35,379 nucleotides of DNA from Methylobacter sp. (GTDB taxonomy: Bacteria > Pseudomonadota > Gammaproteobacteria > Methylococcales > Methylomonadaceae): the NCBI GenBank assembly GCA_030684815.1, contig JAUXXQ010000216.1, forward strand, positions 1-35,379, read 5' to 3'. Made by a program: the position numbers and the translations under genes. Below the pieces are notes generated by a model. That model was given only the letters and a program-made list of their open reading frames with translations, ran no database searches and was not told the origin of the DNA. Positions 1-35,379 of this stretch are shown here, in pieces (position 1 is the first letter of the stretch; each line of letters starts with the position of its first letter).

Positions 1-168
1 GCAGAAAGCTTATGTACATTGACATAACACAGCGGGCTGTTGGGGGGCGTGTAATTTCTCTCATGGCGGGTGTCCCATTTGTTTTTACTAGCTATGTCAC
101 TTTGATCTCGCTTTTGTTAATTTGTCAATGCGTAAGTCCTAGTTAAATTTTAAGGCGATTTTTTTTAT
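1..168. other. Intergenic DNA without recognisable gene
   Basis: I see no convincing coding region here on either strand. The stretch is AT-rich and ends in a run of T immediately before the hairpin repeat that starts at 169. It may be the flank of a gene lying outside the window. Confidence 0.4.
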
Positions 169-288
169 CATCGTTCCCACGCTCCGGCGTGGGAATGCTT
201 GAGTACCGCTCTAGCGGTACGGGACGCTGGAGCGTCCACCACTGCATTCCCATTTATGCCCTCGGGTGCGCTAGAGAATGGAACGATG
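169..288. repeat. MITE/REP-like multi-hairpin element with 9-bp terminal inverted repeats
   Basis: The ends CATCGTTCC (169-177) and GGAACGATG (280-288) are perfect inverted copies. Inside are the hairpins CGTTCCCACG/CGTGGGAATG (about 173-198), GTACCGCT/AGCGGTAC (203-220) and GGACGCT/AGCGTCC just after it. TGGGAATGC near 189 can also pair with GCATTCCCA at 244-252. The arms GCATTCCCA and TGGGAACG recur in inverse orientation at 35061-35088, so both belong to one palindromic repeat family. No transposase lies within it. Confidence 0.75.
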
Positions 289-350
289 TGTCTGCTACTT
301 TTGGCTTTTCGTGCTTTTCGTGGACAATTATATTGTGGCAATTTCAGACT

Positions 351-3300
351 TTAGTCAGCAGCCAGCGCATAAACCGGGCCCAGCGCCTTGGTTTCTTTAA
401 CCGCAAATTCGGTAATCGCATCAAAGCGCCAAGACTGCACGGCTCTTAGTTGAATAGCTTCACTAACCACAATGCCTTTATCCATGTCGCGGGCCAGCAC
501 GCCCAGCCGCACGGAATGATCGACAGCATCACCTAACGCGGTGTAATCCATTTTAATTGATGAACCAATATTGCCTTCGATGATTGCGCCGGAGGTTAGA
601 CCGAAGCCATAATCGATCGCGTTATAAATCGGCTTATCTTTCAGTAATGCCTTAACTCTGCGTAAGGCATCAACACTGGCGGCAATGGCTTCATCTATCT
701 GATCCGGGGAAAAATGCGCGACAATAATGCCGCCCGCATATTTTGCGACTTGGCCACCGTACTCAATGAATGAGGTGGAACAGATTTCCAGATAATGATT
801 AATGAGGTCGATCCGTTCTTCTACAGAAAAAGTCTCAGACAAGGCTGAAAAATCAGTAATACTGCCGGATACAATCACTTTTTCGCTGCTTTTGATCGGC
901 AACGTTAACGGATTGATGCCTTCCATCATATATTTAAGCAGTATCGGCTGGGTATAACGCCCGACGGTGCTGTACGATTGGGCGATGTTTTGCAGCATCA
1001 TGCCGATGGCCAATAACATCAGGTCATTGCTTTCACTCAGCGCCACGGTTTTCATGCCCCAATCGGTAAAAAGACGCTCCTCACAGCCGCTTTCTGCACT
1101 GAGTATGGTGATGTCAGTATGCCGGGGATCGCGGCTGATTTTTTCTACTAACTTATCCACAGTAGCTTCTTCGCCTTCCAGAATCTGAAAGAAATAATCG
1201 CGCACTGAAATCAGGGTACCGGTGACATCTAATTTTTTGTTATTTTCGCTGGCTTTTCGCCCGATCTCAAGAATATCGTCCTCATTAAGTGCTGCATTGA
1301 GTTTGCTGACGTAGGTCAAGCGTTTCAAACCGAGCGCGCCCTCAAACGTCTCAGTTTCAGGACGATAATCGCTTAGGTTACGCATAGCCTTGCCCATCAG
1401 CCAACCGCTTTTAATCAAGGCTTTAAGGTCTTCTTGCGAGACGATTTTCAATTCACAGTCGGTCATACAGCGAACCGTTTCAATGCGCCGATTTTGATGT
1501 GTTGGCATGATTTCACCAAAATAATCGCCGGGCCTTAATTCTTTGATTTTACGATCGTCCTGAATCACCTTTAACTCTCCCGCATCAATGACATAAGCCA
1601 CTTCGGCGGCGTCGCCCTGATGAAACACATCATCACCGGCTTTAAAGTGCGAGCGTTGTAAATGTACTGAATTTGCTTGGGCCAGCACGGCAATATCGTT
1701 ACGAAAGGCCAACACCAAAAACCAGTCAATAATAATGCGCAGATTCCTCTCTAATCCCGGCACGGCCAACAAATTAATCAGCCGCGAGACAAACCATGCC
1801 GGTTTTCCGCTAAGGGTCAGCCAGCCCAAACAACACCAAGAATGTTGCCCCATGGTGTAGGGTTTAATGAAATGCTTGCGCGGCTTGTAGAGGCTGGTTG
1901 CATACTGTTGGGAATAAGCCCAGGCATTAAATCCGGCACGTCGCCCCAAGTCGACTTGATCATTACTGAAAACAAATTGGCTGCGGTTTAGGGTCTGCTC
2001 GGTTTCTGTAATCCAGATATTGTCAAAAGACGCCAAGCGCAATTGATCATTAATGGCAAACGGCCAGTTTAAAAGGCCGGTTTCCAGGAAGGGAATGCTG
2101 GGGAAGACCAAGGCGGCATTAATCACCAAGCCCACAGACTGGCTCTGCCCACTGGCAAAAAACAGGTCTTTTTGAGTGATACTGGTAATTTCATCGTTCA
2201 GATGCTCGATAACACTGGCTTTTTTCAGGCAGCGGCTACGTAGCGAACTCATGTTCTGTTCAAAATCCGACCAACGCTGTTTTTTTCCTTCAAAAAGATG
2301 CACCTGCCAACCCGAATCGCGCAACACCGCATAAGACGGCTCAGCGGCTCGCAGTATTTGGCTGACTTCGACCGCGATTGAAGACGCGCATTCGCCAAAG
2401 CCAACAATCGCAAAGGTCAGCAAACGGACTTTCTCAGCCGGATCGTCCGCGAATTCGGCTTCCTCGACTAAATCAAGCACACGCTGTCTGATGCGCAGCG
2501 CATCTGCCACTGAATCGATAGGGCAGGCATGAGCGGTCATGCCGGAAATGCTGGACAGGTGTGATGTCGGCGTCAGCGCGATAATCAGGCTGTCGTAAGG
2601 TAGCTCGATGATTTCGTTGTTTTTACGTTTCGCGATGACTTTTTGCGCTTTTTCATCGATAACATCCAAATGCCCGACCACGATATGGGTCTGCTGCACA
2701 ATGCGCCGAAACGGGTTAACGACATTACCGGGTTGAACAGTGCCGCCCACCACTTCGGGCAGAAACGGCGCAAACAAAAAATTCGCCTGCTCATGCAGTA
2801 AAGTGATAGTGACATTAGAATATTGGCCGATCAGTTTCTCGATTTTAATCGCCGCCTGCAAGGCAGCAAGACCGCCGCCTATAATGACGATATGGGTCGA
2901 TTTATCTCGGGGCGTCGGTCGCCGTAAATGCCCGGCCGAATTGATAAGACAGGATAAAACCACGCCATAAAACAGAATATGCTCGGTCGGGGTTTCCGGC
3001 AACAATAAGGCAAAAACAGAAAATGCGGCAATTAAAAACAACGACAACGGGCGCAACAACACACCGGCAATCATTAACAAGCCCGTGCTCACCTCGACCA
3101 GCGCCATCACTAAGGTGAACATTTCCGGGTTAATGGACAGTATCGGCAAATCATAAAGCGTAATGATGCCTACCGACAGATTGGGTTGCATTACTTTAAA
3201 AAACAAACCCAAATACAACAGCGTAGTACCGGTCAGGATACGCATAATGGCTTGGGCGCGCTGACGCGGTTGGTCGGCAAGCCAAGATTGTAAACCACGC

Positions 3301-3971
3301 GCAAAGGCCGGCGTTGGCAACGGCAAATAATGCCGCCCCGGGCCTTGTAACAGCAGATAAATGCTGGCGCCGATGATGGCGCCCGCATAAGCGAGAATGG
3401 CCTCGCCATACAAATAGCCGCCCAACAGGCTCAAACCTATTAATAGCGCGGCAAAGAAGCGGACATAAATGCCAAACAGCAGCGTCAGGCCCAACACAAT
3501 CTCTGCCCAACGTAACCAGGCCCAACTAGGCCCCAACTGATGCAGATCGAGATCGGGCGCTAAAAACGTCGGCGTGGTAAAAGGCTCAACGCCAAAACGG
3601 GGTTCGGCACCGAATGCGGATGACAATAGAATCCAGGCCACGCAGACGCGCAAGATACGCGGAACATGGTCGCCATAGGAAGACAATTTTGCTTGTAAAT
3701 CGGGAAACAACTCACGGGCGCCGGTAAATCCGAGCCACACCCAACCGATGATGAAGACTGAAAATAGTGAAATCATCGACAGGTTGAGCGGTGATAACCG
3801 AGAAAATAGCTCAGGGCGCGGCCGGGTATTCCATTGCTCAATTTGTTCGGGTGACAAGATCCAGCGCTCATGCGCCATAACTGAATCGGAAAAAAGCAAT
3901 AGCGCGGTTATGCCAAAAACTAGCCACAGGACTTGCCAAAAGCGTCGGGAAATTAAGTCGATAGTCATCAT
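351..3971 (-). CDS. DoxX-like membrane / NDH-2 / cNMP-binding / BLUF / degenerate class III cyclase fusion protein
   Basis: A 1206-residue multidomain protein. Residues 1-345 hold about nine hydrophobic segments resembling DoxX/DoxD-type membrane proteins. Residues 360-760 are an NDH-2-like NADH:quinone oxidoreductase, with an FAD motif GGGLAA (365-370) and a second dinucleotide motif GFGECA (524-529). Residues 770-860 are a cyclic-nucleotide-binding domain with FGE (818-820) and the phosphate-binding Arg829. Residues 882-980 are a BLUF photosensor with flavin-pocket Tyr887, Asn911 and Gln929 at canonical spacing, plus Trp971 and Met973. Residues 1031-1205 closely resemble the cyclase of the Beggiatoa light-activated adenylate cyclase bPAC. 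However, the two metal-binding Asp positions are Ser1037 and Gly1081 and the transition-state Asn is Asp1151, so I infer no cyclase activity. The ATG at 3969-3971 follows a GGA ribosome site; a TTG at 3984-3986 is also possible. Expected role: a light- and cNMP-modulated membrane dehydrogenase. Confidence 0.85.
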   Translation of the reverse strand: MMTIDLISRRFWQVLWLVFGITALLLFSDSVMAHERWILSPEQIEQWNTRPRPELFSRLSPLNLSMISLFSVFIIGWVWLGFTGARELFPDLQAKLSSYGDHVPRILRVCVAWILLSSAFGAEPRFGVEPFTTPTFLAPDLDLHQLGPSWAWLRWAEIVLGLTLLFGIYVRFFAALLIGLSLLGGYLYGEAILAYAGAIIGASIYLLLQGPGRHYLPLPTPAFARGLQSWLADQPRQRAQAIMRILTGTTLLYLGLFFKVMQPNLSVGIITLYDLPILSINPEMFTLVMALVEVSTGLLMIAGVLLRPLSLFLIAAFSVFALLLPETPTEHILFYGVVLSCLINSAGHLRRPTPRDKSTHIVIIGGGLAALQAAIKIEKLIGQYSNVTITLLHEQANFLFAPFLPEVVGGTVQPGNVVNPFRRIVQQTHIVVGHLDVIDEKAQKVIAKRKNNEIIELPYDSLIIALTPTSHLSSISGMTAHACPIDSVADALRIRQRVLDLVEEAEFADDPAEKVRLLTFAIVGFGECASSIAVEVSQILRAAEPSYAVLRDSGWQVHLFEGKKQRWSDFEQNMSSLRSRCLKKASVIEHLNDEITSITQKDLFFASGQSQSVGLVINAALVFPSIPFLETGLLNWPFAINDQLRLASFDNIWITETEQTLNRSQFVFSNDQVDLGRRAGFNAWAYSQQYATSLYKPRKHFIKPYTMGQHSWCCLGWLTLSGKPAWFVSRLINLLAVPGLERNLRIIIDWFLVLAFRNDIAVLAQANSVHLQRSHFKAGDDVFHQGDAAEVAYVIDAGELKVIQDDRKIKELRPGDYFGEIMPTHQNRRIETVRCMTDCELKIVSQEDLKALIKSGWLMGKAMRNLSDYRPETETFEGALGLKRLTYVSKLNAALNEDDILEIGRKASENNKKLDVTGTLISVRDYFFQILEGEEATVDKLVEKISRDPRHTDITILSAESGCEERLFTDWGMKTVALSESNDLMLLAIGMMLQNIAQSYSTVGRYTQPILLKYMMEGINPLTLPIKSSEKVIVSGSITDFSALSETFSVEERIDLINHYLEICSTSFIEYGGQVAKYAGGIIVAHFSPDQIDEAIAASVDALRRVKALLKDKPIYNAIDYGFGLTSGAIIEGNIGSSIKMDYTALGDAVDHSVRLGVLARDMDKGIVVSEAIQLRAVQSWRFDAITEFAVKETKALGPVYALAAD

Positions 3972-4002
3972 CAAGTCCGTTACCAATTAAAGTATTGTCA
4001 CT

Positions 4003-4017
4003 GTGCTTCATAAGCAC
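4003..4017. promoter_or_regulatory. Hairpin/palindrome upstream of the BLUF-NDH-2 fusion gene
   Basis: GTGCTT and AAGCAC are perfect arms around a CAT loop, about 32 bases upstream of the fusion gene start. This could be an operator or a 5'-UTR hairpin; nothing else in the sequence decides between them. Confidence 0.3.
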
Positions 4018-4038
4018 ATTATAGTTCAGCTACCGCTA

Positions 4039-4055
4039 CGACCCTTCCAGGGTCG
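4039..4055. repeat. Short hairpin between the permease and fusion genes
   Basis: CGACCC (4039-4044) and GGGTCG (4050-4055) form a perfect 6-bp stem with a 5-base loop, 40 bases after the permease stop on the minus strand. There is no U-run after it, so it is a weak terminator candidate and more likely an intergenic palindrome. Confidence 0.4.
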
Positions 4056-4094
4056 GAGCATTATCGTCGCGGCTATCCGGGGATGTCTACCTAT

Positions 4095-6512
4095 TCAATA
4101 ATTCAATCCGGCCCTGACCACAATTTTAGCCGCCTTTCGTGCCGGTAAATAAGCCGCGATGAGCGCCAATATCAAGACAAAACCTAACCAAACGCCTACC
4201 GATAGCAGCGAAAAAACAAAATCGAGCTGTATGCCGAGCATGGTTAACCCCAGTTGTTTGGCTAAGGGTTCGGCGACGATGAAGGCTAGCGGAATGCTGA
4301 TTAGCCAGGCCAATAGGCCATGAAATAAGCCTTCGAGCATGAATAATTTGAAAATTGCCGGTGAACTGGCGCCGATGGCGCGGAGCACGCCGATTTCGCG
4401 GGTGCGTTGCAACACGCCGATGGCTAAGGTTCCTGATAGGCCGATCGCGCCGACTGCGGCAATCATGATGGCCAGTCCCAGCAACATGCGGGTTATCGGG
4501 CGGAATTGGTTTTCGGCAAACTGGCGTTGTTCCAGTTTGGCCTGCGTGGTGTAAACATCCAGTTTGATGTGTTGCTGCTCAAAGGCGGTTTTTAACGCAT
4601 CGACATAGCTTTTTTCTACTGCCAATGAGCCCATATCGGCAGATAGCAGCGCAAACGCATGTTTTTGCTCAGGGTCTTGAGCGGCGCTTAATGGCGCGTA
4701 CACCGATTCCACCGCATAGCCGGAACCGGCAAAGCTGCGATATAAACCAATAATCTGCCATGCACTTTCCGCTTGCCGCATCAATTTGGCGTTAACGCTG
4801 TCGCCAACCTGTAGGCCGTTGAGTTCGGCGGTTTCGGCGTTAATGACCAGCCGCTGTTGTCTGTTGTCGCTTGGCTCAAACCAGCGTCCGGCGACGATCA
4901 GCGGGTGGTACAGCGGGGTGTCGGCGGGCAGGGCTATCATTTGCAAGCCCAGACTACCGGCTTGCCGGATTAATTTATCGCGGAAGAACAATTCGGCAGG
5001 CTGGCGGTTCCAGAATTCGACGGCGGCGGTGGGCGGGAGTGTGCGCACGATGTCATTGATAATGCGCGCAGGCTGGTCTTGGGCAAAACCGATACGGACG
5101 GCGTAGCGGCTGCGCGCCAGTTCGTTGTCCAATGTCAGTTTAACTGAGGCCATCAGGCTGATGATGACGATAAATAACACGCCAGCGATAATCAGTACGC
5201 TTTGAGTCCACAGCAAACGCGCTTTGCGGCGCAGCAAATTACCCAGCGCGACGGCGTAAAGCGTCGGCAATAATGCGGCGGCGATGCGCTCAAGCCAGCG
5301 GTCAACGCCGCCGCTGGCAAAATCGGCACCTAAGCCGTAACTGGCAATGGCTTGGCGCACCGACATCGATGCGCCTTTCCAAACCGGCCATAATGCCGCC
5401 AGCAATGGCGCTATTAATCCGCCCGCACTCATTAAAATCAACGCTTGTTCTGAGTAAACAAAGCCGTTCAGCTCGATATTGAATACATCGAGTAGCCAGC
5501 GGCTGCTGTAAAAAGCGCCTGCCCAGCTTAACGGTATCGCAATCAGCAAGGCGATGAGCGACAGGATGAACACTTCGGACAAATAGATGCCCGCGATGGT
5601 TGAACGGGGCGCGCCCAGCGATTTCATGATGCCGATCTGGTCGGTTTGCTGGGTAATTAATGCGGCTACGGTGTTTAAAATCAGCACCGAACTCAAGGCC
5701 AGCGACGCCCATGCCATCACTTTTAACACCAGATGAATGCCGGAAAAAATCGCCCGCCCCCAATGCCGCTCGGGATGTTGCAATAAGGTGGCATTAACGG
5801 CAATGCCCGATGCCGCCAGCTGTGTGCGGATGTCAGCGGCGATGGTGCGGGCCTTTTCCTCGCTGTACGGCGATTTTATTTGTACTAGCAGCTGCCGAAA
5901 GGTGTGCGCGGGGATGCCAAAAAGCGGGGCTAATTCGGGCGCGATAAAAAAATGCATTTGCCCGCCAAACGTCGGCGGTTTAACAAAGGGATGCCGAATA
6001 ATGCCGTCGATAATTAGTTTTTCGCTGCCGTGTGCGCCGCTAAATTCGAGGCTGTCGCTGGCTGCAAGCCCGGAAAATTGCGCCGATAAGCGTTCGATGG
6101 CAATGCCATTTTTGTGCGGAAAATGGCCGGACAGCAAGTCCATTTTGTCGTAGCGTTGAGCCAGGTAATCGCCTCGGAACAATACGGTTCCGCTTTGCCA
6201 TTGCGCCGATTGCCGCGTTTTAAATTGCGCGGTAAATTGGGTCAGAGTGTCGATACCGGCAACGCCGTTTATAGTTTCAATGGCTTTGGCAACGGCCAAA
6301 TCGGTGTCTTGCCCCAGTATCAAATTAATGTGCGAAGGCTGCGATTGCCGGTGCGCGTTGTCCATGCTGCCGAGTTGCAAGTCCATCATGCCCAATAAGG
6401 TGCCGATGACAAACAGGCCTATCGCAATGCTGGAGATTGCTAATACGCTGCGGGAGGGGTGGCTGAGCAGATCGGCGCTGATTTTTTGCCGCAGGTTAGC
6501 GTTAAACAACAT
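4095..6512 (-). CDS. ABC transporter permease, FtsX/MacB-like, two FtsX domains
   Basis: An 805-residue inner-membrane permease with an N-terminal TM segment (about 23-45), a MacB-like periplasmic domain, a first FtsX core (about 255-385), a second TM and periplasmic part, and a second FtsX core near the C-terminus (about 680-800) containing TREIGVLRAIGAS. The equivalent coupling motif in the first core is QIGIMKSLGAP. The duplicated layout matches the long permeases of LolCDE/YbbP-type exporters, which usually move lipophilic or envelope substrates out of the membrane. It follows the ATPase gene with only 9 bases between them, so the two form one operon. The substrate cannot be read from the sequence. 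Confidence 0.9.
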   Translation of the reverse strand: MLFNANLRQKISADLLSHPSRSVLAISSIAIGLFVIGTLLGMMDLQLGSMDNAHRQSQPSHINLILGQDTDLAVAKAIETINGVAGIDTLTQFTAQFKTRQSAQWQSGTVLFRGDYLAQRYDKMDLLSGHFPHKNGIAIERLSAQFSGLAASDSLEFSGAHGSEKLIIDGIIRHPFVKPPTFGGQMHFFIAPELAPLFGIPAHTFRQLLVQIKSPYSEEKARTIAADIRTQLAASGIAVNATLLQHPERHWGRAIFSGIHLVLKVMAWASLALSSVLILNTVAALITQQTDQIGIMKSLGAPRSTIAGIYLSEVFILSLIALLIAIPLSWAGAFYSSRWLLDVFNIELNGFVYSEQALILMSAGGLIAPLLAALWPVWKGASMSVRQAIASYGLGADFASGGVDRWLERIAAALLPTLYAVALGNLLRRKARLLWTQSVLIIAGVLFIVIISLMASVKLTLDNELARSRYAVRIGFAQDQPARIINDIVRTLPPTAAVEFWNRQPAELFFRDKLIRQAGSLGLQMIALPADTPLYHPLIVAGRWFEPSDNRQQRLVINAETAELNGLQVGDSVNAKLMRQAESAWQIIGLYRSFAGSGYAVESVYAPLSAAQDPEQKHAFALLSADMGSLAVEKSYVDALKTAFEQQHIKLDVYTTQAKLEQRQFAENQFRPITRMLLGLAIMIAAVGAIGLSGTLAIGVLQRTREIGVLRAIGASSPAIFKLFMLEGLFHGLLAWLISIPLAFIVAEPLAKQLGLTMLGIQLDFVFSLLSVGVWLGFVLILALIAAYLPARKAAKIVVRAGLNY

Positions 6513-6521
6513 GCTGTTGGC

Positions 6522-7214
6522 TTATCGGTTTAGATACTGGTCGTCATGGATGCGCCCGTCATGAATGGCGATGCGGCGCGAGGCGGCTTGGGCGAGTTCT
6601 TCGTTATGGGTGACGATGACCAGTGTTTTGCCTTGCTGCTGCAAGGTGGAAAACAGCGCAAACACCGAGTCGGCGGTGGCGGAATCAAGGTTGCCGGTCG
6701 GTTCGTCGGCGACAATTAACGCCGGGTCATTGGCTAAAGCGCGGGCGATGGCAGCGCGTTGCTGTTGTCCGCCGGACACTTGGCTCGGCAATTGTTTGGC
6801 TTGATCATCCAGGCCGACCAAATTAAGCAAATAACGCGCACGTTCCAACCGCTGCCGCTTGGGTAGTGTGCCGACAAAATCCATCGGTAACAGGATGTTT
6901 TGCAATAAATTGAGCGCGGGCAATAATTGAAAAAATTGGAACACAATGCCGACATGGGCGCCGCGCCATTTGGACAATTGTTCTTCGCGCAAACGGTGCA
7001 AGGCGCTGCCGTTCACTTGTATTTCGCCCCGGCAAGGCCGGTCGATGCCGGTCAACAGGTTCAATAAAGTCGATTTTCCGTTGCCGGAAGGGCCGACAAT
7101 GGCGACAAATTCGCCGACATTAATGGTCAGGCAAATATCATGCAACACAGGCTGTTTGATTTGCCCTAGCGTATAGGCTTTATGGACGTGGGTCAGTTGG
7201 ATGATAGTGGGCAC
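6522..7214 (-). CDS. ABC transporter ATP-binding protein, LolD/MacB type
   Basis: A 230-residue ATPase with Walker A GPSGNGKST (about residues 41-49), Q-loop FQFFQLLP, signature VSGGQQQR, Walker B ALIVADEPTGNLDS and the switch His in VIVTHNEE. The ADEPTGNLDS stretch is typical of the LolD/MacB/FtsE group that works with FtsX-type permeases, and such a permease follows directly. The start is GTG at 7212-7214, with no strong ribosome site. It energises the permease encoded downstream. The promoter must lie in the 84-base divergent gap to the plus-strand methyltransferase gene. Confidence 0.92.
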   Translation of the reverse strand: MPTIIQLTHVHKAYTLGQIKQPVLHDICLTINVGEFVAIVGPSGNGKSTLLNLLTGIDRPCRGEIQVNGSALHRLREEQLSKWRGAHVGIVFQFFQLLPALNLLQNILLPMDFVGTLPKRQRLERARYLLNLVGLDDQAKQLPSQVSGGQQQRAAIARALANDPALIVADEPTGNLDSATADSVFALFSTLQQQGKTLVIVTHNEELAQAASRRIAIHDGRIHDDQYLNR

Positions 7215-7253
7215 GGCAAAAGAAGTATTAGTAATGGTTTTATCCTGAAAAGA

Positions 7254-7268
7254 TGGTAGATTCTACCA
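7254..7268. promoter_or_regulatory. 15-base perfect palindrome, candidate operator
   Basis: TGGTAGA-T-TCTACCA lies 31 bases before the ICMT-like gene and 40 bases before the divergent ABC ATPase gene. A perfect odd-length dyad in a short divergent intergenic region suits a dimeric repressor that could control both sides. No regulator gene is adjacent. Confidence 0.45.
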
Positions 7269-7298
7269 CGCACTGACTTTAAACACTGGCAACACTGA

Positions 7299-7871
7299 AT
7301 GACTTCTATACAACTACTTTGGCTGCTGCTGGGCAGCAGTTGGACGCTGCTGGAAATGGCTATCGTTTATAAAACCCGCTTGCCCGGGTGCCATTCAAAT
7401 CAGCAAAAATACCGCTCGGAAAAGTTGATCTGGCTGGTTGTTGTTGCCGCGCTAATCGCTGCATTAACGCTTAAACAACTGCAGCTGGCGGTTTTGCCGC
7501 TGGCTTATGTTCAACGGCAAATAATTGCGCTGCTGGTGTTGGCTCTCGGCTTAGGCTTGCGCTTTTATGCGGTACTGAGTCTTGGGCGTTTTTTTAGCTC
7601 CACCGCGATGATTCAGTCCGAACATCTTTTGATAGCCCACGGCCCTTACCAGTTGATTCGCCATCCCGCTTATACCGGCTTGTTAATCAGTTTTTTTGCG
7701 GCAGGACTGGCGATGGGCGACATTGTGGCGCTATTGTCCTTGCTGTGCCCGATTGCTTATGTGTTAAATCAGCGTATCCGCATTGAAGAACAGGAACTTA
7801 TAGACCATTTCGGCGCCGCTTATCAGGCTTACCGGGTGCGCACCAAGAAACTGATTCCCTGGCTATACTAA
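7299..7871 (+). CDS. ICMT/PEMT-family membrane methyltransferase
   Basis: A 190-residue protein with about five hydrophobic segments and the C-terminal signature of the isoprenylcysteine carboxyl methyltransferase family: HGPYQLIRHPAYTG (about 131-144), then RIRIEEQELIDHFG and YRVRTKKLIPW. Bacterial members methylate small or lipophilic substrates with S-adenosylmethionine; the substrate here is unknown. The gene stands 46 bases before crtN on the same strand, so it may methylate a carotenoid acid produced by the neighbouring oxidases. That is inference from position only. It could instead act on an unrelated membrane lipid. Confidence 0.8.
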   Translation: MTSIQLLWLLLGSSWTLLEMAIVYKTRLPGCHSNQQKYRSEKLIWLVVVAALIAALTLKQLQLAVLPLAYVQRQIIALLVLALGLGLRFYAVLSLGRFFSSTAMIQSEHLLIAHGPYQLIRHPAYTGLLISFFAAGLAMGDIVALLSLLCPIAYVLNQRIRIEEQELIDHFGAAYQAYRVRTKKLIPWLY

Positions 7872-7917
7872 TATCCACGACCAACCTCCCTCTATTCCAC
7901 TTTAAGAAACCCTATTC

Positions 7918-9423
7918 ATGTCAGAAAAAAAACATATTGTCATCATCGGTGCCGGCCCCGGCGGCCTGTGTGCAGGAATGCTGTTAAGCCAACGCGGTTT
8001 TAACGTCACTATTTTTGATAAACACAGCGAGGTCGGCGGGCGTAACCGGCCGATTCGTCTCGGCGAATTTGTTTTCGATACCGGCCCGACCTTTTTGTTA
8101 ATGAAGCACGTACTCGATGAAATGTTCGCGCACTGCGGCAAAAACAGCGCCGATTATCTGGACTTCATCAAACTAGACCCGATGTATCGTTTGTTGTTTT
8201 CCGACCGCGCCGTCAATGTCTATTCCGACCGCGACAAAATGCGTGCCGAATTGACCGGGGCTTTTAGCGAGGGCAGCGCAGGCTATGATGCCTATTTGCA
8301 ACAGGAAGGACAGCGCTTTGAGAAACTGTACCCTTGCATACAACGTGACTACAGCAGCCTGAAAGCCTTTTTTTCGCTGGATTTGCTGCGTGCTTTGCCG
8401 CGTTTGGCGCTTAATCACAGCGTCTTTTCCAATCTGGGAAAATACTTTAAAGAAGAAAAAATGCGCCTGGTGTTTTCTTTTCAATCCAAATACTTAGGCA
8501 TGTCGCCGTGGGAGTGTCCGGCGCTCTTTACCATGCTGTCTTATTTGGAGCATGAATACGGCATTTACCATGTCAAAGGCGGCCTGAATAAAATTGCCGC
8601 CGCGATGGCGCAAGTGATCACCGAACAAGGCGGGATTATCCGTACCGGCACAGCGGTTGAATCGCTGCTCATTAAAAACAAGACGGTCACCGGTGTGCGT
8701 CTGCAAGACGGCAGCGAAATTGCCGCCGATGAAGTCGTGGTCAATGCCGATTTTGCCTACGCAATGACAACGCTGGTCAAACCGACTCAATTAAAGCGCT
8801 ACAGCTCTGAAAAACTGAAAAAGCTGGAATATTCCTGCTCGACCTTCATGCTGTATCTGGGACTGGATACCCGTTACGACTTGCCGCATCACAGCATCGC
8901 ATTTGCCGAAGACTACACCACCAACATCAAAAATATTTTCAGTAATAAAATCCTAAGTAAAGACTTCTCGTTTTATGTGCAAAACGCCTGCGTCAGTGAT
9001 GACACGCTGGCACCGACCGGAAAATCCGCGCTGTATGTGCTGGTGCCGATGCCCAATAATGACAGCGCTGTTGACTGGCAAAGTGTTTGCGCCGACATGC
9101 GTGAGCAAGTGCTGGATGCGCTGGAAACGCGGTTGAATTTAACCGGTATCCGCGAACATATCGAACACGAGAAGATCATCACCCCGCAGATGTGGGAAAG
9201 CGATGAGCATGTGTTCAAAGGCGCGACGTTCAGCTTGTCGCATAAATTCAGCCAGTTGTTGTACTGGCGGCCGCACAATCGGTTTCAGGAGCTTGACCAA
9301 TGTTATCTGGTCGGCGGCGGCACGCATCCGGGCAGCGGCTTGCCGACCATTTATGAATCGGCGCATATTTCTGCGAAACTAATTTGCCAAAAACATGGCG
9401 TCAGTTTTGGCCTAGCATCATGA
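7918..9423 (+). CDS. crtN: 4,4'-diapophytoene (dehydrosqualene) desaturase, CrtN type
   Basis: A 501-residue FAD-dependent desaturase of the CrtI/CrtN family. The N-terminal dinucleotide motif HIVIIGAGPGGLCAGMLL is followed by the acidic end of the Rossmann fold (IFDKHSEVGGRN) and FDTGPTFLL. The C-terminus has the family FAD motif as VGGGTHPGSGLPTIYES. The central LEYSCSTFMLYLGLD and DDTLAPTGKSALYVLVPMP resemble Staphylococcus CrtN more than CrtP, so I assign this copy to the desaturation steps that give diapolycopene. The alternative is a carotenoid oxidase. The stop overlaps the ald start (ATGA), so the two are translationally coupled. Confidence 0.85.
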   Translation: MSEKKHIVIIGAGPGGLCAGMLLSQRGFNVTIFDKHSEVGGRNRPIRLGEFVFDTGPTFLLMKHVLDEMFAHCGKNSADYLDFIKLDPMYRLLFSDRAVNVYSDRDKMRAELTGAFSEGSAGYDAYLQQEGQRFEKLYPCIQRDYSSLKAFFSLDLLRALPRLALNHSVFSNLGKYFKEEKMRLVFSFQSKYLGMSPWECPALFTMLSYLEHEYGIYHVKGGLNKIAAAMAQVITEQGGIIRTGTAVESLLIKNKTVTGVRLQDGSEIAADEVVVNADFAYAMTTLVKPTQLKRYSSEKLKKLEYSCSTFMLYLGLDTRYDLPHHSIAFAEDYTTNIKNIFSNKILSKDFSFYVQNACVSDDTLAPTGKSALYVLVPMPNNDSAVDWQSVCADMREQVLDALETRLNLTGIREHIEHEKIITPQMWESDEHVFKGATFSLSHKFSQLLYWRPHNRFQELDQCYLVGGGTHPGSGLPTIYESAHISAKLICQKHGVSFGLAS

Positions 9424-10997
9424 CGGAAAAAATAACTGCCGTTTCGGCGCTGAATGAACAGACGTTAAAAACCTATCCGATCAGCAGCGCCGATGACATC
9501 AACGCGGCCATGGCTGCCGCCAAATTCGCCGCCGCTGTCTGGTCGCAAACGACTGTCAAACAACGGCTGAAGCAGTTGGCGCAGTTGGAAAGCATCATTG
9601 TGGTAGAAATGGACAGCATCACTGAGGTGATTAGGGCGGCAACCGGCAAAGTAAAAACCGAAGTCCTGCTCGGTGAAATCTACCCGGTGCTGGCTTTGTT
9701 GCGTTATTACCAACAAAACGCCGCGCACATTCTCGCGCCCTGTCCGGTGCAAACCTCACCGCTGTCATTTCCGCAGGCCAGCGCCATGATTGAACGCCGG
9801 GCTTATGGCGTGGCGGCGATTATTTCACCGTGGAATTTCCCGTTTCAGCTGACCTTAAGCCCGCTGTTGACCGCGTTAATCAGCGGTAATGCAGTGATTT
9901 TTAAAATGTCCGAATTAAGTCTGCCAGTCGGTGAACTAATCATGGATTTATTGGCGCGCTTGGCCTTGCCCGAAGCGTTGGTGCAACAGGTCATCGGTTT
10001 GGCGGTAAGCGGTGCGCAATTAATCGATGCCCGCCCCGATTTGGTTTTTTTTACTGGCAGTGTCAATGCGGGACGCGCAGTTATGGCAAGAGCCGCGCAG
10101 CATCCAATACCAGTCATTCTGGAACTGGGCGGTAAGGATGCCATGCTAGTGTTTGCTGATGCCAATTTGAAGCGGGCGGCAAAAGCGGCGATGTATGGCG
10201 CATTCAGCAACAGCGGGCAAGTCTGCGTGTCGGTCGAACGCTGCTATGTGGAAGCCGCCTGCTATGAGGCATTTGTCGATTTGCTTAAACAGGCGGTGGC
10301 TCAGGTGACGGCCTCCGATGTGGGCAGACTGACGACAGTACAGCAATTTGCCGTCATCGAAGCCCATTATAATGATGCGTTGGCCAAAGGCGCTCAAGCC
10401 TCAGCGCCTTTGCGGCTCGAAGGCCGTTATGTGCAGCCGGTAGTCTTGTGGAATGTAAGCCACGATATGCTTATCATGCGTGAAGAGACTTTCGGGCCGC
10501 TGTTGCCGGTGATGGCGTTCGATGCCGAACAGCAGGCCATCGACTTGGCTAACGACAGCGATTTCGGCCTGAACGCCAGTGTTTGGAGTCAGGACATCAA
10601 TAAAGCCGAGCGTATCGCCCGGCAATTACAGGTCGGCAACTGGGCGGTCAATGATGTAATCAAAAATATCGGCCATGCCGGCTTGCCGTTCGGCGGCGTT
10701 AAAAACAGCGGTTTTGGCCGTTATCACGGAGCCGAAGGCTTGCGTCAATTTAGTTATACCGTCGCCGGATTGACCAGCCGCAGTCGTCTAAATAACGAGC
10801 CCAACTGGTTTCCGTATTCCGATCGCCGCTATTTGGAGATGCGCGGTTTGATTGACCTGTTGTTCGGCAGCGGCAGCTTATATCAACGTATAACCCGCAA
10901 CTGGCGCGCATTGCAGGTGTTCCGGGGTTATGCGTCGTTAAATTTGCGCCAGCATGGACGGAATCTGTGGATTTTTTTGCGGGGGCAGGGGAGTTAA
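9420..10997 (+). CDS. ald: Aldehyde dehydrogenase, diapolycopene aldehyde type
   Basis: A 525-residue NAD(P)-dependent aldehyde dehydrogenase. Visible motifs are SPWNFPF with Asn139, the cofactor-site Lys162, the general base Glu235 in ELGGKD, the nucleophile Cys269 in SGQVCVSVERC, and EETFGPLLPV. A C-terminal extension of about 60 residues after the core (RYLEMRGLIDLLFG to the end) is longer than in soluble family members and may aid membrane or carotenoid contact. In Methylomonas an ald gene of this kind oxidises diapolycopene aldehydes to acids, and the position between crtN and crtNb fits. The start at 9420 was chosen because ATG overlaps the crtN stop. Confidence 0.88.
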   Translation: MTEKITAVSALNEQTLKTYPISSADDINAAMAAAKFAAAVWSQTTVKQRLKQLAQLESIIVVEMDSITEVIRAATGKVKTEVLLGEIYPVLALLRYYQQNAAHILAPCPVQTSPLSFPQASAMIERRAYGVAAIISPWNFPFQLTLSPLLTALISGNAVIFKMSELSLPVGELIMDLLARLALPEALVQQVIGLAVSGAQLIDARPDLVFFTGSVNAGRAVMARAAQHPIPVILELGGKDAMLVFADANLKRAAKAAMYGAFSNSGQVCVSVERCYVEAACYEAFVDLLKQAVAQVTASDVGRLTTVQQFAVIEAHYNDALAKGAQASAPLRLEGRYVQPVVLWNVSHDMLIMREETFGPLLPVMAFDAEQQAIDLANDSDFGLNASVWSQDINKAERIARQLQVGNWAVNDVIKNIGHAGLPFGGVKNSGFGRYHGAEGLRQFSYTVAGLTSRSRLNNEPNWFPYSDRRYLEMRGLIDLLFGSGSLYQRITRNWRALQVFRGYASLNLRQHGRNLWIFLRGQGS

Positions 10998-11001
10998 GTA
11001 A

Positions 11002-11023
11002 TTAGCGCTAACTCTTTTGAGTT
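11002..11023. promoter_or_regulatory. Candidate HicB operator palindromes
   Basis: TTAGCGCTAA (11002-11011) is a perfect palindrome. It adjoins AACTC-TTTT-GAGTT (11010-11023), whose right arm overlaps the -35 element of the hicAB promoter. Antitoxins of the HicB family commonly repress their own promoter at such sites; the assignment here is by position. Confidence 0.4.
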
Positions 11024-11045
11024 TATATACAAAAATGTTTATTAT
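11017..11045 (+). promoter_or_regulatory. Predicted sigma70 promoter of hicAB
   Basis: TTGAGT (11017-11022) and TATTAT (11040-11045) are separated by 17 bases and end 26 bases before the hicA start. This would let hicAB be expressed independently of the crtN-ald transcript. Confidence 0.5.
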
Positions 11046-11071
11046 TTGATCTCAGTAACGCCGAGGTATTA

Positions 11072-11251
11072 ATGAAATACAGTGAATTTAAACGCTGGCT
11101 AGAACAAGAGGGCACAAAGTTTAAGCCCGGTAAAGGCAGCCATTTACATGCCGAACGCAACGGCAACTATTCTGTATTTCCCTTTCACGGGGCTAAAGAA
11201 ATACCCATGCCGCTGGTTAATGCCATCAAAAAAGACTTAGGCTTAAAATAA
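11072..11251 (+). CDS. hicA: HicA-like mRNA interferase toxin
   Basis: A 59-residue protein with the double-stranded-RNA-binding-like fold of HicA: MKYSEFKRWLEQEG, then KFKPGKGSHLHAERNG with the catalytic His23 in GSH, and the C-terminal PMPLVNAIKKDLGLK. HicA toxins cleave mRNA and are neutralised by HicB. The length is typical of the family. The ATG follows a GAGG ribosome site by about seven bases, and hicB follows after 12 bases. The pair interrupts the carotenoid cluster, which suggests a later insertion. Confidence 0.85.
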   Translation: MKYSEFKRWLEQEGTKFKPGKGSHLHAERNGNYSVFPFHGAKEIPMPLVNAIKKDLGLK

Positions 11252-11263
11252 AGGAGCAACAAA

Positions 11264-11686
11264 ATGTTATGTTATCCCGCCATCCTTGAACACGACCCGG
11301 AAACAGGGGCTGTCATCGTGTCCTTTCCCGATTTACCCTTTGCCCATGCGGTGGGTGATGATGAGGCGGAAGCCCTGCTGAATGCAGAGGAAGCGTTGGT
11401 CACTGCCTTTGAAATTTGCGAAGAAAAACGTATAGCGATACCCACACCTTCTGCCGCAAACTTAGGGCAAGCGCTGGTGAGCTTACCGGTGATTATTGCC
11501 GGTAAAGTGGCTCTCTACAACACTATGCTCAACGAATCCAAACGCAAAGCCGACATGGCACGGCTGCTCAATATCGCCCCGACGCTGGTAGACCGATTAT
11601 TGTCGTTCAGGCATAAAAGCCGGATAGAGCAGATTGAAACGGCGCTGGCCGTTTTGGGTAAACGCTTGGTAGTGGACGTTAGGTAA
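11264..11686 (+). CDS. hicB: HicB-like antitoxin
   Basis: A 140-residue protein whose first 65 residues form the HicB domain (YPAILEHDPETGAVIVSFPDLPFAHAVGDDEAEALLNAEEAL). The C-terminal part (about 90-130) looks like a helix-turn-helix of the HTH antitoxin class (RKADMARLLNIAPTLVDRLL). It should bind HicA and repress the hicAB promoter. An AAGGAG ribosome site lies 8 bases before the ATG. It is longer than the shortest HicB proteins because of the DNA-binding domain. Confidence 0.88.
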   Translation: MLCYPAILEHDPETGAVIVSFPDLPFAHAVGDDEAEALLNAEEALVTAFEICEEKRIAIPTPSAANLGQALVSLPVIIAGKVALYNTMLNESKRKADMARLLNIAPTLVDRLLSFRHKSRIEQIETALAVLGKRLVVDVR

Positions 11687-11732
11687 TGACATCGCTTGTT
11701 GAAAATTTTATAAAGCACATCGAGATTCCAGA

Positions 11733-13226
11733 ATGAACAATAACAATAAACCCCATGTCGTCGTTATCGGTGCCGGACTGGGCGGCCTGTCTGCCGCCAT
11801 TTCACTGGCCACTGAAGGCTTTAGCGTCGATTTGCTGGAAAAAAACGACAAAGTCGGCGGTAAGCTGAATGTGCTGGAAAAGGACGGCTTCACCTTTGAT
11901 TTAGGCCCGTCTATCCTGACTATGCCACATATTTTTCGCGCACTGTTCGAGCGCGCCGGTAAAAATATGGACGATTATGTCAGCATAGAATCCGTCGAAC
12001 CGCATTGGCGCAATTTCTTTGAAGACGGCAGTACGCTGGATTTAAGTTCTGATCCGGCGCGGATGAAGCAGCAATTAGACCAGCTCGGCCCGAATACCGC
12101 GAATGAATTCGCGCAGTTTTTGGCCTATTCAAAAAAGCTGTGCGAAGTGACCGAGGCAGGCTATTTTGCCAAAGGGTTGGATTCGTTCTGGGAATTGCTC
12201 CGGCATTACGGGCCTGTTAAAAGCCTGCAGGACTTTGATGTATTTCGCTCGATGGATCAAGGCGTTAGGCGTTTTATCAAAGACCCGAAGCTGGTCGAGG
12301 TGCTGAATTACTTTATTAAATACGTCGGTTCATCGCCTTACGATGCCCCGGCGCTGATGAATTTATTGCCTTATATTCAGTTCGGTTATGGGCTGTGGTA
12401 CATCAAAGGCGGCATGTACGGCATGGCGCAAGGCTTGGAAAAACTGGCGCTGGAATTGGGCGTGACCATTCGGGTGAATACCGAAGTTGCAGAAATCCAG
12501 CATCAGGGCGGTCGTGCCACGGCTGTACGCTTGGCTGATGATAGCGTGATTGCGGCTGAACTTATTGTGTCCAATATGGAGCTGATACCGGCCTATCAAA
12601 CGCTGTTACACGGCCAGGACAAAGAAATCCGCCGCATAGAAAAGTTTGCGCCAAGCTGTTCAGGTCTGGTGTTGCATTTGGGTGTCGATAAAATTTACCC
12701 GCAACTGGCGCACCATAATTTCTTTTATTCCGATCATCCACGCGAACATTTCAAGGCGATATTCCACGATCATCGCTTATCGGAAGACCCGACTATTTAT
12801 CTGGTTGCACCGTGTAAATCCGACCCACAGCAAGCACCGGCGGGCTGCGAAATTATTAAAATCCTGCCGCATATCCCGCATCTTGACCCTGAAAATCCGC
12901 TACAGCCGGAAGATTATGCGGCCATGCGGGAGCGGGTATTACTGAAACTTGAACGCATGGGTTTGACTGATTTACGCAAGCATATCGTTTGCGAAGAAAG
13001 CTGGACGCCGGTTGATATACAACAAAAATATTATTCCAATCAAGGCGCCATTTACGGGGTTGTGGCCGACCGCTTTAAAAACCTGGGCTTTAAAAACGCG
13101 CAACGCAGCAAGGTATTAAGCAATCTATATTTTGTCGGCGGCAGCGTCAATCCGGGCGGCGGTATGCCGATGGTGACCTTATCCGGGCAGTTGGTGCGGG
13201 ATAAAATTTTGGCTGATTTGGGCTAA
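11733..13226 (+). CDS. crtNb: 4,4'-diapolycopene oxygenase (CrtNb/CrtP-like)
   Basis: A 497-residue FAD enzyme of the carotenoid desaturase/oxidase family. It has HVVVIGAGLGGLSAAISLA at the N-terminus, FDLGPSILTMPHIF, and the C-terminal FVGGSVNPGGGMPMVTLSGQ. The stretches YFIKYVGSSPYDAPALMNLLPYIQ, LAHHNFFYSDHPREHF and GAIYGVVADRFKNLGFK match Staphylococcus CrtP and the Methylomonas enzyme that oxidises terminal methyl groups of C30 carotenoids. I therefore call it the oxygenase rather than a second desaturase. The resulting aldehydes are the expected substrates of ald. It was probably once co-transcribed with ald; hicAB now separates them. Confidence 0.87.
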   Translation: MNNNNKPHVVVIGAGLGGLSAAISLATEGFSVDLLEKNDKVGGKLNVLEKDGFTFDLGPSILTMPHIFRALFERAGKNMDDYVSIESVEPHWRNFFEDGSTLDLSSDPARMKQQLDQLGPNTANEFAQFLAYSKKLCEVTEAGYFAKGLDSFWELLRHYGPVKSLQDFDVFRSMDQGVRRFIKDPKLVEVLNYFIKYVGSSPYDAPALMNLLPYIQFGYGLWYIKGGMYGMAQGLEKLALELGVTIRVNTEVAEIQHQGGRATAVRLADDSVIAAELIVSNMELIPAYQTLLHGQDKEIRRIEKFAPSCSGLVLHLGVDKIYPQLAHHNFFYSDHPREHFKAIFHDHRLSEDPTIYLVAPCKSDPQQAPAGCEIIKILPHIPHLDPENPLQPEDYAAMRERVLLKLERMGLTDLRKHIVCEESWTPVDIQQKYYSNQGAIYGVVADRFKNLGFKNAQRSKVLSNLYFVGGSVNPGGGMPMVTLSGQLVRDKILADLG

Positions 13227-13381
13227 GGGCATATTAATGGCAGGTAAAGTGATTTCCGGGTAACGGCTCATTATCTGCAGGCCGCACCAACCCCCAAACC
13301 AACTAAGGGATGGGCATGATTTGACTTGTGCAAGTTGCCATTTGAGATGGCCGATAAAAAGGGCAGCGTTTTAAGTTGCCT
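13227..13381. other. Intergenic DNA after crtNb
   Basis: No gene is recognised here. A small hairpin GCCAT-TTGAG-ATGGC lies near 13337-13351, without a T-run that would make it a clear terminator. Confidence 0.4.
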
Positions 13382-13517
13382 AAGGCTATTTTCTGAAAAA
13401 GACATACCAAAAATTGCCGTGAAAAGTACGAAAGCCACGAAATTTTCGTGTTAAGCGTGGACTTTATTTTTTACATGCGATGATCGTCAAGGGGTATTAT
13501 TCCCCGGAAATAGCTTA
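13382..13517. repeat. MITE-like repeat, family 1, copy 1
   Basis: About 135 bases, closely similar to 27641-27772. Shared blocks are CTGAAAAAGACATACCAAAA, TTAAGCGTGGAC/CTAAGCGTGGAC, ATTTTTTACA and CCCGGAAATAGC. The ends AAGGCTATTTTC and GGAAATAGCTTA form imperfect inverted repeats. The central stem is partly decayed compared with the second copy. No coding potential is seen. Confidence 0.75.
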
Positions 13518-13602
13518 ACTTTTCATTAGCTTAATGTAGTTTCCTGCTTTGTGGATGTATAGTATTCACTATTGCTTTTATCTTTCAAATTACGAGGTTG
13601 AT

Positions 13603-14208
13603 ATGTTTAAACGATGGCTTGTTTTATTGATGCTGACGGTTTTGTCCGGTTGCGGTTATAACACTTTGCAGGTTACTGATGAGGATATTAAGGCGACGTG
13701 GGCGGAGGTGTTGAATCAGTATCAGCGCCGCGCCGATCTGGTGCCTAATTTGGTCAATGTGGTCAAAGGTTATGCGGCTCACGAAAAAGATGTGTTGACC
13801 GAGGTGACCGAGGCGCGCGCCAAAGTGGGCGCGTTGCAGGCGACACCGGAATTGGTCAATGATGAACAGGCGTTCCAGAAATTTATTGCTGCGCAGGGGC
13901 AAATGACCAGCGCGATTTCACGACTGCTGGCGGTGGCGGAAAGCTATCCGCAACTAAAAGCCGATGGTTTGTTCCGTGATTTGCAAGCGCAGCTGGAAGG
14001 CACTGAAAACCGCATTACCGTGGCGCGTAACCGTTATATTGCGGCGGTCAAGGAATACAATATTACCGTGCGCTCGTTCCCGTCCAATTTGACCGCGATG
14101 CTGTTCGGTTTTAAAACCAAGCCGAGTTTTACGGTGGAAAATGAACAAGCGATCGCGCTGCCGCCGAAAGTCGATTTTGGCGCGCCGGTACCCGCTAATG
14201 GCCGTTAA
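13603..14208 (+). CDS. lemA: LemA family lipoprotein
   Basis: A 201-residue protein with a lipoprotein signal: positive MFKRW, a hydrophobic core and the lipobox LSGC, with Cys at about residue 17. A LemA helical domain follows: WAEVLNQYQRRADLVPNLVNVVKGYA, RITVARNRYIAAVKEYNITVRSFPSN and a C-terminal FGFKTKPSF. LemA proteins are membrane-anchored helical proteins of unclear function, often paired with TPM-domain proteins as here. The ATG at 13603 was chosen for its GAGG ribosome site and for giving a proper signal peptide. The next gene overlaps its end by 11 bases. Confidence 0.9.
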   Translation: MFKRWLVLLMLTVLSGCGYNTLQVTDEDIKATWAEVLNQYQRRADLVPNLVNVVKGYAAHEKDVLTEVTEARAKVGALQATPELVNDEQAFQKFIAAQGQMTSAISRLLAVAESYPQLKADGLFRDLQAQLEGTENRITVARNRYIAAVKEYNITVRSFPSNLTAMLFGFKTKPSFTVENEQAIALPPKVDFGAPVPANGR

Positions 14209-15046
14209 TAGGGCGTCCGCACTTCGCTATGGGTTTGGCTTAGTGCTGCTGTTGTTTGGGCTGCTGGTCTGGGCGGGCGCAGGCGTTCCCAAGTTGGAGC
14301 AGCGCGTCACCGACTTGACAGCTACGCTCAGCGCCGAACAGGTCAGTGCGTTGGATGCTAAATTGGCCGCGTTTGAAGCGCAAAAAGGCAGCCAAATCGC
14401 GGTGTTAATCGTCCCGACCACGCAGCCTAAAGATATTGCCGAGTTTGGCATAGAGGTGGCGGATTTGTGGCAAATCGGCCGTAAAGGCGTTGATGACGGC
14501 GTGATCCTGATTGTTGCCAAAGATGACCGCACTTTGCGCTTGGAAGTGGGTTATGGCCTGGAAGGCGTCATTCCTGATGCGGTTGCCAAGCGTATCATTA
14601 CCGAGATTATTGCCCCGTATTTTAAGGCGGACGATTATGCGGGCGGTATTGACGCTGGAGTGGATCAGCTTATCAAATTGATTGAAGGTGAATCGTTGCC
14701 TGCGCCGTCGGCGAGTGTCAACAGCCAGCAAGATGAAGGCGCTTTTGGCTTTGTGTTGTTTGGCGGCATGATGGTGGGTTGGTTGCTGTCGGCAATAACC
14801 GGGCGTACTACAGCCGGGATACTGGCGGGCTTGACTAGCGGTTTATTGGCGATGATGTTCTTTGGTTTGGCTTTTTCCTTGGCGTTGTTTGTAGGTTTTA
14901 TGGTTTTCATCATTGTGGGTTTTGGTAACACCCGTCGGCGCGGTGGTTGGTCTAGCGGCGGCGGTTTTGGCGGCGGCAGTGGCGGCGGCTCATGGCGTGG
15001 CGGCGGTGGCCGTTCTGGCGGTGGGGGCGCATCAGGCTCATGGTAA
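14198..15046 (+). CDS. TPM-domain (YgcG-like) membrane protein with Gly-rich tail
   Basis: A 282-residue protein with an N-terminal signal/TM segment (about 10-27) and a TPM domain of about 120 residues: VTDLTATLSAEQVSALDAKL, IAVLIVPTTQPKDIAEFGIEVADLWQIGRKGVDDGVILIVAKDD and RLEVGYGLEGVIPDAVAKRII. Two TM segments (about 183-240) come next, and the tail of roughly 35 residues is almost all Gly, Ser, Arg and Trp. TPM proteins of this form occur next to LemA in many bacteria and are exposed to the periplasm. The ATG at 14198 overlaps the lemA end. The function is not established. Confidence 0.88.
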   Translation: MAVNRASALRYGFGLVLLLFGLLVWAGAGVPKLEQRVTDLTATLSAEQVSALDAKLAAFEAQKGSQIAVLIVPTTQPKDIAEFGIEVADLWQIGRKGVDDGVILIVAKDDRTLRLEVGYGLEGVIPDAVAKRIITEIIAPYFKADDYAGGIDAGVDQLIKLIEGESLPAPSASVNSQQDEGAFGFVLFGGMMVGWLLSAITGRTTAGILAGLTSGLLAMMFFGLAFSLALFVGFMVFIIVGFGNTRRRGGWSSGGGFGGGSGGGSWRGGGGRSGGGGASGSW

Positions 15047-15546
15047 CTATTTTGCGTTGCTTGCGTCATGCGTTTATGCCGCCGTGGCGTTGGCGGCTGT
15101 TATTTCCCCAAAAGACGCTGAATGAGATCGAAAAGGCCATCGAGCGCTCAGAGCTTCAGCATGGCGGCGAACTTCGTTTTGCTGTTGAAAATGCGCTGGC
15201 ACCGGGGCAGGTTTGGCGCGGTTTTTCGGCGCGTCAGCGGGCGGAGCAGTTGTTTTCGGAGTTACGGGTTTGGGATACCGAGCATAACAGCGGCGTGTTA
15301 ATTTATCTGTCGCTGGCGGATCGCGAAGTCCATATTATTGCCGATCGCGGTATTAGTGCGCTGGTGGCACAAGCCGAATGGGAGGCGATAACGCAGACGA
15401 TGCAACACGCTTTCCAGCGCGGCGACTTTTTATACGGTTCGCTGCAAGGTATTGAGCGCATTACGGCGCTGTTAGCCGCTTATTTTCCGCCCGGCGCTCC
15501 GCAGCGTAATGAGCTTTGTAATAAGCCTGTGATCGTTAAAAACTGA
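15040..15546 (+). CDS. Second TPM-domain protein, short form
   Basis: A 168-residue protein whose start overlaps the stop of the preceding TPM gene (ATGGTAA). It has a short basic and hydrophobic N-terminus (about 10-28) and then a TPM-like domain: LNEIEKAIERSELQHGGELRFAVENAL, RAEQLFSELRVWDTEHNSGVLIYLSLADREVHIIADRGI and MQHAFQRGDFLYGSLQGIERI. It lacks the C-terminal membrane part and glycine tail of its neighbour. This paired long-and-short arrangement suggests the three lemA-operon products act together at the inner membrane. The role is unknown. Confidence 0.85.
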   Translation: MVTILRCLRHAFMPPWRWRLLFPQKTLNEIEKAIERSELQHGGELRFAVENALAPGQVWRGFSARQRAEQLFSELRVWDTEHNSGVLIYLSLADREVHIIADRGISALVAQAEWEAITQTMQHAFQRGDFLYGSLQGIERITALLAAYFPPGAPQRNELCNKPVIVKN

Positions 15547-15604
15547 GTAATAGGCGCCATATCGATTTGACGAAATTCATCTTTACCTATACCATTGCGC
15601 GGTT

Positions 15605-16129
15605 ATGTTAGCTCGATTACCTGAATATATAGACCCTTTGCACCTCGCCGATAAGCGCGGTGAATTGAAAGGTCAAATCCCTCTAAGTAGTCTGGATCGT
15701 TTAGCGGATATGCTGTTTGACGATACGGGCGCTGTCGCTGTGGAACTTTTTTTTGGCCGGGAAGGGCGCTTGGCCAAAATTGAGGGGCAACTGGAAGCCG
15801 TGTTGGAACTGAAGTGCCAAAATTGCCTGCAGGCAGTGCAATGGCCTGTTAAACATAGCGTTAAACTAGGACTGGTGACGTCTATTGATCAAGCCGACAG
15901 ATTACCCGAGGATTACGAGCCCTTGTTAGTTGATGAGGAGAAAATCCCGTTAAAAAATATTGTTGAAGATGAGTTGTTACTGATTTTGCCCACATTTCCC
16001 AAACATGCGCATAATTGCCTTGCTCAAGAGTTTGTTAATAAAGAAGATTCCTTGCAAACTGAGCAACCGACGCTCCCCGAAAACCCTTTTTCTATTCTAG
16101 CCAAACTTAAAAACACTGGAGATTTATAA
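15605..16129 (+). CDS. yceD: YceD/DUF177 family protein
   Basis: A 174-residue protein of the YceD family, which regularly precedes rpmF and is linked to 23S rRNA/ribosome assembly. Visible features are the two-cysteine motif LKCQNCLQ (about residues 73-80), then [40 protein letters not shown] and a second Cys in HAHNC. A weak promoter-like pair (TTGACG at 15567, TACCAT at 15590, 17 bases apart) lies so close that the transcript would be nearly leaderless. The stop overlaps the rpmF start by one base. Confidence 0.85.
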
Positions 16130-16311
16130 TGGCCGTACCAAAAAGTAAAATATCACGTTCAAGACGTGGCCAACGTCGTTCACACGATGCCTTAACCGGT
16201 AAAACCTTGTCCCAGGATCCAATGACCGGTGAAGTTCACATCCGTCATCACATGACTCCCGATGGTTTTTTCAAAGGCCGTCAAATCGTAGGCGCTGTTG
16301 AGGAAGATTAA
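16129..16311 (+). CDS. rpmF: 50S ribosomal protein L32
   Basis: A 60-residue protein of normal L32 length. [22 protein letters not shown] is the conserved N-terminus, followed by [18 protein letters not shown]. It has no zinc-binding cysteine pairs, as is usual in gammaproteobacteria. The ribosome site is GGAG, eight bases upstream of the ATG. It forms a ribosome/lipid-synthesis gene group with plsX and fabH; a hairpin terminator separates it from plsX. Confidence 0.97.
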
Positions 16312-16343
16312 TCAATTCTCCCGCTTTTGTAGCATGACGATAC

Positions 16344-16375
16344 GCCGAAGCTGATTAATCAGGTTCGGCTTTTTT
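16344..16375 (+). terminator. Rho-independent terminator or attenuator between rpmF and plsX
   Basis: GCCGAA and TTCGGC form the outer stem, CTGATTAATCAG is an inner palindrome, and six T follow directly. Because plsX begins 27 bases later on the same strand, it would set rpmF expression above that of the fab genes. Confidence 0.8.
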
Positions 16376-16402
16376 ATAATAATTCAGGAGTCATCCGTAA
16401 GC

Positions 16403-17431
16403 GTGAGCCTAACAATTTCGATTGATGCAATGGGCGGGGATTACGGTCCTGAAGTCACCATTCCTGCATCCCTGGACTGCTTGAACGGCAATCCAGACTT
16501 AAAACTTATTTTAGTGGGCGATGAGGCGGTGCTCAAACCGCAGCTGGCTCAGGGTTTGTCCGATTATCCGGGCAGGTTGAGCATTCAGCATGCTTCGCAA
16601 TGCGTGGGCATGGATGAATCGCCATCGAAAGCGCTAAAAAACAAAAAAGATTCGTCTATGCGGGTTGCCATTAACCTGGTCCATGACGGCCGTGCCGACG
16701 CCTGCGTCAGTGCGGGCAATACCGGCGCGTTAATGGCTACAGCGCGATTTGTGCTTAAAATGATTCCGGGCATTGATCGCCCCGCCATTATTTCCACCTT
16801 GCCGTCAATTTACGGGCATACCCATGCGCTGGATTTAGGCGCGAATGTCGATTGTACGGCAGAGCATTTGTTCCAATTCGCGGTAATGGGCGCGGAGCTG
16901 GTTAAAGCGGTTGAAAATATTGATAACCCTAAAGTAGGCCTGCTCAATATCGGCGAAGAAGATGTTAAAGGTAACGAACAAGTCAAGGCGGCGGCAAAAT
17001 TGCTGGAAAATTCGTCGTTGAATTACATCGGTTATGTCGAAGGCGATTCCTTAAATGCCGGCCATATCAAAGTTGATTTGATTGTTGCCGATGGTTTTGT
17101 CGGCAATGTTGCGCTCAAATCGATTGAGGGTGCGGCAAAAATGATCGGCACCGCGTTAAGGGAGGCTTTCGGTAAAAATAGTCTGACCAAACTGGCGGGC
17201 TTGTTGGCTTATCCGGCGCTCAAGTCGTTTAAAAAACGTATCGACCCGCGCCTGTACAATGGCGCAAGCTTTCTGGGTTTGCGCGGTCTGGTGATTAAAA
17301 GTCACGGCGGCGCTGATGTGCTGGCGTTTAAGACGGCCATTCATCTTGCCGAGATTGAAGTTAAGAAAGATGTCATCAGAAAAATAAGCGAACAAGTCGA
17401 AAAAACTTTGGCTTTGAGAGAGGGCGCATGA
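16403..17431 (+). CDS. plsX: Phosphate acyltransferase PlsX
   Basis: A 342-residue enzyme that makes acyl-phosphate from acyl-ACP for phospholipid synthesis. Family motifs are [18 protein letters not shown] at the N-terminus, [46 protein letters not shown] and [20 protein letters not shown]. The start is GTG at 16403, twelve bases after an AGGAG site, which is somewhat far. The end overlaps fabH by four bases (ATGA). Length and motifs are normal. Confidence 0.96.
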
Positions 17432-18396
17432 TTCGTTATTCAAAGGTAATCGGTACCGGCGGTTATTTGCCGGAAGAAGTGCGCACGAATGAACAAATAT
17501 CCCAAACGGTGGACACCTCGGATAGCTGGATTTTTGAGCGTACCGGCATTAAAAGCCGCCGTATTGCCAGAGCCGACGAAACCGCGTCAAGCATGGCTGA
17601 AATTGCGGCAAGGCAGGCCATTGAGGCCGCAGCTTGCGCTCCCGAAGACATCGATTTGATCATTGTTGCGACCGGAACGCCTGATCGTGTTTATCCCAGT
17701 ACCGGCTGTTTGTTGCAGCAGCGTTTGGGCATTAAAAACTGTGTCGCCTTTGATGTGCAGGCCGCCTGTTCGGGTTCGATTTTTGCCTTGAGCATTGCCG
17801 ACCAATATATAAAGTCGGGGGCAGCCAAGAAAGTTTTGGTGGTGGGTTCTGAAATCTGTTCCCGCATTGTTGACTGGACAGACCGGGGCACTTGCATCTT
17901 GTTCGGCGATGGCGCGGGCGCCGTGTTGCTCTGCGCGTCTGATGAAGCCGGTATTTTATCGACGCACATCCATTCCGACGGGGAATACGAAGATTTGCTG
18001 TATTGCCCGAATCCTCAAGCGGCGACTGATGCCGGCAAGGATGAAGCCGGTTACATCAATATGCGCGGCAATGAAGTGTTCAAAGTGGCGGTCAATACAT
18101 TGGGGCGCATCGTCGATGAAACCTTGGCGGCAAATAACATGCAGCAATCTGATATTGATTGGCTAGTGCCGCATCAGGCCAATACGCGGATTATCGCGGC
18201 AACGGCAAAAAAATTAAAAATGTCCATGGATCATGTGATTTTGACCCTTGAAAACCAAGGCAACACCTCATCGGCATCGGTGCTGCTGGCGCTCAATGAA
18301 GGCGTTCGCGATGGCCGTATTCAGCGAGGGCAGGTGGTGTTGTTGGAAGCGTTTGGGGCGGGCTTCACTTGGGGTTCCGCATTAATTAAATACTGA
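17428..18396 (+). CDS. fabH: 3-oxoacyl-ACP synthase III
   Basis: A 322-residue initiating condensing enzyme that joins acetyl-CoA with malonyl-ACP. The catalytic triad is Cys114 ([14 protein letters not shown]), His249 (VPHQANTRI) and Asn279 ([10 protein letters not shown]). The C-terminal [13 protein letters not shown] is typical. It overlaps plsX by four bases, giving translational coupling. Nothing odd is seen in its length. Confidence 0.96.
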
Positions 18397-18406
18397 GCAT
18401 ACTGAC

Positions 18407-18556
18407 ATGTTTCAATCCACATTCGACCTCATCTGCCAAATGACTTGTCTTACGACAATCCATCGACAGATAGAGGCCGGTGGATTGGCTCGCCGTAAAC
18501 GACGAGGTTACCTGGAAGGTAAAGCATCGTTGTCAACGTTTAACAAATCTCCCTAA
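18407..18556 (+). CDS. Possible 49-residue ORF between fabH and fabD
   Basis: An open frame from ATG 18407 to TAA 18556 encodes a basic peptide with a centre rich in Arg and Lys (LARRKRRGYLEGK). There is no good ribosome site and I recognise no family, so it may be chance. It fills most of a 192-base gap in an otherwise compact gene cluster. Its stop lies inside the hairpin TCTCCCT-AA-AGGGAGA (18548-18563), which is a weak processing or attenuation site. Confidence 0.2.
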   Translation: MFQSTFDLICQMTCLTTIHRQIEAGGLARRKRRGYLEGKASLSTFNKSP

Positions 18557-18588
18557 AGGGAGAGGTCTCAAACCAACAAGGAAATTTG

Positions 18589-19539
18589 ATGAATAACCAA
18601 ATTTATAACTTAGCATTTGTTTTTCCGGGTCAGAGTTCGCAATCGGTCGGTATGTTGGCTGACTTGGCGGCCAGTTATCCGGAGGTTAGGCAGACTTTTG
18701 AGCGGGCATCAGATGCGCTGGGCAAGGATTTGTGGGCGCTTGTCGCCAATGGCCCGGACGACGAACTTAACCAAACGCATAATACGCAACCGGCCATGTT
18801 GGCGGCCGGTGTGGCGGTATGGGAAATTTGGTGCAAGCGCAGCACGGTGCGCCCGGCGTGGATGGCCGGGCACAGTCTGGGCGAATATACTGCTCTGGTT
18901 TGTTCGGATGCGATGTCGTTTGAAGACGGCATAAAACTGGTTGCCGCCAGAGGTCGGCTGATGCAGGAAGCGGTGCCTGCCGGTGTTGGCGCAATGGCCG
19001 CCATTTTGGGGCTTGAGGATCATGAGGTGGTTAAGGTGTGCTCTGATGCTGCAGGCAGTGAAGTGGTTTCTGCGGTCAACTTTAATTCACCGGGCCAGGT
19101 GGTCATTGCCGGTCATGTTGCCGCCGTTGAGCGCGCCATACTGGGTGCTAAAGCAGCGGGGGCTAAACGTGCTGTGCTGTTGTCGGTTAGTGTGCCTTCG
19201 CATTGCGCATTAATGGCATCGGCCGCGCTAAAACTGGATCAGCAATTGCAAAATACCGCTATCGATACGCCTAAGATGACGCTGATCCATAATGTCGATG
19301 TCGCCTCCCATAGCGCTCCCGAAGTCATCCGTAACGCGTTGAAAGAACAACTCTATAAACCGGTGCGTTGGGCTGACGGCATCAAGTTCATGCATGACCA
19401 GGGCGTCACCTGTTTTGTTGAGTGCGGCCCCGGCAAAGTGCTCATCGGCTTGAATAAGCGTATCGCTAAGGATGCCGGACACTACTCTATTTATGATCCG
19501 GATACATTAAACACAGCATTGGAGCAATTTAATGGATAA
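18589..19539 (+). CDS. fabD: Malonyl-CoA:ACP transacylase
   Basis: A 316-residue acyltransferase that loads malonyl groups onto ACP. It has FVFPGQSSQSVGM at the N-terminus, nucleophile Ser96 in GHSLGEY and partner His205 in VPSHCALM, plus a C-terminal FVECGPGKVLIGLNKRI. The ATG at 18589 follows an AAGGAA site; the TTG one codon earlier is less likely. It overlaps fabG by eight bases. Confidence 0.96.
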   Translation: MNNQIYNLAFVFPGQSSQSVGMLADLAASYPEVRQTFERASDALGKDLWALVANGPDDELNQTHNTQPAMLAAGVAVWEIWCKRSTVRPAWMAGHSLGEYTALVCSDAMSFEDGIKLVAARGRLMQEAVPAGVGAMAAILGLEDHEVVKVCSDAAGSEVVSAVNFNSPGQVVIAGHVAAVERAILGAKAAGAKRAVLLSVSVPSHCALMASAALKLDQQLQNTAIDTPKMTLIHNVDVASHSAPEVIRNALKEQLYKPVRWADGIKFMHDQGVTCFVECGPGKVLIGLNKRIAKDAGHYSIYDPDTLNTALEQFNG

Positions 19540-20260
19540 ACAAGTCGCTTTAGTAACGGGAGCCAGTCGCGGTATTGGCCGAGCCATCGCCGAAAGGTTG
19601 GCGCAGGATGGTTTTTTTGTCATCGGCACCGCCACCACCGATAACGGCGCCGATTCAATCAGTGCTTATTTGGGTGAACTCGGCAAGGGCTTAAAGTTGG
19701 ATGTCGCCGACCCTGAATCTATTGCCGATGTCATCAAGGTTGTTAATGACGACTTTGGCGCGCCTGCGGTATTAGTCAATAATGCCGGTATCACCCGCGA
19801 TAATTTGTTGATGCGGATGAAGGACGACGAATGGGACGACATTATCAACACCAACCTGACGTCGGTTTTTCGCATGAGCAAAGCGGTGTTGCGCGGCATG
19901 ATGAAAGCCAAGACTGGCCGTATCATCAATATTTCATCGGTCGTCGGCGCCACCGGCAATGCCGGGCAGGCCAATTATGCGGCAGCGAAAGCCGGCATGG
20001 TCGGTTTTGCCAAATCTATGGCCAAAGAGGTTGGTTCGCGCAATATCACCATCAACACAGTGTCGCCCGGATTTATCGATACTGATATGACCAAAGAACT
20101 GGGTGACGATATTAAAACAGCCTTGCTGGCATCAATTCCTTTGTCCCGATTGGGGCAAGCGGAAGAAATTGCGCATACCGTTTCATTTTTGGCATCGAGT
20201 GGCGCAGCTTATATCACGGGTGAAAACATTCATGTTAATGGCGGCATGTTCATGCCTTAA
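19532..20260 (+). CDS. fabG: 3-oxoacyl-ACP reductase
   Basis: A 242-residue short-chain dehydrogenase that carries out the first reduction in fatty acid elongation. The NADPH motif TGASRGIGRAIA (9-20), NNAGITRD (83-90) and the catalytic Ser136, Tyr149 and Lys153 (NYAAAKAG) are all present. The C-terminal YITGENIHVNGGMFMP is standard. It is translationally coupled to fabD. Confidence 0.96.
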   Translation: MDKQVALVTGASRGIGRAIAERLAQDGFFVIGTATTDNGADSISAYLGELGKGLKLDVADPESIADVIKVVNDDFGAPAVLVNNAGITRDNLLMRMKDDEWDDIINTNLTSVFRMSKAVLRGMMKAKTGRIINISSVVGATGNAGQANYAAAKAGMVGFAKSMAKEVGSRNITINTVSPGFIDTDMTKELGDDIKTALLASIPLSRLGQAEEIAHTVSFLASSGAAYITGENIHVNGGMFMP

Positions 20261-20262
20261 TG

Positions 20263-20292
20263 TTGTGACTTTGTCGCAATATCAAGTATAAT
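20263..20292 (+). promoter_or_regulatory. Predicted sigma70 promoter for acpP
   Basis: TTGTGA (20263-20268) and a perfect TATAAT (20287-20292) are 18 bases apart, immediately after the fabG stop. Transcription would give a leader of about 110 bases before acpP. The leader starts with a C-run and the hairpin GTCTGG-AACCT-CCGGAC. A private strong promoter suits the high ACP demand. Confidence 0.65.
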
Positions 20293-20408
20293 CCCCCCCG
20301 CCGTCTGGAACCTCCGGACACGGGATTTCAAATAAAATCAATAACAATACTAGTGTAAGTCCGAAATTTAAGATATTAGGAAACTTACATTGTTTGAGGA
20401 TAATAATT

Positions 20409-20639
20409 ATGAGTAATATTGAAGAGCGAGTAAAAAAGATTGTTGCAGAACAATTAGGTGTTAAAGAAGATATCGCAACCGATGCTTCATTTGTAGATGA
20501 TTTAGGTGCTGATTCTCTTGATACGGTTGAACTCGTTATGGCCCTTGAAGAAGAATTCGAGTGCGAAATTCCAGACGATGAAGCTGAAAAAATCACCACT
20601 GTTCAGCAAGCTATCGATTACGTGGTAAAGAACACTTAA
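20409..20639 (+). CDS. acpP: Acyl carrier protein
   Basis: A 76-residue acidic four-helix carrier protein. Ser36 in [21 protein letters not shown] carries the phosphopantetheine arm. The ribosome site GAGGA lies about nine bases before the ATG. Length and sequence are those of the main fatty-acid ACP. Confidence 0.97.
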
Positions 20640-20761
20640 AATCGGTTTTTAGATGATGAACTTGTAGGTTGGGGGCGCACTACATGGACAGAATCTGCAC
20701 CTGCAATATATGGATTAACTACATCCTTATGGATTAGGCAGGCGCACAAACCGGGATCGTA

Positions 20762-20801
20762 AGTGAAACCCATTTTAATTATTGTTGAAACAGGTTTCAC
20801 T
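20762..20801. promoter_or_regulatory. Inverted repeat in the acpP-fabF gap
   Basis: AGTGAAACC (20762-20770) and GGTTTCACT (20793-20801) are perfect 9-base arms around a 22-base AT-rich spacer. They lie in a 260-base gap with no gene. This may be an operator, an mRNA hairpin that separates acpP from fabF levels, or a relic repeat. Confidence 0.4.
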
Positions 20802-20899
20802 GCGTTCTGCTACCATCCCTGCATAACCTTAATGGATAGTTTTATCCAGCCTAGTTAAGCCTTTATCCCCCGCCTTCACTTTTCTTACGGTAAATTACA

Positions 20900-22144
20900 T
20901 TGAGTAAACGTCGAGTTGTCATAACTGGATTAGGTGCAATTACGCCTTTAGCTAACACGGTTCCAGCAACATGGGACGGTATTGTTAACGGTAAAAGCGG
21001 TATAAGCCCTATTGATTCTTTTGATATTTCCCCTTTCTCCACCACCTTTGGCGGGGTGATCAGAAATTTCGATATTAGCCAGTACATTCCCGAAAAAGAC
21101 GCCAAACGTATGGATGGTTTTATCCATTACGGCATTGCCGCAGGCTGTCAGGCAATTGAAGATTCAGGTATTGAAGTTACCGAAGCCAATGCCGAACGCA
21201 TCGGTGTGGCCATCGGCGCTGGTATCGGCGGCATTACCGGTATTGAAGAATGTTATGCGGTTTACGACAAAAGCGGCCCACGCCGCATTTCGCCGTTTTT
21301 TGTTCCCGGCAACATTATCAACATGATTTCAGGCAACCTTTCCATCAAATACGGATTAAAAGGCCCTAACTACGCCATCGTCACCGCCTGTTCCACCGGC
21401 ACGCATAACATCGGCGATGCCGCACGTTTGATTAAATACGGCGATGCCGATGTGATGATTGCGGGCGGCGCTGAACGCTGCACCACATCACCAACTGCGA
21501 TGGGCGGTTTTGCTTCGGCAAAAGCCTTGTCCCGGCGCAATGACGATCCGCAAGCGGCCAGCCGCCCGTGGGATAAAGACCGCGATGGCTTTGTGTTAAG
21601 CGACGGCGCCGGTGTCGTGGTGCTTGAAGAGCTGGAACACGCCAAGGCGCGTGGCGCAAAAATTTATGCCGAATTGGTCGGTTTTGGCATGAGCGGCGAC
21701 GCTTACCACATGACCACGCCGTCAGTCGGCGGCGAAGGCGCGGCGCGTTGCATGAGAAATGCCTTGCGCGATGCCGGTTTAAATGCGGACGCGGTTGATT
21801 ACATTAACGCACACGGCACCTCGACGCCTGCCGGCGATTTGGGCGAAACCCAAGCCATGAAAGCCGCTTTGGGCGAACATGCTTATAAAATCGCTGTCAG
21901 CTCAACAAAATCGATGATTGGCCATTTATTGGGCGCGGCAGGCGGCATTGAAGCGGTACTGACGGCTTTAAGCATCAAACATCAAATTGCGCCACCGACC
22001 ATCAATCTGCAAACGCCAGACCCTGAATGCGATCTCGATTACGTGCCGAATACCGCCAGAAACATGAAAATCGATATTGCGCTGTCCAACTCGTTTGGTT
22101 TTGGCGGCACTAATGGCACGTTGGTTTTTAAACGTTATCAGTAA
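20900..22144 (+). CDS. fabF: 3-oxoacyl-ACP synthase II
   Basis: A 414-residue elongating condensing enzyme. The active-site residues are Cys164 ([10 protein letters not shown]), His305 ([11 protein letters not shown]), Lys337 and His342 ([15 protein letters not shown]). The start is TTG at 20900, because no in-frame ATG gives the conserved [17 protein letters not shown]-terminus; the ribosome site is weak. The gene follows acpP as in many gammaproteobacteria. Confidence 0.95.
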
Positions 22145-22178
22145 GCCATAAGCCGCTAAAAAACCGTGAATCAAAACC

Positions 22179-23006
22179 ATGGTTCTGATCAATGGCGAAA
22201 GTAGGGCATTCATCGAAATAGCCGATCGCGGTTTTCAATACGGCGACGGCCTGTTCGAGACCATTGAAGTCAGAAACGGACAAGCTGTTTTTCTTAAACA
22301 GCATTTGCAACGGTTAGGCTTAGGCTGTCAGCGTTTGCGCATTCCCGTCCCGGATGCGCAAACGCTCACCTTTGAAGTAAACGGTCTTTGCCGCCAAATG
22401 CAAGGCACTCAAGCAGTACTGAAAATAATCGTTACCCGTGGCTCGGGTGGACGAGGTTACCGCCAGCCTGATACTGTCCAGCCTACCCGCGTGCTAAGCC
22501 TGCACCCTTATCCTGATTACCCCAAAAACTACGCAGAACAGGGCATAGTCGCCCGGTTTTGTAGCAGCCGTTTAGGCCTAAATCCCGGCTTGGCGGGCAT
22601 TAAGCATTTGAACCGGCTCGAACAGGTGATGGCAAGGGCCGAATGGGATGACCCGGGCATTCAGGAAGGATTGATGCTGGACATTAACGGTCAGGTGATT
22701 GAAGGCACCATGAGCAATCTATTCTATGCTAAAAACCATCGCCTCTACACCGCCGCACTGACCCATTCAGGCGTTGCCGGGGTAATGCGCGGCCTGGTCA
22801 TGCAATTTGCTGCCGAACAGGGTTCACCGGTCATTGAACATAGCTTTACCCGTGAAGAGCTGCTGTCGGCTGACGAAATATTCGTCTGCAATTCAATTAT
22901 CGGCCTTTGGCCGGTCAGGCAAATCGAAAACACGCATTTCCCGGTTGGCGCGATAAGTCAACGCCTGCAAAGCCGTTTGCATCAATTTAGCCATGACGAC
23001 AAATAA
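22179..23006 (+). CDS. pabC: Aminodeoxychorismate lyase
   Basis: A 275-residue class IV PLP enzyme that forms 4-aminobenzoate for folate synthesis. N-terminal LINGESRAFIEIADRGFQYGDGLFETIEV, PLP-binding Lys142 in GIKHLNRLEQV, EGTMSNLF and the later SADEIFVCNSIIGLWPV are typical. The position between fabF and mltG is the usual one in gammaproteobacteria. It overlaps mltG by 14 bases. Confidence 0.93.
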   Translation: MVLINGESRAFIEIADRGFQYGDGLFETIEVRNGQAVFLKQHLQRLGLGCQRLRIPVPDAQTLTFEVNGLCRQMQGTQAVLKIIVTRGSGGRGYRQPDTVQPTRVLSLHPYPDYPKNYAEQGIVARFCSSRLGLNPGLAGIKHLNRLEQVMARAEWDDPGIQEGLMLDINGQVIEGTMSNLFYAKNHRLYTAALTHSGVAGVMRGLVMQFAAEQGSPVIEHSFTREELLSADEIFVCNSIIGLWPVRQIENTHFPVGAISQRLQSRLHQFSHDDK

Positions 23007-24003
23007 TAAAATTACTTTACTGATCTTGTTGGCCTTGATTTTTATTGGCGGCGGCTGGACGTGGGCGGACTATCAGGCGGCCTTACATAAACCGGCAGTG
23101 GCCGATAAAACCGTTTATGTCGAAATTGAAAAAGGTGACTCGCTTAACCGCATTATCGATAAGCTGTTAGCGCAACAATTAACAGTGCGGCCCTTTTGGT
23201 TCAAAGTCATTGCCTTTCAGGACAGCGCACTTAGAAAACTTAAAACCGGGGAATATGAATTGACCTCGGGCCTGACCTTACCGGAAATCATCGCCTTATT
23301 TGTTCAGGGTAAAACCAAGCAACATGCCATTACCTTTCCGGAAGGCTGGAGTTTTAAAGAAATACTGCACGAAATCGAGAGAAACCCGAATATTAGGCAT
23401 ACCGGTATTGAAGATAAAACCGTCATGGCAAAAATTAAGCCTGACTCCGGCGCAGTAGCTTCACCTGAAGGCTTGTTTTTCCCCGACACCTATTTTTTTG
23501 AAAAACATACGGCCGATGTGTCCCTGCTAAAACGGGCCTACGCCAAAATGCAGGCGGTTTTGCAGCAGGAATGGCTCAATAAGGCCGATGGATTGCCGTT
23601 CGAAACGCCTTATGAGGCGCTGATTCTGGCGTCGATTGTTGAAAAAGAAACCGGCGCTGCTGCGGAAAGGCCGATAATAGCCGGTGTGTTTATCCGCAGG
23701 TTGCAACAAAACATGCTGTTGCAAACCGACCCTACGGTCATTTACGGCATGGGCGAGCGTTATCAGGGCGATATTAAAAGCCAGGATTTAACCACGCCGA
23801 CGCCCTACAATACGTATGTGATTAGCGGCTTACCGCCCACGCCGATTGCGATGCCGGGGCAGGCGGCCATTCACGCGGTATTGCATCCTGAACAAGGCGA
23901 CAGTCTTTATTTCGTCTCCCGTGGTGACGGCAGCCATGTGTTTTCCGCGACCTTAAAAGAACATAATGCGGCCGTTGACATCTTTCAAAGGAACAAAAAA
24001 TGA
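22993..24003 (+). CDS. mltG: Endolytic murein transglycosylase MltG
   Basis: A 336-residue YceG-family protein with one N-terminal TM segment (about 8-24), a LysM-like region (VEIEKGDSLNRIIDKLL) and the catalytic core ALILASIVEKETGAAAERPIIAGVFIRRLQQNMLLQTDPTVIYGMG, with the likely catalytic Glu217. It cuts nascent peptidoglycan strands at the inner membrane and limits glycan length. The start lies within pabC and the stop overlaps tmk by four bases. Confidence 0.94.
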   Translation: MTTNNKITLLILLALIFIGGGWTWADYQAALHKPAVADKTVYVEIEKGDSLNRIIDKLLAQQLTVRPFWFKVIAFQDSALRKLKTGEYELTSGLTLPEIIALFVQGKTKQHAITFPEGWSFKEILHEIERNPNIRHTGIEDKTVMAKIKPDSGAVASPEGLFFPDTYFFEKHTADVSLLKRAYAKMQAVLQQEWLNKADGLPFETPYEALILASIVEKETGAAAERPIIAGVFIRRLQQNMLLQTDPTVIYGMGERYQGDIKSQDLTTPTPYNTYVISGLPPTPIAMPGQAAIHAVLHPEQGDSLYFVSRGDGSHVFSATLKEHNAAVDIFQRNKK

Positions 24004-24674
24004 TCCGAGGCAAGTTTATTACCCTGGAAGGAGGGGAAGGCGTGGGTAAAACCACAAACCTGGCGTTTATCAAAGATTATCTGGAGCAACACGACATTTC
24101 CGTTGTGGCGACCCGTGAGCCTGGCGGCACTAAGCTTGCCGAAAAACTGCGCCAATTGTTGCTGGACAAAAAAAGCGAGGCCATTTCGGAACAGACCGAA
24201 TTACTGATGATGTTCGCGGCCAGGTCACAGCATATCAAACACGTTATTGAACCTGCCCTGGCGCAAGGAAAATGGGTGCTGTGCGACCGTTTTACCGATG
24301 CCACTTATGCTTATCAGGGCGGCGGCCGGAATATGAAAATCAGCGTCATCGAAGGCCTGGAAAATTTGGTGCAGGGCAACTTAAGGCCGGATTTAACCCT
24401 GCTGTTGGATGCACCGGTTGAGGTTGGCATAGAACGGGCCGGAAAACGCGGGGTATTCGACCGGTTTGAGTCCGAGCAAATCAGTTTTTTTGAAAGCGTC
24501 CGGCGGGCCTATCTGTTGCAGGCCGAGTTGTACCCGGAACGCATTAAAATCGTCAAAGCCAACCAGCCCCTGGCCGATGTGCAGCGGGCGATTAGCGACG
24601 TCATCCGTACATTGCTGGGTCTGGGCGGCATGAACAATGCCGTATCCTCCGGCAGGCGAAGAAGCCTAAAATGA
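24000..24674 (+). CDS. tmk: Thymidylate kinase
   Basis: A 224-residue dTMP kinase. P-loop GGEGVGKTT (11-19), substrate motif TREPGGTKLAEKLR, DRFTDATYAYQGGGR and the LID region with RGVFDRFESE are present. The C-terminal ten or so residues (VSSGRRRSLK) extend past the usual end. Four-base overlaps with mltG and holB place it in one operon. Confidence 0.95.
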   Translation: MIRGKFITLEGGEGVGKTTNLAFIKDYLEQHDISVVATREPGGTKLAEKLRQLLLDKKSEAISEQTELLMMFAARSQHIKHVIEPALAQGKWVLCDRFTDATYAYQGGGRNMKISVIEGLENLVQGNLRPDLTLLLDAPVEVGIERAGKRGVFDRFESEQISFFESVRRAYLLQAELYPERIKIVKANQPLADVQRAISDVIRTLLGLGGMNNAVSSGRRRSLK

Positions 24675-25654
24675 TCCTGCCCTGGCAACAGCAAAACTGG
24701 GCGCATCTGTGCGCTTATATCACGCAACAACGCATTCCCCAAGCCCTGCTGATGACCGGCAACAAAGGTTTGGGCAAGCAACAGCTGGCTAATCAGTTTG
24801 CATTTGCGCTGTTTTGCGCTACCCCCAAGGACGACGGTACTGCCTGCGGCCAGTGCAGCAGTTGTTTGCTGGTCAAGGCCGAAACACACCCCGATTTCAT
24901 CGAAGTGCAACCGGAAGAACCCGGAAAAGGCATCGGTATTGACCAGATACGCAGCCTGATTATCCGGCTCACCTTGAAGCCGCAGTTTGCCACCTATCGC
25001 GTCGTGGTCATCAACCCCGCCGACAAAATGAGCAATGCCGCAGCCAATGCCTTTTTGAAATGCCTGGAAGAGCCGACCGAACGCACCACACTGATACTCA
25101 TCAGCGAAAAACAGGCCAAATTGCCCGCGACCATCATCAGCCGCTGTCAAAAACTGGCGCTGGCAACACCGGATAAAAGCGTCGTAGCAGCCTGGTTGGC
25201 TGACACATTACCCGGCGATGCAGCGCAAGTGCAATGCAATCTTGCGCTCGCGCAGGGCGCGCCTTTGTTGGCGCTGGCCTACAGCAGCGATCAAACACTA
25301 ACATCGCGCAATGACTGTTTTAAAGCCTGGCAAGCAATAGCAAAGCGGCTCAGCTCGCCGGTGATAGTGGCCGAAGACTGGCAAAAACTAGCGCCAGCGC
25401 CGTTGTTATTTTGGATGACATCGTGGATTATCGATTTGATTAAGCAGGCTTACCATCCCCAGGCTGAAAATTTATATAACCCTGATTTACAACAGCCTTT
25501 GCAGGAACTGGCGCAGCGGCTAGACTTGAAAGGACTTTATAAATTGTATGATTTATTATTGGCCAGTCGGCAACGGCTGGATACCTCAGTCAACAAACAA
25601 TTATTGTTTGAAGAGCTATTAATCCAATGGCAGCAACTCAACCGGAGTAACTAA
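24671..25654 (+). CDS. holB: DNA polymerase III delta' subunit
   Basis: A 327-residue clamp-loader subunit. It has a zinc-binding cluster CGQCSSCLLVKAETHPDF (about 57-74), an AAA+ core with GKGIGIDQIRSL and MSNAAANAFLKCLEEPTERT, and the sensor region LPATIISRCQKL. The P-loop equivalent NKGLGKQQLA is degenerate, as expected for a subunit that does not hydrolyse ATP. The gene is coupled to tmk. Confidence 0.93.
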   Translation: MILPWQQQNWAHLCAYITQQRIPQALLMTGNKGLGKQQLANQFAFALFCATPKDDGTACGQCSSCLLVKAETHPDFIEVQPEEPGKGIGIDQIRSLIIRLTLKPQFATYRVVVINPADKMSNAAANAFLKCLEEPTERTTLILISEKQAKLPATIISRCQKLALATPDKSVVAAWLADTLPGDAAQVQCNLALAQGAPLLALAYSSDQTLTSRNDCFKAWQAIAKRLSSPVIVAEDWQKLAPAPLLFWMTSWIIDLIKQAYHPQAENLYNPDLQQPLQELAQRLDLKGLYKLYDLLLASRQRLDTSVNKQLLFEELLIQWQQLNRSN

Positions 25655-25656
25655 CA

Positions 25657-26007
25657 ATGTCAGAGGCAGCGCCAGGACAAGGCATATTGTCCCTTTCCAT
25701 TAAAGACAAAAACGCATTGTATGCATCCTACATGCCCTTCGTGACCAACGGCGGGCTGTTTATCCCCACCAACCGCGAATATGAAATGGGTCAGGAAGTG
25801 TTTATGTTGCTTAATTTAATGGAAGAAACCGAACGGCTACCGATAGCCGGGAAAATCATCTGGATAACACCGCCCGGTTCCGAAGGCTATAGGGCCTGCG
25901 GCGTCGGCGTACAATTTAGCGACCAAGACGGCGGCGTGTCGCGTAACAAGATAGAAAATTACTTGGCCGGATCTTTAGAGAACGACCGCTCCACACACAC
26001 CATGTAA
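25657..26007 (+). CDS. pilZ: Type IV pilus PilZ protein
   Basis: A 116-residue single PilZ domain: FVTNGGLFIPTNREYEMGQEVFMLL and KIIWITPPGSEGYRACGVGVQF. The N-terminal RxxxR motif that binds c-di-GMP in other PilZ domains is not visible, as in the PilZ proteins needed for pilus assembly. The neighbours holB and tatD are the usual ones for that group. A CCGGAG ribosome site overlaps the end of holB. Confidence 0.9.
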   Translation: MSEAAPGQGILSLSIKDKNALYASYMPFVTNGGLFIPTNREYEMGQEVFMLLNLMEETERLPIAGKIIWITPPGSEGYRACGVGVQFSDQDGGVSRNKIENYLAGSLENDRSTHTM

Positions 26008-26026
26008 ACATGAGCCCTAATTTTTC

Positions 26027-26854
26027 ATGCTAATAGATTCCCACTGCCATCTCGACCGTATTGACCTTGCCCCTTATCAAAACGATTTTGCCTGTTTTAT
26101 GCAGGAAGCGGCGAACAGCCGGATTGAACATTTGCTCTGTATCGCGATAGATTTAGAAGCTTATCCGGCCATGCTGGAGTTGATCGCGCCTTATGCGCAA
26201 ATATCCGCAACCGTCGGCGTACACCCGAATGTCCAAGAGGGGCAAGACCCCAGCGTTGATGAGCTGATTGCATTAGGGCGCGCCGATAAAATCATCGGCA
26301 TCGGCGAAACCGGCTTGGATTATTTTCGTACGACTTGCATGGATGCAGGAGGTAGAGCAATGCAGGAGCAATTGCCGAGCGAAGGCGATTTAGGTTGGCA
26401 GCACCAGCGATTCAGAAATCATATTCAGGCCGCGAAAGCCTTGCAAAAGCCGTTGATTATCCACACCCGTGACGCAAAACACGACACGCTACGCATTTTG
26501 GCGGAAGAAGGCGCCGGTGAAGTGGGCGGGATTATCCACTGTTTTACCGAAGACTGGGAATTTGCCGAAAAAGCGCTGGACTTGAATTTTTATATTTCCT
26601 TTTCCGGCATCGTCACCTTTAACAGCGCCAAGGAAATACAGGAAGTCGCCAAAAAAGTACCGGCAGACCGCTTCCTTATCGAAACCGATTCGCCGTATCT
26701 GGCGCCGGTACCGTTCCGTGGCCGCCCCAATTATCCGACTTATGTGCGCCATGTTGCCGAACGGCTCGCGCTGCTGCGCGGCACGACACTGACTAAAATT
26801 GCCGACGCATCGACCGAGAATTTTTATAATTTATTTGCAATGGCTGGCAGTTAA
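26027..26854 (+). CDS. TatD family metal-dependent hydrolase
   Basis: A 275-residue TIM-barrel nuclease. Metal ligands visible are His6 and His8 (DSHCHLD), Glu94 (GIGETGLDYF), a His in IIHTRDAKHD, a His in IIHCFTED and an Asp in LIETDSPYLAP. Members remove nucleotides from DNA 3' ends or act on related substrates. Residues 102-117 appear to be an extra 16-residue block between DYFR and SEGDLGWQ, where homologues normally run on directly. The block sits on a loop near the metal site, so activity may be retained. Confidence 0.92.
   Translation: MLIDSHCHLDRIDLAPYQNDFACFMQEAANSRIEHLLCIAIDLEAYPAMLELIAPYAQISATVGVHPNVQEGQDPSVDELIALGRADKIIGIGETGLDYFRTTCMDAGGRAMQEQLPSEGDLGWQHQRFRNHIQAAKALQKPLIIHTRDAKHDTLRILAEEGAGEVGGIIHCFTEDWEFAEKALDLNFYISFSGIVTFNSAKEIQEVAKKVPADRFLIETDSPYLAPVPFRGRPNYPTYVRHVAERLALLRGTTLTKIADASTENFYNLFAMAGS
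26330..26377 (+). repeat. 48-base in-frame insert within tatD
   Basis: The block spans 16 codons from ACG ACT to CCG and contains two copies of ATGCAGGAG (26343-26351 and 26370-26378, the second as ATGCAGGAG shifted to another frame). Removing it restores the expected DYFR-SEGDL joint. It resembles a small palindromic-type element that can settle in reading frames; no second copy is seen in the window. Confidence 0.45.
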
Positions 26855-26884
26855 AAGCACTCGCATTTCCGGCAAAACGAAAAG

Positions 26885-27478
26885 TTACTGGGCTGGCTGT
26901 TTTTCAGGCGGAATCGATTTTTCCAGTTGACGGCGAAATTCGTCCAATTGCCGTATTAATTCGTTACTAAAGGATTTGATTTGCCTCTCAAACAAAGGGA
27001 CTTGCCGCTCCAGCTCTTTATTAAGGGTTTCGCCGATGGCGTGCAAACTTTTAAAAACATCACCAAAAGGCAAGTTTAAAAAATTGTTCAGCGTCCGTTG
27101 GTAATCGACTTTCCAAAGGTCGTTTTCTTTTAGCAAAACTGTCTCAAAAGATAAAACCTTTTTGTTTTCAGATGCTTTTAATGTCATCACCGTTGCTACT
27201 GTGGCATTGACGCCGTCGATTAAAATCACCCCGGTTTGCAGTGCCGCACCTTCCAGGTGTTGCTGTTGAATCACCAGGTGTTGGGTTTCTGGGGTCGCAT
27301 ATTTTTTTGCTGTGCCAGTATCGCCCTCAGTCATCGCTTGCCAAAAGGCAAGCGTCACTTGTTCCGGGGTTGACAGCGACTGGCAGCCGCCCAGCAAAAA
27401 CAAGACGCTTAACAGCGCCGCCAAGCCCGCTGTCTGATAATAAGGAAAACGCTTTAATGCTACTTTAGTTACGGCCAT
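26885..27478 (-). CDS. Predicted outer-membrane or periplasmic lipoprotein
   Basis: A 197-residue protein with a signal peptide and lipobox LLGGC (Cys at about residue 32). A domain of roughly 100 residues follows, of the DUF4878/NTF2-like type seen in small lipoproteins: TPEQVTLAFWQAMTEGDTGTAKKYATPET, then VLSFETVLLKENDLWKVDYQRTLN. The last 60 residues are charged and helical (ETLNKELERQVPLFERQIKSFSNELIRQLDEFRRQLEK), probably a coiled coil. The ATG at 27478 has GGAG six bases upstream. It runs convergently towards tatD. No specific function is recognised. Confidence 0.75.
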   Translation of the reverse strand: MAVTKVALKRFPYYQTAGLAALLSVLFLLGGCQSLSTPEQVTLAFWQAMTEGDTGTAKKYATPETQHLVIQQQHLEGAALQTGVILIDGVNATVATVMTLKASENKKVLSFETVLLKENDLWKVDYQRTLNNFLNLPFGDVFKSLHAIGETLNKELERQVPLFERQIKSFSNELIRQLDEFRRQLEKSIPPEKQPAQ

Positions 27479-27512
27479 CGAAAACTCCAAAACTAACCTG
27501 TTTAACTCAGGC

Positions 27513-27640
27513 TAAGTAGGCAAGCCTATTTCTTTTAACCTTTACAATTGGAGTCCAATAGCTTTAGCTATTGGCGGTAAAACAGCTAAAGCTGTTTTAT
27601 CCCCAACTTGTTTGTTAAAAAACTTTTGAATGACTACTTA
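27513..27640. repeat. MITE-like repeat, family 2, copy 1
   Basis: The ends TAAGTAG and CTACTTA are perfect inverted repeats. Two perfect hairpins lie inside: CCAATAGCT-TT-AGCTATTGG and AAAACAGCT-AA-AGCTGTTTT. The end block CAACTTGTTTGTTAA and CTTTTGAATGACTACTTA recurs at 29681-29796. The right end abuts the family 1 element. Confidence 0.8.
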
Positions 27641-27772
27641 TTTCCTGAAAAAGACATACCAAAAATTGTCCACGCTTAGCACGAAAAAACACGAAAAGTT
27701 CGTGCTAAGCGTGGACTCTATTTTTTACAGACCATGATCATCAAGGGATGTTATTTCCCGGAAATAGCCTTA
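27641..27772. repeat. MITE-like repeat, family 1, copy 2, with 18-bp perfect stem
   Basis: This matches 13382-13517. Arms at 27668-27685 and 27699-27716 are perfectly complementary over 18 bases (GTCCACGCTTAGCACGAA on the left) around a 13-base loop. The right end is GGAAATAGCCTTA. Copy 1 has lost this stem. Confidence 0.8.
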
Positions 27773-27784
27773 GCCCCCGAAAAC

Positions 27785-28108
27785 CTATCCGGCTACATGC
27801 GCCAGAAACCATTCCAGTAGACGAACCGCCATGACAATCGTACCCACCGAACCTATAACCCAAAGCGTTTGTTGGTGGACAGTTTTAGAAAAGTTAACTT
27901 CAATTTGTTTGATTTCAAGCCGAGTTTGCTCTATTTCTTTTTGTAAGCGCAATTCAGTTTCGCTTAAATGATGTTGTGTAACCACATCCCTAAGGCTTGG
28001 ATAACGCTCTTCTAATTCGCTGAAAGCTTCTACAATTGCTTTTGAACGGGCTTTATCGTCGGGAGCCTCATTAAGTTTTTCATACAAATGTAAGGCAACA
28101 GCACTCAT
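27785..28108 (-). CDS. Small coiled-coil protein with C-terminal membrane anchor
   Basis: A 107-residue protein of unknown function. Residues 1-50 are helical and acidic. Residues 50-75 form a coiled coil (ETELRLQKEIEQTRLEIKQIEV). Residues 82-103 are a TM segment (LWVIGSVGTIVMAVRLLEWFL). The layout recalls CCDC90/DUF1640-type small membrane proteins. An AGGAT ribosome site precedes the ATG. It stands alone between MITE-like repeats. Confidence 0.65.
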   Translation of the reverse strand: MSAVALHLYEKLNEAPDDKARSKAIVEAFSELEERYPSLRDVVTQHHLSETELRLQKEIEQTRLEIKQIEVNFSKTVHQQTLWVIGSVGTIVMAVRLLEWFLAHVAG

Positions 28109-28148
28109 AAAATTAGATCCTATCGGCTCAGTTAGATGTTGCCGAGTA

Positions 28149-28296
28149 TATACTTTGAACGGTTAAGTTTTCGGCTTATGTTAGGCGAAAAAAATGCCGA
28201 ACTACAGACCTTCCAGGTTTTAAAAACCTGGTCTAACTCGCAACGTTTTAGCTGACGTTGATTGCAAAAACCGAAAACTTGGGCGTTTAAAGTATA
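28149..28296. repeat. MITE-like element with 26-base imperfect terminal inverted repeats
   Basis: TATACTTTGAAC-ggtt-AAGTTTTCGG (28149-28174) pairs with CCGAAAACTT-gggc-GTTTAAAGTATA (28271-28296). Inside are the hairpins CCAGGTTTT-A-AAAACCTGG and CAACGT...ACGTTG. A short open frame on the minus strand lies wholly inside it and is not a gene. Confidence 0.7.
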
Positions 28297-28359
28297 ACAT
28301 CGTTTAAAACTAAAATAGCAGGCCAACTGGAACATCGTTTAGGCCACTGTGGGCACTTT

Positions 28360-29601
28360 TTAATCGCCGCTCACAACGGGCGCAAAGCCGCTGCCGGGCG
28401 TGCGAAAATTAGTCGTCTGCCCTTGATATAAACGCGCACTCATCAACTGCGACTGCCCCCGGTAAACATACTGGCGCAGGTCGAGTTTCAGATTAATCAG
28501 TTCATTACCCACCTGCAACTGCCGCTCGGTGGGCCTCACCAGCGTTTGCGCTACATAATTTCCCTGTAAAATTTCCCCGAACACCCGTTTGGTTACGCTG
28601 TCGCCCTTATAGGCGGCCTTGCTGCCGTAACCTTTGGCGGGTTTAAAAAACATTTTTTTGCGCCCAGTCCATAAATTGTCGGCGTCTTCCTTTTTTACGC
28701 ACAGCGTGTGGGCTATGCCGTCAAGTAACAGCATTCTGGTTTCAGCAGCAACGCCCAGTTCTTGCAAGGCCATTTCATCGGTCAATAGCGCCAGGTTCCT
28801 TTTGTCGGCGTACAGCGCATGGGCTCTTGGGTGCGGCGTGACGACAACGGCTTGTTTCAGATAAGCATCGCGCAACGGTTTTAGCGTGTCGGCTTCGAGG
28901 CCGAAGTCGGTCAAGCGGTTGTAAACCAAATCGATAGGTATGTTGCCGTGCCAAAGTTTGCCATCCCGGTAATTGAGTTCGGTAGGGTCGCAAATGACGC
29001 TGTCGATAGCGTGTTGTGCAAACAGTTTTTGGAACAATAAAAATTCCGGCAGCATGAATTGGGCGGGCGGATTTTCATCGACAATAGCGATTGAACGTAA
29101 CGGCTGTGAACCGCGTTCGGCTTGCCATTCCTCAATAAACATGGCGATAAACTGTTGTTCCGGCGATTGTCTGTTCGTGGCATCCATTTCAGGACAGAGT
29201 GTCCGGGCAAGCAGGGCATTGAGCAAGGCACCGCCCGCATTGGAATTGATTTCAATGAGTTTTGGGCCTTGTGGACTTAAATGGAAATCGTAGCCGAAAA
29301 AAACGCCATGTGCTTTGGGCGTAAAGTGTGCGCTAACCGGCGCATAAGCCAGAACCCGCTGCTGGTAAGCGGGCAGTGCAAGCACGCTTTCGATGGCGGC
29401 AATAATGTCCAGTTGCTTTGATAGCGTGGCTTTTGCGACCAAAACCACTGCTTCGGCAAACAGGTGCGGGCGCTCTTCAATGAGCATCCGGTATAACCGT
29501 TCATCGCCGAGTTGTTGTCGTAATGCCTGGTGCATAGTTTCCCGGTTGACTGGAAGGTAACGGCATTCGGCAAGATTTTGGTTGGCAGAAACATGGGGCA
29601 T
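28360..29601 (-). CDS. ATP-grasp-like protein of unknown function
   Basis: A 413-residue soluble protein. LIEINSNAGGALLNALLA (115-132), FFKPAKGYGSKAA (318-330) and LKLDLRQYVYRGQ (371-383) recall the nucleotide- and metal-binding parts of circularly permuted ATP-grasp ligases (DUF404/DUF407 or glutathionylspermidine-synthase-like proteins). No substrate is evident. The ribosome site is weak. The gene lies between MITE-like repeats and has no operon partner, so context does not help. The ATP-grasp call is family-level and moderate. Confidence 0.6.
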   Translation of the reverse strand: MPHVSANQNLAECRYLPVNRETMHQALRQQLGDERLYRMLIEERPHLFAEAVVLVAKATLSKQLDIIAAIESVLALPAYQQRVLAYAPVSAHFTPKAHGVFFGYDFHLSPQGPKLIEINSNAGGALLNALLARTLCPEMDATNRQSPEQQFIAMFIEEWQAERGSQPLRSIAIVDENPPAQFMLPEFLLFQKLFAQHAIDSVICDPTELNYRDGKLWHGNIPIDLVYNRLTDFGLEADTLKPLRDAYLKQAVVVTPHPRAHALYADKRNLALLTDEMALQELGVAAETRMLLLDGIAHTLCVKKEDADNLWTGRKKMFFKPAKGYGSKAAYKGDSVTKRVFGEILQGNYVAQTLVRPTERQLQVGNELINLKLDLRQYVYRGQSQLMSARLYQGQTTNFRTPGSGFAPVVSGD

Positions 29602-29680
29602 TGGGATGTGTTTGTTAGGCTCAAAAGGGCTAAGGTTGACCGGATCGTGGGAATGCTCTTTTTAGCCGCGACCAAGGGGA

Positions 29681-29796
29681 TAAGTAGGCAAGCCTATTTT
29701 ACATTGGTGTCCAATAGCTAAAGCTATTGACAGTAAAACAGCTTTAGCGGTTTTACTTCCAACTTGTTTGTTAAGAAACTTTTGAATGACTACTTA
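29681..29796. repeat. MITE-like repeat, family 2, copy 2
   Basis: It has the same TAAGTAG/CTACTTA ends as 27513-27640 and the same internal hairpins. The hairpin centres are exchanged: the first has AGCTAAAGCT where copy 1 has AGCTTTAGCT, and the second has the reverse. One arm base of each is changed. The 3' block CAACTTGTTTGTTAA is conserved. Confidence 0.8.
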
Positions 29797-29818
29797 ATTC
29801 TATTGCAACGCCAAGGCG

Positions 29819-31165
29819 TCAAGCCACCGCCAGCCGGTAATAAAGTTCGGCATTTTCAGTCAATTTGGCCACCACGTTACCATCGAGATGGCCGCTGGCA
29901 ACGCGTGCATGTAGGTCATTGAGGATATATTCAAGGCTCATAGTACGGCGATAAGGCCGCTCTTGCGCTAAAGCCTGAAAAATATCGGCAACGGTAATGA
30001 TGCGGCATTCAATATCCAGTTCTTTGTTGTTGTTTTTAAATGGATAGCCGTCGCCGATCAAGGTTTCATGATGAAATCCGGCCCATAGCGGAATTTTTGA
30101 ATCGTCAAATACGCGTTGCAGGATGCGGAAGGTATCGTAGCTGTGGCGGTGCATGGTGGCGCGTTCATCTGGCGTCAGGCCGCCCGGTTTATCGATGATG
30201 TCTTCCGATACCCGCAATTTGCCGATGTCGTGCAACAGCCCGGCAATTTCAATCTGATCCAGTTGGCAGTCTTCAATGCCGAAATCGGCAGCCAATTGCC
30301 GCGCAATTTGCGCCACCCGATGCGAGTGCTCATCGGTGTACGGTGATTTGGCGTCCACCACGCGGGAAAATAGCCGCGCCAGCTCTTTCAGTGCGGTAAT
30401 GTCGATTAGGCTGGCCGCAATATCGCGGCCGATGTGGCGCAAATCTTCATCCAGATATTCAGGCTCCATAGCCAGCCAAAACGCCTCAACATTGGCAATT
30501 TCGCTAAAGGCATCGACCAGTTCCGGCGCAAACAATATGCCGGACAGCGATTTGATGCGGGCGATAATGGTAGGATATTCGGTCAGTATCTGGCTATTAT
30601 TCAGGAAATGCGCTTGCAGCACATCGATACGGTCAGCCAGAAACAACAGGTTAGCGCGTAAGCGAGTGTAATGATCGATAGGTATTTCAAGTAGATTTTC
30701 CCAGCGGGTATGATGGTAACGAATCTCGGTGGACAGATGCGCCAGCGGCTGACAGGCCGACAAATAAGCGGCGCCACGGATGCAATGCTCTTCGGCGCCG
30801 TCCCATTCCAGCGTTGCCGTGAGCTGGCGGTGTTCATGGATTTTGGACACCCCGCAATCATGCAGCATCCCGGCGTAAAGAATGGATAGACACTCAGGTT
30901 CCGGCCAGTTCAGGTGCAGGGCAATCGCCCGGGCGATGACCGCCACCCGTTTACCGTGCCTGATTTCGTCAACGCCGACCAAATCCAGTGCGCAACTTAA
31001 TGTGGTAATGGCTTTATGAATATCGACATGCTGCTGTTTCATGGTACGCGGCGCCCCTTGATGGCTGGTCTGTGTAGTGGAAATAGGGCTAATTTTGACA
31101 GGCGGGTCGGCGGTTGTCTTTAAAAAAATAGGGTGTAAAGTAGGGCGTTCGGCGTTTGCGGTCAA
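29819..31165 (-). CDS. Tandem HD / HD-GYP domain protein, probable c-di-GMP phosphodiesterase
   Basis: A 448-residue cytosolic protein with two HD domains. The first (about 65-185) has His102-Asp103 in MLHDCGVSKIHEH and HHTRWENL, without a GYP loop. The second (about 270-430) is a full HD-GYP domain: HSHRVAQIA, His312-Asp313 in LLHDIGKLRVSEDII, His365-His366-Glu367 and Gly373-Tyr374-Pro375. HD-GYP domains hydrolyse c-di-GMP. The first copy is probably regulatory. TTG at 31163-31165 has a GGAAGG site five bases upstream; ATG at 31042 (MKQQHVDIHK) is the alternative and would drop a Pro-rich, unstructured leader of about 41 residues. It is divergent from atpE. Confidence 0.85.
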   Translation of the reverse strand: MTANAERPTLHPIFLKTTADPPVKISPISTTQTSHQGAPRTMKQQHVDIHKAITTLSCALDLVGVDEIRHGKRVAVIARAIALHLNWPEPECLSILYAGMLHDCGVSKIHEHRQLTATLEWDGAEEHCIRGAAYLSACQPLAHLSTEIRYHHTRWENLLEIPIDHYTRLRANLLFLADRIDVLQAHFLNNSQILTEYPTIIARIKSLSGILFAPELVDAFSEIANVEAFWLAMEPEYLDEDLRHIGRDIAASLIDITALKELARLFSRVVDAKSPYTDEHSHRVAQIARQLAADFGIEDCQLDQIEIAGLLHDIGKLRVSEDIIDKPGGLTPDERATMHRHSYDTFRILQRVFDDSKIPLWAGFHHETLIGDGYPFKNNNKELDIECRIITVADIFQALAQERPYRRTMSLEYILNDLHARVASGHLDGNVVAKLTENAELYYRLAVA

Positions 31166-31208
31166 TTAGACCTTCCCGATTTTACGACTGCCATGGATGG
31201 CGGAAGTG

Positions 31209-31233
31209 CTGGAGCCGCCGGGAGCGGCTCCAG
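31209..31233. repeat. Strong 9-bp hairpin upstream of atpE
   Basis: CTGGAGCCG and CGGCTCCAG are perfect arms with a 7-base loop, in the divergent gap between the HD-GYP gene and atpE. No T-run follows on either strand. It may mark an inserted palindrome or an old junction. Confidence 0.5.
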
Positions 31234-31291
31234 TAAAAACTTGTAAGGTCTGTTTCCTATTTAACATAAGTCGAAAAATTGATTGTTCCAG

Positions 31292-31316
31292 CCTCCTTTT
31301 TTGCCGGAGGTTTTTC
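31292..31316 (+). terminator. Rho-independent terminator just before atpE
   Basis: CCTCC and GGAGG form a stem around TTTTTTGCC, followed by five T, ending 25 bases before the atpE start codon on the coding strand. It could be an attenuator for atpE or the end signal of a lost upstream gene. The short stem makes it moderately strong. Confidence 0.55.
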
Positions 31317-31340
31317 ATTCCCAACGAGAGGCTATCTGTC

Positions 31341-31619
31341 ATGAATGAAATTAATCTAATCGCCGTCGCATCAATTATTACCGCCGGTTTAACCATCGCC
31401 ATCGGTGGGCTGGGGCCTGCATTGGGCGAAGCCCGCGCACTGGCTCAAGCGCTGAGCGCGATTGCCCAACAACCGGATGAAGCCAACACCATTACCCGAA
31501 CGCTGTTTGTCGGCATGGCGATGGTGGAATCGACGGCCATTTACAGCCTGGTCGTTGCCATGATATTGATTTTCGCCAATCCGTTCTGGGACTACGCTAT
31601 CAGCCACGCCGGAGGCTAA
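31341..31619 (+). CDS. atpE: N-type ATP synthase subunit c
   Basis: A 92-residue two-helix rotor subunit. The second helix carries VESTAIYSLVVAMILIFANPFW, with the ion-binding Glu63 followed by Ser, Thr and Tyr as in Na+-binding c subunits. In the first helix Glu30 (GPALGEARA) replaces the Gln of the Ilyobacter Na+ rotor, as in several N-ATPases with two carboxylates. Whether it carries Na+ or H+ is therefore open. The ATG at 31341 was chosen by homology; an earlier in-frame GTG or ATG would add an implausible leader. It is the first gene of what remains of the operon. Confidence 0.9.
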   Translation: MNEINLIAVASIITAGLTIAIGGLGPALGEARALAQALSAIAQQPDEANTITRTLFVGMAMVESTAIYSLVVAMILIFANPFWDYAISHAGG

Positions 31620-31622
31620 TTA

Positions 31623-32354
31623 ATGGCGATTGACTGGTTTACCGTTGGCGCCCAGATTATCAACTTCCTGATTTTGGTCTGGCTGCTGAAAAAGTTTCTC
31701 TACCGGCCTATTATCAAGGCGATGCACAGCCGCGAACAAGGTCTGCTTGCGCGTTTGCAGCAATCGCAAGCAAGCATGTCCGAGGCCGAGCAACTGAAAA
31801 ATCAGTATCAAACCAGCCTGGAACAACTGCATAACGAGGCCGATAACATAAGGTCGGACGCCAAACAGCAGGCCGAAGCCGAACGATTGGCGCAGCTGCA
31901 AGCTTTGGATGACGACATGCAGCAGAAAAAAAACCGATTTGCCGAGGAATTGCAGCGCCAACAACAGGCTGCAGGCGTGGCAATCAAGCAGCTGATTACT
32001 GAAAAAGCGTTGCAGTTGAGCGGGAAAATACTCGAAGGCCTTGCCAGTCAGCGGTTGGAACAGCAGATCGCCCATCAATTTTTGCAGCATTTGGACATCT
32101 TGCCGAATGATCAGCAGGCGCTGTTACAACAAGCGCTAAGCCAGAATGGCGCGGCCATTATCAGCAGCGCATTTTCGCTGGACGAACCTTTATGCGCAAT
32201 TATTCGCGAACGATTGATTCAGGCAGGTGCAGGCAACGTGGTGTTTGAACAAGACCCGCGATTTGTTTGCGGCATTACGCTGGAAGCAGGCGGCAGAAGC
32301 TGGGAATGGACGCTTGAGCGTTATCTGGCCGAACTTGACAGCGAGTTGTCATGA
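31623..32354 (+). CDS. atpF: N-type ATP synthase subunit b with delta-like C-terminus
   Basis: A 243-residue stator subunit. The N-terminal membrane segment [26 protein letters not shown] is followed by a long charged coiled coil (about 35-140). The C-terminal 70 residues ([19 protein letters not shown] and [22 protein letters not shown]) resemble the delta/OSCP end. N-ATPase operons lack a separate delta gene and have such long b subunits. It starts three bases after atpE and overlaps atpA by four bases. Confidence 0.88.
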
Positions 32355-33871
32355 ACAGTGATTTCGAGCCGTTTTTGCAGCAAGCATCAGAGCAACTGGA
32401 CAGCGTGTTGCAGCAAGACGCTTTCGCCTTACGCGCAAGGGAAGTGGGTCGGGTGTTGCAGGTCAGCACCGGCGTGGTGCGGGTTAGCGGCTTGCCGGGC
32501 ACGCAAGCGATGGAATTGCTGCGTTTTGACAACGGCATTCTGGGCATTGCTTTTAACCTCGACCCGGACGAAATCGGCGTGGTTCTGCTCGGTGAAAAAA
32601 CCGGGCTGAGTGCCGGAAGCCGGGTGGAACGCACCGGGCGCGTGGTTGATGTGCCGGTGGGTTCGGCGCTGTTGGGGCGGGTGATTGATGCCTTAGGACA
32701 GCCGCTGGACACGGCGGATGCGATCAACACCGATTTGCGCTGGCCGATAGAGCGCGAGGCGAGGCCGATTATCGAGCGTTCGCCGGTGACCGACCCCTTA
32801 CAAACCGGTATTAAAGTCATTGATGCGCTGATTCCGATAGGCCGAGGTCAGCGGCAGTTGATTTTAGGCGACCGACAAACCGGCAAAACCGCCATCGCCA
32901 TCGATACCGTGCTCAACCAGCATGACAAAAATGTCATCGCCGTTTATTGCGCCATCGGGCAGCGCGGTTCGGCAGTGGCCAAGGTCATCGATTGCCTGCG
33001 CACGGCGGACGCGCTAAAAAACAGCGTGGTGCTGGTGGCTTCGGGCGAGTCGACGCCGGGGCTGCAATATATCGCGCCTTATGCGGCGGCCAGTATTGCC
33101 GAGTGGTTTATGGAACAGGGCAGGGATGTGCTGGTCATTTACGACGATTTGACCCGTCATGCCCATGCCTATCGCGAGCTGTCGTTATTATTGCGCAGGC
33201 CGCCGGGACGCGAGGCTTATCCGGGCGATATTTTTTATCTGCATTCGCGTTTATTGGAGCGGGCCACGCATTTAAAACCTGCGTTCGGCGGCGGCAGTCT
33301 GACTGCCTTGCCGATTATTGAAACCCAGGCGCAAAACCTGTCCGCCTACATTCCGACCAATCTGATTTCAATCACCGACGGCCAGATTTACCTATCGCCG
33401 ACGCTGTTCCAAAAAGGCGAACTGCCCGCCGTGGATGTCGGCAAATCGGTGTCCCGCGTGGGCGGCAAGGCGCAACTGCCGGGTTATCTTGAGGTGTCCG
33501 GCCAACTGCGTTTGGCTTATGCTCAATTTGAGGAACTGGAAGCCTTCGCCCGTTTCGGCACCCGTCTGGACGAGGCGACCCGGCACAGTATCGAACGCGG
33601 CCGCCGGGTCAGAGAAATTTTAAAACAAGACGAAAACCAGCCGCTGTCGGCCTTTGAGCAGATTGTATTGTTGATAGCAGTGAATGAAGGTTTGTTCGAT
33701 GCTGTTGCCGTTGTTTCGGTCAAAAAAACCGCCCATCAGCTAGGGCAGGCGCTGGCTAATCAGTTAGCTGCGCAACGGGAAAAAATCCACGCCGGGCAGC
33801 GCCTTGGCGATGAAGACAGGTTGCAGATGCTGGCTTTTATCCGTTCGGTGCTGGCTGATGCAAACGCTTGA
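32351..33871 (+). CDS. atpA: N-type ATP synthase subunit alpha
   Basis: A 506-residue F1 subunit. P-loop GDRQTGKT (173-180), the DELSEED-equivalent C-terminal region and [12 protein letters not shown] with the conserved Arg of the catalytic interface are visible. N-terminal [18 protein letters not shown] is standard. No frameshift or missing motif is seen, so the gene is intact. It overlaps atpG by 14 bases. Confidence 0.93.
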
Positions 33872-34787
33872 ATCCTTGCAGCGGGATATGGACACGGCCG
33901 GCGATTTGCAATCTATCGTGCGCACCATGAAAGTGCTGGCCGCCGTCAGCATACGGCAATACGAACGGGCGTTGGAAGCGCTGGTCGATTACCAATTGAC
34001 GGTTGATCTGGGTTTGCAAGTGGTGTTGAAAGGGCGGTCTATGCCGCCGTCTAAAAAACAGTCGCCTGTCACCGGCGTCATCGTACTCGGTTCCGATCAT
34101 GGCTTGTGCGGCCGTTATAACGAAAGCATTGCCGCCTTTGCGTTGGCGGCGCTGGAGTGTGACCCTCTGCAACGCCGTATTTTGGTCGTGGGCGCGCGCG
34201 TTGAAGCGGCGCTAAAAGCAATGGGGCAGGATGTTGAGGCGCTGTTTTTGGTGCCCGGTTCGGTTGCCGGGATTACCCAGACAGTGCGGCAACTGCTGTT
34301 GCACATCGACAGCTGGCAACAACAAGGCATCGAACGGGTGTTGCTGTTTCATAACTCACATCAGCAACGCACGGCTTATAGCCCGCAAATGCGGCCATTA
34401 TTGCCGATTGATTTTGACAATTTCAGCCAGCTCAAGGCCAAACCCTGGCCGTCCAACGCCTTGCCGCAGTTTAGCCAGGACAGCGAAACGCTGTTAAGTT
34501 CGCTGATCCGGCAGCATCTTTTTATCCAACTGTTTAGCGCCTGCGCCGAATCGCTGGCAGGCGAACATGCCAGCCGCCTAGTGTCGATGCAAGTGGCGGA
34601 AAAAAATATCAAGGAGCGTCTGGAAACCTTAACAGCGGCGCATCGTTTGCAACGCCAGAATCAGATTACCGAGGAATTGCTGGATGTGGTGGCGGGGTTT
34701 GAAGCGTTGAATGAGGACAAGAAAGGTGGGAGTGACGCCTACGTCACGACTAAAAAGCACACAGAATGTTTAGAGGAATGGCGATGA
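33858..34787 (+). CDS. atpG: N-type ATP synthase subunit gamma
   Basis: A 309-residue central-stalk subunit. The N-terminal [23 protein letters not shown] and the middle [18 protein letters not shown] are family motifs. The C-terminal [46 protein letters not shown] ends the conserved part. The last 20 residues ([23 protein letters not shown]) are not typical and are encoded across the palindrome GTGACG-CCTA-CGTCAC (34731-34746), suggesting a small insertion extended the end. The ATG at 33858 lies inside atpA. Confidence 0.88.
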
Positions 34788-35011
34788 GTACTTTGACGAT
34801 ACGTTTGCCCGACGATACGGCGGATCGCCTTAAGGCGTTGGCCAAGAGTCGTGGCTTAAGCACAAACAAGTTGGTGGAGCAGTTAAGCGCACATGCTTTG
34901 GCCGCATGGGACACTGAGAATCATTTTCGAGCGCTGGCCACGACTGGCGATGTAAACCGTGCGCTGGCGATACTGGATCGGCTTGACGCTGAAGATACCA
35001 GAGCCGGTTAG
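34784..35011 (+). CDS. Ribbon-helix-helix protein, antitoxin-like
   Basis: A 75-residue protein. [39 protein letters not shown] is a ribbon-helix-helix DNA-binding domain, with TLTIRLP as the beta strand. The C-terminal WDTENHFRALATTGDVNRALAILDRLDAED would be the toxin-binding part in related antitoxins. The start overlaps the atpG stop (ATGA) and an AGAGGA site lies just upstream. No PIN or RelE toxin follows, so it is an orphan or a solitary regulator. Confidence 0.75.
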   Translation: MSTLTIRLPDDTADRLKALAKSRGLSTNKLVEQLSAHALAAWDTENHFRALATTGDVNRALAILDRLDAEDTRAG

Positions 35012-35012
35012 T

Positions 35013-35088
35013 CCCTTAAACTCTGCTTGCCGTGTAACTTCAAGCAGAGCTTGAGGGTATGCATTCCCAAGTTGGAACTTGGGAACGA
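35013..35088. repeat. Two adjoining hairpins; second belongs to the GCATTCCCA palindrome family
   Basis: CTCTGCTTG (35021-35029) and CAAGCAGAG (35041-35049) form a perfect stem that extends outward to CCCTTAAA and CTTGAGGG with two mismatches. It is followed by TTCCCAAGTT-GG-AACTTGGGAA (35064-35085). The flanking GCATTCCCA and TGGGAACG arms match, inverted, the element at 169-288. The first hairpin may also end the N-ATPase/RHH transcript. Confidence 0.7.
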
Positions 35089-35101
35089 GACAAAATCTTT
35101 T

Positions 35102-35379
35102 TCACAATCCTAACTGAAAATTCAACGCATCAATAATTTCAATTCGCGTGTCGTCGTTTTTCACTTCGCCCAATTTTTTAATCAACCGTTTTTTGTCAAC
35201 GGTTCGGATTTGGTAACAAAGCACAAGTGAATCTTTATCTAAGGCCTTTTCCGCAAACCAAGATACCAAAAAATGAGTAAAATAAGCACCTATTCCAACC
35301 CTACAAAAAACCGAGATGACAACAGCAGCGTATTTTGGCCAAGCCGAGCGACAATCTATTAACGAGAGCCACTTATCTG
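35102..35379 (-). CDS. PemK/MazF-like toxin, C-terminal part (cut by window end)
   Basis: An open frame runs in from the window end and stops at 35102-35104. The last 45 residues, KDSLVLCYQIRTVDKKRLIKK with LGEV and then EIIDALNFQLGL, match the C-terminal end of MazF/PemK mRNA interferases (the QIRT-DK-RL motif and final ALxxxLGL). The part nearer the window edge (KYAAVVISVFCRVGIGAYFTHFLVSWF) is less typical, so a frameshifted or divergent copy is possible. It faces the ribbon-helix-helix gene convergently, which is not the usual toxin-antitoxin order. Confidence 0.55.
   Translation of the reverse strand, partial: DKWLSLIDCRSAWPKYAAVVISVFCRVGIGAYFTHFLVSWFAEKALDKDSLVLCYQIRTVDKKRLIKKLGEVKNDDTRIEIIDALNFQLGL

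Follow-up and report, generated by a model that had tools for sequence, protein, structure and literature searches.

A predicted blue-light receptor fused to a DoxX-type membrane protein, with apparently inactivated cyclic-nucleotide domains, in Methylobacter

What could a bacterial protein do that joins a DoxX-type membrane module, a part resembling type II NADH dehydrogenase (NDH-2), a cyclic-nucleotide-binding (CNB) domain, a BLUF domain and a cyclase-like region in a single chain? The question is raised by a gene in the window, the whole stretch of Methylobacter DNA analysed here (35,379 nt, contig JAUXXQ010000216.1), which a preliminary description had interpreted as an NADH dehydrogenase with electron entry tuned by blue light and cyclic nucleotides. 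The five modules reported there in one unbroken frame were indeed found so arranged, on the minus strand and starting with the ATG at 3971, and the plus strand of 351..3971 contained stops throughout in our reading-frame check (no strand had been named before). The features of the gene are as follows.

351..3971, minus strand: whole gene, 1206 aa plus stop, a single ORF open to 3986; orthologous frame in 36 of the 311 genomes of the order
2922..3971, minus strand: residues 1-350, N-terminal membrane segment, AHERW stretch and doubled DoxX-type membrane module (Pfam DoxX; hydropathy)
1872..2906, minus strand: residues 356-700, NDH-2-like part, a putative pseudo-oxidoreductase that lost the FAD GD motif, the ATG-motif Gly and the NAD-site Glu (Pfam; NDH-2 PDB matches; motif tally)
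1662..1871, minus strand: residues 701-770, C-terminal hydrophobic segment of the NDH-2-CNB type (hydropathy; similar segment seen by eye in relative L116)
1392..1661, minus strand: residues 771-860, CNB domain with altered phosphate-binding cassette (Pfam; PDB alignment; residue tally)
1479..1481, minus strand: Glu831 codon; all 13 unfused rows have Ala at this cassette position (tally; PDB alignment; consensus motifs in the available part of PMC2246266)
1329..1391, minus strand: residues 861-881, CNB-to-BLUF linker of near-constant length (Glu820-Tyr887 spacing)
1050..1328, minus strand: residues 882-974, BLUF domain with Tyr887, Asn911, Gln929, Trp971 and Met973 intact (Pfam; PDB alignment; tally)
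882..1049, minus strand: residues 975-1030, BLUF-to-cyclase connector, YTQP.LLK....G.NPL (invariant columns; OaPAC alignment)
387..881, minus strand: residues 1031-1195, class III cyclase-homology domain, predicted to be catalytically dead (alignment; tally; no Guanylate_cyc Pfam match)
861..863, minus strand: Ser1037 codon, equivalent to the OaPAC metal ligand Asp156 (alignment; tally; literature numbering)
729..731, minus strand: Gly1081 codon, equivalent to the OaPAC metal ligand Asp200 (alignment; tally; literature numbering)

Among the Pfam families proposed for a search in the preliminary description, DoxX (106-182 in two stretches, 27.9 bits against a cut-off of 23.6), Pyr_redox_2 (360-623), cNMP_binding (775-854) and BLUF (882-974) were all recovered above their curated cut-offs; Guanylate_cyc gave no match in the window protein, and a standalone relative scores E 3.4e-12. 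The most invariant columns lie in residues 1-350 and 701-770, with 91 of 331 columns invariant across 42 rows in residues 20-350 and 20 of 70 in the hydrophobic segment. The two Pfam DoxX stretches are shared with DoxX/DoxD membrane proteins, and standalone doubled DoxX modules of ~370-400 aa exist (L097, L117 and L118), whereas the module here is fused.

A single frame spans the CNB-BLUF-cyclase region in 36 of the 311 genomes of the order, the window's own genome included, and likewise at 23 of 26 named loci, which excludes both an assembly join and a sequencing error; none of the 36 spanning matches has an internal stop. The same architecture had been suggested for a search in other Methylococcales, and the named relatives that carry it are Methylobacter, Crenothrix and other Methylococcaceae MAGs, the isolate names by themselves suggesting a lake origin for some. 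Presence is patchy, with 6 of 23 same-genus genomes carrying the gene. Fifteen other genomes encode DoxX-NDH2like-CNB unfused, and 14 of these also have a separate BLUF-cyclase; only two genomes have a BLUF-cyclase with neither form of the membrane protein. Homologues with the parts consistently separate had been named beforehand as a ground for refutation; the parts are separate in these 15 genomes and fused in 36, the fused ones forming one clade. Outside the order, sampling covered 369 genomes at class level and 398 at phylum level (E <= 1e-30, with the top two candidates of each genome scored); the full architecture was found in none of them, only partial matches, and the search for plasmid-borne copies gave just two NDH-2-like partial matches of ~25% identity (E <= 1e-20). 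The earlier statement that no described protein with this order was known agrees with our literature search, in which none of the papers listed dealt with such an architecture, subscription journals being poorly represented among the sources covered.

The BLUF domain retains its key residues. Tyr887, Asn911 and Gln929 lie at the positions previously given, Trp971 and Met973 can be added, and these Tyr/Asn/Gln/Trp/Met residues are intact in 30 of 30 fused rows, which leads us to predict a membrane-bound blue-light receptor. The Glu820-to-Tyr887 distance is 64-67 residues in all 65 pattern-found loci, a count that includes duplicates of one genome and a search pattern that preselects fused-type cassettes, and the connector YTQP.LLK....G.NPL is invariant across 21 fused rows.

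Residues 881-1195 align to the structures of OaPAC (E ~1e-74) and bPAC (E ~1e-65), so the bPAC-like cyclase region of the preliminary description holds as homology; an active enzyme is not supported, the first metal-binding Asp being absent from 30 of 30 fused rows. The window protein has lost both counterparts of the OaPAC metal ligands Asp156 and Asp200, numbered as in the available part of PMC11533990, to Ser1037 and Gly1081, and in its catalytic pair the Asn is replaced (Asp1151) and the Arg kept (Arg1155). Comparison with 19 standalone cyclases, 14 of them from genomes with unfused DoxX-NDH2like-CNB (L015_B, the C-terminal piece of a fused gene split across contigs, was excluded), gave the following counts: the first metal Asp is present in 19/19 standalone versus 0/30 fused rows, the second in 18/19 versus 4/30, the catalytic Asn in 19/19 versus 1/30 and the catalytic Arg in 19/19 versus 5/30. 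The standalone protein that lacks the second Asp is L077_B, so this loss does not require fusion. The photoactivated adenylyl cyclases bPAC of Beggiatoa and OaPAC of Oscillatoria share the BLUF domain with its flavin-site residues, the connector and the class III domain with the window protein, but here the metal ligands are replaced and the unit is the tail of a membrane protein instead of a free enzyme. The BLUF-EAL protein BlrP1 is also among the PDB matches of the BLUF-cyclase part. BlrP1 is a photoreceptor with active phosphodiesterase that acts through a messenger; both proteins have a BLUF domain controlling an output in the same chain, whereas the window protein has a seemingly dead messenger enzyme and would act on a membrane module.

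Before trees were built and residues counted, 18 fragments or partial matches were left out. In the BLUF-cyclase tree, all fused sequences group together (100/99), and standalone sequences make up the sister group (97/90) and the surrounding branches; the tree of the N-terminal part separates fused from unfused proteins (100/100). Loss of the first metal Asp maps as one change and of the second as three; the scored residues were kept among the columns of the trees. Since the fusion is a single clade, the loss of cyclase residues together with cassette residues amounts to one historical correlation with later losses, not to many independent events. The dN/dS values are 0.00-0.25 in every domain of nine fully measurable fused pairs (the saturated pair L031/L106 was dropped; query/L043 has a dS near 2) and low in BLUF and DoxX. 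The ratio of cyclase-part to BLUF dN/dS is 1.7-7.9 in nine fused pairs versus 0.6-1.6 in seven standalone pairs (rank test, p 1.7e-4, a value that overstates independence because two pairs include the query and some of the standalone pairs have a member in common).

A cyclase-like part that is no longer an enzyme might still bind ATP or another nucleotide between subunits, in which case the protein would integrate light with the nucleotide level, that is, the energy state. Lys1077, Asp1142 and Thr1144, presumably the purine-side residues, are mostly kept in fused rows (Lys in 21/30 and Arg in 4/30 at 1077; Asp1142 in 26/30; Thr1144 in 28/30), and the domain is still under purifying selection; yet residue 1077 is Glu or Asp in 5 of 30 rows, the catalytic Asn and Arg are mostly gone, and selection on this part is relaxed relative to BLUF. 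We consider such nucleotide sensing possible, though unlikely.

The oxidoreductase part bears on a further alternative, the original interpretation of an active NDH-2 in which blue light and bound cyclic nucleotide tune the entry of electrons. Sequence similarity places residues 356-700 in the two-dinucleotide-binding family (Pfam Pyr_redox_2), NDH-2 enzymes are the best PDB matches, the CNB match likewise exceeds its cut-off, the stretch around NFLFAPFLPEV.GGTV is retained, and one NDH-2-CNB protein, L116, has its motifs intact. Of the two dinucleotide motifs reported earlier, however, only the glycine-rich stretches GGGLAAL and GFGECA are present, both lacking the third glycine. The position of the FAD GD motif is Thr655-Glu656, and none of the 42 rows, fused or unfused, has Gly-Asp there; the NAD-site motif GGGxxGxE reads GFGECASS, its following Glu occurring in 0 of 42; and the ATG-motif Gly is missing in 42 of 42. 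All three features are retained in L004, L101 and L108 according to the motif tally and in L116 as read by eye. The designation as NADH dehydrogenase is therefore not upheld, and with the altered CNB cassette described below also speaking against cyclic-nucleotide tuning, an active NDH-2 seems to us improbable.

The FGE cassette and Arg829 were correctly reported for the CNB domain, at 818-820 and 829. Gly819, Glu820 and Arg829 are kept in 42 of 42 rows, and since Glu820 and Arg829 are so retained, some cyclic-nucleotide binding is conceivable. The small-residue motif R-A/T/S-A is absent, the window protein reading Arg829-Ile830-Glu831: the cassette Ala occurs in every one of the 13 unfused rows (these cover the 15 genomes with the exception of G091 and G097) versus 0 of 29 fused rows, all of which carry Glu or Asp, with Glu831 itself conserved in 28 of 29. 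According to the available part of PMC2246266, 11 of 13 Arg-bearing CNB consensus motifs have Ala at this position, the exceptions being Tetrahymena channels and NtcA. These replacements argue against the proposed tuning by cyclic nucleotides. They also weigh against a BLUF part that only localises or dimerises the membrane protein while cAMP from another, intact cyclase still exerts control. The own genome does hold a further class III cyclase-like gene, L005, with both Asp and the Asn/Arg pair readable, and Arg829 is retained, but the invariance of the BLUF Tyr/Asn/Gln would be unneeded for localisation, and we give this alternative little credence.

This organization resembles the CNB family 'Bact_Pyrredox' with tandem CNB domains of Kannan et al. 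2007, which, as far as the available part of that paper (PMC2246266) describes it, shares a pyridine-nucleotide oxidoreductase domain N-terminal to CNB. By the same description, L116 looks like a 'Bact_Pyrredox'-type NDH-2-CNB protein with intact motifs, whereas the window protein has one CNB domain, DoxX in front, lost oxidoreductase motifs, Arg-x-Glu instead of Arg-x-Ala in the cassette, and BLUF with a seemingly dead cyclase behind. That the fusion is a degenerate chain on its way out, as three degraded sites and the patchy presence might suggest, is hardly credible given the low dN/dS in all domains, 36 spanning matches free of stops and the conserved Glu831.

We thus lean, by a small measure, towards a light-to-cAMP-to-effector pathway that was joined into one chain and whose messenger step later decayed, while light sensing, like the membrane module, remained under purifying selection. 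In the ancestral state, a separate BLUF adenylyl cyclase would have made cAMP in the light, and a DoxX-pseudoNDH2 membrane protein would have bound this cAMP through its CNB domain; after fusion, the cyclase part would have lost its metal ligands and the CNB domain its cAMP-type cassette, with the DoxX module, the flavin photosensor and the connector that follows the photosensor remaining under purifying selection. Living relatives represent such stages: separate proteins whose sites are intact, fusions that retain one metal Asp, and fusions that retain neither. As the messenger-making and messenger-reading parts both look disabled, direct control of the membrane protein by light is suggested; that both were inactivated after the chain was fused, so that light now drives the membrane redox module directly, we regard as an evenly balanced proposition. 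Blue light would switch the hydrogen bonds of the BLUF flavin, as the intact residues imply, and the change may pass through the cyclase-like scaffold and the linker of near-fixed length to the CNB fold, which, acting as a relay and not sensing cAMP any more, would shift the NDH2-like fold and hence the DoxX module. This direct coupling is a proposal, both AlphaFold models being weak (residues 1-775, mean pLDDT 46; residues 765-1206, mean pLDDT 65, with 16 of 19 ten-residue blocks of the cyclase-like part at or above 67); homology, residue losses, the single fusion clade, selection and gene order are read from the sequences themselves. Such a series may illustrate how signalling by a diffusible messenger can give way to direct allostery. 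A further prediction is that blue light feeds directly into a membrane module in methanotrophs, which becomes a gene-level test if light acts on these methane oxidisers via the fused protein; for protein engineering, the protein would be a naturally occurring light switch based on a dead cyclase.

As output, a changed quinone or periplasmic electron branch is probable; judging from gene order, this branch may feed an adjoining tri-haem cytochrome c peroxidase in most main-clade relatives. This peroxidase adjoins the fused gene in 23 of 26 testable main-clade genomes, a count that left out G136 and G291 (fused, loci unread), G209 (at the end of its contig) and the own genome (with 350 bp remaining). 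A search of the window's own assembly did not find the peroxidase (best match 44%), nor does it lie beside the seven basal fused genes examined, and hence it cannot be the only output. The carotenoid context mentioned in the preliminary description is real, two crtI-family carotenoid genes lying nearby in the genome. Candidate operon partners, the ABC exporter genes at 4095-7214, lie upstream of the fused gene; in the named relative L035, the genes found upstream are of different size.

The preliminary description had placed five modules in one open reading frame, and its coordinates, as well as the BLUF and cNMP-binding (CNB) residues that it named, are correct:

351 to 3971, minus strand, gene of 1206 residues from the ATG at 3971

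Pfam recovered DoxX, Pyr_redox_2, cNMP_binding and BLUF in this order, each exceeding its cut-off, which bears out four of the modules; the fifth gave no Pfam match to Guanylate_cyc in the C-terminal third of the protein and is recognized by alignment to the photoactivated adenylyl cyclases OaPAC and bPAC, which cover residues 881-1195 with no large gaps. No description of this architecture was found in the open-access literature, among the matches listed.

Searching 311 genomes of the order Methylococcales (two best candidates scored per genome), we obtained matches at E ≤ 1e-30 in 58 and a single CNB-BLUF-cyclase frame in 36 of the 311, the window's own included, and this recurrence upholds the earlier claim of one uninterrupted gene. 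Among the 58, the fused gene is split over contigs in one (G017), contig ends stop the match ahead of the junction in three (G150, G155, G076), a DoxX-NDH2-like-CNB protein occurs unfused in 15 (in G091 as two fragments only), BLUF-cyclase occurs alone in two (G082, G083) and one (G263) has only the NDH-2-like match. In G017, the break falls close to where the BLUF part ends, and the pieces (L011, L015) belong to different contigs. A second search of the 311 genomes with a standalone BLUF-cyclase as query (E ≤ 1e-50, at most six candidates scored in each genome) detected this part in 53: 37 fused (with G017), 14 unfused and, as in the first search, G082 and G083 alone. Of the 15 unfused genomes, only G091 (72% complete) thus gave no match, and this query revealed no second BLUF-cyclase among the candidates scored in fused genomes. 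The window's genome also encodes a short separate BLUF protein of 137 aa with no cyclase part (L006, 1396-1806, minus strand), G104 a divergent second standalone BLUF-cyclase that lost the second metal Asp (L077, 3733-4845, minus strand), and G102 likewise a second copy. In genus g49, the two unfused genes adjoin in different frames at four read loci and share one frame with true stops between them at a fifth. The spanning frame was found in 23 of 26 loci of named relatives, which are Methylobacter, Crenothrix and other Methylococcaceae or Methylococcales MAGs, together with some records that bear just the title "uncultured proteobacterium"; within the window's own genus the gene is present in 6 of 23 genomes. 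The distance from Glu820 of the CNB phosphate-binding cassette to BLUF Tyr887 is 64-67 residues in all 65 pattern-found loci (duplicates included).

In the BLUF-cyclase tree (50 rows; rooted by midpoint with class-level standalone cyclases outermost), all 30 fused rows and the G017 fragment form one clade (100/99), the standalone cyclases of G094-G098 being its sister (97/90) and the remaining ones lying around it. A single branch (100/100) likewise parts 29 fused from 13 unfused rows in the N-terminal-part tree (42 rows); the columns of both trees still contain the scored residues. The simplest reading of these trees is one fusion event out of the unfused state.

The metal ligands of OaPAC, given as Asp156 and Asp200 in PMC11533990, align to residues 1037 and 1081 of the window protein. 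Compared with 19 true standalone rows (14 unfused genomes, two with BLUF-cyclase only, three class-level), the 30 fused rows have mostly lost the metal ligands and the catalytic Asn and Arg: the first Asp is present in 19/19 standalone versus 0/30 fused rows, the second in 18/19 versus 4/30, the catalytic Asn in 19/19 versus 1/30 and the catalytic Arg, retained in the window protein, in 19/19 versus 5/30. On the tree, one change suffices for the first Asp and three are required for the second, lost in fused rows and in standalone L077_B. The cassette changed as well: position Arg+2 is Ala in 13/13 unfused versus 0/29 fused rows, replaced by Glu in 28 and Asp in one, while its Gly, Glu and Arg are retained in all 42 rows. 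According to the part of PMC2246266 seen, Ala occupies this position in 11 of 13 Arg-bearing CNB consensus motifs, the exceptions being Tetrahymena channels and NtcA. Because the fusion is one clade, the joint loss of cyclase and cassette residues counts as one correlated history. The key BLUF residues are kept in 30/30 fused rows.

Nei-Gojobori dN/dS was 0.00-0.25 in every domain for the nine fused pairs measurable throughout, and the ratio of cyclase-part to BLUF dN/dS was 1.7-7.9 in these versus 0.6-1.6 in seven standalone pairs, the pairs being partly non-independent; the cyclase part is therefore relaxed after fusion, not free. Across fused and unfused rows, invariant columns are densest in the DoxX part (91/331) and the last membrane-near segment (20/70), compared with 14/90 in CNB and 43/345 in the NDH2-like part. 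Compared with its 93% relative L035, the window gene shows a synonymous divergence of 0.09 in the DoxX part that climbs to about 0.8 in BLUF and cyclase, as if the 5′ half had been swapped by recombination.

The FAD-motif Gly-Asp, ATG-motif Gly and NAD-site Glu are absent from all 42 rows, fused and unfused alike, and are retained in the ordinary NDH-2 relatives L004, L101 and L108 in the same alignment. Locus L116 encodes an NDH-2 with a C-terminal CNB, without DoxX and, read by eye, with its oxidoreductase motifs retained; doubled DoxX modules also stand alone (L097, L117, L118). Since the losses span both fusion states, L116 is motif-intact and standalone DoxX modules exist, a plausible series starts at NDH-2-CNB, continues with addition of DoxX and loss of the oxidoreductase sites, then with the photocyclase fusion, and ends with loss of the cyclase and cassette residues.

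Homology, residue losses, the single clade, selection and gene order constitute the level established, and structure models of the window protein were weak. On balance we lean towards a fused light receptor with a dead messenger step, in which the BLUF part would bind flavin and sense blue light, the cyclase part would make no cAMP, the CNB would no longer read it, and the signal would pass mechanically along the chain to DoxX as the putative output module. The strongest rival, which we consider rather unlikely, is that the dead cyclase part still binds a nucleotide and thereby adds a second input; it ranks first among the alternatives because residues that we presume to be purine-side are mostly retained in fused rows.

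A tri-haem cytochrome c peroxidase-like protein lies directly downstream on the same strand in 23 of 26 testable main-clade genomes (clade membership taken from the tree, or from identity in the case of fragments); it is missing there in G299, G274 and G018, and none of seven basal fused genomes has it at that place. In 2 of 13 unfused loci, some with little flank, a peroxidase lies about 3 kb away on the opposite strand. Scanning one of these proteins, that of L035, identified Haem_bd and CCP_MauG domains; in this and two others, three CxxCH motifs are readable. In the four g14 genomes, the stop-to-stop open frames of the fused gene and this neighbour overlap. The closest described analogue known to us is E. 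coli YhjA. A link to quinol-pool use of the YhjA type may serve as a lead, YhjA being a peroxidase proposed to draw on this pool (PMC10301912). In the window's genome, the contig ends about 350 bp after the gene, and elsewhere the peroxidase is matched at no more than 44% identity. Within these 350 bp, inverted-repeat-like sequence was seen by eye at 160-260 (plus strand), which might explain why the contig breaks here.

Other genes noted in the window are:

7299 to 7871, ICMT/PEMT-type methyltransferase, with the carotenoid locus
7918 to 9423, plus strand, crtI-family desaturase, above cut-off
9384 to 10997, aldehyde-dehydrogenase-like gene between the two crtI-family genes, below every NCBIfam cut-off shown
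11733 to 13226, plus strand, crtI-family desaturase, above cut-off
32351 to 33871, plus strand, alternate F1F0 ATPase alpha subunit, TIGR03324 above cut-off

The crtI-family pair and the gene between them are a carotenoid locus, and the alpha subunit suggests a second ATPase operon of the N-ATPase type.
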